This document shows positions 1 through 64,000 of a DNA stretch of 64,000 bases, in pieces. Every line of letters begins with the position of its first letter. Position 1 is the stretch's first letter. The stretch comes from Candidatus Thorarchaeota archaeon (lineage in GTDB: Archaea; Asgardarchaeota; Thorarchaeia; Thorarchaeales; Thorarchaeaceae). Both the position numbers and the translations under genes were made by a program. The stretch lies in the NCBI GenBank assembly GCA_019057475.1, contig DXJO01000006.1:1-64000 (forward strand). Direction: 5' to 3'. The notes under the pieces were generated by a model. It was not told the origin of the DNA, did no database searches, and saw only the letters and a list, made by a program, of their open reading frames with translations.

Positions 1-440
1 AGCTCGTCCGGTCTGTGTTCAGCTCTATCTGTGAGACCTACGAGTCCGATAAGATGGTCTACTCGTTCCTTTCTGGCGGTTTCCTCCACTCCTGCGATGA
101 GCAATGGGAGCTCAACATTCTCATACGCTGAGAGTACAGGCAGCAAGTTGAAGAATTGGAAAACAAACGAGATCTTCTGGCGGCGAACAGAAGTAAGTTC
201 TTTCTCGTTCATGCTAGTGATATTGACGCCATCGATTGTGACAGTCCCCGCCGTGGGCCTGTCGAGAGCGCCGATAAGATTCAACAGTGTTGTTTTGCCT
301 GATCCTGATGGGCCCATGATCCCGATGGCCTCACCCTGCTTGACTTGCAGGCTTACGCCACGAAGGGCTGGAACAGTGAGCTCACCCATCGTGTAAATCC
401 GTGACACAGAATCGAGGTCTACTATGACGTGATTTACCAC
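1..440 (-). CDS. ABC transporter ATP-binding protein, MacB/LolD type (partial, C-terminus beyond window)
   Basis: The 146 visible codons encode the N-terminal part of an ABC ATPase that would power export or lipoprotein/peptide translocation by a FtsX/MacB-like permease. The Walker A motif GPSGSGKTT lies near residue 41 and the Q-loop region SFVFQFFNLLPVLSAYENVE is typical of the MacB/LolD/YknY family. Signature and Walker B motifs would lie beyond position 1. I chose a GTG start at 440 because GAGGG sits just upstream. It is the third gene of a minus-strand operon after PadR and a HAAS membrane protein, a common arrangement in which PadR controls an exporter. The permease is expected outside the window. 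Family assignment is firm; the substrate is unknown. Confidence 0.9.
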   Translation of the reverse strand, partial: MVNHVIVDLDSVSRIYTMGELTVPALRGVSLQVKQGEAIGIMGPSGSGKTTLLNLIGALDRPTAGTVTIDGVNITSMNEKELTSVRRQKISFVFQFFNLLPVLSAYENVELPLLIAGVEETARKERVDHLIGLVGLTDRAEHRPDE

Positions 441-574
441 ATATTCCCTCTCCGTCACACATGCTGTCTGCGGAATCGAATGCCTATAATTATTTCCATC
501 TCCGTATTATAATTCGCAAGGTTGAACAGATGTACTGAGCCTGTTGAGATTCTGTGAATAGCGTTCGTTCTTAT

Positions 575-1591
575 TCACGACTCCTTTCCTCTTTGGCGGT
601 AATTCACCAAGGCTTGCCTTGAGGATGATGTTTTTCTGTGGATTTCGACTAACTTGACCAATGAAGTACTTGCTTGGAACGCAAGGAAGGACGCGATGAT
701 AAGTGAGAATCCATGGTGGAACAAAGACTGATAGTACGATTGCGAAACCGGAATGGAAGCACCGATTATAACTGCGAAACCTAATGATAATACGAATCCT
801 GAAAGCATCAAGGTCTTGATGGCCCTCACACGGTCTTTGGGTCTTGCCAATGCTAGCAAGTCACCGAACAACCGGATTAGGATAAAGAACACCATGATCA
901 CGCTGGTCAAACCAAGCAGTTGCAGCATTAGCAATGCGCCGTCTACTCCATAATGCCACAAATACGTTCGATACATTCCTGACCCCCCAGGTACTACAAT
1001 TGTCATCGCAACGAAACTAGCGAGAAAATCAAATACAATCTCTATTCCTCCCCTTTTTCCGAAAACACTTGAACTACCTATGACTTTGACCCATAGTAAT
1101 CTATAGAGAAAATAGACAAGCATCACGACTAAGAAAAGGGGAACTACTATCATGGCGTCGAAAATGATCTGAAGGTAAATCACGTGAGGGGATGCGATTG
1201 TATAGGCAACGAGGACAATTACAGGGATGAAGAATACAAACCATATCATGAAAAGCACGAAAGCATTCCGAATTTGCCTTGGGAAGTTCTTCAGTAAAAC
1301 CCGCACAGATTCGGGGCTATACTTTTCATATCTGGGTTCTTCATCAGCAACATGGTCCTCAACGTCCAGGATTGACCTGCTGTATTCTTGGGCGATCTCA
1401 GAGGGAGCTCCAAACTTCGCAATGCTTTTTCTAGCCGATTCAAGCGAAACCTGTCCATGACCTAAGTCTTGGGCCATTTCAATCAAGTAAGTGCGAATCT
1501 CATGAATGATTTCATCTGCTATCCTATTCGGCAAATGCGATCGGACGAGGTCCAAGTAATCATCAATCTCTGCATAAGGATCTTTGGTCAT
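575..1591 (-). CDS. HAAS-domain (DUF1700-like) integral membrane protein
   Basis: The 338-residue product has an N-terminal helical HAAS-type signalling domain (about residues 1-75, with a DDYLDLVRSHLP core and a conserved FGAPSEIA stretch), then a linker and about six to seven hydrophobic segments between residues 110 and 320. HAAS proteins are typically encoded between a PadR regulator and an ABC exporter and are thought to link regulator and transporter, and this gene sits exactly there. Its ATG overlaps the PadR stop in an ATGA (1588-1591), indicating translational coupling. A 134-bp gap separates it from the ABC gene. The exact function is unknown; a permease role cannot be excluded because it has several membrane helices. 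Confidence 0.8.
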   Translation of the reverse strand: MTKDPYAEIDDYLDLVRSHLPNRIADEIIHEIRTYLIEMAQDLGHGQVSLESARKSIAKFGAPSEIAQEYSRSILDVEDHVADEEPRYEKYSPESVRVLLKNFPRQIRNAFVLFMIWFVFFIPVIVLVAYTIASPHVIYLQIIFDAMIVVPLFLVVMLVYFLYRLLWVKVIGSSSVFGKRGGIEIVFDFLASFVAMTIVVPGGSGMYRTYLWHYGVDGALLMLQLLGLTSVIMVFFILIRLFGDLLALARPKDRVRAIKTLMLSGFVLSLGFAVIIGASIPVSQSYYQSLFHHGFSLIIASFLAFQASTSLVKLVEIHRKTSSSRQALVNYRQRGKES

Positions 1592-1965
1592 ATCAAATCA
1601 GCCTCTTTCAGTAGTCTAGTTAGCTGCTCTGTCAAATCAAGCCAAGTCTTTGACATCTTTCGAAGCATCTCTTTTCCTCCTCTTGTCAAGAAGTACAAGC
1701 GCTTTCTCTTTCCCTCGGCTGCAGACCATTCGGCTTCCAGCATACCACGTTGCTCAAGTCTCCGAAGCAAAGGATAAGTTGTGCTTGGTTCTACTTGCAA
1801 ATTGTCATACTCCTCTCGATTCAGACGCTTCATTATGTTATAGCCATAGGACTCTCCATCTAGTATCGCCGCAAGTACTGCCAGCGTGAGTGCACCACGG
1901 CGGGTCTGTATGAGCCACCGGTCGAACTCAATGTTGGCCTTCCTCTTGCCTGCTTCCTCTGTCAT
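1588..1965 (-). CDS. PadR-family transcriptional regulator
   Basis: This 125-residue winged-helix protein has the PadR hallmarks: a GALTLAVLAAILDGESYGYNI first helix pair, a winged-helix core with YPLLRRLEQRGML, and a C-terminal helix suited to dimerisation. PadR proteins usually repress neighbouring transporter genes, and it is the first gene of the operon with the HAAS protein and the ABC ATPase. The upstream AT-rich region contains an inverted repeat (1998-2030) that overlaps the likely promoter and could be its own operator, implying autoregulation. The inducing ligand cannot be told from sequence. Family assignment is very secure; the regulatory model is inferred from gene order. Confidence 0.92.
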   Translation of the reverse strand: MTEEAGKRKANIEFDRWLIQTRRGALTLAVLAAILDGESYGYNIMKRLNREEYDNLQVEPSTTYPLLRRLEQRGMLEAEWSAAEGKRKRLYFLTRGGKEMLRKMSKTWLDLTEQLTRLLKEADLI

Positions 1966-1997
1966 GGGTTTCGCCTACGCCGTTACATTGCCGAAGG

Positions 1998-2030
1998 TAT
2001 ATCGTTATATATAGTGTGTAATACGATATA
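1998..2030. promoter_or_regulatory. Inverted repeat and promoter region upstream of padR
   Basis: TATATCGT (1998-2005) and its exact complement ACGATATA (2023-2030) flank a 17-nt AT-rich spacer, 33 bp upstream of the padR start. The arms resemble a dimer-binding site, and the TATA-rich spacer could be the promoter. I infer that PadR binds here; no experimental basis is visible. Confidence 0.5.
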
Positions 2031-2163
2031 TAATTCTTTTGCTACTCCCATAGTGAAATGCTTCCTGCTGTCCTGAGTCGATTCATGAAACCATTGACGC
2101 AACAATTAGATTTATCTTCAAACGTGACCTATTTAGTCATAGAATAGTTCAGAGTGTGTTCAC

Positions 2164-2808
2164 GTGGCAACCGATGATGTCATCCCGATGAGGTACGAGT
2201 TCTTCAGTTGGAAAGGATTCCTTGTAGGTTCAGTGAGCATTGCTGTAGCTATGGTTCTCCAGTCGATGATTAGTTTCCCGCTGATTTGGGAAATGAGAAG
2301 CATGGGCTTCACTATCCTAATCATCGTATCTTCACTTGTTGTGGGATTTGCATCGGGCAGCGTGTTAATCTTTCTCTTCCCTCCTGACCAAGATGTCATC
2401 GGAATGGCTGGGCTGGGGAGTGATGATTTGACCCAACACATCGCTCTGTTCTGGGTGGTTCTTGCACTCCTGCAGCCAATGCTCTCTGGATTCGTATTCT
2501 TCTTCGAATACTTTGGAACAGATCCATTCGCAATGATTTGGGTACTTGTTGGATTCGCCGCACCCAGCGCGGGCTTTGCAATAGCGATGTATGACAGAAC
2601 AAATGCAATAGCAAACGACCTGAAGCTGTATTTCGCTCACAATCAGAGTCTGGATATTGTGTCACTTGAGTGGCTTCATGGATTAGGGCCTAGAACCGCA
2701 GCTTACAGAATGGGTATGCTAGAGAGTGCGGCAGAAAAAGCAGGCGGGTTGAGAGTGAGAGGACATCAAATAGTTCGTATCAGTGACCCATTCCCTATCA
2801 ACAATTAA
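2164..2808 (+). CDS. Four-helix membrane protein of unknown function
   Basis: I do not recognise this 214-residue protein. It has four clear hydrophobic segments (about residues 17-37, 45-68, 91-113 and 121-143), then a soluble C-terminal region of about 70 residues that includes a short LHGLGPRTA motif and ends near a basic stretch. The start is a GTG. It lies divergent from padR with about 200 bp between them, and converges with a zinc-finger gene that ends 4 bp away. The soluble tail may be a small interaction domain, but nothing in the sequence fixes a function. Confidence 0.7.
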   Translation: MATDDVIPMRYEFFSWKGFLVGSVSIAVAMVLQSMISFPLIWEMRSMGFTILIIVSSLVVGFASGSVLIFLFPPDQDVIGMAGLGSDDLTQHIALFWVVLALLQPMLSGFVFFFEYFGTDPFAMIWVLVGFAAPSAGFAIAMYDRTNAIANDLKLYFAHNQSLDIVSLEWLHGLGPRTAAYRMGMLESAAEKAGGLRVRGHQIVRISDPFPINN

Positions 2809-2812
2809 GCTG

Positions 2813-3130
2813 CTAAGCAGGGTGCTTTTTCCTCATATGCGCGGCCAGTCCTTTGTCGGTCCATGCAATCCAGTCACATCTAAGACAGCTGAGCTTCTTA
2901 CTCCCAATGCCAAATCGTGGTGCGGAACGCTCTTTAAGTTCGTAAATTGTGCCACCATAGCCCGAACTCCTTCTGGTGACGATTTCGAATCGTTTCTTGA
3001 AGCACTCCCTGCAGATCCCGAGTGTCTTCTGTTTCTCCGACGCGAAACTATCTTCGAGAGTCTTGGCTGACCCGAATGACTCCATCATCTTTCCGCAGCT
3101 CTCGCAGAATTCCGCTATTCTAATCACCAC
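2813..3130 (-). CDS. Small two-zinc-finger protein with C2H2-like finger
   Basis: The 105-residue product has an N-terminal zinc-binding half (CESCGKM near residue 9 and CRECFKKR near residue 40) and a C-terminal C2H2-type finger (CLRCDW followed by HMRKKH near residues 82-102). The linker is basic and serine/glycine rich. Such proteins may bind nucleic acid or partner proteins; nothing more specific can be said. It starts at tandem GTG codons, and the first is used here. The gene converges with the membrane-protein gene upstream on the + strand and lies downstream of the GTPase gene on the same strand with a 93-bp gap, so it may have its own promoter. Confidence 0.7.
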   Translation of the reverse strand: MVIRIAEFCESCGKMMESFGSAKTLEDSFASEKQKTLGICRECFKKRFEIVTRRSSGYGGTIYELKERSAPRFGIGSKKLSCLRCDWIAWTDKGLAAHMRKKHPA

Positions 3131-3223
3131 TTGGCATGTGCACTTATATGGGCGGCGGATATGGTTGCGTCACGACAGAGAGGGCTGGTTATATTACTTT
3201 TCACTGTGTGAATCGGACGAATA

Positions 3224-4519
3224 TTACAATCCCTTGACGTAGAGTTGTGAAACTGTCTTGAAGACATCTTCAACTCCCTCTCCTGTCAAGCACGACGTTT
3301 CAAGGAACGCTACTGGATGAAGCCGTCCATCCTCACCTAGCTTCTTTGCTAGCTCTTCTGCAAAGACGAATCCTTCGTCTCTGGAAATAGGTGGCTCCTC
3401 TGCGTCCTTATCGGAATCGCTTCTGAGGTCAGTCTTGTTACCAACAATGATTATCGGAGGAAGGCCCTCGATGGTAGATGATGCTTCCTTCAACCAGAAT
3501 TCCAGACTCTGAAAGCTCCATCTGTCTGACGCGGAATAGACGATTATCAACGCGTCAGCTCCTTCATAGAATTCCTTTCTAGCAATATCCATCCGTACAG
3601 CTTCGTCAAACGACCAGACACTAAGCATGACCCGGTGGTCGATTAGCTCGAAGAGTCTCTCGTGAATGTACTGTATGGTCTGGGGCGGTTCTGATTCCCT
3701 TTCCTCAATCATGGGCTCTAGCCCGGCCTTTTCTAGGAGACTTCCCTTACCTACCCCATCCTCTCCAAGGATTATTGCCTTGGCCGTCACCATAGGCGTG
3801 ATTACATGCTTGGGAGTAGCTACCTTCTTGGTGGCTTTTTCCTCGGGCGCTTGAGCCCACGTTATTTCTGGTTCTGCAAGTTGCCCCTCCGCGGTTTCGA
3901 GGACCTCTGGATTAACCGGCCCCTCAGAATCGGGCGTAGAAATCACTTCTTCCGTTAGAGAATTGAGTGGGATTACGGCTGGGGTAGTCGAGTGGGTGCC
4001 TGCTGCGGCCTCAACAACTTCGTTCCCCCGGAGGCTAATGCGTATCGCTTGAGCCTTGTCCATCTTCTTGCTTTGTTTTGTACTGGCTGCCATGAATGAA
4101 TCACTCATGGATTCAACGACTGATAGTGCCTCTGTAATGTCTTTGAAGTCATGCTTGCCCATTGACACTACTTCTATTTCCGGAGGTTCAATTTCGGAAC
4201 TTTTGATGAATGTGGCTGCCACCAGCTCCTCTTTCACAACCCGTGTTTCAATGGCAGGTGGTGTTTTGGGCTGAGGTTTAGGTTCCTCCTCCACCACGAC
4301 TGCCCTCGTTTCCGGAACTCCTATCCTGATCATGGTGTCTTTCAAGATTCCTGGAGGGAGCCTCTTGCCCAAAAATAGGAAATATTTCTGCAATTCGATT
4401 TGCATATCATTGAAAGATTTGCCTTTCAGAGGAATCTTCTTTTTGATAATGCCTTTGTCGCGTACTTCAATGTAAGTGGGACGGAGTGTTAACGAGATTG
4501 TTGTTCCAGGCACTATCAA
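3224..4519 (-). CDS. Small GTPase-like protein with long N-terminal extension and degenerate G motifs
   Basis: The protein has 431 residues. Residues 1-70 form a small beta-rich domain, residues 70-240 are an acidic, proline-rich linker, and about 245-431 are a Ras/Rab-like G domain. G1 reads GEDGVGKGS: the lysine is kept, but the Ser/Thr after it is Gly. G3 is not DxxG; a WSFDEA stretch stands in its place. G4 (NKTD) and G5 (ETSCLTGEG) are good. Known biology: Asgard genomes encode many Rab-like GTPases, often fused to other domains. The altered G1 and G3 predict weak or no hydrolysis, perhaps a scaffold or a GTP-binding switch without turnover. The start is probably a TTG 10 nt after GAGAGG; a GTG at 4513 is the alternative. 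Confidence 0.8.
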   Translation of the reverse strand: MIVPGTTISLTLRPTYIEVRDKGIIKKKIPLKGKSFNDMQIELQKYFLFLGKRLPPGILKDTMIRIGVPETRAVVVEEEPKPQPKTPPAIETRVVKEELVAATFIKSSEIEPPEIEVVSMGKHDFKDITEALSVVESMSDSFMAASTKQSKKMDKAQAIRISLRGNEVVEAAAGTHSTTPAVIPLNSLTEEVISTPDSEGPVNPEVLETAEGQLAEPEITWAQAPEEKATKKVATPKHVITPMVTAKAIILGEDGVGKGSLLEKAGLEPMIEERESEPPQTIQYIHERLFELIDHRVMLSVWSFDEAVRMDIARKEFYEGADALIIVYSASDRWSFQSLEFWLKEASSTIEGLPPIIIVGNKTDLRSDSDKDAEEPPISRDEGFVFAEELAKKLGEDGRLHPVAFLETSCLTGEGVEDVFKTVSQLYVKGL

Positions 4520-4690
4520 GTTACGTTGACCTCTCAGGTATACCGGTAATCTCCCTTTGATTGCTGAGAGATAACCTTTTCGTGGATGGAGTCAACCATC
4601 TCTGACGTACCTTGCAATAGTACCACGTATGCAAGGTTGAACAGAAAGAATTATGACTGTCTTAAAGTCTGTAGGCAGCAGGTCTAGAGC

Positions 4691-5251
4691 ATGACGGACA
4701 TAGATTTCCTTGAATATGTTGAAGTGATTCATGATTGGCCGGAGCAAGGCAGTGCAGTTTGTGATGTTAGCCGTTTGCTCGAACATCCCAACATCTTTCA
4801 TGAGGCTGTTGTTGCCCTTGCGAAGCCTTTCGTTGAACTACAACCAAACAAGGTTGTAGGCATCGGACAGAGAGGAATTGCTCTTGCCAGTGCTATTGCC
4901 TATTATTTGGGCTGCGGCATAGTGCCAGCATATTCCATTAGGGATGTTCCCGAGGACTGCAGCCGAAAGATAAAGTGGTTGCCTGCCAGTAGATTCGCAG
5001 ATGCTAAGCTCGGACTGGTGGCTGAGTCAATTGATCCTGGAGATAGAATCATAATCATCGACGATTGGCTCATTAGGGGGAAAACAGTTCTTGCGGTATT
5101 GAAGGCCATCAAGAATCTCAAGGCTTCAGTGGTAGGTGTTGCGTGTGTTATCAACAACCTCTCTGAAGCAAGCCGCAAGAAGCTTGGCAGACCTGAAGTG
5201 TACTCACTCATCAATGACCTTGAACCGCAAGCGTTCAAATCCGACAAGTAG
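4691..5251 (+). CDS. Adenine phosphoribosyltransferase-like PRTase
   Basis: This 186-residue protein is a type I phosphoribosyltransferase. The PRPP-binding loop is RIIIIDDWLIRGKTV near residues 118-132, matching the family pattern of hydrophobic residues, two acidic residues, then GKT. A GIGQRGIALASAIA segment near residue 57 fits the first nucleotide-binding loop. Length and layout resemble archaeal APRT-like proteins, which convert a purine base plus PRPP to the nucleotide; some members of this group instead bind PRPP as regulators. Here the loop has Ile-Arg in place of the usual Thr before GKT, so substrate specificity is uncertain. A hairpin terminator follows directly. Confidence 0.85.
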   Translation: MTDIDFLEYVEVIHDWPEQGSAVCDVSRLLEHPNIFHEAVVALAKPFVELQPNKVVGIGQRGIALASAIAYYLGCGIVPAYSIRDVPEDCSRKIKWLPASRFADAKLGLVAESIDPGDRIIIIDDWLIRGKTVLAVLKAIKNLKASVVGVACVINNLSEASRKKLGRPEVYSLINDLEPQAFKSDK

Positions 5252-5273
5252 AACGGTGTTGAAAAAAGGAGCG

Positions 5274-5310
5274 TAGGAGCCTGAGGCTGCGATTGCCTCA
5301 GCAGCTCCTA
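5274..5310. terminator. Bidirectional hairpin terminator between converging genes
   Basis: TAGGAGC and CTGAGGC pair with GCCTCAG and GCTCCTA across a 7-nt loop with a 2-nt bulge, giving a stem of about 14 bp. It is flanked by an A-run (5262-5267) on one side and TTTT on the other, so it could end both the PRTase-like (+) and the acyl-CoA synthetase (-) transcripts. Confidence 0.7.
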
Positions 5311-5317
5311 TTTTGCT

Positions 5318-6991
5318 CTACTCTGTCTGGCCGCGTAGCTCTCTTCGTAGCACCTTGCCGACCATTGTCTTGGGCAGGGTTTCAACAATCTCGAGGTCTG
5401 TTGGTACCTTGTAGACCGCCATCTTTTCCTTGCCAAAGGTTCGCATCTCCTTTAGAGTAAGAGTCTGACCTGGTTCTACTACCACGAAAGCTTTGACTGT
5501 TTCGCCTCTCTTCTCGTCTGGAATGCCAATGACTGCCACCTCACGAATCTTGGGATGCTCAAAGAGGACTTCCTCGACATCGTTGGGCCACACCTTGTAC
5601 CCACTGGCGTTGATGAGGTCCTTCTTTCGGTCAACAATGTACGTCCAACCATCCTCATCCATCTTTGCGATGTCACCAGTGATTAACCATCCGTCAGATG
5701 TGAGAACCATCTTGGTTTCATCGGGTTTGTTGTGATATCCCTTCATCACTTGCGGCCCTTTTACGGCAAGCTCACCAATCTCTCCTGCAGGGAGGTCCTT
5801 TGTACGATCATCAAGGTCGACGATCTTGGAATCGGTGCTTGGGAATGGCAATCCGATGGAACCGATTTTCCTGAGATTCTTGTCTAGCGGGTTTGCATGA
5901 GTGACAGGACTTGCCTCGGAGAGTCCATACCCCTCGATTATGATCGAGTTAGTGGCCTCTTCGAATTTACGAGTTACTTCAGGAGGTAGCGCCATTGCTC
6001 CAGCGATTGCCAACTTGAGCCCCGTGATGTCATACTTGCTAACATTCGGATGACTGTATATTCCAATGGCCATTGTTGAGACCGTTGGGAAGAAAGTTGG
6101 TTTCAGCTTGTCCATCCATTTCAGCGTGTTTTCAATATCACGGGCATTCGGAAGAAGGATGATTCCGCATCCCCAAGAGATTGCTAGATTCATCGAGATG
6201 GTCTGTCCGAAAATGTGCTGTATCGGCAGGGCAGCGACGAACAGCTCCTTGCCCGGTTCAGCCATCCAACTCATCCATGCAGCACACTGTTCACAGTTTG
6301 CCTTCAGGTTGTCGTGTGTTAGCATCGCGGCCTTCGGAGTCCCTGTGGTGCCGCCAGTGAACTGAAATACGGCTAGATCCTCAGCCGGGTTGATGGTAAC
6401 ATCAGGAGGTTCAGGGACTGTATCTTTGATGAAGTCATTCCAGAGAAGGTCTCCTTCCCTCAGGGGTGGAACTTCCTTCATTTCCTTCTTGTATTTTACT
6501 TTGGGAGCTAGGATTTGCTTCATCTTGGACATCGAATCCCATGCTGCTGCTACAATGACATTCTCAAGATTGCTCTCCTTACGAACCGCTTCTACAACTT
6601 TGTAGAAGAAATTCAGCACGATGATTGTCTTTGCGCCCGTATCTTGAAGGTAAACTCTCAGCTCCTTTGGCATGCTGAGTGGGTTGATAGGCGCAATCGT
6701 TGCACCACATTTCAACGCTCCGAAGTAGCTAATTACAAACTGCGGGCAGTTGATGAGCATTATAGCGACCGTGTCGCCTTTCTTCACGCCAAGCTTGGCA
6801 AAACCATTTGCGGCTCTGTCAACGAGCTCCTTAAGCTCTCGGTAGTTGATCTTTACGCCCTCGTAAAAGAGCGCTAAGTTATCGGGGTATTCCGCCGCGG
6901 CTCTGTCTAGGTATTTGTACAGAGGGCCATCAGGAAGCGTAATTTCCTTCGGAGTGTCCCCAACGTAGTATTTGTACCATGGTCTATCCAA
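5318..6991 (-). CDS. AMP-forming acyl-CoA synthetase (long-chain type)
   Basis: The 557-residue protein belongs to the ANL superfamily of adenylate-forming enzymes, which activate a carboxylic acid with ATP and then transfer it to CoA. The P-loop-like motif FTGGTTGTPKAAMLTH is near residue 213, EGYGLSEASP near 351, the hinge DRKKDLINASGYKVWP near 456, and the catalytic lysine region KTMVGKVLRREL near the C-terminus. Full length for the family; the long-chain or medium-chain class fits best. The ATG start is supported by GAGAG upstream. It stands alone, with no beta-oxidation genes nearby. Isoprenoid-lipid archaea use such enzymes for fatty or aromatic acids; the true substrate is unknown. Confidence 0.92.
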   Translation of the reverse strand: MDRPWYKYYVGDTPKEITLPDGPLYKYLDRAAAEYPDNLALFYEGVKINYRELKELVDRAANGFAKLGVKKGDTVAIMLINCPQFVISYFGALKCGATIAPINPLSMPKELRVYLQDTGAKTIIVLNFFYKVVEAVRKESNLENVIVAAAWDSMSKMKQILAPKVKYKKEMKEVPPLREGDLLWNDFIKDTVPEPPDVTINPAEDLAVFQFTGGTTGTPKAAMLTHDNLKANCEQCAAWMSWMAEPGKELFVAALPIQHIFGQTISMNLAISWGCGIILLPNARDIENTLKWMDKLKPTFFPTVSTMAIGIYSHPNVSKYDITGLKLAIAGAMALPPEVTRKFEEATNSIIIEGYGLSEASPVTHANPLDKNLRKIGSIGLPFPSTDSKIVDLDDRTKDLPAGEIGELAVKGPQVMKGYHNKPDETKMVLTSDGWLITGDIAKMDEDGWTYIVDRKKDLINASGYKVWPNDVEEVLFEHPKIREVAVIGIPDEKRGETVKAFVVVEPGQTLTLKEMRTFGKEKMAVYKVPTDLEIVETLPKTMVGKVLRRELRGQTE

Positions 6992-7150
6992 TTTTCTCTC
7001 TCCTCATCATGATGAGTACTAGAATACGCGCCTGCTACCGCATGTCGCATAAATCCTTTCTGATGAATGGACCTATTCAGTCGCTGTTTCTTGGAATCAG
7101 TTTTTTATACTGCCGGCGCACAGCGCTTCCTTTAGACAGACAATGAGAAC

Positions 7151-7267
7151 TCACGCGGCCAATTTGGAAATAGGGATGCTTTTCTCTGCAGTCAACTCGT
7201 CAACATTCTTCTTATCGGACTCTACTCGTTTGGCTTCATAATGCTGCAGAGCTTCGAGATTGGTCAT
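7151..7267 (-). CDS. Small charged 38-residue ORF overlapping the gene upstream
   Basis: An ATG at 7267 overlaps the stop of the upstream gene in an ATGA, and the reading frame then stays open for 38 codons to a TGA at 7151. The product starts MTNLEALQHYEAKRVES and is Glu/Lys rich, likely helical. The overlap matches the translational coupling seen at many real gene pairs in this window. I recognise no family. It may be a small partner of the upstream protein, or chance. Confidence 0.4.
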   Translation of the reverse strand: MTNLEALQHYEAKRVESDKKNVDELTAEKSIPISKLAA

Positions 7268-8178
7268 TTAGGTGGAGCTATGTAGACCTCAAAGACTCCA
7301 GACCATATGTCACTACTTGGTTCTGGCTTAATCAATAGGTTTCCGTCGAAGCTCGCACCAACTGGTTTAGCTTTACTCTTTTTCCAAATGTCCGCGAAGA
7401 TGAGCGAATGGATTCTGTTTTGGAAATCCTCAGTGACACTTGAGATGGACACGTCTACATGAGCTGAATCGATTCCGTGTTGACTGAGATCTGCAGTTGT
7501 CCTAAACAAACGTTCTTCGTTCACAGCGCCTATCATCTTGTCGAACGTGTATCCAATGCCTCCAGCTAAGTAATAGACTCTCATTGGAATCTCTCTTTCC
7601 TCTCCAATCACAACAAGTTTCCGATTACTGAGCAAGATGTATTCCGGATTAGCGAGGGTGATTGGGATTGAGGCCGCTTCAACAGTCACATCATCCATCT
7701 TTAGGTTCTTGCTCAGGAAATCGCCAAGCTTGATTACTTGCTTATCGAATCTAAAGGGTTCGAAATCATCAATGTACACTACATTTCGAGCCTTGCGTAG
7801 TATGACATCAACAATCCTTTGACATTGCTTGAGGAACTGGACCCTTTCGTCCTTTCGGCTAAGTATCCTTCCTATGGATGTCACAACACGTAGGAAATCA
7901 AGGTTCTTGAAGTTCGAGAGAATGGTTCTACTCAGGTATGTCTTGCCGCCAGCCTCTAGGAATCCTTCTTCTCTCGCCACTTTCTCAGGTATCGGATTCC
8001 CCAGGTAGATCTGAGTCATTGCCTTTCTGCGCTTCGCCTTGAAAAAGATGCCCACATCTAGGCCACGACGGGGCAGGTCGAGAAGCTGTCTCACAAAGGG
8101 TCCATCTGGAACAATCTCCCTCACCTGCGCTTTCTGGTACATCTGGTTGTACTTGGCAAATAGGTCGGCTCGTGACAT
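7264..8178 (-). CDS. Conserved-looking soluble protein of unknown function
   Basis: I do not recognise this 304-residue protein. It has no membrane segments or signal peptide. It is basic at the N-terminus (a FFKAKRRKAMTQ stretch near residue 45) and shows alternating hydrophobic and charged patterns of an alpha/beta fold, including a YILLSNRKLVVIGEE strand pair near residue 180. Codon use matches the neighbours and the gene is undisturbed, so it is very likely real. It is followed by a 38-codon ORF joined by ATGA. The upstream neighbour diverges with about 220 bp between, giving each its own promoter. No function is proposed. Confidence 0.75.
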   Translation of the reverse strand: MSRADLFAKYNQMYQKAQVREIVPDGPFVRQLLDLPRRGLDVGIFFKAKRRKAMTQIYLGNPIPEKVAREEGFLEAGGKTYLSRTILSNFKNLDFLRVVTSIGRILSRKDERVQFLKQCQRIVDVILRKARNVVYIDDFEPFRFDKQVIKLGDFLSKNLKMDDVTVEAASIPITLANPEYILLSNRKLVVIGEEREIPMRVYYLAGGIGYTFDKMIGAVNEERLFRTTADLSQHGIDSAHVDVSISSVTEDFQNRIHSLIFADIWKKSKAKPVGASFDGNLLIKPEPSSDIWSGVFEVYIAPPK

Positions 8179-8397
8179 CCTCCAATCAACCCGCAGGTGC
8201 TACATTCTTCTATTCATCTTTATTATCTCTTCGGATTTTGATACTGGCAAACTCGGTGAGGATTTCTAAGGGTATTTTCAATAATCGGATGGAATCTTGA
8301 CGGAACGTATAAAGAGGTCAATGTATTGAGTAAGTCCCGTACAGTTCCAAACATTTCGGCCGTCCGCGAGGCTTGAACCAAGAATGAGGTAGTCCAG

Positions 8398-8700
8398 ATG
8401 GAACGAAGGAAAAAAGGCTTCACATTCGCAATACTTGGCATTTTGCTTTTTCTGATTTCATTAGTGCTCTTGCTTCAGATTCCGGATTTCTATCTCGGAT
8501 CCCTGGTAACTATGTTCGTTGCTGTGGTGCTTATTGGTCTTGGAGGTGCCATAGCAAAGGGGTATGACACTAAGCTTGAAACAACAATAGAGGAATGCTA
8601 CTTCTGCAATGGTTCAGGAAAGATTGAGGCCGCAAAGGGTTCTGAGGTTTGCCCTAGATGTGGAGGTACGGGCAGAGCATTGCCTGAGGATTCTTCTTAG
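8398..8700 (+). CDS. Small membrane protein with DnaJ-like zinc finger
   Basis: This 100-residue protein has two hydrophobic helices (about residues 9-28 and 35-55), then a cytosolic tail with two CxxCxGxG-type repeats (CYFCNGSG and CPRCGGTG), the zinc motif of DnaJ central domains. In DnaJ the motif helps bind unfolded proteins or catalyse disulfide chemistry; in small membrane proteins it is commonly a structural zinc knuckle. A possible TATA box (GTATAAAG near 8309) precedes the gene. It is followed 47 bp later by the glycerophosphodiester phosphodiesterase gene, perhaps in one transcript. Function unknown. Confidence 0.75.
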   Translation: MERRKKGFTFAILGILLFLISLVLLLQIPDFYLGSLVTMFVAVVLIGLGGAIAKGYDTKLETTIEECYFCNGSGKIEAAKGSEVCPRCGGTGRALPEDSS

Positions 8701-8747
8701 TAACTACTCTGATTCATTGATTTCATCACCTGTAAGGTTGTTTAGAT

Positions 8748-9458
8748 TTGAGAGAGAAACTAGTGATTGCACATCGTGGAGCATCTGGCTATGCACCTGA
8801 AAACACTCTGAAAGCGTTCAAGACTGCATGGAAAATGAGCGCAGACATGATTGAACTTGATGCGCAGCAAACCTCAGACGGTTGTCTTGTATGCATTCAC
8901 GATTTCGAGTTGCCTAGGACAACAAACGGTGAAGGCTACGTTGGAGAGATCACATATCGTGAGATTAAGGAATTAGATGCGGGGCAGGGTGAAAAAGTGC
9001 CACTGCTGAGTGAGGTGCTCGATTTTGCAAGAGGCCGGATTGGAGTGAACATCGAGATCAAAGCTCTGAACGTTGAGAAACGAATTTTGGAGCTAGTTAC
9101 TGAACGTGAGATGCTTGACTCGGTCATGTTCTCCTCGTTCATGCACAACACGGTCAGAGTAGTCAAGAATCTCAATACTTCCGCAAGGACTGCAATCATA
9201 TTGTCCGAACCCAGAGATGATGCGGTACGTTACACTCTTGGTCTTGGAGCAAACGCCATCAACCCGCCTTTCGAAACCCTCACCCCAGAGCTTGTAATGA
9301 GCGCTCATGAAGCGCACCTCGAAGTATTCCCCTATACTATGAATGACGCTAGCTCCATGAGGAAGTTACTATCCATTGGAGTGGACGGTCTGATAACAGA
9401 TCTACCGGATGTTTGTGTGAAGGTCGTCGAAACCTTTCTCCAGAGCCAGGATGCTTAA
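8748..9458 (+). CDS. Glycerophosphodiester phosphodiesterase
   Basis: The 236-residue enzyme cleaves glycerophosphodiesters to sn-glycerol phosphate (glycerol-1-phosphate in an archaeon is possible) and an alcohol. Catalytic motifs are all present: HRGASGYAPENT near residue 8, ELD near 35, DGCLVCIHD near 43, and GVNIEIK near 85. The Glu/Asp pair for the divalent metal and the two catalytic histidines are intact. Length is standard for the cytosolic form, with no signal peptide. The start is TTG at 8748, ten bases after AAGGT; a GTG four codons in is the alternative. It faces an alpha/beta hydrolase gene whose stop lies one base away, which may hint at related lipid turnover. Confidence 0.93.
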   Translation: MREKLVIAHRGASGYAPENTLKAFKTAWKMSADMIELDAQQTSDGCLVCIHDFELPRTTNGEGYVGEITYREIKELDAGQGEKVPLLSEVLDFARGRIGVNIEIKALNVEKRILELVTEREMLDSVMFSSFMHNTVRVVKNLNTSARTAIILSEPRDDAVRYTLGLGANAINPPFETLTPELVMSAHEAHLEVFPYTMNDASSMRKLLSIGVDGLITDLPDVCVKVVETFLQSQDA

Positions 9459-9459
9459 C

Positions 9460-10227
9460 TCATTTTTGAGCGGACGCAATAACTCTCTCTAGGAACGGAG
9501 GGATGTGTGAATAAGCAATGCTTCTAGTGGGATGACAGGGTATGACATGTTCTGCCCCCTCAATCATGTGAATCTCCTTGATATCTGAGGATATGCCATC
9601 GTACACAATGCGTGCATTCTTGGGGGAGATGGTTTTATCATCCGTCCCTTGCATAATGAGCGCGGGCACCGCTACCTTATGCATAACGTTTCGCACGTCC
9701 TTTGTCATCTTGAGAAACTCTGAATATGCACTTAGCGGCTCCTTGGCATACTTGGTTCTTTGCAAGTCATAGCCATGGGTTTTCTGTATCTTCTCTAGGT
9801 CAACAGATTTGAACTTCATGAACAACTTCAGAATTGGAAGAAGCTTTGCAGCTGTTGAGAAGATGCGGACAGCTGGTGAGATCAGAACAATGCCGTCAAT
9901 GTCATCTTCTCTCGAGGCAAGCTGTAGAGTCAATGCTCCACCCATAGAGAACCCTGCAACGAACAGATGCTTCGGATTCCAAGACTTCACTACATCAAGT
10001 CCATCGGATGCCGCTTTGAACCAATCATGTCGAGACTTCTTCGACAAGTCCTCTGGACTGGTTTCGTGTCCTGCAATCCTTACTGCATAGGATGATATGC
10101 CTTTCTCTGCTAAGAACTGCCCGAGACTGGCAATTTCATCAGGTGCAGCGCAGAAGCCATGAACAAGCAGAAAAGCCACGTTGGCGCCATCCGGGCGAAG
10201 TGCAACTCCGTGTTCCGGCTGATTCAA
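9460..10227 (-). CDS. Alpha/beta hydrolase, carboxylesterase/monoacylglycerol lipase type
   Basis: This 255-residue enzyme resembles the Est30/monoacylglycerol lipase group, which hydrolyses short carboxylic or glycerol esters. The oxyanion segment LLVHGFCAAPDE is near residue 20, the nucleophile elbow GFSMGG near 93, an acid residue in DDKTISP near 200, and the base in AEHVIPCH near 227. No signal peptide is visible, so it acts in the cytosol. The frame has no ATG; a TTG at 10227 follows GAAAAGG and is the best start. It lies 39 bp downstream of a large membrane protein gene on the same strand, and a shared transcript is likely. Confidence 0.88.
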   Translation of the reverse strand: MNQPEHGVALRPDGANVAFLLVHGFCAAPDEIASLGQFLAEKGISSYAVRIAGHETSPEDLSKKSRHDWFKAASDGLDVVKSWNPKHLFVAGFSMGGALTLQLASREDDIDGIVLISPAVRIFSTAAKLLPILKLFMKFKSVDLEKIQKTHGYDLQRTKYAKEPLSAYSEFLKMTKDVRNVMHKVAVPALIMQGTDDKTISPKNARIVYDGISSDIKEIHMIEGAEHVIPCHPTRSIAYSHIPPFLERVIASAQK

Positions 10228-10266
10228 CGTTGTTTCCAGCCTTTTCAGGGTTTCTTTTTCATATTG

Positions 10267-12252
10267 CTAAGCTTTCATGATAGCTTCTTTGCGAGATACG
10301 AATTTGAAGCCTTGTTTCAGCATCCCCAGCCTGACGCCAGCTATCAACCACGAAAAAGTGAAGAGTATCTCAAGACTTACCACAAGCACCACGAGCAAAG
10401 TAAGCACTGCTGCAATATCAAAGATAGATGGAAACACGGAAAAGACGCCCAACACTACGACTGCAGTGATTGCGCCAAGCAGTACTCCCACTATCGCAAT
10501 TATCCTCATTAGCTGCCCTTCCAACTCATGTCCTGCATTTTCAACTTCCCTAGCAAGACTAAGGATTAGCGAGAGGACAAGCATGAAAGTGATGGCATAA
10601 AACGCCCACAGCATTGCTGCAGCTGTGTTTGCCATGTGTACTACTCCCACGGCTAATGAGGACATCGGGATGGTTAATGCAAAAATTAAGCTGAACGAAC
10701 CAAGCATCCCGACCATACCCATCTCCTTGCCATGAGCATACCCAGCTATCACTACATTCTTTGTTAGCAAAATAGCCATGGGTAACATTAGAATCGTGGC
10801 TGCTTGAACGTATGGATCAACTCCGGGGAACAACGTAATGTTGAACCATCTATGGGTTGGCCATACTGCAGCTGGACCACTCCCAGTGCCGCCAACCATG
10901 AATAGCGCAAACGTGATGGAGCTTATAATACTCACAACAACCGTTAGGAATCCTTGTGAAAATGATGTGAGGCCTCTGATTTTAGTTTCAATCATCAATA
11001 GTGCTTGTGTAATAAGAATGGCAATCCACGGAATTACGATAAAGCCAGATAGCACATATGGATGGACCATTATGCTTGCGGCAGCAAACATTAGAGGAAG
11101 TCCAACGATGACATCAGTCTTGCCGGCGTATATCGAACCCATGAGGAACAATACTGCAGTTGGACAGGCGACAAGGAATAGTGCATAATTGGGAGCAACC
11201 GTTTGGAGCATGGTTCCTGCTTGACCTGCAGCGAACACTCCAAGTGCCGCAGCGGATAGCATAAGCCACTTGGTGCCGCCCTTAATGACATCAGCGCCTA
11301 TGTGTGCAGCACGAAGCTCTCTAGCTCCGAGTCGAGGTGCCAGCATGACCCAGAACATCATTGAAAGACAGAGCGCATAGACAAATGCCGGATCCGTTAC
11401 ATATGTGGTAGCATCAGCCATCGTGCTCCACGGGCGCCAGATCTCAGTGGATGTCGATTCAGCTAGAGAGAAAGCTCCGAAGACGATTGCAGCGGTGCCA
11501 ACGATAATTGTAAGCAGACCGGTAATCCCGAACGCGAACTTTGCAGTTTCAGAGCTCCGCGCATACTCTCTTATGGATGCTATTGGGGACCACCAGAATT
11601 TCACGACCATTAACTGTCCAATGAGTAGCATCACGTAAGCAGCGGTAGTCACAATCACGGCAAAAGACGCAACCTCTGGGTTTGCGATTGAGTAGTTGTG
11701 AATCCCCATTCCAATGGCCAGTACTGGAATCCAGAATGCATTCAAGATTCCTGCAAGAAGCCCAGTGTACGTCTTCGTCGAGTCCACGTAGACAATTGAC
11801 CAAAGCTGCCACAGAATGGCGAAGATTGAGCCAAGTGCAGCGAGATTAATCACGTAGGATGCAACCTGTCCTGGAAGGTTCCACAGCTCGCCCCCTACAG
11901 GTATGAGAATCACAAGAGGAATGCCGACCAAGAATGTCAACAGGAGTACTGTCGGATATCCAGATTCAAGACGCCTTCTTAAAGATCCAGAACCTATGAG
12001 CTGGACAAATAGTGAAATAACTAGGAGTGCAACGAAGGCTGTCGAAGTCCAGTAGTAAATCGGATTCTTCAGAGTGAGTGCTCCGATTGAAGGAATTGGA
12101 AGCAGCGCTGTACCGGATATTATACCAAGCCCAGCTGCGGCCATGCCAAGAAACCCTCCAATACCTGCAATCTTGCTGAGCTGTCCTGATGATTGCATTG
12201 GCGGCGGAGGAGTTCTAGATACAATACGTTCTGTTGATTCTGTCTGTGCCAT
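10267..12252 (-). CDS. Large polytopic membrane protein (~18 helices), unknown family
   Basis: I do not recognise this 661-residue protein. After about 25 polar residues with a run of prolines, it contains about 18 hydrophobic segments almost without loops, ending in a basic tail (FVSRKEAIMKA). It has no nucleotide-binding or catalytic motif. Loops are short, and charged residues within helices are rare. The size and helix number recall large transporters or complex-I-like antiporter subunits, but I see none of their conserved lysine/glutamate patterns. It is encoded just upstream of an alpha/beta hydrolase. The ATG start is clear and the C-terminus complete. Possibly an Asgard-specific transporter; uncertain. 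Confidence 0.75.
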   Translation of the reverse strand: MAQTESTERIVSRTPPPPMQSSGQLSKIAGIGGFLGMAAAGLGIISGTALLPIPSIGALTLKNPIYYWTSTAFVALLVISLFVQLIGSGSLRRRLESGYPTVLLLTFLVGIPLVILIPVGGELWNLPGQVASYVINLAALGSIFAILWQLWSIVYVDSTKTYTGLLAGILNAFWIPVLAIGMGIHNYSIANPEVASFAVIVTTAAYVMLLIGQLMVVKFWWSPIASIREYARSSETAKFAFGITGLLTIIVGTAAIVFGAFSLAESTSTEIWRPWSTMADATTYVTDPAFVYALCLSMMFWVMLAPRLGARELRAAHIGADVIKGGTKWLMLSAAALGVFAAGQAGTMLQTVAPNYALFLVACPTAVLFLMGSIYAGKTDVIVGLPLMFAAASIMVHPYVLSGFIVIPWIAILITQALLMIETKIRGLTSFSQGFLTVVVSIISSITFALFMVGGTGSGPAAVWPTHRWFNITLFPGVDPYVQAATILMLPMAILLTKNVVIAGYAHGKEMGMVGMLGSFSLIFALTIPMSSLAVGVVHMANTAAAMLWAFYAITFMLVLSLILSLAREVENAGHELEGQLMRIIAIVGVLLGAITAVVVLGVFSVFPSIFDIAAVLTLLVVLVVSLEILFTFSWLIAGVRLGMLKQGFKFVSRKEAIMKA

Positions 12253-12431
12253 CGATTAGAACCTCATTTGGTGATGGTCATCCCTGTTGGTCGGTTTACC
12301 ATTCTGCGGGGGATAAAAGGATTGCGGAGTGCGTCCGGACCTACAGCTCTGGAATGCAATGGAACAAGCATCTGTCCAGCAAGCTTCTTACCGGTACGTA
12401 AAAAAGGGGACTAACACAACGGGACTCGGTG

Positions 12432-12590
12432 ATGTGTGAATTGTCTCCTGATTTCGAATTTTATGTAAAGGGAAAGAAAATAATGATGAACGAGTTCGTT
12501 GAGAATGTCATACATGACGTGATTATTGCAATTGTATCACATCTTCACGACGTTGACCTCAAGACCATTGAGAAAATTGAGATATCCTAG
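12432..12590 (+). CDS. Small 52-residue protein upstream of AOR
   Basis: The reading frame starts at ATG 12432 and stays open to TAG at 12590. The product begins MCELSPDFEFYVKGKKI and contains NEFVENVIHDVIIAIVSHL, then an acidic end. It looks like a small folded alpha/beta protein rather than noise: short beta hairpin, amphipathic helix, final strand. It ends 41 bp before the AOR gene and points the same way, so both are probably co-transcribed. Similar small proteins occur next to molybdopterin-enzyme genes in other archaea, which is from memory and not certain. No catalytic motif is seen. Confidence 0.5.
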   Translation: MCELSPDFEFYVKGKKIMMNEFVENVIHDVIIAIVSHLHDVDLKTIEKIEIS

Positions 12591-12631
12591 ATGATTTGGA
12601 TCGATTACGAAAGAGGACGTGAACTAGCAGA

Positions 12632-14452
12632 ATGTCCCCTGATTGTTACAGCGGCCGAGTGCTTTGGATTGACCTAACATCCGAAAGCACAAGAGAAGAG
12701 AACTTGGATTCGTCCATCTATGAGAACTTCATCGGCGGAAAGGGATTAGGCGCCTATCTGCTGTATAAAGAACTTGAAGCAGGCATAGATGCATTGGGTC
12801 CAGACAATGTACTCCTGTTCCTTTCTGGACCCCTTCAGGGACTTCCTGCTCCCAATGTGGGGCGGTGGGCCTTGGTTACCAAGTCACCTCTGACAGGTCT
12901 CTTTCTGGATTCACACAGCGGTGGTGCTCTTGGAAGAGAACTAAAGAAAGCGGGCTATGATGCAGTAGGTATCAAAGGAAGGTCGAAGCGGCCAACGTAC
13001 CTAATCATTGATGACGGTTCGGTAGCATTTGAAGGAGCTGACGACCTTTGGGGAATGGGCGTTCATGCTGCAACTAGAAGCTTACAAGAGAAGAATGCAA
13101 AGGGCTCTTCAGTTTATGTGATTGGTCCTGCAGGGGAAAACCAAGTACTATTCGCAGTCGGCTGTACAGAACTTGCGCATCAAACTGGTCGTGGCGGCGC
13201 TGGGGCTGTGATGGGCTCGAAGAATCTGAAAGCAATGGTCGCACGTGGCACCAAGATGATTGCAGGTGCAGATGTTGACACGATTCGCAAAATCAACAGA
13301 GCCGTAATCAAGGGCTGGAACGCGAAGGTAGACTATGGCTTCAAGGATTATGGTACTGCCTTTCTAGTAGAATTCGCTAACAGCATGGGACATTACCCCA
13401 CACGGAACTCGCAGAACGGCTACTTCGATGAGTATAGACGGATTGATCCCGCAACAATGGAAGAGAAATGGGGGCTTGGAACACACCAGTCGTGTCCTCA
13501 CTGCATTATGAGATGTACGCGAGCCTACAAGACCGAAGCTCCAGACGGAAGCGGAGCTGAGGTTGAGTCAACAGTTGAGTACGAAACATTGGGCCTTCTT
13601 GGGGGCAACATTGGAGTGAGCGATCCCCAAGCCATCCTTAAGATGAATTATCTTTGCGATGATTTGGGTCTCGACACTGTTAGCACTGGCGGAAGCATAG
13701 GCTTCGCAATGGAGGCTTACGAACGTGGGATGCTCTCCGCCACGGGTATCGGCATTCCACTCAGATTTGGTGACGCCGATGCTGCAATTCAGCTCATCAA
13801 GATGATTGCATCCCGTGAAGGATTTGGCAAGACCCTATCCTATGGTGTTCGAGCGGCTTCAATGGAGATAGGGAAAGGAAGCGAGAGCTTTGCAGTCCAT
13901 GTAAAGGGTCTCGAGGTGCCGGCTTGGGACCCGCGCGGAAAGAAAGGCTTAGGGTTGTCTTATGCGACAGCTGAAGTCGGGGCGAGCCATTTGAGAGGTT
14001 GGCCTGCCACCGTTGATCCTCCTTCCGAATCCGCTCTTGATGTCATAGACTCAATGGTGACGGCACGTGACGACAAAGTTCTCACAGACTCCCTTATCGT
14101 CTGCCATTTCACTTACCATCTTCCATTGCCCCATGAACAGAAGATAATACTGCTAAACGCCGCAACAGGCTTCGATTACAATGAGTCGAGCATAAGCTCA
14201 TTCGCTCACAGAGTTGCTACTCTGACTCGAATGTTCAATGTCCGGGAGGGCATATCCCGCAAGGATGATATCTTGCCAGAGAGGTTCTGGGAACCGCAAA
14301 AGCATGGTCCGAGAGAAGGGATGAGCGCATTCGTGGACAAGGCTGATTTCGAAGCCTCGCTGGATAAATTCTATGAGCTCCGTGGTTGGGACAGGAACGG
14401 ACGCCCCACTATCGATACAATCAATACCCTGGGTCTTGAGAGTATCGTATAA
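12632..14452 (+). CDS. Tungsten-containing aldehyde ferredoxin oxidoreductase family protein
   Basis: This 606-residue enzyme oxidises aldehydes to acids with ferredoxin, using a tungsten bis-pterin cofactor and one [4Fe-4S] cluster. The N-terminal domain has NFIGGKGLGAYLL and the pterin-binding GRGGAGAVMGSKNLKA (near residue 190). The Fe-S ligands are CPHCIMRC (near 288) plus a cysteine around residue 490 (IVCHFT). DDLGLDTVSTGG is the second cofactor contact. The length is the classic AOR/FOR size. The ATG start is standard. A small ORF lies directly upstream. The exact aldehyde cannot be told from sequence. A longer paralog is at 41301-43484. Confidence 0.92.
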   Translation: MSPDCYSGRVLWIDLTSESTREENLDSSIYENFIGGKGLGAYLLYKELEAGIDALGPDNVLLFLSGPLQGLPAPNVGRWALVTKSPLTGLFLDSHSGGALGRELKKAGYDAVGIKGRSKRPTYLIIDDGSVAFEGADDLWGMGVHAATRSLQEKNAKGSSVYVIGPAGENQVLFAVGCTELAHQTGRGGAGAVMGSKNLKAMVARGTKMIAGADVDTIRKINRAVIKGWNAKVDYGFKDYGTAFLVEFANSMGHYPTRNSQNGYFDEYRRIDPATMEEKWGLGTHQSCPHCIMRCTRAYKTEAPDGSGAEVESTVEYETLGLLGGNIGVSDPQAILKMNYLCDDLGLDTVSTGGSIGFAMEAYERGMLSATGIGIPLRFGDADAAIQLIKMIASREGFGKTLSYGVRAASMEIGKGSESFAVHVKGLEVPAWDPRGKKGLGLSYATAEVGASHLRGWPATVDPPSESALDVIDSMVTARDDKVLTDSLIVCHFTYHLPLPHEQKIILLNAATGFDYNESSISSFAHRVATLTRMFNVREGISRKDDILPERFWEPQKHGPREGMSAFVDKADFEASLDKFYELRGWDRNGRPTIDTINTLGLESIV

Positions 14453-14584
14453 CAAGTTTCACAGAGTTGGCGAAGGTATACAACTTACTTTTAATACTGA
14501 GATAACGGGAACCATTGAACGAGTTGATGAGGAGGACCTACGATAACCGATAACCCCGGACCGACCAGAAGGCCACACGTACCA

Positions 14585-15835
14585 TTGATTGATGCTGACA
14601 TCACTCCCCGTCTCTCTGATTATTCCAAGATGTCCAATGAGAAGGTGCTTTTTCTCCTCAATAGGGGCACAGGAGTGTCTCCCTATTCTCATCAGTTCAT
14701 GCCGGAGGAGATAGATCCCCAGATACTCTCAGGATTCATTTCAGCCATCACTAGTTTCATGGACGAAGCATCAGGACCAGAGAAGACACATCTTCAAACA
14801 GTCGACAGCTCAGACGCCTCGTTTCTTCTGGTGGGGGGGGATTGGATAATCGGAGTCTTGTCAGTTTCGAGGGAAACAAACGAGGCCCGCAGTAAGCTCC
14901 GGCGGGTTGTTAGGGAGTTTGAGGAACAGTTCTCGTCGCTCAAGAATGCAGATGGCTTCGAGCTCAGTATGTTCAAGGGCTTCGACAGATTCGTGATGGA
15001 TCTTTTCCTATCTGACAGAATATCGGAACGAACGCTTATTCTCAAGGGCTGGGACTGGCCTAAATTCTGTCGTTCGTTTGACGTTCCCAGTGAGAGTATT
15101 AGAGTAAACAAGCTCCTGAATCAAGCCGAAGACAAGCAATCAGTTATGCAGGTAGCTCAGTCACAAGGGTTGAGCTTAGACGAAGCTATTAGCCTCGTGT
15201 CAATTGCATTTTGGAAGAATGCTCTCTATCTAAACTACGTGCCTTCAGACAATGACATACTTGCTCTCTCAGAAGGCTCATCAACAGTTTTGTTCAGGAA
15301 AGAGAACCCCCTTGAGCTATCGCCCGAAACGGTCAGAATTTTGGGCGCCTTGGATGGTCGCAGACCGCTGTCCATATCTTTAAAAATGCTCGGTGGCCAA
15401 GGTGTGGAAAGAGTCCTTCTGGAACTTGGCAGCCTGATCAATAGAGGATACCTTCAGAATATATCACTTGAAAGAAGATTGGTCCTTGTCAACGAGTGCA
15501 TTCTTTCTCAGCTCTTTCAAATTTGTATTCAGGCTATGGGGGCTGGAAAGGCAACTATGAGCCTCTATGCTGCAATTAAGGCAAGGGTTGAAACAAATCC
15601 ATGGACCAGTAGAATCAGACTTGTAGAGGGCGCCATAGGACACAGTGTAATTGATGTGAGCATGACCCCTGCGGATCTAGATGACCTGTCTGCTGCCTTG
15701 GAGCTTCTAACAAACGATCTCGAAAAAGAGCTGGGCAGAGTGTCTGGAAAAAGTAACGCCAAATCGATGCTACTCTCAGTGAGAAAACATTGTCGCGAGA
15801 GTTGGAGACCCCATATCGGAATTGCATTCTTCTGA
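14585..15835 (+). CDS. Longin-like domain protein with putative winged helix, unknown function
   Basis: The first 100 residues match the N-terminal pattern of two proteins encoded at 19256-21567: a YSH-type strand, then PQILSGFISAITSFMDEAS, then strands and a helix. This resembles longin or roadblock-like modules that Asgard archaea encode in numbers and that in eukaryotes serve vesicle traffic and GTPase regulation. A winged-helix-like section (LDGRRPLSISLKMLGG) follows near residue 265, then an unassigned C-terminal domain. The only standard start is TTG at 14585, yet GGAGGA at 14531 points to a start near 14543, where in-frame codons are ACG and ATA. The gene converges with the PAS protein gene. 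Confidence 0.65.
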   Translation: MIDADITPRLSDYSKMSNEKVLFLLNRGTGVSPYSHQFMPEEIDPQILSGFISAITSFMDEASGPEKTHLQTVDSSDASFLLVGGDWIIGVLSVSRETNEARSKLRRVVREFEEQFSSLKNADGFELSMFKGFDRFVMDLFLSDRISERTLILKGWDWPKFCRSFDVPSESIRVNKLLNQAEDKQSVMQVAQSQGLSLDEAISLVSIAFWKNALYLNYVPSDNDILALSEGSSTVLFRKENPLELSPETVRILGALDGRRPLSISLKMLGGQGVERVLLELGSLINRGYLQNISLERRLVLVNECILSQLFQICIQAMGAGKATMSLYAAIKARVETNPWTSRIRLVEGAIGHSVIDVSMTPADLDDLSAALELLTNDLEKELGRVSGKSNAKSMLLSVRKHCRESWRPHIGIAFF

Positions 15836-15837
15836 AA

Positions 15838-17646
15838 TTAGCTACCTGCCGGTTCCTCTTCACAGGACATAAGCAACATATTCGTTACACTTAACCTGAG
15901 CTCATCCTCCGACACGGAGCCGGTTAGCGTCGTTTTGCAGATGCGGATTGTCGGGAGTGCAGGAAGATCCTCCGCGGATAGCCCAGATTCGGGGTCATCG
16001 ATATTGATTACCTCCATAATGAAATGGTTCAAGCCCATCTCGTCCAGAATCCCAAGGAGCGCATTATGAACTGGGCCGCAGAAGATACAATGATCGGACT
16101 TGTAGAAGGTGATGCATGCGGCTTTTCCGCACGGAGTCAGCATTGACTCGCTCCACGCAGGAAGAGAAATAACGAACCTGCATCCTTGTGACTGATCTCC
16201 TATCACTCTGTCCTCGACCCATACTCGTCCGTCAAGGCTGCTTATTGTTTGATCTACTAGGGTTAGTCCCAGTCCTCGTCCAGCCGCCTGCTTACCTTGA
16301 GCTCCAGTTCGTTTGAAGATAGTTTCTTTCATGCTGTCCGGTATTCCAGGGCCTTTGTCAATAAACTCAATATTGACTGCCCTCCCGAAATCATCGAATC
16401 TAGCATTAACTTCAAGCTCGACCTCCTCATGTGGGTCGTACAGAAGTGCGTTATGGATGATGTTGAAGAAGGCGCTCCAGAGATACATATGACCTAAGAC
16501 CTCGAATGCATCATCCTCGATATTCGAAGTAATCTTCAGCGTCTTCGACGGGACATCTCTGCTGGCCTCTGTCACAGCTCGCCTGAAATGAGGATAAAGG
16601 TCGGTTTTTTCTGGTACGGGAGGTGCGTTCTTTATTGCAATTAGCGCACGCATGTTCGCTATCATTCTGGCGGCTCGTCTAACATTCATGGCTGTTTCAT
16701 TAACGGATGACTGAACGTTTGCAGGCAGCTTTACTAGAGAATTAACAAGATCCAGAGTATAAGTTGTGTTTTGATTGACGCTGTTTAGGTCTTGAGTCAT
16801 TACATCGAGATACAGCTCAGCTCGATCTATCGCGCTACTTTCTCTTGCTTCCGCCGCCTTCCTCCTATCGATGTTTAGTGCCATGAAACCTATTTCAGAG
16901 CGCTTTGCCGCATCAGCTGAGAGCGGGTTGGAAGCAATGTTCACCCACACAAAGTGGCCATCTATATGCTGCATTTGTATTTCCACATCTCTCAGTGCCC
17001 TCCCACGAAGTATCTCTCGTATTGCCTGCTGGCCGGAGCATTTCTCATCCTCAGCGATGAACGCCTTGATGTTCAAACCGACCATGTTCTTAGTTTCGTA
17101 TCCAAGCAGCTTCTCAGCTGCCTCATTGGCATCCTGAATAACTCCCTTTGGACTTAGGGTGAAGATGGCTAATGGTGAGGAGTCGTAAAGCCCCCGGAAC
17201 CGAGTTTCTGATTCCTCGGCTGCTTCCTTGAGAGACAAGCTTTTCGTAACATCTCTGATGATTGCTACAACAGCAGGCGAATCGTGGAGTATGAAGTCAT
17301 TGGTGCTTACATCCACGCTGATTAGTTCACCATCTTTTCGCTGAAGCCGTGTATGGAAGTTATCTCGCCCCTTTTTCTCGCCAATGAATGCTTGCAGCTT
17401 CTCCGGGTGATATCGGTGTTCCAGAGGGTCGATAAGCTCATCAATGAACAGCCCTTCTGCGGTTTCACGTTGATACTTTAGCATTTTTGCGAATGCTTCA
17501 TTCGCGAATACTACCTCCTCATCTTGGATGACTGCTATCCCGTCATTAGCCATCTCCAAGATGCCGCGAAGAAGGTCTTCGCTACGCGAGGTCATATCTT
17601 GATCACCAGACGATGGAGAACTGTCGTGTGGGCGCTTCTTCACCAA
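15838..17646 (-). CDS. PAS-PAS-HATPase kinase-like protein with C-terminal thioredoxin-like domain
   Basis: The 602-residue protein has PAS domains at about 26-135 and 145-260, a dimer helix at 270-340, a GHKL ATPase at 350-505 (N box FFNIIHNALLY, G1 DKGPGIP, G2 GRGLGLTLV), and a final ~95 residues resembling thioredoxin/glutaredoxin, with CIFC near residue 520 followed by a cis-proline-like LPALPTIRI. In archaeal relatives the helix before the ATPase carries a phospho-accepting His; here the aligned site reads MTQDLN, with Gln. It may therefore be a redox-sensing ATPase or act without His transfer. The TTG start has GAGGT upstream. No response regulator is adjacent. Confidence 0.85.
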   Translation of the reverse strand: MVKKRPHDSSPSSGDQDMTSRSEDLLRGILEMANDGIAVIQDEEVVFANEAFAKMLKYQRETAEGLFIDELIDPLEHRYHPEKLQAFIGEKKGRDNFHTRLQRKDGELISVDVSTNDFILHDSPAVVAIIRDVTKSLSLKEAAEESETRFRGLYDSSPLAIFTLSPKGVIQDANEAAEKLLGYETKNMVGLNIKAFIAEDEKCSGQQAIREILRGRALRDVEIQMQHIDGHFVWVNIASNPLSADAAKRSEIGFMALNIDRRKAAEARESSAIDRAELYLDVMTQDLNSVNQNTTYTLDLVNSLVKLPANVQSSVNETAMNVRRAARMIANMRALIAIKNAPPVPEKTDLYPHFRRAVTEASRDVPSKTLKITSNIEDDAFEVLGHMYLWSAFFNIIHNALLYDPHEEVELEVNARFDDFGRAVNIEFIDKGPGIPDSMKETIFKRTGAQGKQAAGRGLGLTLVDQTISSLDGRVWVEDRVIGDQSQGCRFVISLPAWSESMLTPCGKAACITFYKSDHCIFCGPVHNALLGILDEMGLNHFIMEVINIDDPESGLSAEDLPALPTIRICKTTLTGSVSEDELRLSVTNMLLMSCEEEPAGS

Positions 17647-17763
17647 CTACGAGTACCTCTTTCAGACTATTGTGCAGCGTGGAGGTTGCTGCCAGCAAGA
17701 AAAAAACTTGCCTATTGAAGCTTCTCAGCATGGGCCTAGAGATGATATGGGCATATTGAGCAT

Positions 17764-18210
17764 CTAAAACAATCTTGGTCGGAAATCCTTCCTCAGATGA
17801 ACCTTTTTGTGATTCTCCTTGAAACCGGAGCTAAGGTATATCTGGATTAGGTCAGCTCGTTTTTCGCTCACAATTGTATCAAGAACTCGGAGCCCCTTCT
17901 CCTCGGCAATCTTTGCTATCTTCTGCAACATTCTTGTACCTAGAATGGTTTCCTCCAATTCATCTTCTATTTCGAAGTGCTGAATGTGTCCAACCAAGCC
18001 AATTGATGGATCTTTCCCCACGTCGAGTTTTAGTGATGCTACGATCAACTCCCCTGCAACTGCAACCACGTACATCGTTTCCTTTGGTGCACCTTGGGTC
18101 AGCAGAACATTCCGAGTCGATAGATCGTGGAACCTGATTCCTTCTCTGGAATAGAACTCCTCGAGTGCGGTTCTATCATGTGCTGTTGCGGGACGTACGT
18201 CAATCTCCAT
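17764..18210 (-). CDS. GNAT-family N-acetyltransferase-like protein
   Basis: This 148-residue protein has the GNAT layout: RPATAHDRTALEEFY at the N-terminus, a central strand YVVAVAGELIVASLKLDV, then IQHFEIEDELEETILGTRML as the strand-loop-helix that binds the acetyl-CoA pyrophosphate. The usual QxxGxG/A loop is weak here (ETILGTRM), so acetyl-CoA binding is likely but not certain. The final part (YLSSGFKENHKK) is the standard GNAT C-terminus. Substrate is unknown. It is a single gene upstream of the PAS protein on the same strand, with about 120 bp between. Confidence 0.75.
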   Translation of the reverse strand: MEIDVRPATAHDRTALEEFYSREGIRFHDLSTRNVLLTQGAPKETMYVVAVAGELIVASLKLDVGKDPSIGLVGHIQHFEIEDELEETILGTRMLQKIAKIAEEKGLRVLDTIVSEKRADLIQIYLSSGFKENHKKVHLRKDFRPRLF

Positions 18211-18493
18211 ATCAGCGGGCTCCTAATGATACTAATGAGATACAATCGTGTTTATAGAAGTACTGTTGTATTGCACAAACCGCTGGGGTCTTCGCAATAG
18301 CCCAAGATGCAGATTTGAATTAGTTTTCCACACTGTAGATTGAGAATCATCTAATCTAAGATGTTCACATGGAGTTCCTGGATGAAAAGAATACCCCGAA
18401 CCCCGATTTCCTTTTCCCCTTATTTTGATTATCTCATTTCTTCTTCTAGTGTTTGCGCCGGCACTGATGCTCTTGCCGCCAGGTTAGCGAAGC

Positions 18494-19249
18494 CTATTTC
18501 TCGATTATATTGTAGATGTCAGTGATGCGCTTCGTAAACTCATTGTCTGGATGCTTCAGTGTCACAACATACCTACTGCCAACCTCGATTAGGAGGGGCA
18601 ATAGAGGTATGATTGTGGCGACCTTTGTCTTGAACTTCCTCTCAACCTCTTTGATAATGGCCTTGTCTTCATAGATGCCTGGTTTCTTGTTTATCACGAT
18701 ATGGATGTCAGGAACCTGCAATTTCCGGGCGACGCTGAGAGTAGCGGCGGTTCCGAGCAAGTCCTGTTCGTCAATCCGTGCTACAACAAAGAGATAATCT
18801 GCTGTTGCCATTGAGAGAAGCGTTTCCCGGTCAAGGCCAGGGTGAGTGTCGATTATTAGGTAATCAAGATCCTTGACTTTGATTACGTCAGAAAAACCTC
18901 TTCTGAGGTCGCTCACTTCATAGCCTTCCCTAAGAATCCGCGTGATGTCGGTTGCTGTCATAGAGCTTGGGATTAGGAATAGTTTGCCCCTCTTGATTCC
19001 AAGTCGTTGTGTCATGTCGATGCATGTGGCGCCGATGTCACACTCGCCTCTCAAGTAAGCATTGAGAGTATGCTTCATCTTCTCTCTGCCCATACCGAAG
19101 ATCACATGTATGCCGGGCGAGGCTAAATCTGTGTCCATGACTGCAACTCTCTTGCCATCAAGAGCCATTATTGCGGCCAAGTTGGCGGCGATATTGGACT
19201 TCCCTGTTCCTCCACGAAAACTATGCATGCTAATGATTTCTCTTGGCAC
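18494..19249 (-). CDS. MinD/ParA-like P-loop ATPase
   Basis: The 251-residue ATPase has a deviant Walker A (SFRGGTGKSNIA): the signature lysine of KGGxGK is arginine, while the P-loop lysine stays. Switch I (DTDLASPG) and Walker B-like (YLIIDTHPG) are intact. MinD/ParA proteins use ATP-driven dimerisation to position cargo or recruit partners to membranes; no amphipathic membrane-targeting helix is obvious at the C-terminus. The GTG start at 19249 follows AGGTGAG, which overlaps the stop of the upstream longin-like gene 6 bp away, so the two are surely co-translated. This pairing suggests the longin/winged-helix proteins are its partners. Confidence 0.88.
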   Translation of the reverse strand: MPREIISMHSFRGGTGKSNIAANLAAIMALDGKRVAVMDTDLASPGIHVIFGMGREKMKHTLNAYLRGECDIGATCIDMTQRLGIKRGKLFLIPSSMTATDITRILREGYEVSDLRRGFSDVIKVKDLDYLIIDTHPGLDRETLLSMATADYLFVVARIDEQDLLGTAATLSVARKLQVPDIHIVINKKPGIYEDKAIIKEVERKFKTKVATIIPLLPLLIEVGSRYVVTLKHPDNEFTKRITDIYNIIEK

Positions 19250-19255
19250 TTTATC

Positions 19256-20548
19256 TCACCTGACATGACTTATGATTCGTTCTTTCTCCCACGTGACGTG
19301 GCTGCCCAGCTCTCGCAGAACCTCGAGTATTCTCGTAGCAGGGATTTGAGACCTCTCCGAAATTTCTTGAAGCGACAGGCTTCCGGTGCAGAATTTCCAG
19401 ATTGAATCAACAACGTCAAAGTCCCTTTTCTTAATTCCTATAACCTCGAGATAGGCAGAAAAGCGATCATCCCTCTCATCCATGACTGGGAATATTTTCG
19501 TTATGCGGACCAATCCCTTCGCAATCAGCTGAGCTAGTATCTCATAGATCTGTTCCCGTTCCAAGCCGCTGCTCTCTTGGATGTCTGCTATTGTCCTATT
19601 TTTACTTAGAGAGTTGACAATATTATGGCCGCCTTCACGCATCTTGTCTGGCATATTTGCAAATACAATTACTGAGTCGCGTTTGACTTCATCAAGCGGA
19701 AGCACAGGAACCACTGCATCGTATTCATAGAACGCAATCGGTCTCTCCATTCGCTCAGGGTCAAATCTCTTGATATCAAAAAAGCTAGTCATTTGCAAAC
19801 GTGTCACAAAGGGGCTTACAAGTTCTGCATACGTCTTCTCCGAGAGTCCTAGTGCAACAACAAACGCACAGATCCCCTTGTTTCTCACTCTGATAAGCAT
19901 GAATGAATTGGACGGGTCAAGACATGAGTGCTCTACCATCTTGATTGTTTCTGATGATTCGGAACTAGCGAAAGGCGGTGTGAGATCGAGCACAGCTTCA
20001 AGCTCGTACGCTCTCAAGTTGGAAACCACAACGTAGCCATCCCAAGTGACCATGCCCCCTCGCAGAATATCCCTGTTCAATTCAATCTCCGATAGAGTCG
20101 CTTTCAGATTTCTAATGTCATCTGCCGGTAGCAACGCCGTTCTATACCGTCGTGCTAAACCGGGAACTCCATCGAATTTCTGAAGAGTTGCTTCGACTAC
20201 GTCCGCAAAGGGCTTGAACACCCTTGAGTTCGGGAGCTCCTTCAGGAGCTCGCTGTAGAATATACTAACGAACTGCTCCGCAATGTCTTTCAGGATTACC
20301 CGGTGTATCTCGCCACTGTCTTCCTCAGCCACAAGAGCAATGAAGTACAGGTCGCCCTTTCGCTCCCACACCAGTTTGTTCGAGGAGAATGACATTACTC
20401 TAATTTGGTCCTGCCCGACTTCTTCGGCGAAAGAACTCACCGCTGACAGGAAGGCAGCTACAAGATCGTCAAGTTTCTTCGTTCCCATGACGCTGTAGTG
20501 GAAGATTAGAATGCCACCTTCACGTAGAACGATTATCTCCTTGACCAA
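19256..20548 (-). CDS. Longin-like domain protein with tandem winged helices
   Basis: The 430-residue protein begins with a longin/roadblock-like domain: IIVLREGGILIFHYSV, then DDLVAAFLSAVSSFAEEVG and three strands plus a helix to about residue 115. A middle part (120-300) is unassigned, with a CLDPSN and FMLIRVRNKGICAFVV pattern suggesting a second similar domain. The final 120 residues hold two winged-helix segments (RTIADIQESSGLEREQIYEI and LSLQEISERSQIPATRILEV). A paralog follows it upstream, and MinD-like ATPase is directly downstream. It could bring the ATPase to DNA or to a membrane GTPase. The TTG start has GGAGG eight bases before it. Confidence 0.7.
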   Translation of the reverse strand: MVKEIIVLREGGILIFHYSVMGTKKLDDLVAAFLSAVSSFAEEVGQDQIRVMSFSSNKLVWERKGDLYFIALVAEEDSGEIHRVILKDIAEQFVSIFYSELLKELPNSRVFKPFADVVEATLQKFDGVPGLARRYRTALLPADDIRNLKATLSEIELNRDILRGGMVTWDGYVVVSNLRAYELEAVLDLTPPFASSESSETIKMVEHSCLDPSNSFMLIRVRNKGICAFVVALGLSEKTYAELVSPFVTRLQMTSFFDIKRFDPERMERPIAFYEYDAVVPVLPLDEVKRDSVIVFANMPDKMREGGHNIVNSLSKNRTIADIQESSGLEREQIYEILAQLIAKGLVRITKIFPVMDERDDRFSAYLEVIGIKKRDFDVVDSIWKFCTGSLSLQEISERSQIPATRILEVLRELGSHVTWEKERIISHVR

Positions 20549-20655
20549 GGCAATGGCCTCCGGTGCTGTGAACCTGTGCCAGTTGGCTCATACTCACTTA
20601 TAGATTTGTGCAGACGAGCGGCTCGTATGAATCAACTGAGATTTGGAAGTGTTTC

Positions 20656-21567
20656 TTAATCAGCTATAGGTGTATCTGCCAAACCGCTGACCTCTATGTA
20701 ACTCCAGTCGACTTCCGTTCCTAGCTTCGCGAGAACCTCGTAGAGGCGGTCGGCAGTCACTCCTAACCGTTCGCTCACATCCACGACAGATCTTTCGCCA
20801 TTACATAGATGTTTTGCTCTTTCCAGCAGTTGGTATTCCTTGCTTGGCAGTCCTACCAAGTCAAGGAACGCATTGAACCTAGCATCCCCGCTTTCAATGA
20901 CCGGGCACATCTTGGCGATTTTTAAAACTCCTCTGATGGTTAAGTACTCTATCACTTCTGAGATAGCATTTTCCTCAATATTCAGTTTGTTCGTAATACT
21001 ATGGATAGAGATGTTGCCATCAATTGCCGTGAGAATCCGGGCGCCCAAGCTCCCAAAGTCTCGGTGTAGCTCATCAAGAAAGCCTCCTGTCCTTATTGCA
21101 ACGTCTAGAGCTTCCTTTCGAACAGTTGGGATAACATAAGCACTAAGATTAGAGATGATTATCAGCACACTTTCGTAGTACTGGAAAACACCTTGGACCT
21201 CGGTACTAAAGTCTTCGAAAACATCCAGGATTGGTATTTCCATCCTCAGTTCAGTTTCATACCTCGCCATGAACTTGCGGCTCAACTCCCTCAAGACTGC
21301 CCTTAACACCTTCTTTGAAGCATGATTGTCAACCAAGAAGATGAAGAGGAACTCTGGATTGAATTGCTCGTATAACAATTCTGAACCTTCGAACGTCAAG
21401 CTTCTGATGGATCTCTCACCGAATTCTGTGGCAAAGCTCGTGATAGCGCTGAGAAAGCCTGACAAGAGAGAGTCCATCTTGCGAACATTAGTTCTCGAGA
21501 AATGAAAGATTGGTAATCCTCCTGCAGTAATTACCATAAACTCTTGGACTCCGAGCTTGCCAACCAA
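20656..21567 (-). CDS. Longin-like domain protein with tandem winged helices (paralog)
   Basis: This 303-residue protein is a shorter paralog of the next gene downstream. Its N-terminus (VITAGGLPIFHFSR, then DSLLSGFLSAITSFATEFG) and its C-terminal pair of winged helices (ISIHSITNKLNIEENAISEV and RSVVDVSERLGVTADRLYEV) align closely with it, but the unassigned middle of the longer protein is missing. The two genes are 107 bp apart, on the same strand, and together with MinD-like form a three-gene unit. A TTG start follows GGAGA. The intergenic region shared with the divergent MFS gene is about 160 bp and should hold both promoters. Function unknown. Confidence 0.7.
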   Translation of the reverse strand: MVGKLGVQEFMVITAGGLPIFHFSRTNVRKMDSLLSGFLSAITSFATEFGERSIRSLTFEGSELLYEQFNPEFLFIFLVDNHASKKVLRAVLRELSRKFMARYETELRMEIPILDVFEDFSTEVQGVFQYYESVLIIISNLSAYVIPTVRKEALDVAIRTGGFLDELHRDFGSLGARILTAIDGNISIHSITNKLNIEENAISEVIEYLTIRGVLKIAKMCPVIESGDARFNAFLDLVGLPSKEYQLLERAKHLCNGERSVVDVSERLGVTADRLYEVLAKLGTEVDWSYIEVSGLADTPIAD

Positions 21568-21727
21568 CTAGCATCTCTCCTTGCTTCTCGACCCGAGGTA
21601 TCTTGTCTTTAAGGTATTGCTTTTCTCAGCCGCACGAATTGCTACCTTCGTCAACGCATGTGATGTCCGAAAGGTCCATATTGTCTTGCATGCGGAGCCA
21701 CATAACGCCCCGGGAAAGGTGACATAT

Positions 21728-23329
21728 ATGCTCGAGTACAGGGAGTTTCCAGTGAGAGCCGCTCTAACATACATACTATTCTCTCCCAGTGTTGCTTTTG
21801 CAATGTTAGTAATTGTTAAGGTGATAGAGGGTTCACTGCTACCATTGACGCTGCTGGAACACCACGGGCTGCTTGGTCTTGGAGCTTTGGCAGCAACTTT
21901 CTCGCTACTAGTGGCTGGCTTTATTGTTGACAGGCTTCAAAGAAAGTATATCCTGATGTTTCTAAGCGCCTTGGCCCCCGGTATCGTTGGCTTGCAGGGT
22001 TCGATGATTGGATTCCCGAATGAGTACTCCCCCCAAATAGAAACTGCACTTGTGATTTCTTCGTTTGCGTGTCTCGCATTTCTAATGGTGAGCTGGACAG
22101 TCCAACTGAACCGGACAGTAGTCGTGAAGTTTCGCGGAAAGGTTAATGCTGCATTTCTTGCTTTCGCGCTTGTGGTCTTTCTTGTCTACTATCTTCTATC
22201 TGCTATGGGAGTTGTTCTCATGGGGAGTATCCTGTTGTTTCCTGCAGTGATTTCATTTGTTGCCATGATAGCCGCCGTGACATTGCGGCCCTGGAAGCTC
22301 GACCAGATTCCGTTGGCTGTGCAGGGCTCGGTAATGAAGTACTTCCGTCCAATGGCCTTAGTCTTGGCAGCACATATGCTATGGTTCTTCGTTGCGAAGC
22401 TCAGGTTTCAAGCGGAAGGACTGGGAACTCTGAGCCAGTCGGTAGGTTTCGGGATTTTCGAGGTAGGCATTCTTGTCGTTGGTGTTGTTGGGGCCGGACT
22501 TCTTGCAGACTTCCAAGGACGAAAAAGCGCCTTCAGTACATTGATCCTGCTAATGAGTTTGCTGACGATTTTCGGATCTGCGATGTATGAATTCCTCTTT
22601 GCTGATTCCGGTTCACTGTGGGGTGCAGGCCTACTAGTATTCGAACGGTTCATAGAGGGCTATATGCTAGGTCTTTGTTTGCTATTCATCTGGTCAGAAC
22701 TCGGTCCTGCGAAGACCAAGGGTCTTAGGCTCTCCCTCGTTTGGCTTTTCTTTCTAGGCTATATGTCTCTCTTCTGGGCAGTGAATCTTGAGGCTACAGT
22801 GTTTGGATTCACATTCCTTGTCCCCGAGGAACTCACCATATTTGGAGGTAACATAGCAGTATTTCTCTCTCTTATCGCCCTATATATGATTGGGCCTCTG
22901 CCGCAGATACTGGGCCGAGAAATCGAGATGGAGGAATTGGACTTGGACTTTGATGACCGGCAGGTCAAACGGACTGTGGATGCTTTTGTTGGTAGAGATG
23001 ATTTCGCTTCTATTCGGTCGCAGCTCGATGTGTTAGATGCAGGAGCTGAGCTGAATGAGGTTAGTGACAAGGATATGAGCGATATACTTGGAGATGATTT
23101 CGCTAAGATGCTGCCGCTTAAGCGAGTGCCAGGAGTTGGTCCAAATCTTTCGAAGAAGCTTCGACGTGCTGGGTACAAATCTGCAGCCCAGCTATCCGGA
23201 GAAACTCCAAAACGACTTGCAGAGAAAATTGACGGTCTTGGCTTAGCTCGGGCTGAGAAGATAATCAGCGATGCCCAAAAGATTGTGAAAAGAACTGTGA
23301 AGCCGACGCACAAGCGGAATAAAATCTGA
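21728..23329 (+). CDS. MFS-like transporter fused to a helix-hairpin-helix domain
   Basis: Residues 1-420 hold 12 hydrophobic segments with an MFS-like loop (VDRLQRKYILM between helices 2 and 3, and ADFQGRKSAF in the second half). Residues 430-500 form an acidic linker, and the last 60 residues carry a helix-hairpin-helix module (LKRVPGVGPNLSKKLRRAGY, then KIDGLGLARAEKI) as in DNA-binding or topology-related proteins. I use ATG 21728, nine bases after AAAGGTGA, rather than 21581, where the extra N-terminus has no transporter character. An HhH tail on a transporter is unusual; it could bind DNA or a protein at the membrane. Confidence 0.8.
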   Translation: MLEYREFPVRAALTYILFSPSVAFAMLVIVKVIEGSLLPLTLLEHHGLLGLGALAATFSLLVAGFIVDRLQRKYILMFLSALAPGIVGLQGSMIGFPNEYSPQIETALVISSFACLAFLMVSWTVQLNRTVVVKFRGKVNAAFLAFALVVFLVYYLLSAMGVVLMGSILLFPAVISFVAMIAAVTLRPWKLDQIPLAVQGSVMKYFRPMALVLAAHMLWFFVAKLRFQAEGLGTLSQSVGFGIFEVGILVVGVVGAGLLADFQGRKSAFSTLILLMSLLTIFGSAMYEFLFADSGSLWGAGLLVFERFIEGYMLGLCLLFIWSELGPAKTKGLRLSLVWLFFLGYMSLFWAVNLEATVFGFTFLVPEELTIFGGNIAVFLSLIALYMIGPLPQILGREIEMEELDLDFDDRQVKRTVDAFVGRDDFASIRSQLDVLDAGAELNEVSDKDMSDILGDDFAKMLPLKRVPGVGPNLSKKLRRAGYKSAAQLSGETPKRLAEKIDGLGLARAEKIISDAQKIVKRTVKPTHKRNKI

Positions 23330-23398
23330 ATCGTGTGCAATTACGCCATTCCGGTTTGTAGAGTAATCCATTGAAATGTCCTGATGTTTCTTAAGACC

Positions 23399-24322
23399 CT
23401 ATTCAGACCGGTGTCCAGAATAGTACGCAAGACCCGTGCCACCTAAAATATCAATGCCTTTCAGATGCTTCCCGCACACATTACAAGACAATGATATCTT
23501 TGGCTCGTCGGATGCGGCTCCACATTTGTTGCATAGGGGTTCAACATCCATAACTGCTAGCTCATCAACCTTGATGGGCGTTTTACAATGTTGACACAAT
23601 ACCTCTAACAAGTCATCAGCGATTACCGTGTGGAATTGCGCCCTACAATGAGGGCAATACGCTGTATAGACCTTATGAAGGTCATCCGAATCGCACTTCG
23701 GGCAGAGGAGATTCACATTGATCTCGGAGCTTCCACATTGAGTGCATTCGACTCTTCTGCCGAATGTCTTTGGAACAATAACGCCCTCGTTATCTAAATC
23801 CTTCAGCTTGCGAGTCACTTCTTCAACATCTTGACCTAAGTAATCTGCGGCCTCAGGATACCTGATGATTCCCCTCATGACATGCTTTGGTTTGATTGAA
23901 GTCAATCTACCGTCAATCATATCTTTTACCATTCTCTGAATCCCTGAATCAGAAAGCAGCTCTTTGCCACGCGTTTCCTGGAGGAGTTCCTTAAGCCGCT
24001 CATAAGCATGTTTTATCTCGTTGTCCCATTCCTCTGCATTGAAGTTAATCTCGCTCACTAAACGCTCTAGATTCCGCTCGACAACGAGCGGGTCATCATC
24101 GTCATCAAGGAGGACAGCAATACAGTTTGGTGGTTCCAAGTAAGAAACAACAAGGCCTCTCTTCATTTTGGTGTAGCCGAGCTGAGCTTCCTGGTTCACT
24201 CCATGTCCCATAAAGATGACTAACGCTTCTTCGCCCTTCAGCTCCTCTTCTTCGGGATATACCCTGCCCACCATTGGTCCAAGAGTGTCGTCCCACCAAA
24301 TTGAAAAGATTGCTTTGGGCAT
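23399..24322 (-). CDS. Zinc-ribbon protein with longin-like N-terminus
   Basis: The 307-residue protein starts with a longin/roadblock-like module (AIFSIWWDDTLGPMVGRVYP, then strands to residue 90), goes on with a helical part and a winged-helix-like section (AADYLGQDVEEVTRKLKDLD), and ends with six CxxC motifs (CTQC, CPKC, CPHC, CQHC, CNKC, CNVC), forming three zinc ribbons. A longer frame to 24424 exists, but ATG 24322 is preceded by AAAGGAG and fits better. Such proteins are seen in Asgard genomes and might be scaffold or regulatory proteins. No catalytic motif is seen. It diverges from the surface-protein gene at 24520. Confidence 0.72.
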   Translation of the reverse strand: MPKAIFSIWWDDTLGPMVGRVYPEEEELKGEEALVIFMGHGVNQEAQLGYTKMKRGLVVSYLEPPNCIAVLLDDDDDPLVVERNLERLVSEINFNAEEWDNEIKHAYERLKELLQETRGKELLSDSGIQRMVKDMIDGRLTSIKPKHVMRGIIRYPEAADYLGQDVEEVTRKLKDLDNEGVIVPKTFGRRVECTQCGSSEINVNLLCPKCDSDDLHKVYTAYCPHCRAQFHTVIADDLLEVLCQHCKTPIKVDELAVMDVEPLCNKCGAASDEPKISLSCNVCGKHLKGIDILGGTGLAYYSGHRSE

Positions 24323-24450
24323 TGTTTGGGCTCCTTTCACGAATCGCTGGTTGAGTGAGCGTGAGTTCACTGAGATGCCCTTTCTTAATAGGCTTCGGTT
24401 GACGAACCCTTGCACTCTCCGCACTGGTTCAAGTCTTTCTTCACCGAAGG

Positions 24451-24460
24451 GTATAAATCC
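24451..24460 (+). promoter_or_regulatory. Probable TATA box of the surface-protein gene
   Basis: GTATAAATCC, preceded by a purine-rich BRE-like stretch (CGAAGG), lies 69 bp before the ATG at 24520. AAGGATG is the ribosome-binding site ten bases before that ATG. The match to archaeal TATA consensus is good. Confidence 0.5.
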
Positions 24461-24519
24461 GCACTGAATGGACCGACCGGTTACGAGAGCAGCTAAGGCA
24501 ACTCAAGGATGTCAAATTT

Positions 24520-26307
24520 ATGGTTTCACGACGTAAGCGTCATTTGTTTGTTGCATCGATCTTCGCATGGCTAATGCTCTCTGTGTTTGCAGTTGGAGTT
24601 ATGACACCTGCATTATCTGAAACCGCTCAAGACAACAGATTCTTACTTGCAGCTCCAACCATTACTAGTCCATCTGATATGGAGTTCGAGAATGGCACAC
24701 AAGGCGAGTGGGTCACTTGGAACGCAACTGATGCTGAGCCAAAGAATTACACAGTGACTCGCAATAGTGATGTTTATAGTTCAGGCTCCTGGGACGGAAC
24801 CGAGATCAACGTCGACCTGAACCACTTGTCATCCGATGAGCTAGCCCAAACTCTTCCCGTTACTTTCATCTTTGGATGCACAGTCTTCAATATGCAGAAC
24901 GAGTCCGTGTACGACGAAGTTCAGGTTAGGCTGATTGCTGACGAGTCCTCTCCCATAATCGAGGCTGTTATGTGGGGTAACGAAACTTTGGTGTTTAACT
25001 CAACATCAGGCGCCTACGAGGCATCCTACGAAGAAGGCAGTTTTGATCACGAAATAACTTGGAATATTACCGAATCCAATCCTGACACTTTCAACGTCAC
25101 TCGACTATCAAACTACCCCACAAACAACCACACAGTGATAGAGGCGGGGGACTGGGATGGCAACAACATAACACTCAACGTGGATGGATTGAATTCAACT
25201 CACTGGTACTTGTTCACTCTCTTCTTGAACGACACTCTAGGGTATAACGTAACAAGTTTGGTCAACGTAACGATCTATGAAGACATCACTGCCCCCATCA
25301 TTGATTCACCAGACGATATTTCCTACGAGTTTGGGGCGGACCCTTACTACATCAAATGGAATGTATACGACTCCAATCCTACTAACTACACCGTCATCGT
25401 GACTATCCTCTACAACGACACTTCGTATGGTAATCCTCTTGCGGCCCATGGCCCTGCAAACATAACCCAAAATGAATGGGCCCTTACTGATCCAAAAGGT
25501 GACGATATCGAATTCCCGGTGCATGACCTCCACCTTGGAAACTACACCTACACAATGACATTGTTCGATGTATTTGGAAAAAATGCGACAGATTCTGTCA
25601 ACGTCACAGTGTACAGGGATGTGAGGGCTCCTGTCATCAATGCGACCGGGGATTTAACCTACGAAGAAGGCTATGCAGGCAACTACCTGAACTGGTCTGC
25701 GGAAGAGAACAGCCCCAGGCTGTACAACCTGACTCGTGATGGCGAAGTCATCATGAATGGTACATGGAGCGGTCAGAACCTCAGTCTTGTCATTGACGGG
25801 ATGGATGTAGGTTTCTTTGTTTACAATATGTCGTTCACCGATTACTTCAATCAGACCTCCTATGTAATCATCACAGTGCAAGTGACCCATGACATTCATC
25901 TGCCTGCTGTCGCGGCGATTAGAGTAATACAGTCCTACTCCTCGGAGACTTGGAACAACGTCGAAATTCAAGCATTCATCTGGGATTTGAATGGCATCCT
26001 CAACATAACACTGGAATGGGGAACAGACCCTAGCAATCCTGCGCACTCCTCGATGGATTCTTTGGGTGAGAACCTCTTCATTGCATCTCTTGGTGAATAC
26101 CCTCACGGTTTCGTTGTGTGGTATAGACTCACTGTCCAGGACAACTCCTCGGTACAGAATATCAAGAGCTCGGGATGGTCTTACTTCGAAGTGGAGTCGC
26201 TAGAGTCTGAGGAAACGCCCGCACTATTATGGGTGGGTTTCTTGATACTAGGGTCTCTCGCCACCATTGTCCTTTTCGTTATATACTTCAGAACGAAGAC
26301 AAAGTAA
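24520..26307 (+). CDS. Cell-surface protein with repeated Ig-like domains and C-terminal anchor
   Basis: The 595-residue protein has a basic N-terminus and a hydrophobic signal segment (residues 9-32), about five repeats of 90-100 residues each with the pattern YEeGs..yitWNatdsnP..ynvTR (starting near 45, 165, 265, 370), and a last membrane helix (near 570-590) with a short basic tail, RTKTK. The repeats look like Ig/cadherin-type beta sandwiches, with many N-glycosylation sequons. It would sit on the outer face of the membrane. It converges with the THEP1-type gene. It could be an adhesin or surface-layer companion; function is inferred from layout only. Confidence 0.78.
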   Translation: MVSRRKRHLFVASIFAWLMLSVFAVGVMTPALSETAQDNRFLLAAPTITSPSDMEFENGTQGEWVTWNATDAEPKNYTVTRNSDVYSSGSWDGTEINVDLNHLSSDELAQTLPVTFIFGCTVFNMQNESVYDEVQVRLIADESSPIIEAVMWGNETLVFNSTSGAYEASYEEGSFDHEITWNITESNPDTFNVTRLSNYPTNNHTVIEAGDWDGNNITLNVDGLNSTHWYLFTLFLNDTLGYNVTSLVNVTIYEDITAPIIDSPDDISYEFGADPYYIKWNVYDSNPTNYTVIVTILYNDTSYGNPLAAHGPANITQNEWALTDPKGDDIEFPVHDLHLGNYTYTMTLFDVFGKNATDSVNVTVYRDVRAPVINATGDLTYEEGYAGNYLNWSAEENSPRLYNLTRDGEVIMNGTWSGQNLSLVIDGMDVGFFVYNMSFTDYFNQTSYVIITVQVTHDIHLPAVAAIRVIQSYSSETWNNVEIQAFIWDLNGILNITLEWGTDPSNPAHSSMDSLGENLFIASLGEYPHGFVVWYRLTVQDNSSVQNIKSSGWSYFEVESLESEETPALLWVGFLILGSLATIVLFVIYFRTKTK

Positions 26308-26314
26308 CCAGGGA

Positions 26315-26869
26315 CTAAATGCCTAGGAGCGCGATTATCTTCCTTGGCATTTCATTCCGATTGCTTACAGTGAGTTCAAGAAGCCTGACATCATTTCTCG
26401 CTCGAACCTCATCAAGGAATTTTTCCCGCCGTTGCTGAATAGTCGCTATGACTCTCCGGCTGTCCAAACAACGCCGCACTTCACAGGCGAACTCTCTTGA
26501 GAAGAGCTCCATTTTTGCAATCTCATCGATGATGATTAGCTTGTCTGACTCCCGAGCGCTAACAAGAGAGGGCACAGCAATCTCATTGATGTCCTTGATG
26601 TTGACAAAGTACCGACCAAGTCTTGGTCCTGAGCTTAGCCCACAGTGCGCGAGAACACCCGTTTGACCAGACAGTGTTTCGATTGAGAACCCTACTCTAC
26701 GTCCACCTTCTCGAATTTCTTTTGACCAGAATCCTCCAGCTTTACTTGGACTCAGTTTCTCCACCAACGCCCTGATGAGTGTGGTCTTGCCAATGCCGGG
26801 ACGCCCCGTTAGAAGTAGATTCTTTCGCACATCTAATTCTGACCTAAATTCAGGTTGCGGGCTCGGCAT
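26315..26869 (-). CDS. THEP1-family nucleoside-triphosphatase
   Basis: The 184-residue enzyme hydrolyses NTPs to NDPs, as described for THEP1 of thermophiles and the human NTPCR. Walker A is GRPGIGKTTL near residue 18, the Walker B is LIIIDEIAKMEL near 112, and the family GGFWSKEIREGGRRVGF segment lies near 45. The C-terminal ATIQQRREKFLDEV helix is typical. The ATG start and full length fit the family. It lies 8 bp past the stop of the surface-protein gene, converging. The next upstream gene on this strand is FrhB-like, 21 bp away, so they could be co-transcribed. Confidence 0.88.
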   Translation of the reverse strand: MPSPQPEFRSELDVRKNLLLTGRPGIGKTTLIRALVEKLSPSKAGGFWSKEIREGGRRVGFSIETLSGQTGVLAHCGLSSGPRLGRYFVNIKDINEIAVPSLVSARESDKLIIIDEIAKMELFSREFACEVRRCLDSRRVIATIQQRREKFLDEVRARNDVRLLELTVSNRNEMPRKIIALLGI

Positions 26870-26890
26870 CTCTGGTTGTCCTCCGACCAG

Positions 26891-27964
26891 TTAATGGCTT
26901 GGGCTGAGTTTGTAGTGGCGAATAGCCTTGGACCGTGCTATTCGCTCAATAATCCGTAGCGATTTCGCTTCCAACAGACTCGCCTTTATGAGTCCTGCAG
27001 CCAGGGTCTCTTGAAATATGTGCTCCCCTCGAATTGTCCTGATCAGAACGGTAGTCCATCCGTCTTCCGATCCAATGTTACCGCAAGAGATGTCTGCATT
27101 CTTACATGTCAAATCCTGACAATAGGAGCACGATTTCGCTGCCACAGGATTGAGGTCTCCAACTGACCACTCTCTTTCGTTTCCAGAAAGTACGACACGG
27201 AACTTACCGCCGGATATAGCCATCCTATCAATATCTTTGATGTCAATCCCTTCATCTTTCAGGAATTGTGCGAGACCTACATAATCGAAGGACTCCATGC
27301 AGAACAAACCTATTTTGATGACATCAGCGCCCATGTCCATTTGGAAATATCCCGCTGGATGCTTCTCCATGTTGTCTATGGCATCTATGCTACAGGAAGT
27401 ACCGACTACGCAGATTGTGGAGAGCCCCTCTCGATAACCTCTCATCATTTCCTGAACGATTGGAGCATGTGTGTAGATTGTGCCTCCACATTCTGAAAGC
27501 TTGTTCTTGTCTGTAACGAGCTTGGCAACTGGCATCCACGGGCTTTTAGGGTCATGGCAAGCCACCACAGCGCCATCTGCAATAGCTTGATCCAGCATAT
27601 ATGCTAAAAATGCAGTGACTGCTCCTCCGTCCTGACGTTTTCCCGTTTCATCAAGAGACCTCACTTTCCAGGCACTTCGGAACTCTCCTACTAGTTCACT
27701 CCAAAGCACCTTGGTTCTAGGACAGATTGCGTAGCACATCCCGCATGAAACACATTCGCCTGTGAGAGTGGGTACGAATTTTCCGCTTGTCCGGTCTCCC
27801 ACTAATACTTCCACAGGACAATTTGAAACACAAGCACCGCACTCAGTACATATCCCCGGCTGAATGATCTCCTTGTCGAGCTTCCTGAATGCATGACGTT
27901 TCGTGTTCTTCTTGAGCCATCGTTGTCCTCTTGATAGGCTCTGCTGAACGTTAGGTGACATCAC
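26891..27964 (-). CDS. F420-reducing hydrogenase/dehydrogenase beta subunit family (FrhB-like) protein
   Basis: The 357-residue protein has two ferredoxin motifs at the N-terminus (CTECGACVSNCPVE and CVSCGMCYAICPRT, near residues 38 and 72), then the FrhB N- and C-terminal domains that bind FAD and coenzyme F420, with the Cys-rich CSYCQDLTCKNADISCG near residue 290. FrhB relatives move electrons between ferredoxin or Fe-S clusters and F420H2, or serve as subunits of F420-dependent sulfite/glutamate enzymes. No partner hydrogenase gene is next to it; the Vhu genes are 27 kb away. The exact partner is open. ATG start at 27964. Confidence 0.88.
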   Translation of the reverse strand: MMSPNVQQSLSRGQRWLKKNTKRHAFRKLDKEIIQPGICTECGACVSNCPVEVLVGDRTSGKFVPTLTGECVSCGMCYAICPRTKVLWSELVGEFRSAWKVRSLDETGKRQDGGAVTAFLAYMLDQAIADGAVVACHDPKSPWMPVAKLVTDKNKLSECGGTIYTHAPIVQEMMRGYREGLSTICVVGTSCSIDAIDNMEKHPAGYFQMDMGADVIKIGLFCMESFDYVGLAQFLKDEGIDIKDIDRMAISGGKFRVVLSGNEREWSVGDLNPVAAKSCSYCQDLTCKNADISCGNIGSEDGWTTVLIRTIRGEHIFQETLAAGLIKASLLEAKSLRIIERIARSKAIRHYKLSPSH

Positions 27965-28182
27965 TGGACCTCTGTGGATTAGTTGTGGGAGCTATCATAC
28001 ACCATCCCCCATTTAGCACTGTCGGACATCATGATGTCGAAAATCTACCTAGCGATATGGTGAGTAATCTGTGGAGGAGATTCGATTTCTCCCATTCTTA
28101 ATTGGAGATGTACAAGAAAATGGAATGCCTTTGAAAGAAGACCTGGGTGATGGACTACCAAGAAAGGCCTGAATCGTCTTCG

Positions 28183-28740
28183 CTATTTTATCATTTTTGA
28201 AGGTAATTGGCTAATCTTATTTTTGATAATTTCTTGCTGTTCACCACGGGATTCTGATTTTTCTATCTCCGCTGCATACGTGTCTAACACAATTTTCCGT
28301 TGCATAAAAGCGTAAAATGCATCGTACATAGGAAATTCTTTTTCAAGAGCTTCATGATCGGACTTACATAATAGAGGCATTCCGCTTGCTATTACTTCCA
28401 AACCCCATGCCAACGGCTCCCGTTCTAATCCTCCTGAAGTATCTGCTGCCCGAACCACTTTTTGCAACTCAGCCAATGCGGCATCTCCAGCTAAATCATA
28501 TTTTCTTACAATGGCGTCAAATGTGCAGTGCTTAATGCTGTCTTCTTCATAATGATCTAATTCAATTCCTGTCCCTGTGTCAAAGGGAATAGCTCCAGTT
28601 TTTGCAACGAAGTTCATGATTTCTTCCTTGGGAAGGAAAATAAATTGAGCCTGAGAATCGATAAACCGGCGAATTAACCAAGGGCAAGCCACTCTATCAA
28701 CATGCACGTAATCTCGTGTAATCCATAACATTGGAATCAT
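28183..28740 (-). CDS. ChrB-like (chromate-resistance domain) protein
   Basis: The 185-residue protein has the ChrB C-terminal domain pattern: DYVHVDRVACPWLIRRFID near residue 10, then GAIPFDTGTGIELDH and FDAIVRKYDL, and ADTSGGLEREPLAWGLEVI. Its relatives are linked to chromate resistance in bacteria but are also found without ChrA; their true job is not settled. No ChrA transporter is nearby. Codon use and bases are clearly more AT-rich than the surrounding genes, which suggests transfer from another genome. The gene stands alone with long spacers on both sides. Confidence 0.82.
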   Translation of the reverse strand: MIPMLWITRDYVHVDRVACPWLIRRFIDSQAQFIFLPKEEIMNFVAKTGAIPFDTGTGIELDHYEEDSIKHCTFDAIVRKYDLAGDAALAELQKVVRAADTSGGLEREPLAWGLEVIASGMPLLCKSDHEALEKEFPMYDAFYAFMQRKIVLDTYAAEIEKSESRGEQQEIIKNKISQLPSKMIK

Positions 28741-29116
28741 CTCGAAATAGCTGCTGGTTGTTCTTTTTCATTGAAGAGTATAAGCCAACACCTGAAACTC
28801 AAGATATTAAGCATTGTAAACGCATTCCTATATTGTCCTTACAAGACTGGGAAAAATCCTAAATCATTTTCCTTTTTGAATGAGTTTTCCATTTATGGGC
28901 TCTGTGGAATAATCCCGTTAGTTCACTATCAGTACGATCAGAATCGACATTCGTTTTATCATGGAGTGTCTGAACCCTGACATTACTGAGTGTGAATTCA
29001 GATGCTTTTCCTCACGCCATTCGATTTATTCCACAGGGCCCCATTTATACCAACACATATTACGAATGGCATTTGGATGACCTTGTTCGTTTGCGTGGAG
29101 TAACTGGTGGCTTCGA
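28741..29116. other. AT-rich gene-free stretch upstream of ribA
   Basis: No convincing gene is seen. The AT-rich character continues from the ChrB-like gene to about 28990. An open frame at 28771-28980 lacks domain features. A likely TATA element (CATTTATACC at 29041-29050) lies about 70 bp before ribA. Confidence 0.5.
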
Positions 29117-29842
29117 ATGAAACTATCACAAAAGCATATCAGGAAACTGGTCAGGGACAGCAAGAATCACAGTTGCGAACCAACCTCATGTTGTGTCCAG
29201 CTGGTTGCCATCGCAGATCTGCCAAGTCAGTTCGGAGAGTTCCAAATTTGTGGGTTTGTTAGTCCTTGCGATGGTAAGGAACACACAGCGATAATCAAGG
29301 GGAATATCCTGGACAAGGAATCTGTTGTGATGCGGCTTCATTCTGAATGCCTTACCGGAGATGTCATGGGGAGCAGAAGGTGTGATTGTCGAGATCAGCT
29401 ATTGGAGTCATTGAAATACATTGAAGCAGAGAGCCAGGGTATTCTGCTCTATCTCCGACAAGAAGGCCGCGGTATTGGACTATCTGAAAAAATACGTGCC
29501 TACGCCATTCAGGACTTGGGTGTCGATACCGTGGATGCGAACTTGATTCTCGGCTATCAGCCAGACGAACGTGATTACGGCGTTGCTGCTCACATACTCA
29601 GAACTCTTAGAATTAAATCAATCAGGCTGCTCACCAACAACCCTGAGAAGATTGAACAACTGGCAAAACATGGAGTCAATGTGGTGGAAAGACTACCCCT
29701 GATAATCGAGCCAACAGAATACAATCGCGCTTACCTTGAAACCAAGACTGAGAGATCTGGACACCTCCTCGGAGATTTCGCTGGAATTCGCGACGTGGAT
29801 GAAATCCAATCTCTTTCCAAGCGCAGCAAAGATGCGAAATGA
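29117..29842 (+). CDS. ribA: GTP cyclohydrolase II
   Basis: The 241-residue enzyme opens GTP to 2,5-diamino-6-ribosylamino-pyrimidinone phosphate, formate and pyrophosphate, the first step of riboflavin and F420/FAD supply. The zinc ligands sit in HSECLTGDVMGSRRCDC near residues 75-92, the GTP contact in YLRQEGRGIGLSEKIRAY near 112-130, and LGYQPDERDYGVAAHIL near 150. All catalytic residues are intact. Archaea more often use a different, Mg-dependent enzyme (GCH III), so a RibA here suggests bacterial ancestry. The flavin-heavy hydrogenase cluster in the same window would need it. The ATG start has GGTGG upstream. Confidence 0.93.
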   Translation: MKLSQKHIRKLVRDSKNHSCEPTSCCVQLVAIADLPSQFGEFQICGFVSPCDGKEHTAIIKGNILDKESVVMRLHSECLTGDVMGSRRCDCRDQLLESLKYIEAESQGILLYLRQEGRGIGLSEKIRAYAIQDLGVDTVDANLILGYQPDERDYGVAAHILRTLRIKSIRLLTNNPEKIEQLAKHGVNVVERLPLIIEPTEYNRAYLETKTERSGHLLGDFAGIRDVDEIQSLSKRSKDAK

Positions 29843-29864
29843 AGCTGAATCTAGAACGACTTCA

Positions 29865-31142
29865 TTAAGACGGTTGCTCGGTGCTCCCGAGAGACCCCTG
29901 TGTCTTCATTGGGCCGATTAGCCAGAGCGCTAATGCCAAGAGAACTGCAAAGCCTAGCCCCAACACGCCTGCTAGCACCCACAGAACTCTGAGACTACCT
30001 GTCGTAGTCCAAACATAGGCTCCAAAAGGCGCAGCCAAGAGGCTTGTCGAGCTCATAAGGACGGAGTAGAATCCAAGGGCTCTTCCTTTCATCTCTTTTG
30101 AAACTCCGCTCACAACAAGTGCTCTCTCTGCGCCAATCCAGAACATAACTGGAACCGCCCAGAGGATATTGAACAAGAAAAGCATCAGCACGCCTGAGCC
30201 AACACCGAAAGCTATCAGAATCAGGGAATTCGCCACAATCCCGAGAAGAAGAGCGCCGCGTACTGAGCGGTCGGTCCATCCACTTGCCGCGTACATTAGC
30301 AGCACGCTTGTCAACGAGAAAGCACTCCATGTTAAACCAAATGTCGCTGGGTCGATTCCCCATTCTCCAACGCACAAGTTGCCAAAGTATGGCAGTGCCA
30401 TATTAAATGCGAATATGAATGGGAGCATCCCGGCTGAGAGTATCCAGAAGGTTCTACCTAGATTCTTGAAGGGAATCTTGGGTCCTTCTCTGGCACTATT
30501 TCGAGCATCTATACTCAGTGATTCTTTCACAAAGAGCATAGTCGCGATCATGGCCACGATCGCTCCTCCTGCACCCATCAGCTGCAATTCTTTGGCAGTC
30601 ATACCCAAGATTAACATGCCACTTGCAATTGCTGGGCTCAGCCCATCCACCAAAAACGCCGGAAGTAGGACCATCGTGAACCGTCTAGCGGCATTTCTTC
30701 CTTCATCAGCGGCAATCTCGTCTGCAGGGACCGCTCTTGCAATGATCAAGACGAAGCTCCAGCCGAAGCTTGCCATTCCGTATGCCAGAGGAATGAGAGG
30801 CCAAATCGGAAATAACGCCAACATGAAAAGGCCGATTGAGAGAGGAATGAAGGAAACTATCATTGTCCTTTTCCTCCCCACCATGTCGGCAACGAACCCT
30901 GAGATAGGGAAACCTGCAATCATTGCAACTGTACCCGCAGAGAATGTCAAACCCATTTGCCAAGGTTCAATAATCGTTTCAAGAAAAATACCAAACTGCC
31001 AAGACCAGATAGAAAACGAGAACTGTGCTACTCCTACCACGAGCGCAAGCCGCCAGAGATTATCGCTCAAGCCCAGGATAGAGCGTTGTCCCGCCCTCTT
31101 CTGTGCAATCTCAGCTGCTTCTGGGCTTTCATTGGTATCCAA
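29865..31142 (-). CDS. Major facilitator superfamily transporter
   Basis: The 425-residue protein has 12 hydrophobic helices, with the MFS signature loop between helices 2 and 3 (GFVADMVGRKRTMIVSF near residue 80). Both halves are complete. No signal for a specific substrate is visible; the family moves sugars, drugs or small organics by proton antiport or symport. The TTG start follows GAGGAA six bases before it. The gene converges with ribA and diverges from the glycogen debranching enzyme gene (148 bp between starts), so a role in sugar export or uptake is possible but unproven. Confidence 0.88.
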   Translation of the reverse strand: MDTNESPEAAEIAQKRAGQRSILGLSDNLWRLALVVGVAQFSFSIWSWQFGIFLETIIEPWQMGLTFSAGTVAMIAGFPISGFVADMVGRKRTMIVSFIPLSIGLFMLALFPIWPLIPLAYGMASFGWSFVLIIARAVPADEIAADEGRNAARRFTMVLLPAFLVDGLSPAIASGMLILGMTAKELQLMGAGGAIVAMIATMLFVKESLSIDARNSAREGPKIPFKNLGRTFWILSAGMLPFIFAFNMALPYFGNLCVGEWGIDPATFGLTWSAFSLTSVLLMYAASGWTDRSVRGALLLGIVANSLILIAFGVGSGVLMLFLFNILWAVPVMFWIGAERALVVSGVSKEMKGRALGFYSVLMSSTSLLAAPFGAYVWTTTGSLRVLWVLAGVLGLGFAVLLALALWLIGPMKTQGSLGSTEQPS

Positions 31143-31290
31143 ATCAGTTTCCTCAGGAAGTTGAACACGAGTGTAACATACGGGCTTAAGACAATGACTG
31201 TCATCCCATTATCCGTCGTTTCACACAATGCTTAAAGTGTACAAGTTTCGAAGCATTCTGTAGTTTAGATTCGAGAGGAAGTCGTATACT

Positions 31291-33303
31291 GTGATTGTCC
31301 TAGAGGGCGCTGACCTGCGGCTGAATAGAGCCATCACATTCGAATGGCTCTACACTAACGGCCTCGGCGGGTATGCATCCTCAACAATTGTAGGTTTGAA
31401 CACTCGTGGCTACCATGGCCTTCTTGTGTGCGCGCTAAATCCTCCAGTCAATCGATGGTTAACGATTTCACGTGTTGACGAAGCACTTGGGACTTCCGAA
31501 GGTGAATGCAATCTAAGTACAGAGCAGACAAAAAAGAGAATCACCCGTGGGTATAGGAATCTGAAGCGTTTCGAGCTCAACCCCATGCCACAGATGACCT
31601 ATACAACTGATTGCGTCACATTGGACAAGACAGTGTTCATGGCCTATCGTCGGAACCTCACTGTGGTCAATTATGAGCTCAAAACAACCGAGGAAACTGT
31701 ATTCACAGTGACTCCTCTTCACACTTCCAGAGACATTCACAGCAGACCTTCACATTTGGATTTCACACCCGAGTACGAGGTGATTGACTCTCATTCTTAT
31801 TACGCATTCGATGATCGGGAGGGAAGCCCGTGGGTATATGCGTATACTCCGGATGCGGAGTTCATGTCAACCAAGATACGTGTCACGGATCCACAAGTCT
31901 ATCGGAAGGATAAGGCCAAAGGCTTGCCTCACGAGGAGGAGATGTGGATTCCAGGAGTTTTTCACACGGTTCTTGAACCTGGCGAACATTTCCTATCGTT
32001 CTTATTTGCTGCGGGCCCTTCACGGAAGGAACTTATGTCCGGCCTTGGGAATCTTGCACAAGCCAGCAGGAAAGATGTCGCCCGATTAAGATTCGACGAG
32101 CTCAATAGACGGAAGGTGCTCTTTGATCGAGCATACGCCTTGTCTCACAAGTCCCGATACGAGGAAATCGAGTGGCTCATCCTCAATGCTGATTCCTTCA
32201 TCGTTGACAGGGTTTCTTCCGGCACCAGGTCAGTGATTGCTGGTTATCACGAGCTGGAAGACATCGGACTTGATGCCCTAATATCCCATCCTGGTCTCAC
32301 AGTAGCCATAAGTCGATTTCAGGATGCTCGAGATGTGCTCACAACCTATGCACGCTATTCCCGCTACGGCTTAGTAGCCAATGATTTCCCTGACCGCGGA
32401 ATACAGCCAGAATACGATAGCGTGGATGCTTCCCTTTGGTTCATTATGGGCGTGAGAAGCTACATCAACGCTACTAATGATGTAGAGTTCTTGAGAGGAA
32501 TTATCTGGGATACAATGGAGTCAGTGGTCACATCTTTTCGAATGGGAACGAAATTTAACATACATGAAGACTTGGATGGACTCATCTACTCAGGAATTGA
32601 GGGGGTTGAGGTTTCATGGATGAACGAGAAAATCGAAAATTGGGTTGCCACACCCCGCATTGGCAAGTGCGTTGAAGTCAACGCATTATGGTATAACGCT
32701 CTCATGGCAATGGGCGATATGTCGCAGCTAATGAGCCGAGATCCCTACGAGTATCAAGCCGTTGCGCAGTGGATCCGAGAAGCCTTCGTGCAAACATTTT
32801 GGAGTGATGAACTCGGTTATCTGTATGATGTAGTAACCGATGAATCCAATGATAGTTCCTTGAGGCCCAACCAACTCTTTGCACTAAGCCTGCCACATCC
32901 TCTTCTTGAAGACCAACAGGCGAAATCTGTGCTCAAGGTTGTGACAGATGAACTGCTAACTCCCTTCGGACTCAGGACGCTCTCACCCAATGACCGCCGA
33001 TTTGCCAGAGCCCTCACAGGGGGGCCTCGAAGCCGTGCCGGGGCGACTCACCAAGGGACTGTGCATCCTTGGTTGATTGGTCCGTTCATCTCTGCGTACC
33101 TCACGGTGAATGGCCGGACTGAAGAGAACAAGAAATATTGCGAGGAAAAGTTCTTCAAACCAGTTCTTGATGCTGTACGTAGAGGGTGCTTGGGCACTGT
33201 GTCAGGTATGTTCGATGCGTCCAAGCCTCACAGAGATCGCGGTGTCGTATCCAGAGCAAGGAACATCGCTGAGCTGCTGCGAGTGTACTTTGAAGAGCTG
33301 TAG
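31291..33303 (+). CDS. Glycogen debranching enzyme, archaeal/bacterial amylo-alpha-1,6-glucosidase type
   Basis: The 670-residue enzyme hydrolyses alpha-1,6 branches of glycogen or amylopectin. It has the N-terminal beta domain (EWLYTNGLGGYASSTIVG, GLNTRGYHGLLV near residues 20-45) and a C-terminal (alpha/alpha)6 barrel typical of GH133, with YDSVDASLWFIMGVR near 370 and HPWLIGPFISAYL near 585. Domain order and length match the archaeal form. The GTG start follows GAGAGG. A T-run follows the stop. It points to a stored alpha-glucan in this organism. No glycogen synthase is in the window. Confidence 0.93.
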   Translation: MIVLEGADLRLNRAITFEWLYTNGLGGYASSTIVGLNTRGYHGLLVCALNPPVNRWLTISRVDEALGTSEGECNLSTEQTKKRITRGYRNLKRFELNPMPQMTYTTDCVTLDKTVFMAYRRNLTVVNYELKTTEETVFTVTPLHTSRDIHSRPSHLDFTPEYEVIDSHSYYAFDDREGSPWVYAYTPDAEFMSTKIRVTDPQVYRKDKAKGLPHEEEMWIPGVFHTVLEPGEHFLSFLFAAGPSRKELMSGLGNLAQASRKDVARLRFDELNRRKVLFDRAYALSHKSRYEEIEWLILNADSFIVDRVSSGTRSVIAGYHELEDIGLDALISHPGLTVAISRFQDARDVLTTYARYSRYGLVANDFPDRGIQPEYDSVDASLWFIMGVRSYINATNDVEFLRGIIWDTMESVVTSFRMGTKFNIHEDLDGLIYSGIEGVEVSWMNEKIENWVATPRIGKCVEVNALWYNALMAMGDMSQLMSRDPYEYQAVAQWIREAFVQTFWSDELGYLYDVVTDESNDSSLRPNQLFALSLPHPLLEDQQAKSVLKVVTDELLTPFGLRTLSPNDRRFARALTGGPRSRAGATHQGTVHPWLIGPFISAYLTVNGRTEENKKYCEEKFFKPVLDAVRRGCLGTVSGMFDASKPHRDRGVVSRARNIAELLRVYFEEL

Positions 33304-33369
33304 GGCAGCTTAGAGATACGCCGTAGCTTAATATGGGAAAATGGAGGATACAACTGTGCAGTTTGTCGG

Positions 33370-33376
33370 TTTTTTT
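33370..33376 (+). terminator. T-run terminator after the debranching-enzyme gene
   Basis: A run of seven T follows the stop by 67 bp, in the weakly structured 3' region. Archaeal transcription often ends at such T-rich stretches. No hairpin of note is seen. Confidence 0.45.
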
Positions 33377-33544
33377 CATTACGGGTAGCTAGGATTGACC
33401 CATAATGAACGCGCCATATGAGCTAATGCATGTTCCTCACGGAAGTCGGCCTTTGAATGTCGGTCGAAGCACCGTTTCACGACAGTGTGGACGCTGTGCA
33501 TCTAGAGGTTTGCACGCTGGGCTCACGGCGAGGTGAAATATAAC

Positions 33545-36500
33545 ATGAAGAAAGTAACAACATTGCTCGTTGTCACGATGATCTTGTGCGGCGTTGCTGC
33601 CATGGCTGGATTGGCCAGCGCACAGACGAGCGAAGACCCCTACATTCGAGTTGCGTGGGAAACTGTGTCTGAAACGCACAATTTCACACACAGCGAACAG
33701 AACTCTCAATGGGTCTTCGGTCCGCAGCCGTCCATATGGATCGAATATGCTGACAACAGCACTAACATCAAGGAAAACCACTATCTTGTGGAAAACGGAA
33801 CAGACTTGCTTGTAAACATCATCATTCCTAAGTCCTTCTTGGGCATAGGAAATGAATTGGATACAGTGCAATTCTGGGCTTCAACTTATCGTCCTAGGTC
33901 TCCACTATTCGTGCTGCAGTACAACGCTACCGCATACGATTGGGATATTCTTAGTTTCTATTACGAACCCGGAAGTGAAGAACCTACATCAGCTGATTTT
34001 GTAAGCTTGGACGTTGATGCCAGCAGCTACACAGACAACGACACCGAGGGAAGTGAACAATACGAACTTATCTTCGCGATAGTCTTCGAGGAAGAAATCG
34101 TGACCGATGTGTTCTGGACCGGCTTGAATGCCATTGACACCGACGGTCACCCTGTATCTCCATCTTGGCTCGCTGCGTTGGATGGCGGCTTTCCGTCACC
34201 ACCAATAGGGCTGGGCACAGCTGTGAGTCCACGAGACTTCTCGCTCCCAGACTACTACTATGGAGATATCATTGATCCCTCTGGTGATATCGTGCACTAC
34301 GTTGCAGAGAATGATACATTCATCGTCCGACTCAGGTCTTCGGCCGAGTTTGGGGAGATTGTCATTCCATTTGCCATTCTTACATGGGATGAGAACTACA
34401 TCCAGAATATCACGATTACAATGCCGGTGGGCGACCTCGAGGAGAGCATGTGGGACTTCAATACTGAATGGGAAACGGTGGAATATCCGCATCCAGCGAT
34501 GATGTTCCTAAAGTTCAACGCAACCGACACATATGTGCTTGGAGGCTATCCAGACATAAGCTGGAGCTGGACAGAGCTTGAGCCTGGAATCGGTGTATGG
34601 CTGCCTCGGTTCGATATTCTCGAGAACGATACAATTGATGTCAGCAAGTACTTCGTCGTAGATTATGAAAATACGCATGAGTATGATGAGGGACACCGCG
34701 TCGAGTGGCGTGGTTACTTCACAAACAACACCGACATGAACCCCAGTCCATTGGAGGACGGTGCAATCATCACCCCTGAAATGAGTCTCGCCTTGGTCCT
34801 CGATACCGATGGTAATCCCATAGCGCCGAGACCAGAGATTGCTCAGAAGCAGACGATGAAGCTGGCGTACAAGAAGGGTTTCATAGAGGCCTTCGTATAC
34901 GACCTCATCGGCGATATCGCGTCGACAGCTATGCAGGGCGAACAACTGAATATGACGATGCTGGTCCATATGCCGTATGAAGCCATTAATGGATCATCGA
35001 TCTTTCCTGGTGGCTTCAATATCACTGAAGGAGTCCCTGGATTCTTGAATGTGACCCGCGAACTCGCCAACTTCTCGATAGTTGTTTCAGGCGGTGGAGG
35101 TGGGTCGAATGAAACCCACTACTGGCACAGCGGAGTGGCTTTCGGAATGCTTCTCGATTTCGAGACAGGCACCAATACTACTTGGACTTGGTTGGTTGTC
35201 CGAATCTACGAGCGAGGGGTTGGGCTTAACTATAGTCACAGTGAGCTGCTCCGTGGTGACGATGCCTTGTGGCATGTTTCGGACTTTTGCATTGAACTTG
35301 GTGAGGCCCTTTCAATTTTGAAGGTTGACTTCAAGTTCGACGAGGATGCTCCGGACATAGTTCTTGATAGTTCAACACTGAAGGTGGGATACAATCAGGA
35401 GATTGCCATCTGGAACGGTACTCATAACCTCTCCGGCGAGGAATGGCCCGTGCATCAGACAATCATAGAGGATCTCTCCGGAGATACCCTCTGGAGTCCG
35501 CGCAATCTAAGGCTTGGCGACGTGGATGTATGGATGCCGGAGATTTGGACTGTCACTGAGGACGGAGCCATTGACTTGGACGGTAACACGTACACAACCG
35601 AGGACCAGTACTTTGTGAAGCGGACAGGCTTCTGGGAGGACTGGGGCAATCTCACCACTGAAGGCATGGCTGTGGTCGTACTGTTCGATCCATCACCTGA
35701 TGAAGAAGGCGATGAGTTTGTGTCCTGGAACTGGATGGGTGTTCAAGAGCTGAACCTCGGGTTTAGCGCCAATGAAACATTCTACTGGTATCATGCCTCT
35801 GACTACTCGCTGGTTGACTCAGATGAGATGGAGGACATACGTGAAGTGTTATGGGCCGATGAAGACGTACCGACTCCTGGTTACGGATATGTTGCGTGGC
35901 TCTCGGAGTCCCGGACCCTAGATTTGACTGGAATAACTGGACTCGATAGCAACTCATGGAGCAGTACATGGTTGGCGTGGGGTACTCAGCAGGCTTTCTT
36001 GATATCAGTGTCTGATACGACAGTGGTCGCAGCAACATTCAGAGCTCAGTATGCTGGTCTTTTGCTGTTCAATGATATGCCTGGCGGAGCATCTCCGGAT
36101 GCGCCAGACTTTGTCATAGAGAACGGTCGTGTTGTCACGGACGAAGTGACTCATGTCGTGTTGATAGACTCTGTCGAATCCATTGAGATTAGGCAGCCAT
36201 TTGGTGCCACGAATGGAACGGGTGATGTGCGCGTCGACCCTGACACCGAGATCACATTTGGAATCTCGATATACGATGTCGATGTAACTATCTATCCGTT
36301 ACAGATACAGAACTCAGATGGCTTGAGAGGTCCATGGGCCTTCCGAGAGTCATACGAGGGTGCAATGGGACTCAACTCAACAGACTTCGACTATTGGATT
36401 ACTCATGCCAATGTTGATGAGATGGCTTTTGACATCACTTTCAACGCTGATATGGTTGAGTACGACGCAGAAGACCCAACGACATGGAACCACGTTGTCA

Positions 36501-37102
36501 GCTTCAAGGTAGATCAGATCATCGGGAATTGGACTCTGGAAGAATTCGATGACTCGGTGCTCGAGAGCCGTGGTTTAGCAGTGAACTTCTTCGCTGTTCT
36601 TGGCACAGTCGGCAGGACTCAGTACCAAGCTGGTGAAACTCCGGTGACGGATCCCAACGCGGATAGCACTGCAGCATCGTACTATCAGTTCGGTGCGGAC
36701 GACAATCCGTATGCTAACGTTACAATGGGCGGATTGCCTTACACTTGGGGTGGCGACAACTTTGCAACGGAGTACATCTCCGGCTCGTCAACAGCTCCAA
36801 TTGGGGCATTCAGTCTGGCTTACGAGTCTACCTCAGGTGACACTGTAACAGATTGGAACATCGATGCTTCGATGTTGTTCATGACAGCAGGCTACACCAA
36901 TTGGGGTGGTCACGCTGTCCACTGTGACCCTGTGTTTGTGGCATACACCAGCGCTCATCAGACCGGCACTGCGAGCTCGACTACAACGACTACCACAACT
37001 GGACCGACTCCGCCAGATGAAGGCGATGGTCTAATTGTCCTTGTAGGCGGTGCAGTGATACTGATCGTCCTAGTAGTGGTGCTCCTTCGTCGAAGGCGTT
37101 AG
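33545..37102 (+). CDS. Large secreted/surface protein with C-terminal anchor
   Basis: The 1185-residue protein has a signal peptide (basic start, hydrophobic core, ASA cleavage near residue 27), a long acidic, Trp- and Asn-rich beta region with many N-glycosylation sequons, a Thr run near residue 1145, a proline linker, and a membrane helix with a RRRR tail. This layout resembles archaeal surface-layer or surface glycoproteins. I start at ATG 33545 rather than GTG 33533, because GAGGTGA lies about ten bases before the ATG. A hairpin terminator follows the stop. It could be the main S-layer protein or a large adhesin; no repeat or enzymatic motif was identified. Confidence 0.75.
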   Translation: MKKVTTLLVVTMILCGVAAMAGLASAQTSEDPYIRVAWETVSETHNFTHSEQNSQWVFGPQPSIWIEYADNSTNIKENHYLVENGTDLLVNIIIPKSFLGIGNELDTVQFWASTYRPRSPLFVLQYNATAYDWDILSFYYEPGSEEPTSADFVSLDVDASSYTDNDTEGSEQYELIFAIVFEEEIVTDVFWTGLNAIDTDGHPVSPSWLAALDGGFPSPPIGLGTAVSPRDFSLPDYYYGDIIDPSGDIVHYVAENDTFIVRLRSSAEFGEIVIPFAILTWDENYIQNITITMPVGDLEESMWDFNTEWETVEYPHPAMMFLKFNATDTYVLGGYPDISWSWTELEPGIGVWLPRFDILENDTIDVSKYFVVDYENTHEYDEGHRVEWRGYFTNNTDMNPSPLEDGAIITPEMSLALVLDTDGNPIAPRPEIAQKQTMKLAYKKGFIEAFVYDLIGDIASTAMQGEQLNMTMLVHMPYEAINGSSIFPGGFNITEGVPGFLNVTRELANFSIVVSGGGGGSNETHYWHSGVAFGMLLDFETGTNTTWTWLVVRIYERGVGLNYSHSELLRGDDALWHVSDFCIELGEALSILKVDFKFDEDAPDIVLDSSTLKVGYNQEIAIWNGTHNLSGEEWPVHQTIIEDLSGDTLWSPRNLRLGDVDVWMPEIWTVTEDGAIDLDGNTYTTEDQYFVKRTGFWEDWGNLTTEGMAVVVLFDPSPDEEGDEFVSWNWMGVQELNLGFSANETFYWYHASDYSLVDSDEMEDIREVLWADEDVPTPGYGYVAWLSESRTLDLTGITGLDSNSWSSTWLAWGTQQAFLISVSDTTVVAATFRAQYAGLLLFNDMPGGASPDAPDFVIENGRVVTDEVTHVVLIDSVESIEIRQPFGATNGTGDVRVDPDTEITFGISIYDVDVTIYPLQIQNSDGLRGPWAFRESYEGAMGLNSTDFDYWITHANVDEMAFDITFNADMVEYDAEDPTTWNHVVSFKVDQIIGNWTLEEFDDSVLESRGLAVNFFAVLGTVGRTQYQAGETPVTDPNADSTAASYYQFGADDNPYANVTMGGLPYTWGGDNFATEYISGSSTAPIGAFSLAYESTSGDTVTDWNIDASMLFMTAGYTNWGGHAVHCDPVFVAYTSAHQTGTASSTTTTTTTGPTPPDEGDGLIVLVGGAVILIVLVVVLLRRRR

Positions 37103-37111
37103 GTGCATAAG

Positions 37112-37145
37112 GGGATGCTATGGCATCCCTCCCCTCTCTTTTTTT
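37112..37145 (+). terminator. Hairpin-plus-T-run terminator after the large surface protein gene
   Basis: GGGATGC (37112-37118) and GCATCCC (37123-37129) pair round a 4-nt loop, followed by a pyrimidine tract and TTTTTTT (37139-37145). This is a textbook intrinsic terminator shape and fits a highly expressed gene. Confidence 0.75.
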
Positions 37146-37229
37146 CACTTTTCTTCCTTATATTGCTCGACCCAGTTACAGTTCGAATTCATCTGATTCA
37201 TCTGGGATATTGCTCAATGATTGAATCAC

Positions 37230-37868
37230 TCACTCGGGTAGAGTGTCGCTGACTGAGGAAGGCTCAGCCAGGAAGCTGTCATCCGGAGGCATTAGTAACT
37301 CCCACCCCTTCTTCGAGTATTCGTAGGTTGCACATGATGCATGTCCACAGTGCATCCAGTCTTCTATTCTGGGTTTTCCACCTCTCACCAGAGAGAGGAA
37401 CATGGCGCTGAGAAGCGCATCAACGATTACTGCGACACTGTCACCAGTATGTCTGTCGCCAATTACGTTCATGCATTCCCCGAGCCTATGGCGCGCGTCG
37501 AATAATGATTCTCCTGATTTATGGGTGAATTCAGGATCATCCCACATCTTCTTGAGGAGTGTGCCGAGATCTTTGCTCTTACCTTCTCCCAAGGCTACCT
37601 CCTTAAGACACTCCTTAACGTCTACCGGGGCATCGAACTCTCTTCTCAATAGACCCGCCGTTTTCAGGCATATCTCCGCTGGCGAGGAGTAGACTTTCCT
37701 CACGCCAGTGGCGACTCTGGACCTTCCCAGGTCTCCAACCTGGTTCTTGCCCTTCTCTGAAAGGTCATTAGGTTTGTTTGGATCTGGCTCCCCGTGTACG
37801 ATTACATAGACCATGGTCCGTGGAGCTAAGGACTTTCCTATTTCACGCTCTTGAACTAAGTCGAACAT
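37230..37868 (-). CDS. Degenerate histidine-phosphatase (PGAM-like) protein
   Basis: The 212-residue protein aligns with the phosphoglycerate-mutase/histidine phosphatase superfamily in order: YVIVHGEPD (near residue 22) for the catalytic RHG, SSPAEICLKTAGLL for the SSP..RA..TA motif, FTHKSGESLFDARHR for the substrate loop, and AVIVDALLSAMFLSLV for the second His segment. The first histidine is kept, but its partner Arg is Val and the second His is missing (VDA). Phosphatase activity is doubtful; it may be a binding protein. It lies convergent to the surface-protein gene with about 130 bp between. Confidence 0.65.
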   Translation of the reverse strand: MFDLVQEREIGKSLAPRTMVYVIVHGEPDPNKPNDLSEKGKNQVGDLGRSRVATGVRKVYSSPAEICLKTAGLLRREFDAPVDVKECLKEVALGEGKSKDLGTLLKKMWDDPEFTHKSGESLFDARHRLGECMNVIGDRHTGDSVAVIVDALLSAMFLSLVRGGKPRIEDWMHCGHASCATYEYSKKGWELLMPPDDSFLAEPSSVSDTLPE

Positions 37869-38038
37869 GGGATTTCCATCATCCTATTGCTTGTCAAGAC
37901 CCGTTAATTTGACTTTATGTTATACTTCTGTATGCATGAATATGCGTTTCTGTGCCCATGCTCCGCCACTCATCTGAATTTCTATGTTGCAGAAGACCTT
38001 TTTAGGCAATAATTCTCGGTAAGATTTAGGAGCCCGCC

Positions 38039-38725
38039 ATGAGGATTTCAGTTGAGAAAATGAAGAATTTGGATGGCAAGAACTGCGCCATTTGTGGGAA
38101 ATCACTGCTCAAGTACAATAGTGATTTCCTAGCGTACTTGCCGCTGCCAACGGGAAAGAGCGTAAAGGCCAAGCCAGAGCGGTATCACCTTTTCCAGTGT
38201 CCGAACTGTGAGAAGATAGCACACAAGAAGTGCTGGTACAGGCATGGCGATAAGAAAGTAAAGACTGGCATATTCTCCCGCGCTTACCAATTGAAATGCC
38301 CGAATTGTGAACAAATACTATCTGGTAAAAGAGATAAGCGGCGACAATGGATGAAGGGCTACCAGATACCGGGTTATCCTGATGAAGACTTGATTGAAAT
38401 ATTCCTGGGTGACATAAAGACATTCCAAAGCGGTTCCTTTCTAGATAAGATTGGCTCAACGATTGGAGGCATCTTCAAAGCGATTGGCATCGCAGCGCTT
38501 AATGACAGAGAAACAGGTGCCATTGCCAAAGCAGCCGAGCGTGTTGGCATGACAATCTCACAAATCGCACAACAAATCTTCAAAATGGACGTAACGCCTG
38601 CCCAGAGACAAGGCATGGAGGAGCTCAAGTGTCAAAACTGCGGCGCCCCCTTGCCAGTACCTGACCAATTTGTGGAAGCCGTTGTCTGCGCTCACTGTGG
38701 AACCGCACACTTGCTACCTCCGTAA
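38039..38725 (+). CDS. C4HC3 RING/PHD-like zinc-finger protein with C-terminal zinc ribbon
   Basis: The 228-residue protein has a C4HC3 pattern at residues 16-91: CxxC, 34 residues, CxxC, four residues, His, two residues, Cys, 21 residues, CxxC. This matches the spacing of RING-variant or PHD fingers. Residues 95-190 are helical and unassigned, and the C-terminus has another ribbon (CQNCGAPLP and CAHCGTAH). Asgard archaea encode ubiquitin-like systems with RING-type E3s, which makes this an E3 candidate, but no ubiquitin or E2 gene is nearby and the finger alone is not proof. The ATG start follows AGGAG-like purines. Confidence 0.65.
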   Translation: MRISVEKMKNLDGKNCAICGKSLLKYNSDFLAYLPLPTGKSVKAKPERYHLFQCPNCEKIAHKKCWYRHGDKKVKTGIFSRAYQLKCPNCEQILSGKRDKRRQWMKGYQIPGYPDEDLIEIFLGDIKTFQSGSFLDKIGSTIGGIFKAIGIAALNDRETGAIAKAAERVGMTISQIAQQIFKMDVTPAQRQGMEELKCQNCGAPLPVPDQFVEAVVCAHCGTAHLLPP

Positions 38726-38818
38726 TGTCGAACCAATTGTCGAACTCGTCCAAGATTCATTAATATGGCTCACCAGCAAAAGTAGAAGAAGCAAGACCTA
38801 TTGGAGATCGGAAATCCT

Positions 38819-39121
38819 ATGCCCGTTTATCTCGAGTACAATGAATCCACCTCGCAATTCTTCGAAACCACAAGGAACATGGCTGACGATGCGATCATCG
38901 TAGTCGTAGATGAATCCCAGAAGAAACTACTCATGTCCGTGCCGACTGGAATTGGCATGATTGCCCGCCGGTCTGCCGAGCGACAGGTCCGCGGAATTTC
39001 AAAGTCAGGATTTATGCTAGGCTCGGGGGGACGTGTGGGACAGAATCACGAGTTGCAGATTGTTGGCGAAGGCGGCCAGCTTCCTGACAGGCTAAGAGAA
39101 AGCCCTAGAGAAGTCTACTAG
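38819..39121 (+). CDS. Small hypothetical protein (100 residues)
   Basis: I do not recognise this protein. The frame reaches back to 38801, but ATG 38819 has GGAGAT about ten bases before it and is preferred. The product has an N-terminal strand-rich part (MPVYLEYNESTSQFFE, then AIIVVVDESQKKLLMSVP) and a basic, glycine-rich C-terminal half. No zinc or nucleotide motif is seen. It lies 93 bp after the C4HC3 zinc-finger gene, on the same strand, and 116 bp before the PRC-barrel gene. Real gene status is likely from its codon pattern and ribosome site. Confidence 0.55.
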   Translation: MPVYLEYNESTSQFFETTRNMADDAIIVVVDESQKKLLMSVPTGIGMIARRSAERQVRGISKSGFMLGSGGRVGQNHELQIVGEGGQLPDRLRESPREVY

Positions 39122-39237
39122 CTGGTACTTCCAAGCTGTCGAGCCCTGTTGGATGGCTCTATGTTGCTTTTTCACGTCTACCTGTAAGCTAACATTTATA
39201 TCTATGATTAACCATTGTTAACAATGAGGTTTTTCCT

Positions 39238-39912
39238 TTGTTTCAGTGTTGTGAATTGAAGTTCAGTGACATCAAAAATAAAGACGTTACAGACGCTAGC
39301 GGAAAGAAGGTTGGCCGGGTAATCGATTTCATCGTTCGTTTTACAGACAATAGGATTGAGATGAAGTCTGTTATCCTAGGCGGTGGAAGAATAGAAGAGT
39401 TGTTGGAATCCCTTGGTATTCGTCCGGATAAGGACCCGGTTTTCCAGCTGGACTGCATTGATTCGATATCAGATGTTATCCATCTAAAGGTCGATGTGGA
39501 CACTCTCAAGACCACCTTGGACCCTAATGCGATGGAGGATGGCGACATGAAGATGTCCGAGCTTGCCAAGCTAAAGGTAGTTGACTCAGACGGATTCAAT
39601 GTTGGGAACGTCACGGATGTCTGGTTCGATGAAAACACCAAGCCTTGGCTTCTGATTGGCGGTGGCTTCATTGAAGAAACCCTTGAGAAGTTAGGTGCTC
39701 AGCCTGACATTGACTTACTTGTACCTGAGGAGTTTATCTCGGAAATTCGAGAGAAAGAAATCTGTCTGAAGTGGACACGATTCCAGCTAAAGGCTACTTG
39801 CGAAGAAGATTACGCAAAGTACAAGCATGAATTGGAATCTCGAGCAGAACCTGGCGACGCCCGGTCTACAATGATAAAGCTAATCTCGCACCCGTCCCGT
39901 GGTCGCATTTAG
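39238..39912 (+). CDS. Tandem PRC-barrel domain protein
   Basis: The 224-residue protein has two PRC-barrel domains, about residues 5-85 (LKFSDIKNKDVTDASGKKVGRVIDF) and 100-185 (MSELAKLKVVDSDGFNVGNV). PRC barrels are small beta barrels found in photosynthetic reaction centre H subunits, RimM and archaeal cell-division-related proteins, usually making protein-protein contacts. The C-terminus is short and basic. A TTG start at 39238 follows GAGGT by about eight bases; no in-frame ATG fits. The AT-rich TTTATATC box lies about 40 bp upstream, a likely promoter. The partner is unknown. Confidence 0.78.
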   Translation: MFQCCELKFSDIKNKDVTDASGKKVGRVIDFIVRFTDNRIEMKSVILGGGRIEELLESLGIRPDKDPVFQLDCIDSISDVIHLKVDVDTLKTTLDPNAMEDGDMKMSELAKLKVVDSDGFNVGNVTDVWFDENTKPWLLIGGGFIEETLEKLGAQPDIDLLVPEEFISEIREKEICLKWTRFQLKATCEEDYAKYKHELESRAEPGDARSTMIKLISHPSRGRI

Positions 39913-39936
39913 ACTGATCTGCGCCATTAATTTCGA

Positions 39937-41145
39937 TTAGAAGTCCTCTATCATTGAAGGAGGTTCACGCGGGAACCAACTGGCCAGTAGTTCCACGGAC
40001 TTGCTGTCCAGACTAGTGCATAAGCCAAGAGGCTCTAGGTCGTTCGGCCACATTACTCCAAACACTAGTGCACTCAGGCCGCCAATCGACATCTTGATGG
40101 ATGATGCTACGTTTCCGAGGGCCTCAGCTTTCAGACTACCACCCTCCCCGACCAATCGATACGACTGGTTGTTCCACGGGCAGTGTGTATCTTTAACCTT
40201 GATTGTGAGCTCGCCATCAGATGTTGCGGGAAGTCCTTCAACGCTTTTCTCCACATCAACAAGTCTAGCCATGTAGACCACGAGTCGAGCTTCAATAGTT
40301 GGCGGATTAACGCTTGTGAACCAAAAATGATAGTCAATCTCGCTGGGATGCACAGGCATCTTGATTTTTATAATCTGATCATCGTGCATGTGCAAGAAAT
40401 GAAATAGAGCACTCCGCGCCTCGTGGCTCAGCCAGTATTTTTCCCTTATGCGCATTGTTCCCCAGTCATCTTCTTTGCCATATGTTCCATAGCCCTTAAT
40501 GGCATAGACCAATGCGCCTCTAGGCTCATCTTCTCGGTCAAATGCGACTGCAATCGAGCTTTTCTTGCTCAAATTGATGCTCATTTCTTTCCAGCGTTTT
40601 TCACTTCTTCGAACACCGCCGTGAGTCGATTCAACTGACTCCTTGTGAATTGTTTTCAGATGGGTGAACCCTTGCGAGAATTCCATGCGCTCAACATGGT
40701 ATCCAGCAGGGAGGTCCCATCTTCTGAGTCGATCCAAGTTGACCGTCATCCCGCGTATGGGCGTGCAAGACACATACTCAAGACGACTGTAAAACTCATC
40801 CTTGAAGGGATAAAGCACGCTTGTTGCGTATCCGTCGTTGTGCATCTCCTTGAACATATACTTCATCAGTTCCCGGATATGTCCTTGGCGTCGCGTTTCG
40901 GGAGCGCTTGTGATCTCTGCGATCCCACCCATCTTTTTCCAGACTTGGCGAGTGTTTTGCTCGAATGGAAGGAGGCGACTATTGGCAATCACCTTTCCAT
41001 TTTCTTCAAGCGTGAGATACTCATCATAGGTGAGGTCCATTACTTCCTTGAAACCTGGACGAGGCTCTGTGCCCTGCCCGTAGGAATACATTGCCAGCTT
41101 CATCACGTCATCGATTTCGTCCGAAGTTGTGCGGCGTATCTTCAT
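39937..41145 (-). CDS. Eis-like GNAT acetyltransferase
   Basis: The 402-residue protein resembles the Eis (enhanced intracellular survival) family: an N-terminal GNAT domain (ITSAPETRRQGHIRELMKYM near residue 80 is the acetyl-CoA loop), a second GNAT-like domain, and a C-terminal SCP2-like domain. Eis acetylates amines of aminoglycosides or proteins in Actinobacteria. In archaea the substrate is unknown. Length, domain number and the RRQGHIR pyrophosphate motif all fit. It converges with the PRC-barrel gene with 24 bp between stops. The ATG start is clear. Confidence 0.82.
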   Translation of the reverse strand: MKIRRTTSDEIDDVMKLAMYSYGQGTEPRPGFKEVMDLTYDEYLTLEENGKVIANSRLLPFEQNTRQVWKKMGGIAEITSAPETRRQGHIRELMKYMFKEMHNDGYATSVLYPFKDEFYSRLEYVSCTPIRGMTVNLDRLRRWDLPAGYHVERMEFSQGFTHLKTIHKESVESTHGGVRRSEKRWKEMSINLSKKSSIAVAFDREDEPRGALVYAIKGYGTYGKEDDWGTMRIREKYWLSHEARSALFHFLHMHDDQIIKIKMPVHPSEIDYHFWFTSVNPPTIEARLVVYMARLVDVEKSVEGLPATSDGELTIKVKDTHCPWNNQSYRLVGEGGSLKAEALGNVASSIKMSIGGLSALVFGVMWPNDLEPLGLCTSLDSKSVELLASWFPREPPSMIEDF

Positions 41146-41300
41146 TCTCTTTGCCTCTCATTGGGGTCTGTAGTCTTCTCTCTCTAAAACGTGTCTATCG
41201 AAGTAGATGAGGATTGATGTTTGCCATTCAACAGAGATTCAGCGGAATGGGCAGACAGCCATTCGTCCTGCCTAAAGCTCTTACACGTTCCCATAGGCAG

Positions 41301-43484
41301 CTATACCCATGCTTCATCGCTTTCTGGCAAGGTGTCTGCGGGAGGTTCTTGCCCTTCGTACTTCTTGACTATTGCCATCACATCAGGGAAGTCGATTCCA
41401 AGCTCCTTGACCGTGTGCGATGTTGGTACACCGTTGCGTGTCCAGCCCCTTCTCTTGTAAGTTGCGTCTGTAAGGCACTTGTACCTCTCTTCGCGGTGTG
41501 CTCGAAGGGCCTTGTTCTTCTCCGAGGTGTTCATGCTGGTGATGTCCATGCCTATCTCCTTCAGTTGCACATCATAGCGGTCCTGCCTGGATTCGTACTC
41601 CCAGTCGGTCACAGGGCCTACGCTCCTGTAGGGCGGGTTTGAGTCATTGATTCTGAGACCCTTGCCCTGTCGAATGTTGAAGATGCGTTGGAAATTGTAG
41701 ACACGCTCGCTCATCTGGACCAAATCATCACCGGAAACTTTTCTGCCGGTCATAGCAGTGAAGAATCTAGCATAAAATGCAACGTGGCCAGGAACCTTCG
41801 CGGGCTCGTCGGTATCGGAGTTGTCCGCTGGCACAACATCGTTCCAAGGCAGCTTACAAAGACCATTCAATCCGAACCAAGTTCTCCACATTGGGAAGTA
41901 ATGCAGTGCTTCTGCCTTGTCTTCAAAGGTTGGCATGTAGTTGTGGACTTGGTCGAGGAATATCAGCCATGCTTCATCATGCTGTGGCCCTTTCAGTGTA
42001 AGTCCATAGCCGCCTTGCTGGGCAAGGCTCTCCTTGGTCACGTACTCTGAGTATTCGAGACCCTTGTGCTCCATTCCGATGTCCTGCATGACATTTGTAT
42101 CAACACCAAACTCCTTGCCAAAGTAGTCCTTGAGGTAGTGAGTTCCTTTGCCGAAATGCTTGCCGCCGAAGCCCTCGCCAGTGGCCATTTCGTGTAAGAC
42201 TGCAAGTACTTCTTTCACGGCGCCCCAGTTCAGCTTGTGACCTCCAGTAGCTTTTTCGTTAATGTATCCCTCCTCGAAGAGTTCCATGACAAAGGCCATG
42301 GTTGTACCGAAGCTGATTGTGTCAATTCCGTAAGCGTCAGCGTAGAAGTTAATCTCCGCAACATAGTGTGGGTCAAAAACTGCAATGTTGGAACCGCACC
42401 CTGCGATCGTTTCGTACTCGGGTCCGTCGACGACGACGCTCTTGCCCTTGAATGGACCGGTCTTGGGAACGAATCCCACAATGCAGTGAGAGCAGTTGAT
42501 TGCGCACGGTCTCCAACAGCCGTCCCAACCCTTGCCAACGTTACTGAATGTCTTTTCCCAGACATCTCCGAACAGAGCCTTGGCCTCGGGGTCGCTACCA
42601 GTTCTGAAATTACGAGTTGGTAGAAGGTCGAACTCGTCCATAATTGAAGGCAGGTGAGCAGTTCCAATAACCCTCATTCTGTTTTGCACAGGATCCAGAT
42701 TGAGAATCTCCTTTGAGTGGTCTCGACCTACCTGCTTGACACCCTCCATATCATCGGGAGCGTTCATGTTTAGAGTGATCTTGCTAACTTTGGCCACGAG
42801 CGCCTTGACCTTCTTGTTTCTGAAAACTGTACCAATGCCGCCACGGCCTGCTTGCTTGTATCGGGGTAGGTTTCGCCTCATGTCCCACCATGAAAAATTC
42901 AGACACCCCATGTATGCATATTCTGCAGCGGGACCAGATGTAACTACTGACAAATCCTTCCCGTCCTTCTCCGTGTGGCGTTCAGTGAGAACCCTTGTGA
43001 TTTCATAGGCGGTATCAGGCAGATCAGAAGCATCATGGATCTCTATCTTGCCGTTGTCACCATCAATGTAGACATAGATGTCGCTCTTCGCTTTCCCCTG
43101 TATCTCAAGGGCATCGAAGCCTGCCATCTTAAGATTTGGACCAAAGTAGCCCCCTACGTTGCTATCGATAGGAATGCCGGTCATTGGCGAAATCGAAGTG
43201 ACAATCGACTTTCCTGCACCTGGATATTGAGTGACTCCACCCAGCGGTCCAGTGGCGATGCATATCTCATTCTCGGGGTCATCCCACTTCACAACGCGGT
43301 CCTTCGGAAGTCCGTTCCACATTAACCAGAGGTCAAAGCCCTTTCCGCCCGTGAAAGTTTTCTTCATCTTCTCATCAACCGACTTGATCTTGATTGTATT
43401 GTCACTGAGATTGATGTAGAGGGTCTGGTTCGCGTAGCCGCGGTCTAGCTTCGGTATCTTGTATTCAAGTTCTTTCAAGGTCAT
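41301..43484 (-). CDS. Long AOR-family tungsten oxidoreductase
   Basis: The 727-residue protein is an AOR-family enzyme, larger than the classic 600 residues. It keeps the cofactor-binding GGKGFDLWLMWNGLP (near residue 42), GRGGIGTVFRNKKVKALV (near 215), Fe-S motif CWRPCAINCSHC (near 335), and DAYGIDTISFGTTMAFVMEL (near 395). The longer form fits tungsten enzymes with extra loops. I start at ATG 43484 because the extra 27 residues of the longer frame have no family character. Its neighbour across an 890-bp gap is the Hdr/Vhu cluster, whose ferredoxin could be its partner. Confidence 0.9.
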   Translation of the reverse strand: MTLKELEYKIPKLDRGYANQTLYINLSDNTIKIKSVDEKMKKTFTGGKGFDLWLMWNGLPKDRVVKWDDPENEICIATGPLGGVTQYPGAGKSIVTSISPMTGIPIDSNVGGYFGPNLKMAGFDALEIQGKAKSDIYVYIDGDNGKIEIHDASDLPDTAYEITRVLTERHTEKDGKDLSVVTSGPAAEYAYMGCLNFSWWDMRRNLPRYKQAGRGGIGTVFRNKKVKALVAKVSKITLNMNAPDDMEGVKQVGRDHSKEILNLDPVQNRMRVIGTAHLPSIMDEFDLLPTRNFRTGSDPEAKALFGDVWEKTFSNVGKGWDGCWRPCAINCSHCIVGFVPKTGPFKGKSVVVDGPEYETIAGCGSNIAVFDPHYVAEINFYADAYGIDTISFGTTMAFVMELFEEGYINEKATGGHKLNWGAVKEVLAVLHEMATGEGFGGKHFGKGTHYLKDYFGKEFGVDTNVMQDIGMEHKGLEYSEYVTKESLAQQGGYGLTLKGPQHDEAWLIFLDQVHNYMPTFEDKAEALHYFPMWRTWFGLNGLCKLPWNDVVPADNSDTDEPAKVPGHVAFYARFFTAMTGRKVSGDDLVQMSERVYNFQRIFNIRQGKGLRINDSNPPYRSVGPVTDWEYESRQDRYDVQLKEIGMDITSMNTSEKNKALRAHREERYKCLTDATYKRRGWTRNGVPTSHTVKELGIDFPDVMAIVKKYEGQEPPADTLPESDEAWV

Positions 43485-44374
43485 CTTGCACACCACTCGG
43501 AGCAGATAGCACGTTAGACTGAGTTCACAGTTTGCGCTAGTCGCGGTTTGCGCCATGGCTCCCATTTGAGTCTTGCCTTAGGACTGCGGAGCGGAGCCGC
43601 TATCCCTTCGCTACCTTCACACGTGCATGAGCATTTTCAAACATGTTGCAGCAGCCATAAAGCCCGTTAAACTCGCATAGATTACATGAACGTTGCTCAT
43701 GACGTACTCCTTGGAACCCTTCGGCCTCTCAAGCGGGTTCAAAAACATAGTCATAACCAACGGTCATCATCGAGAGGATGAGGTTTCTCTCTACGGCAAA
43801 GACAAATTGACATGAACCAAGATCGTTGCCAATGAATGGTTCAATCGACGCTTGGTACGTCAAATCCATACCATAGTAGATACAAAACGGCGGTGTCTTC
43901 GATTCTTGTTCCCGGCATGTACGTTTTCATGTACATAAACGGTCATAATTACTTACTTCTTCGCCATAAAACGTGCATTCCTGTACTGTGTGCAGGAGCA
44001 GCGCTTGACAGCATCGAGAATACGATAAGCAGCGTAAGAATGTACTTAAATTGTGTCGAAAAACGATAGATTATGTACATTCCAATGCCGAACATGAACG
44101 TTTTGTACCTATCCAAACATGAATGTTCAAAATATGGATGGAAACAGACAAAAAGAAACCAACTATGCCGTGAAGAGAACAGAGTAGTCTGGTTTTAGTT
44201 ACAATTTCCAATACACTAAGCATATTATGGAAGTCTGCCCTATATATCCTCTGATATTACGTGAATTCCGACCTTGACTTCAACAACACCTTGCGGTGAC
44301 ATGCATTGAGCTACCTAGATACTTGGACTTCACAACCAGCAATCAAGAAATATTGCCACTAGGATTGGATATGA
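43485..44374. other. Large divergent regulatory region with repeated ACATGAAC motifs
   Basis: This 890-bp stretch has no convincing gene; an open frame at 43836-44069 lacks domain features. ACATGAACGTT occurs exactly at 43684-43694 and 44092-44102, with a near copy ACATGAATGTT at 44117-44127, a half match at 43810-43818, and the complement at 43921-43932. A TATATAT box is near 44241, 130 bp before hdrC. It should control the AOR gene (-) and the Hdr operon (+). The motif looks like an operator family, but its binder is unknown. Confidence 0.6.
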
Positions 44375-44866
44375 ATGAAACGGGAATATCACATACCCAC
44401 GTCAAGCTTCACGGAAGAGATTGCGGCTTTATCTGGCGGCGAGGTGATCGAGAAATGCATTCAGTGCGGGATTTGCACTGCTAGCTGTGAAGTCGCAAGG
44501 GTTTCGGAGAGATACCACCCTCGAAGACTCATTCAAAAAATTCTGATAGGCAAGAGGAAGGAGGTACTGGAGAGCGACCTTCCGTGGCTGTGCATGACTT
44601 GCAGATTGTGTGAGGAGCGGTGCCAAGAGGGCGTGAGTCCGGCGGACATATTCCAACTTGTTAGAGCTTTGGCCGCCAAAGAAGGATTTGTGCCCAAGGT
44701 CTTTGCGAATGCTGTCGACTTGGTGCTTCGTGATGGGTGGCTGCTGGCTGCCTCGTATTCAGACTTCATTGAAGATGAGCGTGAAGGAATGGGCCTGGAT
44801 GTTGACCTTCATTGGGACGACACGTTTGTACAACGGCTGAAAGCCATGTTCTTGGGAGGAGCGTGA
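44375..44866 (+). CDS. hdrC: Heterodisulfide reductase subunit C-like (HdrC1)
   Basis: The 163-residue protein carries two [4Fe-4S] motifs, CIQCGICTASC near residue 27 and CMTCRLCEERC near 67, with the usual helical connector (RLIQKILIGKR). HdrC links the flavin subunit HdrA with HdrB. A close paralog is at 60509-61009. It starts at an ATG 8 bp after a purine-rich AGGATTGGAT stretch. It opens the redox super-cluster and shares TGATG with hdrB1. Archaeal relatives reduce CoM-S-S-CoB, but an Asgard without methanogenesis genes here must use another disulfide or electron acceptor. Confidence 0.93.
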   Translation: MKREYHIPTSSFTEEIAALSGGEVIEKCIQCGICTASCEVARVSERYHPRRLIQKILIGKRKEVLESDLPWLCMTCRLCEERCQEGVSPADIFQLVRALAAKEGFVPKVFANAVDLVLRDGWLLAASYSDFIEDEREGMGLDVDLHWDDTFVQRLKAMFLGGA

Positions 44867-45753
44867 TGCGAATGAAAGAGATACTACTCTATCGGGGGTG
44901 TACAACGCCCGTCAGACTGTCGGAATACGAATCCTCGACAAAGATTGTTCTTAAAGAACTGGGTGTTGACGCTATCGACCTTGTTAATGCCAACTGCTGT
45001 GGGGCTCAATTCGTTGAATCGCTTTACCCAAGGGCCCATGCTGCACTCGGTGGACGTATACTTGCCCTGGCGGAACAAGAGGAAAAAGACATTCTTGCGA
45101 TATGCGGAGCGTGCTCGGGTTCCCTGAAGCACATCAAGCATTTACTCGACTCAGATGAATCGATTAGAAAGGAAGTTAATGGGCTCCTGGCTCATGAAGG
45201 GCTTAAGTATACAGGCAAAGTCGAAGTTAAACACCTCCTACAAATCTTCAACGAAGACATAGGATACAGAGCTCTTGAAAAGGCAATTGTGCGACCCTAC
45301 CAAGAGGTGAGGATGGCAGCTCACTATGGATGTCATGTAACGCGTCCTTTTGAGATTGTTAAAGTGGATGACCCAGAGAATCCCACGATCATTGATCGGA
45401 TAATTCAGCTGACAGGGGCCACTGCAGTACAGTATACAAGCAAGACGCAGTGTTGCGGTGGGCCACTGCTCGCCATGGACGAAGAGCTCGCAACAAAGAT
45501 TGGAGCTGGCAAAATTAACAATGTAATACGCGCGGGTGCACATGGTATTGTTACAGCATGTGCATTCTGCCAGATTCAGCTGACTCAGACACAGCTTGGT
45601 AGTGAATCCACGGTTATCAACCGCATTCCCATCATTACGCTACCTCAGTTCTTGGGGTACGCTATGGGTCTTGACTATAATGACCTTGGCCTATATCTGA
45701 ATCCAATCAGTGCTCGCCATACCGTGTTCCGAACCGCCGGGGAGGTGGCATAA
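44866..45753 (+). CDS. hdrB: Heterodisulfide reductase subunit B-like (HdrB1)
   Basis: The 295-residue protein has two CCG-type motifs that hold noncubane [4Fe-4S] clusters: RGCTTPVR, NCCGAQF and CGACSG in the first half, YGCHVTRP, QCCGGPL and ACAFC in the second. This is the site where HdrB splits a disulfide. ATG 44866 overlaps the hdrC1 stop (TGATG) behind GGAGGA; the 18 residues upstream in frame are not needed. Neighbours HdrC, HdrA and MvhD fit a Hdr complex. Its paralog is at 61006-61884. Confidence 0.93.
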   Translation: MRMKEILLYRGCTTPVRLSEYESSTKIVLKELGVDAIDLVNANCCGAQFVESLYPRAHAALGGRILALAEQEEKDILAICGACSGSLKHIKHLLDSDESIRKEVNGLLAHEGLKYTGKVEVKHLLQIFNEDIGYRALEKAIVRPYQEVRMAAHYGCHVTRPFEIVKVDDPENPTIIDRIIQLTGATAVQYTSKTQCCGGPLLAMDEELATKIGAGKINNVIRAGAHGIVTACAFCQIQLTQTQLGSESTVINRIPIITLPQFLGYAMGLDYNDLGLYLNPISARHTVFRTAGEVA

Positions 45754-45851
45754 TGACCACTGCGTCTAATGCGACCAGTTTGGCATGTCAAGATGCATCC
45801 CTCAACAGAAGGCTCTCGCTAGTAAATCGTCATTCCCGAGGAAGTGAGTAG
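45753..45851 (+). CDS. Small 32-residue ORF between hdrB1 and hdrC2
   Basis: The hdrB1 stop TAA is followed in TAATG by an ATG with a strong GGAGGT site seven bases before it; the frame is open for 32 codons and ends one base before the next ATG. The product begins MTTASNATSLACQ and has no domain. In the third cluster the same TAATG position after hdrB starts hdrA (61884). This may be the start of a lost hdrA, or a leader peptide. Confidence 0.4.
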   Translation: MTTASNATSLACQDASLNRRLSLVNRHSRGSE

Positions 45852-45852
45852 A

Positions 45853-46410
45853 ATGGAACGTGCAGAAGACATCAAATCATACAAGCCTGATCAGCCCATA
45901 CAGGATTCCGATGTGCAAAGTGGCTTCAAGTACGAGGTCGCAGAGCATGTTGGCGCAGAAGGCCTGATGAGATGCTTGAAGTGTGGTGCTTGCAGCGGCG
46001 GTTGTCCTGTGGCGGCAGTCACCGACTACAGACCCAGGAAGGTTCTCGGTGATGTTTTGCTTGGCCTAAAGGATCAGGTACTGTCCAGTGACACCCTGTG
46101 GCTTTGTGCTGCTTGCTTCACGTGCGAAGAGCGTTGTATTCAGGAAGTCAACTTCACTGACGTAGTTACTGTACTACGCAACATGGCTGTGCGGGAGGGA
46201 TTTGCCGCAGAAGGCTATATGGAGATGGCAAAGCGAGTTATTCAGTTCGGGCGAGTTAGCCCACTCACTCGACAAGTCGAAAGGATGCGTGAGAATCTCA
46301 ATCTACCGCCACTTCAAGAGCCAGCGATTGAGGAACTCCGGGCAATCATGGAATCCGCTGGTTTTCCTGAGATAATGGAAGCGGCAACAAGGAGGTCGAA
46401 GACAGTATGA
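45853..46410 (+). CDS. Heterodisulfide reductase subunit C-like, diverged (HdrC2)
   Basis: The 185-residue protein has the HdrC ferredoxin pair, CLKCGACSGGCPVA near residue 41 and CAACFTCEERC near 83, but differs in sequence from HdrC1 and HdrC3 and has a longer C-terminal helix region. GAGGA lies ten bases before ATG 45853, so I prefer it over the GTG three codons upstream. It pairs with the next gene, hdrB2, in an ATGA overlap, giving a second, distinct HdrBC pair in the operon. It may serve a different electron acceptor. Confidence 0.9.
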   Translation: MERAEDIKSYKPDQPIQDSDVQSGFKYEVAEHVGAEGLMRCLKCGACSGGCPVAAVTDYRPRKVLGDVLLGLKDQVLSSDTLWLCAACFTCEERCIQEVNFTDVVTVLRNMAVREGFAAEGYMEMAKRVIQFGRVSPLTRQVERMRENLNLPPLQEPAIEELRAIMESAGFPEIMEAATRRSKTV

Positions 46411-47318
46411 AGATGGCAATGGCTTGGGGATGCCTTGTCCCCACTCGAAGATCACTCATAGGATATGAAGCGGCTACTAGAAAGGTTCTGAATCATCTTG
46501 GCGTTGAAACCGTAGATATCCCGAATGAAACCTGCTGTGCACCATTCTGGATGCAGTCTCTCGATTTTACTACCAGCCTAGCCATGGCTGCCCGAAATCT
46601 TGCAAAGGCGGAGGAAATGGGGCTTGACCTCCTAACACCTTGCAGCGGTTGCTTCCACTCCTATATGCGAGTGAATCACACGTATGAGAACCATCCGGAA
46701 ATGCGTGAAAAAGTAAACGATATTCTCGCAAAGGCAGACCTGAGATATGATGGGAATGTCGAGTCGCGTCACGTAGTTGATTTTCTCTACAAAGATATCG
46801 GTGTTAATGCAATCAAGGAGAGTATGAAGATAGATCTTGGTGAGATCGAGATCGGTCTTAGATATGGATGTCACATGCTCAAGCCAAGCGACCTGCTCAA
46901 TATCGAATACTCTGAAAGACCCCGATTCGGGGATGAGTTGCTAGAGGCTGTCGGCGTAAGGTGCAAGGAGTACACAGGGCGCTACAGGTGCTGTGGAGGG
47001 CTTCTTCGAGGAACACAGGATGATGTGGCTGACTATATACTACACGACCGACTGATGGATGCTAAAAATGCCAATCTCGACGGACTTGTGACTGTGTGTT
47101 CTCTCTGTCATATCCAGCACGACATGGGTCAGAAGAGCATCAAGCGGAAATTTGGCATAGAGGACCTCGAGATTCCGGTTTTGCACTTTCCACAATTGCT
47201 GGCTCTAGGGTTTGGATATTCTGCTGAAGAGATAGGACTGAATCTGCACACCGTGAAAACGGACGGAATCGTTGCGAAAATCATTGCGGGCGCATCGAAA
47301 GGAGGTGTCAAGAAATGA
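46407..47318 (+). CDS. Heterodisulfide reductase subunit B-like, diverged (HdrB2)
   Basis: The 303-residue protein has the two HdrB cluster motifs: WGCLVPTR, TCCAPFW and PCSGC in the first half (note CCA, not CCG), YGCHMLKP, RCCGG and VCSLCHIQHD in the second. All cysteine ligands are present. It differs from HdrB1/HdrB3 along its length, so it is a separate subfamily, similar to the HdrB of non-methanogens. It overlaps hdrC2 in ATGA and hdrA1 in ATGA, so HdrC2-HdrB2-HdrA1 should form one complex. Confidence 0.9.
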   Translation: MKMAMAWGCLVPTRRSLIGYEAATRKVLNHLGVETVDIPNETCCAPFWMQSLDFTTSLAMAARNLAKAEEMGLDLLTPCSGCFHSYMRVNHTYENHPEMREKVNDILAKADLRYDGNVESRHVVDFLYKDIGVNAIKESMKIDLGEIEIGLRYGCHMLKPSDLLNIEYSERPRFGDELLEAVGVRCKEYTGRYRCCGGLLRGTQDDVADYILHDRLMDAKNANLDGLVTVCSLCHIQHDMGQKSIKRKFGIEDLEIPVLHFPQLLALGFGYSAEEIGLNLHTVKTDGIVAKIIAGASKGGVKK

Positions 47319-50300
47319 GCACTGAGGAACCGAGAATAGGAGTATTCGTCTGCCACTGTGGTCTTAATATCGCTGGCGTAGTGGAATGCAAGAAAGTGGC
47401 CGATTTCGCTGCCACACTTCCTGATGTGGCCTATTCAGTGGACTTGCTGTTCGCCTGTTCCGACGACGGACAGGAACACATCAAGGAAGCCATCCATGAG
47501 CATAATCTGAACCGTGTCATCGTTGCCTCGTGCACTCCTCGGACACACGAACCTGTCTTCAGGCAGTGCCTTGAGGAGGCAGGGCTGAACCCCTATCTGT
47601 ACGACCAGGTCAATCTTCGGGAGCATGTCAGCTGGGTTCACATGGACGAGAAGGAGAAGGCTACGCAGAAGGCTTTGGAACTGGTGGCTATGTCCGTGGA
47701 GCGGGCCAAAAGGTTGGAACCCCTTGAACGTCAGATTGTGGATGTGATTCCGAAGTGTGCTGTCATCGGTGCTGGTGTCGCAGGCATATCTGCCGCGCTA
47801 GACTTAGCAGACGCGGGCTTTGAAACCTATCTAATCGAGAAGAGGCCGACTATCGGCGGGCAGATGGCATTGCTCGACAAGGTCTTTCCACAGAATGACT
47901 GTGCGATATGTATCCTTGGTCCCATCATGTCTCGTGTCGGGCGACATCCGAGAATCACACTCCTGCCTTACAGTGAGTTAGAGACAGTAAACGGGCACGT
48001 TGGCAATTTCCGGCTTACGGTCAGGAAGAAGACCCGCTATATCCACCCGGACATCTGTAATGGCTGTACCGACTGCGAACAGGTCTGTCCTGTTTCTACA
48101 CCCAACTCCTATGAGTTTTGGTTGACGGATCGCAAGGCGGTATACAGACCTTTCCCACAGGCAGTACCCAGTAGCTACACAATCGACAAGAAGGGGATCC
48201 CAGCTTGTAGGTTCTCCTGCCCCGCGCACGTGAATTGTCAGGGTTTTTCCACACTGATCAAGGAGAAACGCTTCAGTGAGGCTCTCGACATTGTAAGAAA
48301 CGCGATACCTTTCGCTGGAGTACTGGGTCGCGTTTGTACAAGTCCATGCGAAGCGAAGTGTGAACGGGGAGCGTTCGATGAAAGCTTGAGCATTAGAAAC
48401 CTACATCGGTTCCTAGCTGACTACGAGCGCGAACATGGCGCTACGAAAGTTGAGAAAATCAAGAAAGACAAGAAAGAAAAGATTGCTGTGGTGGGAGCGG
48501 GACCCGCTGGCATAGCTTGCGCCTATGACTTGGCTAAACTAGGCTATCCGGTGACTGTCTTCGAAGCCAGAGAGGAGAGTGGTGGTCTCCTGAGATGGGG
48601 CATCCCGGAATACCGGCTACCTCGTGATGTGCTGAGGGAGGAGATATCGAGAGTCGAAGGTCTTGGTGTCAAGATTCTTACGGGCAAACCAGTCAAGTCA
48701 ATCGCTAGTCTGAGGAATCGAGGTTTTAAGGCTGTTTTCCTCGCCACGGGCGCACCGGTTAGTACAAAGCTGGGAGTTGAAGGCGAGGATGCCAAAGGCG
48801 TGTTTCATGCCCTTGACTTCTTGAACCAGGTTAACAGCGGAGAGAGTGTTGATCTGGGGAAGAAGGTAGCAATCATTGGGGGCGGCAACGCTGCAGTTGA
48901 CTCGGCGAGAGTTGCGAAACGTCTTGGTGCAAGGACAGTGACACTCATCTATAGACGATCGCGAGTGGAGATGCCGGCCATCCCTAGTGAGATTGAGGAA
49001 GCAGAGAAAGAAGGAGTCAACCTTATGCTCTTGGCTACGCCCATTGGATTTATCATGTCTGATGGTGTCCTTGAGAGCATCAGATGCATCAAGATGCGGC
49101 TAGGTGAGCCTGACGCCTCTGGTCGCAGACGTCCGATACCGATTCCTGAATCGGAGTTTGAGGTGCGTGTTGACAATGTTATCATAGCCGTAGGCCAGAT
49201 GGTGAGCCCCACCAGCATTCTCAAGGGTCTAGAGGTCACACAATGGGATACCCTTTCAGTCGACCCAATCACGTTGCAGACGAGCTTAAAGGGTGTCTTC
49301 GCAGGAGGGGATGTTGTTTCAGGTCCAACGACGGTTGTGGAGGCTGTGGCTGCAGGAATAGAGGCAGCGAAGTCTATCGACCGCTATGTACGAGGCGTTG
49401 ATCTCTCAGAAGGAAGACCTGAGATACTCCGTCTGGTGCCATCTGCTGAGGTGGACAAGACGAGAGCTGAAATCGCTGAACGTGCAGTCATGCCAACTAT
49501 AAATGCGAAATTAAGGAAGAGTAACTTTGCTGAGGTTGAAACAGGCTTGGCCCTGAAGACTGCTGTTGCGGAAGCAGAGCGCTGTTTCAACTGTGCTCTG
49601 TGCTCTGAGTGTAACCTATGTATCGAGGTATGCAAGCCCAACGCCATCGATCATTCGTTGGTGGATGAGTTCGTCGAGCTGGATGTCGGGACTATCATCT
49701 TGGCCACTGGGTTCAAGCCCTATGACCCATCCGAAACTCGTGAGTTTGGTTATGGCGCTTTTAAGAATGTCATTACGAATGCTCAACTAGAGCGGCTAAC
49801 CAATGCCGCTGGACCTACCCACGGCAAAGTCAAGAGACCTTCTGACGGAATGCCGCCAAAGAGTGTTGCATTTGTGCAGTGCGTTGGCTCAAGAGACCGT
49901 AGAGTGAACCAAGACTACTGCTGCTACACGGGATGCGAGAATTCGCTGAAGCAGGCCACGCAGATAAAGGAGAAGTATCCTAACACTGAAATCTCCATCT
50001 TCGCAATGGACATTCGCACTCATGGCTTGGGCTATGAGGGTCTCTACCGCAGGGCTCGAGAGATGGGCGTAATCATCATCAAGGGACGTCCCTCCGAGAT
50101 TGAGGAGATTCCGGGAACAAGGTCTCTCAAAGTGCTCGCTGAGGACCTGTATACTGGCGAAAGACTCGGAACTACTTATGAACTGGTAGTGCTCGCGTCT
50201 GCGTTGCTACCCAATGACGACACGAAGGACCTAGCCCGCAAGTTGAACATTTCCACAGGGGAGTACGGCTATCTGATGGAAGCCCATCCCAAGCTGCGAC

Positions 50301-50686
50301 CAGTAGACAGCTTTCGTGACGGTGTATTTCTAGCGGGAGCTTGTCTTGGTCCAATGGACATCCCCAAGGCTGTGGCCTATGGAAAGGCTGCTGCTGCAGG
50401 TGCTCAGTCCTTGATGGCGCCAGGCAAGTTTCAGGTTGAACCCATTTATGCAGAGATTGACACGACGCTATGCAACGACTGTGATCTCTGTAACGATCTA
50501 TGTCCGTACAGTGCCATAACTGGCGAGGGTGACGAACGGAAAGTCATGTACGAAATCTGTCAGGGATGCGGGACATGTGCTGCTGCCTGTCCACAGATGG
50601 CGATTGACATGCGGCACTATAGATCAGAACAGCTAATGCCGCAGATTGCAGCTGCGGCGCGCATTCATGGAGGGATGAAGAAATGA
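47315..50686 (+). CDS. hdrA: HdrA with inserted GltD/NfnB-like module (HdrA1)
   Basis: This is a very large flavoprotein, 1123 residues; ordinary HdrA is about 650. It has the HdrA N-terminal domain (CHCG near 13), the FAD fold (GAGVAGISAALDLA near 152, then NDCAICILG), a ferredoxin (CNGCTDCEQVCPV near 247), then from about 290 to 720 a GltD/NfnB-like unit with Cys motifs, FAD (GAGPAGIACAYDLA near 391) and an NAD(P) Rossmann (IGGGNAAVDSARVA near 520). HdrA resumes with CALCSECNLCIEVC near 758 and ends with two ferredoxins near 1052 and 1082. HdrA bifurcates electrons; the insert would bring NAD(P)H. It overlaps mvhD1 by ATGA. Confidence 0.93.
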   Translation: MSTEEPRIGVFVCHCGLNIAGVVECKKVADFAATLPDVAYSVDLLFACSDDGQEHIKEAIHEHNLNRVIVASCTPRTHEPVFRQCLEEAGLNPYLYDQVNLREHVSWVHMDEKEKATQKALELVAMSVERAKRLEPLERQIVDVIPKCAVIGAGVAGISAALDLADAGFETYLIEKRPTIGGQMALLDKVFPQNDCAICILGPIMSRVGRHPRITLLPYSELETVNGHVGNFRLTVRKKTRYIHPDICNGCTDCEQVCPVSTPNSYEFWLTDRKAVYRPFPQAVPSSYTIDKKGIPACRFSCPAHVNCQGFSTLIKEKRFSEALDIVRNAIPFAGVLGRVCTSPCEAKCERGAFDESLSIRNLHRFLADYEREHGATKVEKIKKDKKEKIAVVGAGPAGIACAYDLAKLGYPVTVFEAREESGGLLRWGIPEYRLPRDVLREEISRVEGLGVKILTGKPVKSIASLRNRGFKAVFLATGAPVSTKLGVEGEDAKGVFHALDFLNQVNSGESVDLGKKVAIIGGGNAAVDSARVAKRLGARTVTLIYRRSRVEMPAIPSEIEEAEKEGVNLMLLATPIGFIMSDGVLESIRCIKMRLGEPDASGRRRPIPIPESEFEVRVDNVIIAVGQMVSPTSILKGLEVTQWDTLSVDPITLQTSLKGVFAGGDVVSGPTTVVEAVAAGIEAAKSIDRYVRGVDLSEGRPEILRLVPSAEVDKTRAEIAERAVMPTINAKLRKSNFAEVETGLALKTAVAEAERCFNCALCSECNLCIEVCKPNAIDHSLVDEFVELDVGTIILATGFKPYDPSETREFGYGAFKNVITNAQLERLTNAAGPTHGKVKRPSDGMPPKSVAFVQCVGSRDRRVNQDYCCYTGCENSLKQATQIKEKYPNTEISIFAMDIRTHGLGYEGLYRRAREMGVIIIKGRPSEIEEIPGTRSLKVLAEDLYTGERLGTTYELVVLASALLPNDDTKDLARKLNISTGEYGYLMEAHPKLRPVDSFRDGVFLAGACLGPMDIPKAVAYGKAAAAGAQSLMAPGKFQVEPIYAEIDTTLCNDCDLCNDLCPYSAITGEGDERKVMYEICQGCGTCAAACPQMAIDMRHYRSEQLMPQIAAAARIHGGMKK

Positions 50687-51111
50687 GTGGCAAGAGGTTC
50701 GAACCTAGTATCGTGGCGTTCACGTGCAACTGGTGCTCTTATGGCGGTGCAGACCTTGCGGGAATTTCACGTATCCAATACCCCCCCAATTCGAAGGTGA
50801 TTAGGCTCATGTGTTCAGGCAGAGTTGACCCGCTGATGACGCTTGAGGCGTTCAAGAATGGAGCTGACGGTGTAATCATTAGTGGCTGCCACATTGGTGA
50901 CTGTCACTACTCCACAGGCAACTACCGAACAGAGGTTCGATTCATGGCACTCCGATCAGCGATGGATGTTATTGGATTAAATCCAGAACGGTTGCGTCTT
51001 CTTTGGGCGAGTGCCTCAGAAGGACAGCAGTGGGCGGATACAATGCGAGAGATGGCTGAGCAAGTTAGAGAGCTTGGACCTAGTCCACTCAAAGGAGGTA
51101 GCAAGAAGTGA
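50683..51111 (+). CDS. mvhD: MvhD-type electron transfer subunit (MvhD1)
   Basis: The 142-residue protein is the [2Fe-2S] subunit that links a hydrogenase or dehydrogenase to HdrA. The motif IVAFTCNWCSYGGADLAG starts near residue 10, and GCHIGDCHYSTGNY lies near residue 68, the known Cys pairs. The length and sequence fit well. It overlaps hdrA1 (ATGA) and hdrA2 (GTGA), so it belongs to the same translated unit. Two paralogs occur at 54193 and 63632. The third Cys position is Thr-Cys-Asn here versus Cys-Cys-Asn in the paralogs. Confidence 0.94.
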   Translation: MSGKRFEPSIVAFTCNWCSYGGADLAGISRIQYPPNSKVIRLMCSGRVDPLMTLEAFKNGADGVIISGCHIGDCHYSTGNYRTEVRFMALRSAMDVIGLNPERLRLLWASASEGQQWADTMREMAEQVRELGPSPLKGGSKK

Positions 51112-52448
51112 CTGTTGCAGGGGAAAAGATAGTTGTCGAGGATAGGAAATCTACTGATACTGCCTTAGTAATCGGTGGCGGTGTTTCTGGCATGCAAGCT
51201 GCTCTCGACATTGCCGACCAAGGCTACTCTGTGGTGCTAGTCGAAAGAACACCATCCATTGGTGGGGTCATGGCCATGCTGGATAAGACATTCCCCACAC
51301 TTGATTGTTCGGCATGCATCCTTACGCCCAAGCTGTCTGAGGTTGCTCGGCACCCGAACATCGAGCTCATGACCTACTCTGAAGTCAAGAGCATCACCGG
51401 AACTGCAGGCAACTTTAGAGTCAGCGTTCTTCGGAAAGCACGTAAGGTCCTCGAAGACAAGTGTTCCGGATGTGGGGATTGTGTTCCACACTGCCCAATA
51501 GAAGTGCGAAATGAGTTTGACCAAGGCCTGGGCTACCGCAAGGCGGTGTACATTGGGTTCCCACAGAACACACCCCTCGTCTATACTATTGATTCTGAGA
51601 ACTGTATCAAATGTGGTATGTGTGTCAAGTCATGTGAACGAGAGGCCATCGACCTTGACTTGGAGGATGAGGAGATTGAGATATCCGTTGGTGCCATCGT
51701 GGTGGCAACCGGATATGAGCTCTACAACGTAGCCAATTACAGGCGCTTTGGCTATGGTCGTTTCAAGAATGTGATAAACGCACTCGAGTTCGAGCGCCTC
51801 ATCAATGCCGCTGGACCAACGGCTGGGAATCTCATGAGGCTTAGCGATGGGAAGATTCCAAAGAGCATTGGGTTCATCCAATGTGTTGGGGCACGCGACG
51901 CGACGAAGGACGTACCATATTGCTCGCGAGTATGTTGCATGTACGGTATCAAGAATGCGGTCATGGCCAAAGAGCTCCAACACGAGAACGTGAAGAAGGT
52001 GACCATATACTCGATCGACATTCGAGCGTTCGGCAAGGGTTTTGAGGAATTCTACAACATGGCCAAGGATCGATTTGGCATTAAGTTCATCCGAGGAAGA
52101 GTAGGAGAGGTGTCGGAGAACTCACGGAACAAGAACATCATTGTGCGTGCCGAAGACACGACAACAGGGAAGTTCTTGGAGCAGGAACACGAACTAGTAG
52201 TGCTCTGCCCCGGAATCCTGCCTCCCAAAGGTCTGCGGGATACTGCGAATCAGCTGGGGCTCCAGCTTGACTCAGATGGCTTCATTCACGTGGAACAACC
52301 AGCGAGCAACCCTGTGGACACGGCGGTTTCTGGAGTCTACATATGCGGATGTGTTGAGGGTCCGAAAGACATTCCAGACTCCGTAGCAGCAGGAAGCGCG
52401 GCCGCGATGCGCGCAAGCATCACGTTATGGAGGGAAGGTGAGCACTAA
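51108..52448 (+). CDS. Short HdrA without N-terminal domain (HdrA2)
   Basis: The 446-residue protein starts directly with the HdrA FAD domain (VIGGGVSGMQAALDIA near 22), keeps FPTLDCSACILTP, and has two ferredoxin motifs (CSGCGDCVPHCPIE near 118, CIKCGMCVKSCEREAID near 165) and the end region (CVGARDATKDVPYCSRVCC). It lacks both the N-terminal HdrA domain and the C-terminal ferredoxins. It overlaps by TAATG with hdrA3, which has just those parts, so the two likely form one complex. It is the uninterrupted relative of HdrA4. GTG start at 51108 behind AAGGAGGT. Confidence 0.9.
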   Translation: MTVAGEKIVVEDRKSTDTALVIGGGVSGMQAALDIADQGYSVVLVERTPSIGGVMAMLDKTFPTLDCSACILTPKLSEVARHPNIELMTYSEVKSITGTAGNFRVSVLRKARKVLEDKCSGCGDCVPHCPIEVRNEFDQGLGYRKAVYIGFPQNTPLVYTIDSENCIKCGMCVKSCEREAIDLDLEDEEIEISVGAIVVATGYELYNVANYRRFGYGRFKNVINALEFERLINAAGPTAGNLMRLSDGKIPKSIGFIQCVGARDATKDVPYCSRVCCMYGIKNAVMAKELQHENVKKVTIYSIDIRAFGKGFEEFYNMAKDRFGIKFIRGRVGEVSENSRNKNIIVRAEDTTTGKFLEQEHELVVLCPGILPPKGLRDTANQLGLQLDSDGFIHVEQPASNPVDTAVSGVYICGCVEGPKDIPDSVAAGSAAAMRASITLWREGEH

Positions 52449-54196
52449 TGGCTACAGAGGAAGTTCCAAGGATTGGCGTATTCGTATGTCATTGTGGACA
52501 TAACATTGCTGGGACTGTAGATGTTGAGCGCGTGGCGGAGATTGCCGCCCACTACCCGAATGTTGAGTTCGCTACACATTTCATGTTCATGTGCAGTGAC
52601 TCCGGACAACAGCTGATTCGCGACAAGATCGAGGAGTTTAGTCTAAATAGGGTCGTAGTTGCCAGTTGCTCTCCCCGGATGCACGAGCCAACGTTTCGAA
52701 GGGTGGTCGAAGAGGCTGATGTCAACAGATACTGCTTCGAACAGGTGAACCTGAGAGAGCACGTGTCTTGGTGCCATATGAGGGAGCCTGAGGCAGCTAC
52801 CGAGAAAGCGATAGATCTTATTCGGATGTCTGTTGCTAGGGCCGCCCTTCTCGTGCCACTCGAGGTTAAGACTGTGAGTGTAGAACCACATACTCTGGTC
52901 GTTGGCGGCGGGGTTGCTGGATTGAGGGCGGCAATCGACATTGACAGCCGCGGCTTCAAGGTCACTCTCGTGGAACGAGAGCCTGAACTCGGTGGGAATC
53001 TAGCAAAGCTCTCTACTCTCTATCAGGGCAATGAGAAAGCCAGTGATGTCATCGAACGTATGGTACTGGCGGCCCGAATTAGCGAGAACCTGACCATAAT
53101 GACTGATTCGGAAGTGGTTGACGTCGAAGGCTATATTGGCAATTTTGATGTGACTGTCAAGAACAATGCCACCGACAAGACAGAGAAGCTCCGGGTTGGA
53201 GCTATAATAGTTGCTACAGGCTTTCAGTCATGGGTGCCTGAAGGAATCCCTCCGTACGGAATGAGTCTGGATGTCATCACGTTGGCCCAGCTAGAGGAGA
53301 TGAAGCGGGATGACAAGTTATTATGTCCAAGTACCGGCAAGCCTCCCAAGAAGGTCATGTTTATCGGATGTGTTGGTTCTCGTCAACCGGGAGTGCAAGG
53401 GCATGAACACTGTTCCAGGTACTGTTGTACTGCCATGGTGAAGGCAGCTGCTGACATAACTGAGATTACTGACGAAGTTCTGATACTCTATGATGATATC
53501 CGTACATTCGGGAAGGGCCACGAGGAGGTCCACCGTTCTGCCCACGAGAAGTTTGTAATGTTCTCCAAGTTTGATCGCACCAAGCCTGCCAAGACAACAG
53601 TAGCTGACGGTGCTTTGAGTGTGAAATGGAGAGATATCTTGGCTGGCGATAATCTTGAGTTCCATCCGGACCTCTTGGTATTGGTTACAGCTATGATTCC
53701 CCCGGAAGGTGTAGAGAAAGTGTCCCAGCTGTTCAGCCTCACACGCTCGGCAGATGGCTTCTTCAATGAGGAACACATCAAGCTGGCTCCTTTAACTACT
53801 CACACCGCAGGTGTGATGATTGCAGGAGCTGCCCAATCTGCAAAGGATTCTACTGACAGCACTACGCAAGCGAGCGGAGCTGCCGCGAAAGCGGCTTCAT
53901 TGATGGCCCGGGGAGAAGTGGAGATTGAATCCACCGTTGCTCATGTGCTAGAAGAGCTGTGTTCCAGCTGTCACACATGCGCCACTGCTTGTCCATACGG
54001 TGCTATCTCCTTTGACACCTCAAAGAAACCGGAGATAGCCGTGGTGACAGAGGCAGAATGTCACGGATGTGGGACCTGCGCAGCAGGGTGTCCAAGCAGT
54101 GCCATTATTATGCGGCATTCGACTGATGAACAAATCACTGCAATGGTTGAAGCGTTTCTCATGCCTCCACCAGTGATGGGGGGTGGTGATTCATGA
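52448..54196 (+). CDS. HdrA with N-terminal domain and C-terminal ferredoxins (HdrA3)
   Basis: The 582-residue protein has the N-terminal HdrA domain (VCHCGHNIAG near 12, ASCSPRMHEPTF near 75), FAD fold (VGGGVAGLRAAIDI near 150), then CVGSRQPGVQGHEHCSRYCC near 305 and two C-terminal ferredoxins (CSSCHTCATACPYGAI near 505, CHGCGTCAAGCPSSAI near 537). It lacks the CSACIL segment and internal ferredoxin present in HdrA2. TAATG overlap with hdrA2, ATGA overlap with mvhD2. A near paralog, HdrA5, is at 61884. The two HdrAs look like complementary parts, which is inferred. Confidence 0.92.
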   Translation: MATEEVPRIGVFVCHCGHNIAGTVDVERVAEIAAHYPNVEFATHFMFMCSDSGQQLIRDKIEEFSLNRVVVASCSPRMHEPTFRRVVEEADVNRYCFEQVNLREHVSWCHMREPEAATEKAIDLIRMSVARAALLVPLEVKTVSVEPHTLVVGGGVAGLRAAIDIDSRGFKVTLVEREPELGGNLAKLSTLYQGNEKASDVIERMVLAARISENLTIMTDSEVVDVEGYIGNFDVTVKNNATDKTEKLRVGAIIVATGFQSWVPEGIPPYGMSLDVITLAQLEEMKRDDKLLCPSTGKPPKKVMFIGCVGSRQPGVQGHEHCSRYCCTAMVKAAADITEITDEVLILYDDIRTFGKGHEEVHRSAHEKFVMFSKFDRTKPAKTTVADGALSVKWRDILAGDNLEFHPDLLVLVTAMIPPEGVEKVSQLFSLTRSADGFFNEEHIKLAPLTTHTAGVMIAGAAQSAKDSTDSTTQASGAAAKAASLMARGEVEIESTVAHVLEELCSSCHTCATACPYGAISFDTSKKPEIAVVTEAECHGCGTCAAGCPSSAIIMRHSTDEQITAMVEAFLMPPPVMGGGDS

Positions 54197-54627
54197 CTGC
54201 CACTGTCACAATTTCTAAAGAGTGGATACCTAGGATTGCAGCCTTTTGCTGCAACTGGTGTTCCTACGCAGGTGCTGACCTAGCTGGCACAAGCAGAATC
54301 CAGTACCCCTCTGCTGTGCGAATAATCAGGGTAAATTGCACTGGTAGGGTCGACCCCGAATTCGTACTAAACGCCCTTGACAAGGGTGCGGATGGAGTAC
54401 TCGTGTCAGGCTGTCATCCAGGGGACTGCCATTACACAAGCGGCAATCTCAAGATGCGGGCACGATGGACGCTACTTCAGATGGCCGTTGAGCAAGCCGG
54501 AATCAACCCCGATAGGATTCGTCTACAGTGGGCCAGCGCTTCAGAGGGACAGAAGTTCGCTGATGGGGTTAGAGAACTCACGGAGAAGGTCAAGAATTTG
54601 GGTCCGTTTAGGAGGGGTTGGCAATGA
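54193..54627 (+). CDS. mvhD: MvhD-type electron transfer subunit (MvhD2)
   Basis: The 144-residue [2Fe-2S] subunit has AAFCCNWCSYAGADLAGTSR near residue 14 and GCHPGDCHYTSGN near 72. It is nearly the same as MvhD3 at the window end and less like MvhD1. It follows hdrA3 (ATGA) and leads to the HTH and hydrogenase genes, so it probably passes electrons from VhuAG to the HdrA2/HdrA3 pair. The end overlaps the next gene in ATGA (54624-54627). Confidence 0.95.
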   Translation: MTATVTISKEWIPRIAAFCCNWCSYAGADLAGTSRIQYPSAVRIIRVNCTGRVDPEFVLNALDKGADGVLVSGCHPGDCHYTSGNLKMRARWTLLQMAVEQAGINPDRIRLQWASASEGQKFADGVRELTEKVKNLGPFRRGWQ

Positions 54628-54971
54628 AAGAGAAATCTACACAGGATAGGATTGAAGCAGCCATTGACGCCTTCGGAAGCGAGCGATTAAGATGGCTTAT
54701 AGGCAAAGGAGACGTTCTAACCCAACGAAACGAGCTGACCGAAGAGAAACTCAAGGAGCTCGTCGACAAAACAGTCCGCGAAGAGATTGACCGGAGTACC
54801 ATTGCCAGGCGGCTTAGAGAGTCGCCTTCAACGATATCAGAGATATCGAAGGCAACGAAGCTGGAAACGGACTACATATTGGAAAATCTCCTCGCCATGA
54901 TGAAGTGGAACCGCGTTGAGATAGTCGATGAGAAGCAGAGAGAATATGTCTATGCTCTGAAGGAGATCTGA
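54624..54971 (+). CDS. Winged-helix-like small protein in the hydrogenase operon
   Basis: The 115-residue protein is not a redox subunit: it has no cysteine. A charged helix pair in residues 1-60 is followed by a winged-helix segment (STISEISKATKLETDYIL near residue 70, then a strand pair ending YVYALKEI). The ATG overlaps the mvhD2 stop and the gene ends 2 bp before vhuG. It could be a DNA-binding regulator of the operon or a maturation/assembly partner, since it is embedded between electron-transfer and hydrogenase genes. Function is inferred only from location. Confidence 0.7.
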   Translation: MKEKSTQDRIEAAIDAFGSERLRWLIGKGDVLTQRNELTEEKLKELVDKTVREEIDRSTIARRLRESPSTISEISKATKLETDYILENLLAMMKWNRVEIVDEKQREYVYALKEI

Positions 54972-54973
54972 AC

Positions 54974-55897
54974 GTGACTGAACCAGTTCCTATCGCAATG
55001 GCCCAAGGTAGCTCCTGTTGGGGTTGTTACCAGAGCCTCATTGACATTCACCTTAATCTGGCAACTGTCCTCCCCCTGTTGGACATCAAGTACTGGACGT
55101 GTGTGGCCGACTTCAAGCTCAAGGATTTGGAGGGCTATCCTGACAAATCGATCACGGTCGGCCTGTACGAGGGAATGGCCCGAACAGAGGAGGACATTCA
55201 TCTGCTAAAGCTCATAAGAGCGAAGTGCAAGATACTGATTGCATTTGGCTCATGTTCATGCTTTGGCGGCATTCCTGGAATGGCTAACTTCTCAACGATA
55301 GAGGAGTGCAACGAGGTCAAGTTCCGAAACAACAAGACCGTTAAGGATGGTGAGCTGCCAACAGAGAACCTCCCAGCGATTGCTCCCGTTGTGATACCCA
55401 ACCGAGACATAGTTGACTTTGAAATCTTTTTGCCGGGGTGCCCGCCAACCTCTAGCTTGATTCTCACTGCATTGACTGCTCTGCTTGAAGGCAAACCGAT
55501 TGAGCTACCACCACACACGGTGTGTCACTATTGCGATCGCGAGAAGAAAGAAACCCCGATAGAGAAGATACTGAGACCCTACGAAGGCATAGCAGACCCC
55601 GACCGGTGCCTTCTCGAACAGGGGTATATCTGCCTTGGCTCTGCAACTTGGGGTCTCTGTGAAGGACAGTGTGTCAGCCATGGCGTGACTTGCCGGGGCT
55701 GTTTTGGACCGCCTCCGCCAATCATGGGCGACCAAGGGGCGGCGGCAATATCCATGCTTGGCTCATATGCACCTCTTGAATCGGAAGTCCTTGCTGACAC
55801 GGTCCATGACCCACTTGGTTGCTTCTGGAGGTTCACCTACCCAACAAGCCACCTGGGTGCCATTCGAATAAAGCGAGAGGAGGCAAAGACGAAATGA
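54974..55897 (+). CDS. vhuG: [NiFe] hydrogenase small subunit, Mvh/Vhu type
   Basis: The 307-residue protein is the Fe-S small subunit of a group 3c [NiFe] hydrogenase. The proximal cluster ligands lie in GSSCWGCYQSLID near residue 12, GSCSCFGGIPG near 93, and PGCPPTSSL near 155; the C-terminal ferredoxin-like Cys set (CLLEQGYICLGSATWGLC, then CVSHGVTCRGCFGPPP) is near 215-255. There is no signal peptide, so it acts in the cytosol. The GTG start is eight bases after GGAG. It overlaps vhuA in ATGA. Together with VhuA and VhuU it would pass electrons via MvhD to HdrA. Confidence 0.94.
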   Translation: MTEPVPIAMAQGSSCWGCYQSLIDIHLNLATVLPLLDIKYWTCVADFKLKDLEGYPDKSITVGLYEGMARTEEDIHLLKLIRAKCKILIAFGSCSCFGGIPGMANFSTIEECNEVKFRNNKTVKDGELPTENLPAIAPVVIPNRDIVDFEIFLPGCPPTSSLILTALTALLEGKPIELPPHTVCHYCDREKKETPIEKILRPYEGIADPDRCLLEQGYICLGSATWGLCEGQCVSHGVTCRGCFGPPPPIMGDQGAAAISMLGSYAPLESEVLADTVHDPLGCFWRFTYPTSHLGAIRIKREEAKTK

Positions 55898-57210
55898 CCA
55901 ACGAGAAGATAATCCGCATTGACCCAGTGACACGCCTTGAAGGTCATGGATCGTTGACTATCAAGCTGGGTCCTGGCAACAAGGTCAAGGATGTCCAGTT
56001 CAACGTTAACAGTACACGATTCTTTGAGAAGTTTCTCGAAGGGCGACCAATGGAAGAGGCTCCACGAATCGCTCCGCGGATCTGCGGAATCTGCCCTATC
56101 CCGCATCATCTTGCATCACTGAAAGCCGTGGAGGCCGCCTGGGATGTGACACCTCCACCTGCAGCAATCAAGCTTAGGCGGCTATTGATTGAGGCGAAGC
56201 AGCTCTCATCTCACGCAATTCACTTCTACGCTCTTGCGGCTCCTGATTTTGTCTTTGGACCCTTCGCGAGCCCGGCTGTACGGAACGTTGCTGCTGTTCT
56301 CAAGTATCTCCCTGATGTTGCAGTCCAAGCGATCAAGCTCATGGAGTTCGGTCAGGAACTGTGCGCGACTATTGGGGCCAAGGCAATCCACCCAACAACG
56401 GGCATTCCTGGTGGGATGCTGTACGCTATGAAAGAAGAAGAGCGCGATGATTGGCTCAAGAAGGTCCCTGAGATGCTGGAGAACATCCATAAGACAGTGG
56501 ACCTTGCCAAGACCGTTGTCAACTCATACATCGAGGTGATAACGAAGCTCGCAGTCACTCCAACGTACTACGTTGGTCTGACCAATGATGGAGCTTTTGA
56601 CATCTATGATGGCAAGATTCGCGTGATGGATCCAGATGGCAAGATTGTGAAAGAATTCATGCCTCACGAGTACACAAAGTACTACGGCGAGCACGTTCCT
56701 AAGCACTCCTATGCGACTCACATCTACTACAAACCAGCCGGCTACCCCGAGGGTATTTGGCGAGCGAATACTCTTGCACGATGCAACGTTAACGATAGGA
56801 TGGCCACACCTCTTGCAGACGCGGCCCTGAAGGAGATGAGAGAACTCGTTGGGAGACCCTCGCATCACACGTTTGTATACCACTACGCTCGAATCGTAGA
56901 GATGGTTCAAGCTGCTGAGATGATCAAGACGCTCCTTGAGGATCCCGAGATTGTAAGCACGGACGTGAAGCTTTCTGACGTTGAACCCAAGGCTGGCGAC
57001 GGCGTTGGTGTTGTCGAGGCTCCGCGAGGCATTCTGCTCCACAACTACGAGTCTGATGACAAGGGCATGCTGGTCAAGGCGAATCTCATTGTCGCCACGA
57101 ACAACAATATTGCCGGCATCGAGAAATCATTGATGGTGGCCGCGAAACAAATCTTCGAAGACAAAGTGCTCGAGAAGATTACACTTCCTGAACCCATGGT
57201 GAAAACTTAG
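55894..57210 (+). CDS. vhuA: [NiFe] hydrogenase large subunit lacking the C-terminal Ni motif (VhuA)
   Basis: The 438-residue protein has the N-terminal Ni motif (RICGICPIPHH near residue 60) and the typical group 3c body (ARCNVNDRMATPLAD, then HHTFVYHYARIVEMVQAAE), but it ends with NNNIAGIEKSLMVAAKQIF and a short tail at TAG 57208, without DPCxxCxxH. That motif is on the tiny gene just downstream (57223-57381). Split vhuA/vhuU arrangements are known in Methanococcus. I use ATG 55894, behind GGAGG and overlapping the vhuG stop; the ORF to 55819 is longer but not needed. Confidence 0.94.
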   Translation: MTNEKIIRIDPVTRLEGHGSLTIKLGPGNKVKDVQFNVNSTRFFEKFLEGRPMEEAPRIAPRICGICPIPHHLASLKAVEAAWDVTPPPAAIKLRRLLIEAKQLSSHAIHFYALAAPDFVFGPFASPAVRNVAAVLKYLPDVAVQAIKLMEFGQELCATIGAKAIHPTTGIPGGMLYAMKEEERDDWLKKVPEMLENIHKTVDLAKTVVNSYIEVITKLAVTPTYYVGLTNDGAFDIYDGKIRVMDPDGKIVKEFMPHEYTKYYGEHVPKHSYATHIYYKPAGYPEGIWRANTLARCNVNDRMATPLADAALKEMRELVGRPSHHTFVYHYARIVEMVQAAEMIKTLLEDPEIVSTDVKLSDVEPKAGDGVGVVEAPRGILLHNYESDDKGMLVKANLIVATNNNIAGIEKSLMVAAKQIFEDKVLEKITLPEPMVKT

Positions 57211-57222
57211 ACAAAAGAATTG

Positions 57223-57381
57223 ATGATCATGACAGAAGAAATACCTGAAGGCGTACTGAACATCATCGAGATGGTTGTTCGGTGCTACGACTGCTGACTA
57301 TCCTGCGGCGCTCATCTCGTCATTATCGACGAAGAGGGCCGCGAACTAGTCAGGAAGGAGCTTCAGACCGGCGGCGGATGA
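57223..57381 (+). CDS. vhuU: VhuU: split hydrogenase C-terminus with selenocysteine at in-frame TGA (57295-57297)
   Basis: The frame from ATG 57223 (or 57229) reads EEIPEGVLNIIEMVVRCYDC, then TGA, then LSCGAH, and goes on for 23 more sense codons to TGA at 57379. The conserved hydrogenase motif DPCxxCxxH appears as D-C-[TGA]-L-S-C-G-A-H, so the TGA falls on the Cys that ligates Ni. Selenocysteine at this position in a small separate VhuU is known from Methanococcus. Of 53 codons, Sec is the 25th. Ending at TGA 57295 would delete the Ni ligands, which the missing C-terminus of VhuA makes untenable. I see no clear ribosome site. Confidence 0.85.
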
Positions 57382-57727
57382 AGACCCAGAAAAAAGATTG
57401 AAAACTGAGTCTGACCTGCTCCAGCAGGGGCGGAGTCGGTCTGGCTCCTTCAAACACCAGTCTTGTATGCTCGAACTCCTACACTCCAAAGAAGACAATG
57501 AATGATTTCGGACATTGAATTGTTATTTCGAATCCAGATTCAAAATTCAGAAACATCTTCCTGATTGTCTGTAATCATGCATGAAATCATTGATTGCGTT
57601 TCGTTTCAAATGATGAATCTCGTTTCCGTGACCGAAACCTAACTCAATAGTATTATAATCTCGTTGAGAGGACTCCTCGCTGGCCTCTGGCATGATTGCT
57701 CGCAGAACGGAACGGTGAATTGAGCCA
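57382..57727. other. Gap between vhuU and hdrA4 with SECIS candidate and promoter
   Basis: It holds the hairpin at 57398-57453, then AT-rich sequence without a gene. TATTATAATC at 57651-57660 is a plausible TATA element for hdrA4, 68 bp before its ATG. GTTTC and GAAAC at 57622-57638 form a short inverted repeat just upstream, a possible operator. Confidence 0.5.
57398..57453 (+). promoter_or_regulatory. Stable hairpin downstream of vhuU, SECIS candidate
   Basis: Arms TTGAA/TTCAA, GAGTC/GGCTC (one G-T pair), GACC/GGTC and CTCC/GGAG pair in nested order around a 9-nt loop (57423-57431), with small internal loops. It lies 17 bp after the vhuU stop. Archaeal SECIS elements lie in the 3' untranslated region. 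I cannot match the exact GAA/A bulge or the eukaryote-like kink, so the assignment is inferred from location. Confidence 0.5.
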
Positions 57728-60472
57728 ATGACGATTGACCACACATCGAAGAAAAGTACATCCAAACTGGACGTTGTATCTAGCGAAGCCCTGGTTATTG
57801 GGGGTGGCGTAGCTGGCATGCAGGCGGCTCTGGATATGGCTAACCAGGGTTTCAAGGTTCATCTGCTAGAGAAGACTCCTTCTCTCGGCGGAAAAATGGC
57901 GATGATAGACAAGACCTTCCCAACATTGGATTGCTCGGCATGTATTCTCACGCCGCGTCTCAGCGAGGTATCGCGTCATCCAAACATCGAACTACATACG
58001 TATTCTGACGTAATTAGCGTTGCTGGAAGAGTTGGCGATTTCAAAGTAAAGATACGCAAGCGGGCGCGATATGTGGATGAGGACAAGTGCTCGGCATGTG
58101 CGGACTGTGTCCCGGCTTGTCCAGTGGAGGTTCCTAATGAATTCGATCAGAGTCTTGGTTTCCGTAAGGCAATCTATCAACCGTTCCCACAGGCGACACC
58201 GAGCACCTACACCATTACCAAGCTTGGCACACCAGCATGCAGAGAAGCGTGTCCCGCAGACGTGAATCCTCAAGGCTTCATCTCCCTCATGAAGGAAGGG
58301 AGGTTTCATGATGCTCTTAGAATATTCAGGAAGTCCAATCCGTTCCCAGGTGTACTTGGCCGAGTGTGCATAGCCTTCTGCGAGGGCGAGTGTGTTCGAG
58401 GAGAGCTAGATGAGAGTGTAAGCATCAGGAATCTCCACAGGTTCTTGGCTGACTACGAGAGAAAACATGGACCTGATAGGCCAATTGAAGCGAAGATTGA
58501 CAAGGATGAAAGAATCGCCGTGGTCGGCGCAGGTCCCGCGGGTCTGGCATGTGGGTATCATCTTGTCAAGATGGGCTACCCCGTAACCGTATTCGAGGCT
58601 CAACCTGAAGCAGGAGGACTCCTCCGCTATGGCATTCCGGAATACAGACTTCCTCGTGACATACTGGCCGAAGAGATCGACTGGATTGCCAAGCATGGCG
58701 TAAAAATAAAGACAAGCTCTCCAGTCGAGTCAATCAAGAGCCTGAAAAAGGAGGGCTTCAAGGCGATATTCTTGGCTACAGGAGCCTCAAATAGTAACAA
58801 ACTTGGGATTGCAGGAGAGGAGGCAAAGGGCATCTACCATGCCAGTGATTTCTTGGAACGAGCCAACTCAGGGAAACCATATCCGTTGGGCGAAAAGGTT
58901 GCTGTGATTGGCGGTGGGGACGCGGCAATTGACTCCGCGAGAGTTGCCATTAGACTCGGTGCGAAGGAAGTCACGATAGTTTATCGCAGGTCACATGTCG
59001 AGTTGCCTGCCATCCCCAGCGAAGTCGAAGATGCACGAGAGGAAGGCCTTAATCTGCTACTACTGACTAATCCTATCGAAATCCTCACATCAAAGGATGA
59101 GCTGAGGGGCATCAGATGTATAAAGATGAAACTGGGTGAACCAGATCACTCGGGTCGTCGACGGCCCCAAGTCATTCGGGGTTCGGAATTCACGCTGATT
59201 GTAGACAACATGATTATTGCTGTGGGACAGAGCGTGACACCAAAGGGCCTACACGAGGAATGTGATTGTTCGGAATGGGGAACAATCAAAGTGAATCCCC
59301 TAACTCTGGAAACTAACATGGAAGGAGTCTTTGCTGGCGGTGACGTTGTTCTCGGTCCAGCCACCGCAGTTAAAGCCGTGGCCCATGGCAAGGAGGCTGC
59401 AATCTCAATAGATCGATTTCTGAGAAAGGTCAATGTTGAAGCGGATAGAATTGAAGAACGACACCGAGTGAGAGTTGAAGAGGTTGACATGGAAAAACCT
59501 ACTGAGCCTCGCGTAGACATGCCCAAACACGGTGTAGCGGGAAGAATTCAATCTTACACTGAGGTTGAACTTGGGTTTGAACAAGAATCTGCTACACAGG
59601 AGGCTGAACGATGCCTAGGCTGTGCAATCTGTTGCGAATGTGAGCTGTGTGTTGAAGCTTGCACGCGTGAAGCAATCGATCACAAGATGCAGGATGAGAT
59701 AATAGAGCTTCCAGTAGGTGCGATAGTATTGGCCGCAGGATACAGGCTTTACGATGTTAGTGATTACCCCAGGCTCGGATACGGAAAGTTCCCTAATGTC
59801 ATCCACGCGATGGAGTACGAGCGACTGATCAACGCATCAGGCCCAACCCACGGACATCTGATAAAGCTCAGTGACGGGAAGCTACCCAAGAGCATCGGTT
59901 TCATCCAATGTGTCGGTGCCCGAGATGTCAACCGCGGCGTTCCTGAGTGTTCACGAGTGTGTTGCATGTATGGTATCAAAAACGCAGTCATGGCAAAGGA
60001 ACATGACCCTGAGATTGACGTGACCATCTACTACGCTGACATCCGTGCCTTTGGCAAGGGCTTCGAGGAATTCTACAACATGGCTAAGGATCGATTTGGT
60101 ATCAAGTTCATTCGAGGCAGAGTTGGAGAGGTCATGGAGGACCGCGAAACAGGCAATCTCACTGTGAGAGTTGAGAACACCGATGAACATGCCATTCAGG
60201 ACATTGAACATGATCTTGTAGTAATCAGCCCCGGTATTCAACCCCCCTGGGGTCTTGATGTCATCGCCAGTGAGCTCGGACTAGAACTAGATGAGACAGG
60301 CTATGTGCCAGTGAAGGACGAGCTACTTGCGCCTGTGGACACTACTATTCCTGGTGTCTTTGCGTGTGGATGCGTCGATAGTCCCAAGGACATTCCAGAC
60401 TCGGTGACTGCGGGTAGCGCTGCCGCCATGAGGGCGACAATAATACTATCGCAGGCTGAGAAAAAGGAGTAA
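57728..60472 (+). CDS. HdrA lacking N-terminal domain, with inserted GltD/NfnB-like module (HdrA4)
   Basis: The 914-residue protein begins with the HdrA FAD fold (VIGGGVAGMQAALDM near 22), then FPTLDCSACILTP and a ferredoxin (CSACADCVPACPVE near 120). A GltD/NfnB-like module is inserted after FPQATPSTYTI (near 160): CREACPADVN, CIAFCEGECVRGE, FAD (GAGPAGLACGYHLV near 264), NAD(P) Rossmann (IGGGDAAIDSARVA near 392). HdrA resumes at CLGCAICCECELCVEACTREAID (near 628). It matches HdrA2 on both sides of the insert. It has no N-terminal HdrA domain or terminal ferredoxins, and HdrA5 supplies them. Confidence 0.93.
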   Translation: MTIDHTSKKSTSKLDVVSSEALVIGGGVAGMQAALDMANQGFKVHLLEKTPSLGGKMAMIDKTFPTLDCSACILTPRLSEVSRHPNIELHTYSDVISVAGRVGDFKVKIRKRARYVDEDKCSACADCVPACPVEVPNEFDQSLGFRKAIYQPFPQATPSTYTITKLGTPACREACPADVNPQGFISLMKEGRFHDALRIFRKSNPFPGVLGRVCIAFCEGECVRGELDESVSIRNLHRFLADYERKHGPDRPIEAKIDKDERIAVVGAGPAGLACGYHLVKMGYPVTVFEAQPEAGGLLRYGIPEYRLPRDILAEEIDWIAKHGVKIKTSSPVESIKSLKKEGFKAIFLATGASNSNKLGIAGEEAKGIYHASDFLERANSGKPYPLGEKVAVIGGGDAAIDSARVAIRLGAKEVTIVYRRSHVELPAIPSEVEDAREEGLNLLLLTNPIEILTSKDELRGIRCIKMKLGEPDHSGRRRPQVIRGSEFTLIVDNMIIAVGQSVTPKGLHEECDCSEWGTIKVNPLTLETNMEGVFAGGDVVLGPATAVKAVAHGKEAAISIDRFLRKVNVEADRIEERHRVRVEEVDMEKPTEPRVDMPKHGVAGRIQSYTEVELGFEQESATQEAERCLGCAICCECELCVEACTREAIDHKMQDEIIELPVGAIVLAAGYRLYDVSDYPRLGYGKFPNVIHAMEYERLINASGPTHGHLIKLSDGKLPKSIGFIQCVGARDVNRGVPECSRVCCMYGIKNAVMAKEHDPEIDVTIYYADIRAFGKGFEEFYNMAKDRFGIKFIRGRVGEVMEDRETGNLTVRVENTDEHAIQDIEHDLVVISPGIQPPWGLDVIASELGLELDETGYVPVKDELLAPVDTTIPGVFACGCVDSPKDIPDSVTAGSAAAMRATIILSQAEKKE

Positions 60473-60508
60473 TTCTGCTGGTGCATTATGAAGGACAGGT
60501 GATATGAG

Positions 60509-61009
60509 ATGAACAATGAAACACACACACCCTCCTCAGATTTCGCAAAAGAGATTGCCTTAATCCCGGGAGGGGAAGTCATCAACAAGTGTATCCAGTG
60601 TGGCATATGTACTGCCAGTTGTGTTGTGGCCTGTGTAGACGACCAATACCGGCCTCGGCGGCTGATTCAGAAGATTCTGATAGGCAAGAGAGATGAGGTG
60701 CTGAAGAGCGATCAACCTTGGCTATGCATGACGTGCAGAATGTGTGAAGAGCGATGCCAGGAGGGCGTAAGTCCCGCAGAGATATTCCACGCTGTACGAA
60801 TCCTCGCAGTCAAAGAGGGTCACATTCCCAAGGTGTTTCAGATTACTGTCGAAAAGGTACTCTGCGATGGTTGGATGTTAGCAGATGCATATACCGATTT
60901 CAACGAAGATGAGCGAGAGGATCTCGGCCTAAATCCTGCCCTCGCTTGGAATGACACTTTTACGAAGAAGGTGAAGAAGAAGTACCTCGCTGGGGAGGAG
61001 AGCGCATGA
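60509..61009 (+). CDS. hdrC: Heterodisulfide reductase subunit C-like (HdrC3)
   Basis: The 166-residue protein is a near paralog of HdrC1: CIQCGICTASCVVAC near residue 30, CMTCRMCEERCQEG near 70, then a similar C-terminal region. AGGTGA lies before ATG 60509. It ends in the ATGA that starts hdrB3, as in most of the cluster. It shows that the HdrC-HdrB block was duplicated, since the hdrA4 to mvhD3 set repeats the hdrA2/hdrA3 to mvhD2 order with hdrCB placed inside it. It would serve the HdrA4/HdrA5 complex. Confidence 0.93.
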   Translation: MNNETHTPSSDFAKEIALIPGGEVINKCIQCGICTASCVVACVDDQYRPRRLIQKILIGKRDEVLKSDQPWLCMTCRMCEERCQEGVSPAEIFHAVRILAVKEGHIPKVFQITVEKVLCDGWMLADAYTDFNEDEREDLGLNPALAWNDTFTKKVKKKYLAGEESA

Positions 61010-61884
61010 AAGAGATAATGCTGTACAGAGGGTGCACTACTCCTGTGAGGCTCCCGGCATACGAGGCAGCCACAATAGCTGTGCTGGGGAAGCTCGGAGT
61101 GAAGGTTGTTGAGATGGATGATGCAAACTGCTGCGGAGCCCAATATGTCGAGTCCGTAAGCAGAATGGCATTTGCAGCAATGAGCGGAAGAATCCTCGCA
61201 CTGGCTGAGAAAGAGAGCCAAGACATCTTGGCGTTGTGTGGCGCTTGTTCAGGTTCCCTGAAGATAAACAAGCATTTTCTGGACAACGACGAGAAGGCCC
61301 GTAAGGAGGTTAACGAACTCCTGTCAGAAGAGGGGTTGAAATATACCGGCAAGACTAGAGTTCGACACCTGCTCCAAGTCTTGAACGAGGATATCGGTTT
61401 CGAAGCAATTGAGAAAGCCATAAAGAAACCCTACAAAGGCTTGAAATTGGCCGCACATTATGGTTGTCACGTAACTCGGCCCTATGAGATTGTTCAAGTC
61501 GATGACCCTGAAAATCCCACAATCATTGACCGTCTTATTGAGATTGCGGGGGCAGAGGCTGTGGACTATGTGGGCAAGACCAGGTGCTGCGGTGGGCCTC
61601 TCCTGGCAATGGATGAGAGTCTTGCGACTCACATTGGCCAAGACAAGATAAGAGATGCCATCGCCGCCGGCGCACAAGGCATGGTCACCGCATGCGTGTT
61701 CTGTGATATCCAGTTGACACAAGTCCAGTTCGGTGAAGATACAGATTCGAGCAAGATGATTCCCGTCATTCCTATTGTGCAGTTTCTCGGTCCAGCCCTC
61801 GGCATCAAGGAGGATGTGCTGGGCATTGAGTTGAACAAGACCAGTCCCGATATCATCTTGTCAGCATTACAGGAGGCGAAATAA
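61006..61884 (+). CDS. hdrB: Heterodisulfide reductase subunit B-like (HdrB3)
   Basis: The 292-residue protein is a near paralog of HdrB1 with both cluster motifs (RGCTTPVR, NCCGAQY, CGACSG; YGCHVTRP, RCCGGPL, ACVFC) intact. It overlaps hdrC3 in ATGA and hdrA5 in TAATG, so one translated unit. It should carry the disulfide or other oxidant site of the third Hdr complex. The C-terminal region differs slightly from HdrB1 and includes a short insert (DTDSSK). Confidence 0.93.
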   Translation: MKEIMLYRGCTTPVRLPAYEAATIAVLGKLGVKVVEMDDANCCGAQYVESVSRMAFAAMSGRILALAEKESQDILALCGACSGSLKINKHFLDNDEKARKEVNELLSEEGLKYTGKTRVRHLLQVLNEDIGFEAIEKAIKKPYKGLKLAAHYGCHVTRPYEIVQVDDPENPTIIDRLIEIAGAEAVDYVGKTRCCGGPLLAMDESLATHIGQDKIRDAIAAGAQGMVTACVFCDIQLTQVQFGEDTDSSKMIPVIPIVQFLGPALGIKEDVLGIELNKTSPDIILSALQEAK

Positions 61885-63629
61885 TGACTGAAGCAGAAAC
61901 ACCAAGGATTGGCGTTTTCATCTGTCACTGTGGTCACAATATCGCGGGAGTCGTGGATGTGGTAAGAGTCGCTAAGATGGCTGAGTCTCTGCCGCATGTC
62001 GTCTTCTCGACGGATGACATGTTCATGTGTGCTGATGCTGGTCAACAACTAATCAAGGACATGGTGGAGGAGCATAGTCTGAATCGCGTCGTAGTCGCTA
62101 GCTGCTCACCCAGAATGCACGAACCTACATTTCGTAGAGTCGTCGAAGAGGCTGGCCTCAATCGTTATCTCTTCGAGCAGACCAATCTTCGAGAGCATGT
62201 ATCTTGGTGTCACATGAGAGAGCCCGAAGCGGCCACTGAGAAGGCAATGGATCTGGTACGGATGTCTGTTGCGCGAGCGGCCAAGCTTGAGAATCTGCCA
62301 GTGAAGAGCGTTAAAGTCACCCCTCGCACTTTAGTCGTTGGCGGAGGAATCACTGGCCTTCGAGCTGCACTCGATATTGCTAACCGTGGTTTTGATGTCG
62401 TTCTGGTGGACAAGGAACCAAAACTCGGCGGACATGTTGCGAAGTGGACTCACATGTTTACAGGCGACAGGTCAGGATCTGAGGTTGTTGGCCCCTTGGT
62501 CAAAGAAGTGAAAGCGCACAGTCGTATTGAAATTCTGACGAATAGCAGTGTGATCGAGTTTGATGGCTACATTGGCAACTTCGAGGCCACCATAGAGAAC
62601 AGGAAGGACAAGGCTCGCAGTAAATTTGACATTGGCACGGTGATTGTGGCAATTGGTTTTGACGCCTTCAAGCCCCACGGATACTACGGCTACGGAGAGA
62701 GTCCAGATATAGTCACTCTGGCTGAGCTACAAGAGATGCCTCCGAGAGATCGTCTGCTTAAGCCTAGCGACGGAAAGCCTGCAAGCAAGATTGCATTTAT
62801 TGGATGTGTAGGATCGCGTGAGCCTGGCAAGAGGGGTCATGAACATTGTTCCAGGCATTGTTGTCCTGCCGTGGCTAAAGCTGCTTCTGATCTTAAAGAC
62901 AGGCTCGACGAAGTGCTAATCCTTTACAAAAGCATCCGAACGTATGGCAGAGGCCATGAAGAACTGCATCGATTGGCCCGGTCAAAACACGTCATCTACT
63001 CTCGGTTCCCGGACGGAGAAGACCCGGTTATCGAAGTAGTGGACGGAAAAGTCAAGATGAGATGGACTGATATTTACGCAGATGAGGAACTGCAATTTGA
63101 GCCCGACATCCTTGTCTTGGCGTCCGCGATGGTTGCCCGATCGGACATTGACGAAACCACGAAGCTCTTTGGTCTAACTAGGAGTAGAGACGGATTCTTT
63201 AATCCGGAGCATATCAAGCTCGCTCCGCTTACCACACACACTGCAGGCGTTATGATTGCAGGCGCTGCGCAGGCGCCAAAGAATGCGTCTGAGTCAGTTG
63301 TCGATGCCAGTGGCGCAGCAGCAAAGGCCGTCGGAATCATGGCGCGAGGCGAGGTTGAGATTGAATCAACTGTATCTCGTGTCATTTCGGAATTGTGTTC
63401 TTCATGTCACACTTGCGTTACAGCGTGTCCATACGGCGCAATTGAAATGGACGAGTCGAAGGACCCGCCCATCGCCTTCGTGACTGAAGCGAAATGTCAC
63501 GGTTGCGGCACATGTGCCGCAGCTTGTCCGAGCAGTGCTATCATAATGTTGCACTCGACTGACGACCAAATCATGACGATGGTGCAAGCTTACCTCTGCG
63601 CACCACCCGACACAATAGGAGGTACATAG
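61884..63629 (+). CDS. HdrA with N-terminal domain and C-terminal ferredoxins (HdrA5)
   Basis: The 581-residue protein is a close paralog of HdrA3: CHCGHNIAG near 13, ASCSPRMHEPTF near 75, FAD fold near 150, CVGSREPGKRGHEHCSRHCC near 305, and ferredoxins CSSCHTCVTACPYGAI near 505 and CHGCGTCAAACPSSAI near 537. It lacks CSACIL and the internal ferredoxin, which HdrA4 has, so the two should form one complementary HdrA pair. ATG 61884 overlaps the hdrB3 stop in TAATG. MvhD3 follows 2 bp after the stop behind AGGAGGT. Confidence 0.93.
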   Translation: MTEAETPRIGVFICHCGHNIAGVVDVVRVAKMAESLPHVVFSTDDMFMCADAGQQLIKDMVEEHSLNRVVVASCSPRMHEPTFRRVVEEAGLNRYLFEQTNLREHVSWCHMREPEAATEKAMDLVRMSVARAAKLENLPVKSVKVTPRTLVVGGGITGLRAALDIANRGFDVVLVDKEPKLGGHVAKWTHMFTGDRSGSEVVGPLVKEVKAHSRIEILTNSSVIEFDGYIGNFEATIENRKDKARSKFDIGTVIVAIGFDAFKPHGYYGYGESPDIVTLAELQEMPPRDRLLKPSDGKPASKIAFIGCVGSREPGKRGHEHCSRHCCPAVAKAASDLKDRLDEVLILYKSIRTYGRGHEELHRLARSKHVIYSRFPDGEDPVIEVVDGKVKMRWTDIYADEELQFEPDILVLASAMVARSDIDETTKLFGLTRSRDGFFNPEHIKLAPLTTHTAGVMIAGAAQAPKNASESVVDASGAAAKAVGIMARGEVEIESTVSRVISELCSSCHTCVTACPYGAIEMDESKDPPIAFVTEAKCHGCGTCAAACPSSAIIMLHSTDDQIMTMVQAYLCAPPDTIGGT

Positions 63630-63631
63630 CA

Positions 63632-64000
63632 ATGACGACGAAAACAGCAGCCAAGATTGACAACACTGAGAGTTGGGAACCGAGAATCGTAGCGTTCTGC
63701 TGCAACTGGTGTTCCTATGCTGGAGCTGACCTAGCTGGCACTAGCAGAATCCAGTATCCCCCGAATGCCAGGATTCTACGAGTCAATTGTACCGGCCGGA
63801 TAAGTCTTGAGTTTATCTTGGCCGCTCTTGAGATGGGTGCAGACGGAGTTCTTGTGTCTGGATGCCACCCAGGTGACTGCCATTATACGAGCGGCAACCT
63901 TAAGCTCAGGGCGCGCTGGACTATCATGAAGAAGGCAATTGAGCAGGCCGGTGTTGACCCTCGCAGAGTCCGGCTCCAGTGGGCGAGTGCCTCTGAGGCA
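63632..64000 (+). CDS. mvhD: MvhD-type electron transfer subunit (MvhD3, cut by window edge)
   Basis: The first 123 codons are present. IVAFCCNWCSYAGADLAGTS lies near residue 19 and GCHPGDCHYTSGN near 78, so both Cys motifs are in. The sequence is nearly that of MvhD2. It starts at ATG 63632 just after hdrA5, behind AGGAGGT. Missing only about 20 residues. A hydrogenase or other dehydrogenase may follow outside the window; the neighbour beyond 64000 would tell whether this set has its own electron donor. Confidence 0.94.
   Translation, partial: MTTKTAAKIDNTESWEPRIVAFCCNWCSYAGADLAGTSRIQYPPNARILRVNCTGRISLEFILAALEMGADGVLVSGCHPGDCHYTSGNLKLRARWTIMKKAIEQAGVDPRRVRLQWASASEA

Follow-up and report, generated by a model that had tools for sequence, protein, structure and literature searches.

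A predicted selenocysteine-containing VhuU-type hydrogenase subunit with a stop-overlapping SECIS element in a Thorarchaeial genome

In the window, the whole 64,000-nucleotide stretch of DNA analysed here, a gene for a hydrogenase large subunit (vhuA) lacks a C-terminal Ni motif: its product finishes ...KITLPEPMVKT, with no CxxC. A very small reading frame, interrupted by TGA, lies 12 bp 3′ of it. The initial annotation described this arrangement, read the TGA as selenocysteine (Sec) in a split-off subunit, VhuU, and suspected an Asgard-like carrier; the genome indeed belongs to the Thorarchaeia. The locus thus raises the question of whether the interrupted frame encodes the missing piece of the Ni site. 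The answer favoured here, with high confidence, is a Sec-decoded VhuU-type subunit whose SECIS element overlaps its own stop codon and which would complete the Ni-Fe site of the split VhuA. The genes and protein-level features concerned are the following.

54193..54627, + strand: vhuD/FlpD-type gene for an Fe-S subunit, with Cys throughout
54974..55897, + strand: vhuG, small Fe-S subunit, whose stop overlaps the vhuA start (ATGA); NCBIfam match below the cut-off
55894..57210, + strand: vhuA, large subunit without the C-terminal Ni motif; NCBIfam VhuA 504 bits, below the cut-off of 800
57229..57381, + strand: vhuU-type gene, 50 residues including the predicted Sec, then a TGA stop
57292..57294, + strand: Cys codon where Pro is usual (D-C-U-L-S-C)
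57295..57297, + strand: TGA predicted to be recoded as Sec, in the place of the first Cys of the Ni/Fe-binding distal CxxC
57316..57378, + strand: C-terminal tail past the motif His; its removal at maturation is presumed

The frame from 57223 to 57381 reads MIMTEEIPEGVLNIIEMVVRCYDC-TGA-LSCGAHLVIIDEEGRELVRKELQTGGG-TGA, the second TGA occupying 57379-57381. The first, at 57295-57297, sits as noted earlier on the first Ni-ligand position, the first Cys of a distal CxxCxxH motif, in a separate small ORF directly 3′ of a VhuA devoid of a C-terminal CxxC. Two details are revised. The motif His is followed by 21 sense codons and not 23, and the start given at 57223 is replaced by the second ATG at 57229, most likely the true one on comparative grounds, because the upstream ATG is missing from several relatives and the conserved protein begins M(T/S)(E/D)EIPEG. 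The protein matches NCBIfam VhuU (NF041786) with 53.4 bits (E 1.6e-14) against a curated equivalog cut-off of 70; being homologous to that family but outside the equivalog, it is named VhuU-type.

The simplest objection is that the TGA merely ends translation, or results from an assembly error, so that vhuU would be a degraded remnant or a Cys gene read wrongly, and the sequence does come from a single MAG window. However, the genome carries a second vhuU copy on contig 29 (66560-66715, about 2.6 kb past the window end), 90% identical in protein, which follows a separate vhuG-vhuA pair (contig 29, 64.0-69.5 kb) and retains the in-frame TGA. A search of 228 Asgard genomes for ORFs with one internal TGA also recovered homologues across the phylum. 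Identity is 90-98% within the genus and, among the matches listed, about 70-98% in most family members; in other families it falls to roughly 40-60%, and Lokiarchaeial homologues share about 50-60%. In all, 124 distinct genes with TGA at this site were collected, and judged by sequence the persistence of the interrupted ORF appears far beyond chance. Behind the TGA the mean pN/pS is 0.36 (46 sequences; 0.17 in front of it), which argues that this segment is translated and selected as protein. Neither of the two vhuA copies otherwise holds a Ni motif. The other nickel-hydrogenase-like large subunits found in the genome are of HydA type and of NuoD/FpoD-like type. Thus the genome offers no intact Cys-containing VhuA in place of the split one, whose presence would have weakened the Sec reading. 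Together with the dedicated covarying SECIS described below, these observations in the main refute the stop or error explanation, which is hardly credible.

The Sec reading also demands a genome equipped for it, and the machinery whose presence had been proposed as a check was found: tRNA-Sec, SelB, SepSecS, a PSTK-like gene and SelD, the set of a Sec-encoding organism of the archaeal/eukaryotic type, with the PSTK homologue below its cut-off. The tRNA-Sec (52.1 bits) and SelB (280 bits) score above their cut-offs, the best PDB match of the latter being archaeal SelB 4ac9 (E 1.9e-94), and SepSecS scores 395 bits. The PSTK homologue reaches only 134.5 bits against a curated cut-off of 290.5, yet it lies with tRNA-Sec, SelB and SepSecS in one 5-kb cluster (contig 42, 58.3-63.4 kb). 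SelD (contig 45) is itself a selenoprotein, with the motif TTHG-U-SCK. An alternative fate for the TGA is readthrough by suppression to Trp or Cys. A C follows the UGA here and in most relatives, and a UGA-C context can favour readthrough. On the other hand, TGA serves as a stop in other genes of the genome, the end of vhuU included, paralogues hold Cys codons in place of the TGA, and the locus carries a Sec-specific RNA element besides the Sec machinery. Suppression is therefore very improbable, and decoding as Sec remains the preferred reading.

That RNA element straddles the end of vhuU and has the following parts.

57355..57450, + strand: whole SECIS element, from fold, consensus and covariation
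57355-57361 and 57364-57372 with 57435-57450, + strand: lower helix
57378..57381, + strand: 5′ side of the core, AUGA, containing the vhuU stop TGA (57379-57381)
57382..57412, + strand: upper stem (AGACCCAG / CTGAGTCT, one C-A mismatch) and 15-nt apical loop AAAAAAGATTGAAAA
57413..57414, + strand: 3′ side of the core, GA, invariant in 39 relatives
57416..57433, + strand: accessory 3′ hairpin (CTGCTCC / GGGGCGG), lying between the core and the lower stem

Within the RNA, the last 24 nt of the tail (57355-57378) supply the 5′ strand of both the lower stem and its internal loop: the vhuU codons AAGGAGC and CAGACCGGC pair with GTCGGTCTGGCTCCTT of the 3′ flank. Since the last codons and the stop of vhuU are themselves parts of the insertion signal, the protein tail and the RNA structure constrain each other. 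The conserved RKELxTGGG of the tail may accordingly reflect RNA as much as protein, the same nucleotides forming the 5′ arm. Synonymous sites vary only a little less in the tail (0.28) than elsewhere (0.36), a difference too small to be used as evidence.

Folding of 57355-57450 gives -40.9 kcal/mol (z -3.28), a value that 0 of 200 shuffles matched, and the element of the second copy adopts a similar fold (z -4.28). The upper-stem score of the window copy was attained by 4 of 5000 shuffles; a scan of the window's 771 ATGA sites, which covered the element too, gave one site that attained it. When 39 Thorarchaeial sequences were given to RNAalifold unguided, the same layout was recovered. In that alignment 93.1% of cells are paired and 84 cells show two-sided changes, whereas shuffles average 25.6. 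Pairing drops to 36-49% when the partners are displaced by 1-3 columns; as the structure was taken from the same alignment these controls lean toward it, although the margin is still large. Two-sided changes fall in 15 of the 26 SECIS pairs among the 39 relatives, so that the pairing is conserved by compensation. A first scanner found the element in just 46 of 123 sequences; it was too strict, because it demanded a base pair beside the core, and the alignment-based test was used instead. Folding the 3′ flank alone yields a terminator-like hairpin; with the 5′ coding arm included, the SECIS fold replaces it. An Rfam search, at the gathering cut-off and with E up to 10, did not find the SECIS.

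Comparison of the aligned sequences indicates that the accessory hairpin gives a three-way junction conserved in Thorarchaeia. Among 50 other Asgard sequences, mostly of Loki type, RNAalifold recovered the upper stem and only two lower-stem pairs from a gappy alignment, and the three-way architecture therefore has statistical support in Thorarchaeia alone. Lokiarchaeal copies likewise have elements that begin at the stop TGA, with an upper stem maintained by AU-rich pairs. A C-rich/G-rich hairpin is visible by eye in these copies at the place of the accessory hairpin.

A subtler alternative accepts that the family inserts Sec but sees in the window copy a duplicate in decay, with a weakened SECIS, and in the second copy (contig 29, 66.56-66.72 kb) the functional one. 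The window upper stem is indeed the weaker, with 8 bp and one mismatch, and its apical loop starts AAAAAA where G(U/G)AAA is reported as usual in Thorarchaeia; the second copy has a longer stem and a GAAAA loop. The same-genus relatives that were fetched (L004, L006, L007) resemble the second copy in SECIS and tail. Between the two copies, 3 synonymous and 4 nonsynonymous changes have accumulated 3′ of the TGA. Against decay, the window element, with its 8-bp stem, single mismatch and 15-nt loop, lies within the published limits for the Asgard eSECIS-like type I (AUGA_GA, upper stem of 7-15 bp, ≤2 mismatches, loop of 8-20 nt) and folds at the z-score given above. Its lower helix is preserved through compensated changes, CAGACCGGC with GTCGGTCTG in the window against GTGACTGGC with GCTAGTCGC in the second copy. 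The vhuGAU-hdr cluster around the window copy is intact, with Hdr proteins encoded on both sides. Decay of the window copy is accordingly judged unlikely.

With TGA homologues across the Asgard archaea, the Sec machinery and a SECIS, the Sec-containing split VhuU of the initial annotation is borne out, and the locus offers one well-resolved Thorarchaeial hydrogenase case that brings together the gene, the Sec machinery and the insertion signal. It adds another member to a known group. Two papers already report Asgard Sec-VhuU, Thorarchaeia and Atabeyarchaeia included (PMC11227280, PMC11291895). Huang et al. 2024 (PMC11227280) describe VhuU/FrhA-type selenoproteins with eSECIS-like elements, and PMC11291895 describes an Atabeyarchaeial VhuU of about 50 aa. 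The former gives the Asgard SECIS as AUGA_GA with an upper stem of 7-15 bp, a loop of 8-20 nt and a UGA stop overlapping the AUGA, so the overlap seen here is not new, and proposes such elements as forerunners of the eukaryotic SECIS. The window gene shares with the published Asgard VhuU the small UxxC piece, the archaeal Sec machinery, the 3′ AUGA_GA SECIS, the stop overlapping AUGA and family-specific lower-stem pairs by the core, and differs in nothing essential.

More distant relatives share parts of this design. Methanococcus VhuU (NF041786; PMC2933860) is likewise a separate tiny Sec subunit of the Vhu hydrogenase, but the methanococcal SECIS is of another type, with a GAA_A bulge (PMC11227280). 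PDB entries 9sfi and 9t1s pair a VhuA-like 418-aa chain without CxxC with a separate 27-residue chain containing an X residue, and the split architecture therefore exists as a solved complex. Chain g of 9sfi (418 aa) is the best PDB match of the window VhuA (E 9.7e-133). The small chain reads ...RAYDPX-YSCAAHM, its match ending one residue past the His, and unlike the window protein it has Pro before the X residue. A literature search found no paper naming 9SFI. Full-length bacterial [NiFeSe]-type subunits (Ammonifex, L103; Bacillota, L120) have TGA at the same Ni ligand, but they are unsplit, of about 490 aa, and read DPU rather than DCU.

The favoured reading makes the product of 57229-57381 the detached C-terminal end of the large subunit of a group 3c [NiFeSe] hydrogenase, with the VhuA encoded upstream as its partner. 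At 57295, tRNA-Sec and SelB would insert Sec at the UGA under the direction of the eukaryote-like Asgard SECIS (57355-57450), in which the vhuU stop codon forms part of the AUGA_GA core and the last vhuU codons pair with the 3′ UTR in the lower stem; the second UGA would then end translation. Up to this point the reading is well supported; the later steps follow by analogy with the known family. A HycI-family maturation protease (HycI/PF01750) is encoded in the genome, and an enzyme of this type may cut off the tail, whereupon Sec and the following Cys of the CxxC-type motif would complete the Ni-Fe site of VhuA. The 27-residue small chain of 9sfi/9t1s bears on this step as well, and tail processing was reported for M. 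voltae VhuU (Sorgenfrei 1993, cited by title in PMC2933860). Electrons would probably pass through VhuG and VhuD to the Hdr proteins encoded next door.

The residue before the predicted Sec is a further point. The Cys in place of Pro that had been remarked on is present (DCU), and the canonical [NiFe]/[NiFeSe] C-terminal motif DP(C/U)xxC is thus absent; the suggestion that it was new and special to this genome does not hold, DCU being the Asgard norm. It occurs in 116 of the 124 genes, the others reading DPU (4), DIU (2), DFU (1) and DNU (1), in a non-random set gathered by similarity to the window protein and by a pattern with the preceding residue free and its neighbours fixed. Two of the DPU genes are from Loki and two are full-length bacterial; one DIU gene is from Methanopyri. 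A divergent Asgard VhuU (L064/L185) reads DFU, and the residue before Sec is therefore free to vary. Full-length Cys large subunits have DPC in 17 of 17 cases. Split Cys copies are rare; three (L052, L056, L058) carry TGC or TGT at the TGA site and read DCCLSCSAF, the motif His being replaced by Phe. A scan of 400 nt in the two copies that allowed it (L052 and L056; L058 is cut off) turned up no comparable SECIS candidate. The genome of L052 (G185) also holds Sec forms, and the split Cys copies may for this reason be selenium-independent paralogues. Since they retain DCC, the pair seems tied to splitting and not to Sec: from the aligned genes, the change from Pro to Cys appears to accompany splitting in Asgard archaea, with Sec gained or lost on top.

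It is possible, though doubtful, that a Cys-Sec pair next to Ni, often within R-C-Y-D-C-U-x-x-C, is a selected trait common to the Asgard split hydrogenases, is linked to splitting rather than to Sec, and could form a reversible selenenylsulfide and so protect or gate the Ni site against oxidants. The vicinal Cys-Sec pair of thioredoxin reductase forms such a reversible bond. A protective pair is a guess, the one most worth testing, and if functional it would be an unusual arrangement for a Ni site. No paper discussing it was found in the part of the literature covered; the available portions of PMC11227280 and PMC11291895 mention neither the Cys before Sec, nor its sharing with split Cys paralogues, nor the covarying 3′ accessory hairpin.

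Several neighbouring genes merit a brief description. The ORFs 50683-51111 and 54193-54627 (VhuD/FlpD-type) and the neighbouring HdrA ORF 63632-64000 carry Cys and no in-frame TGA; their families are often selenoproteins in Asgard archaea. Two HdrA-like ORFs (47315-50686 and 57728-60472) have a GltD/NADPH-glutamate-synthase-like domain inserted, recognized by sequence in the first and by profile in the second. A small ORF before vhuG (54618-54971) gives weak winged-helix matches and is a possible regulator; another small ORF stands at the matching place before the second vhuG copy.
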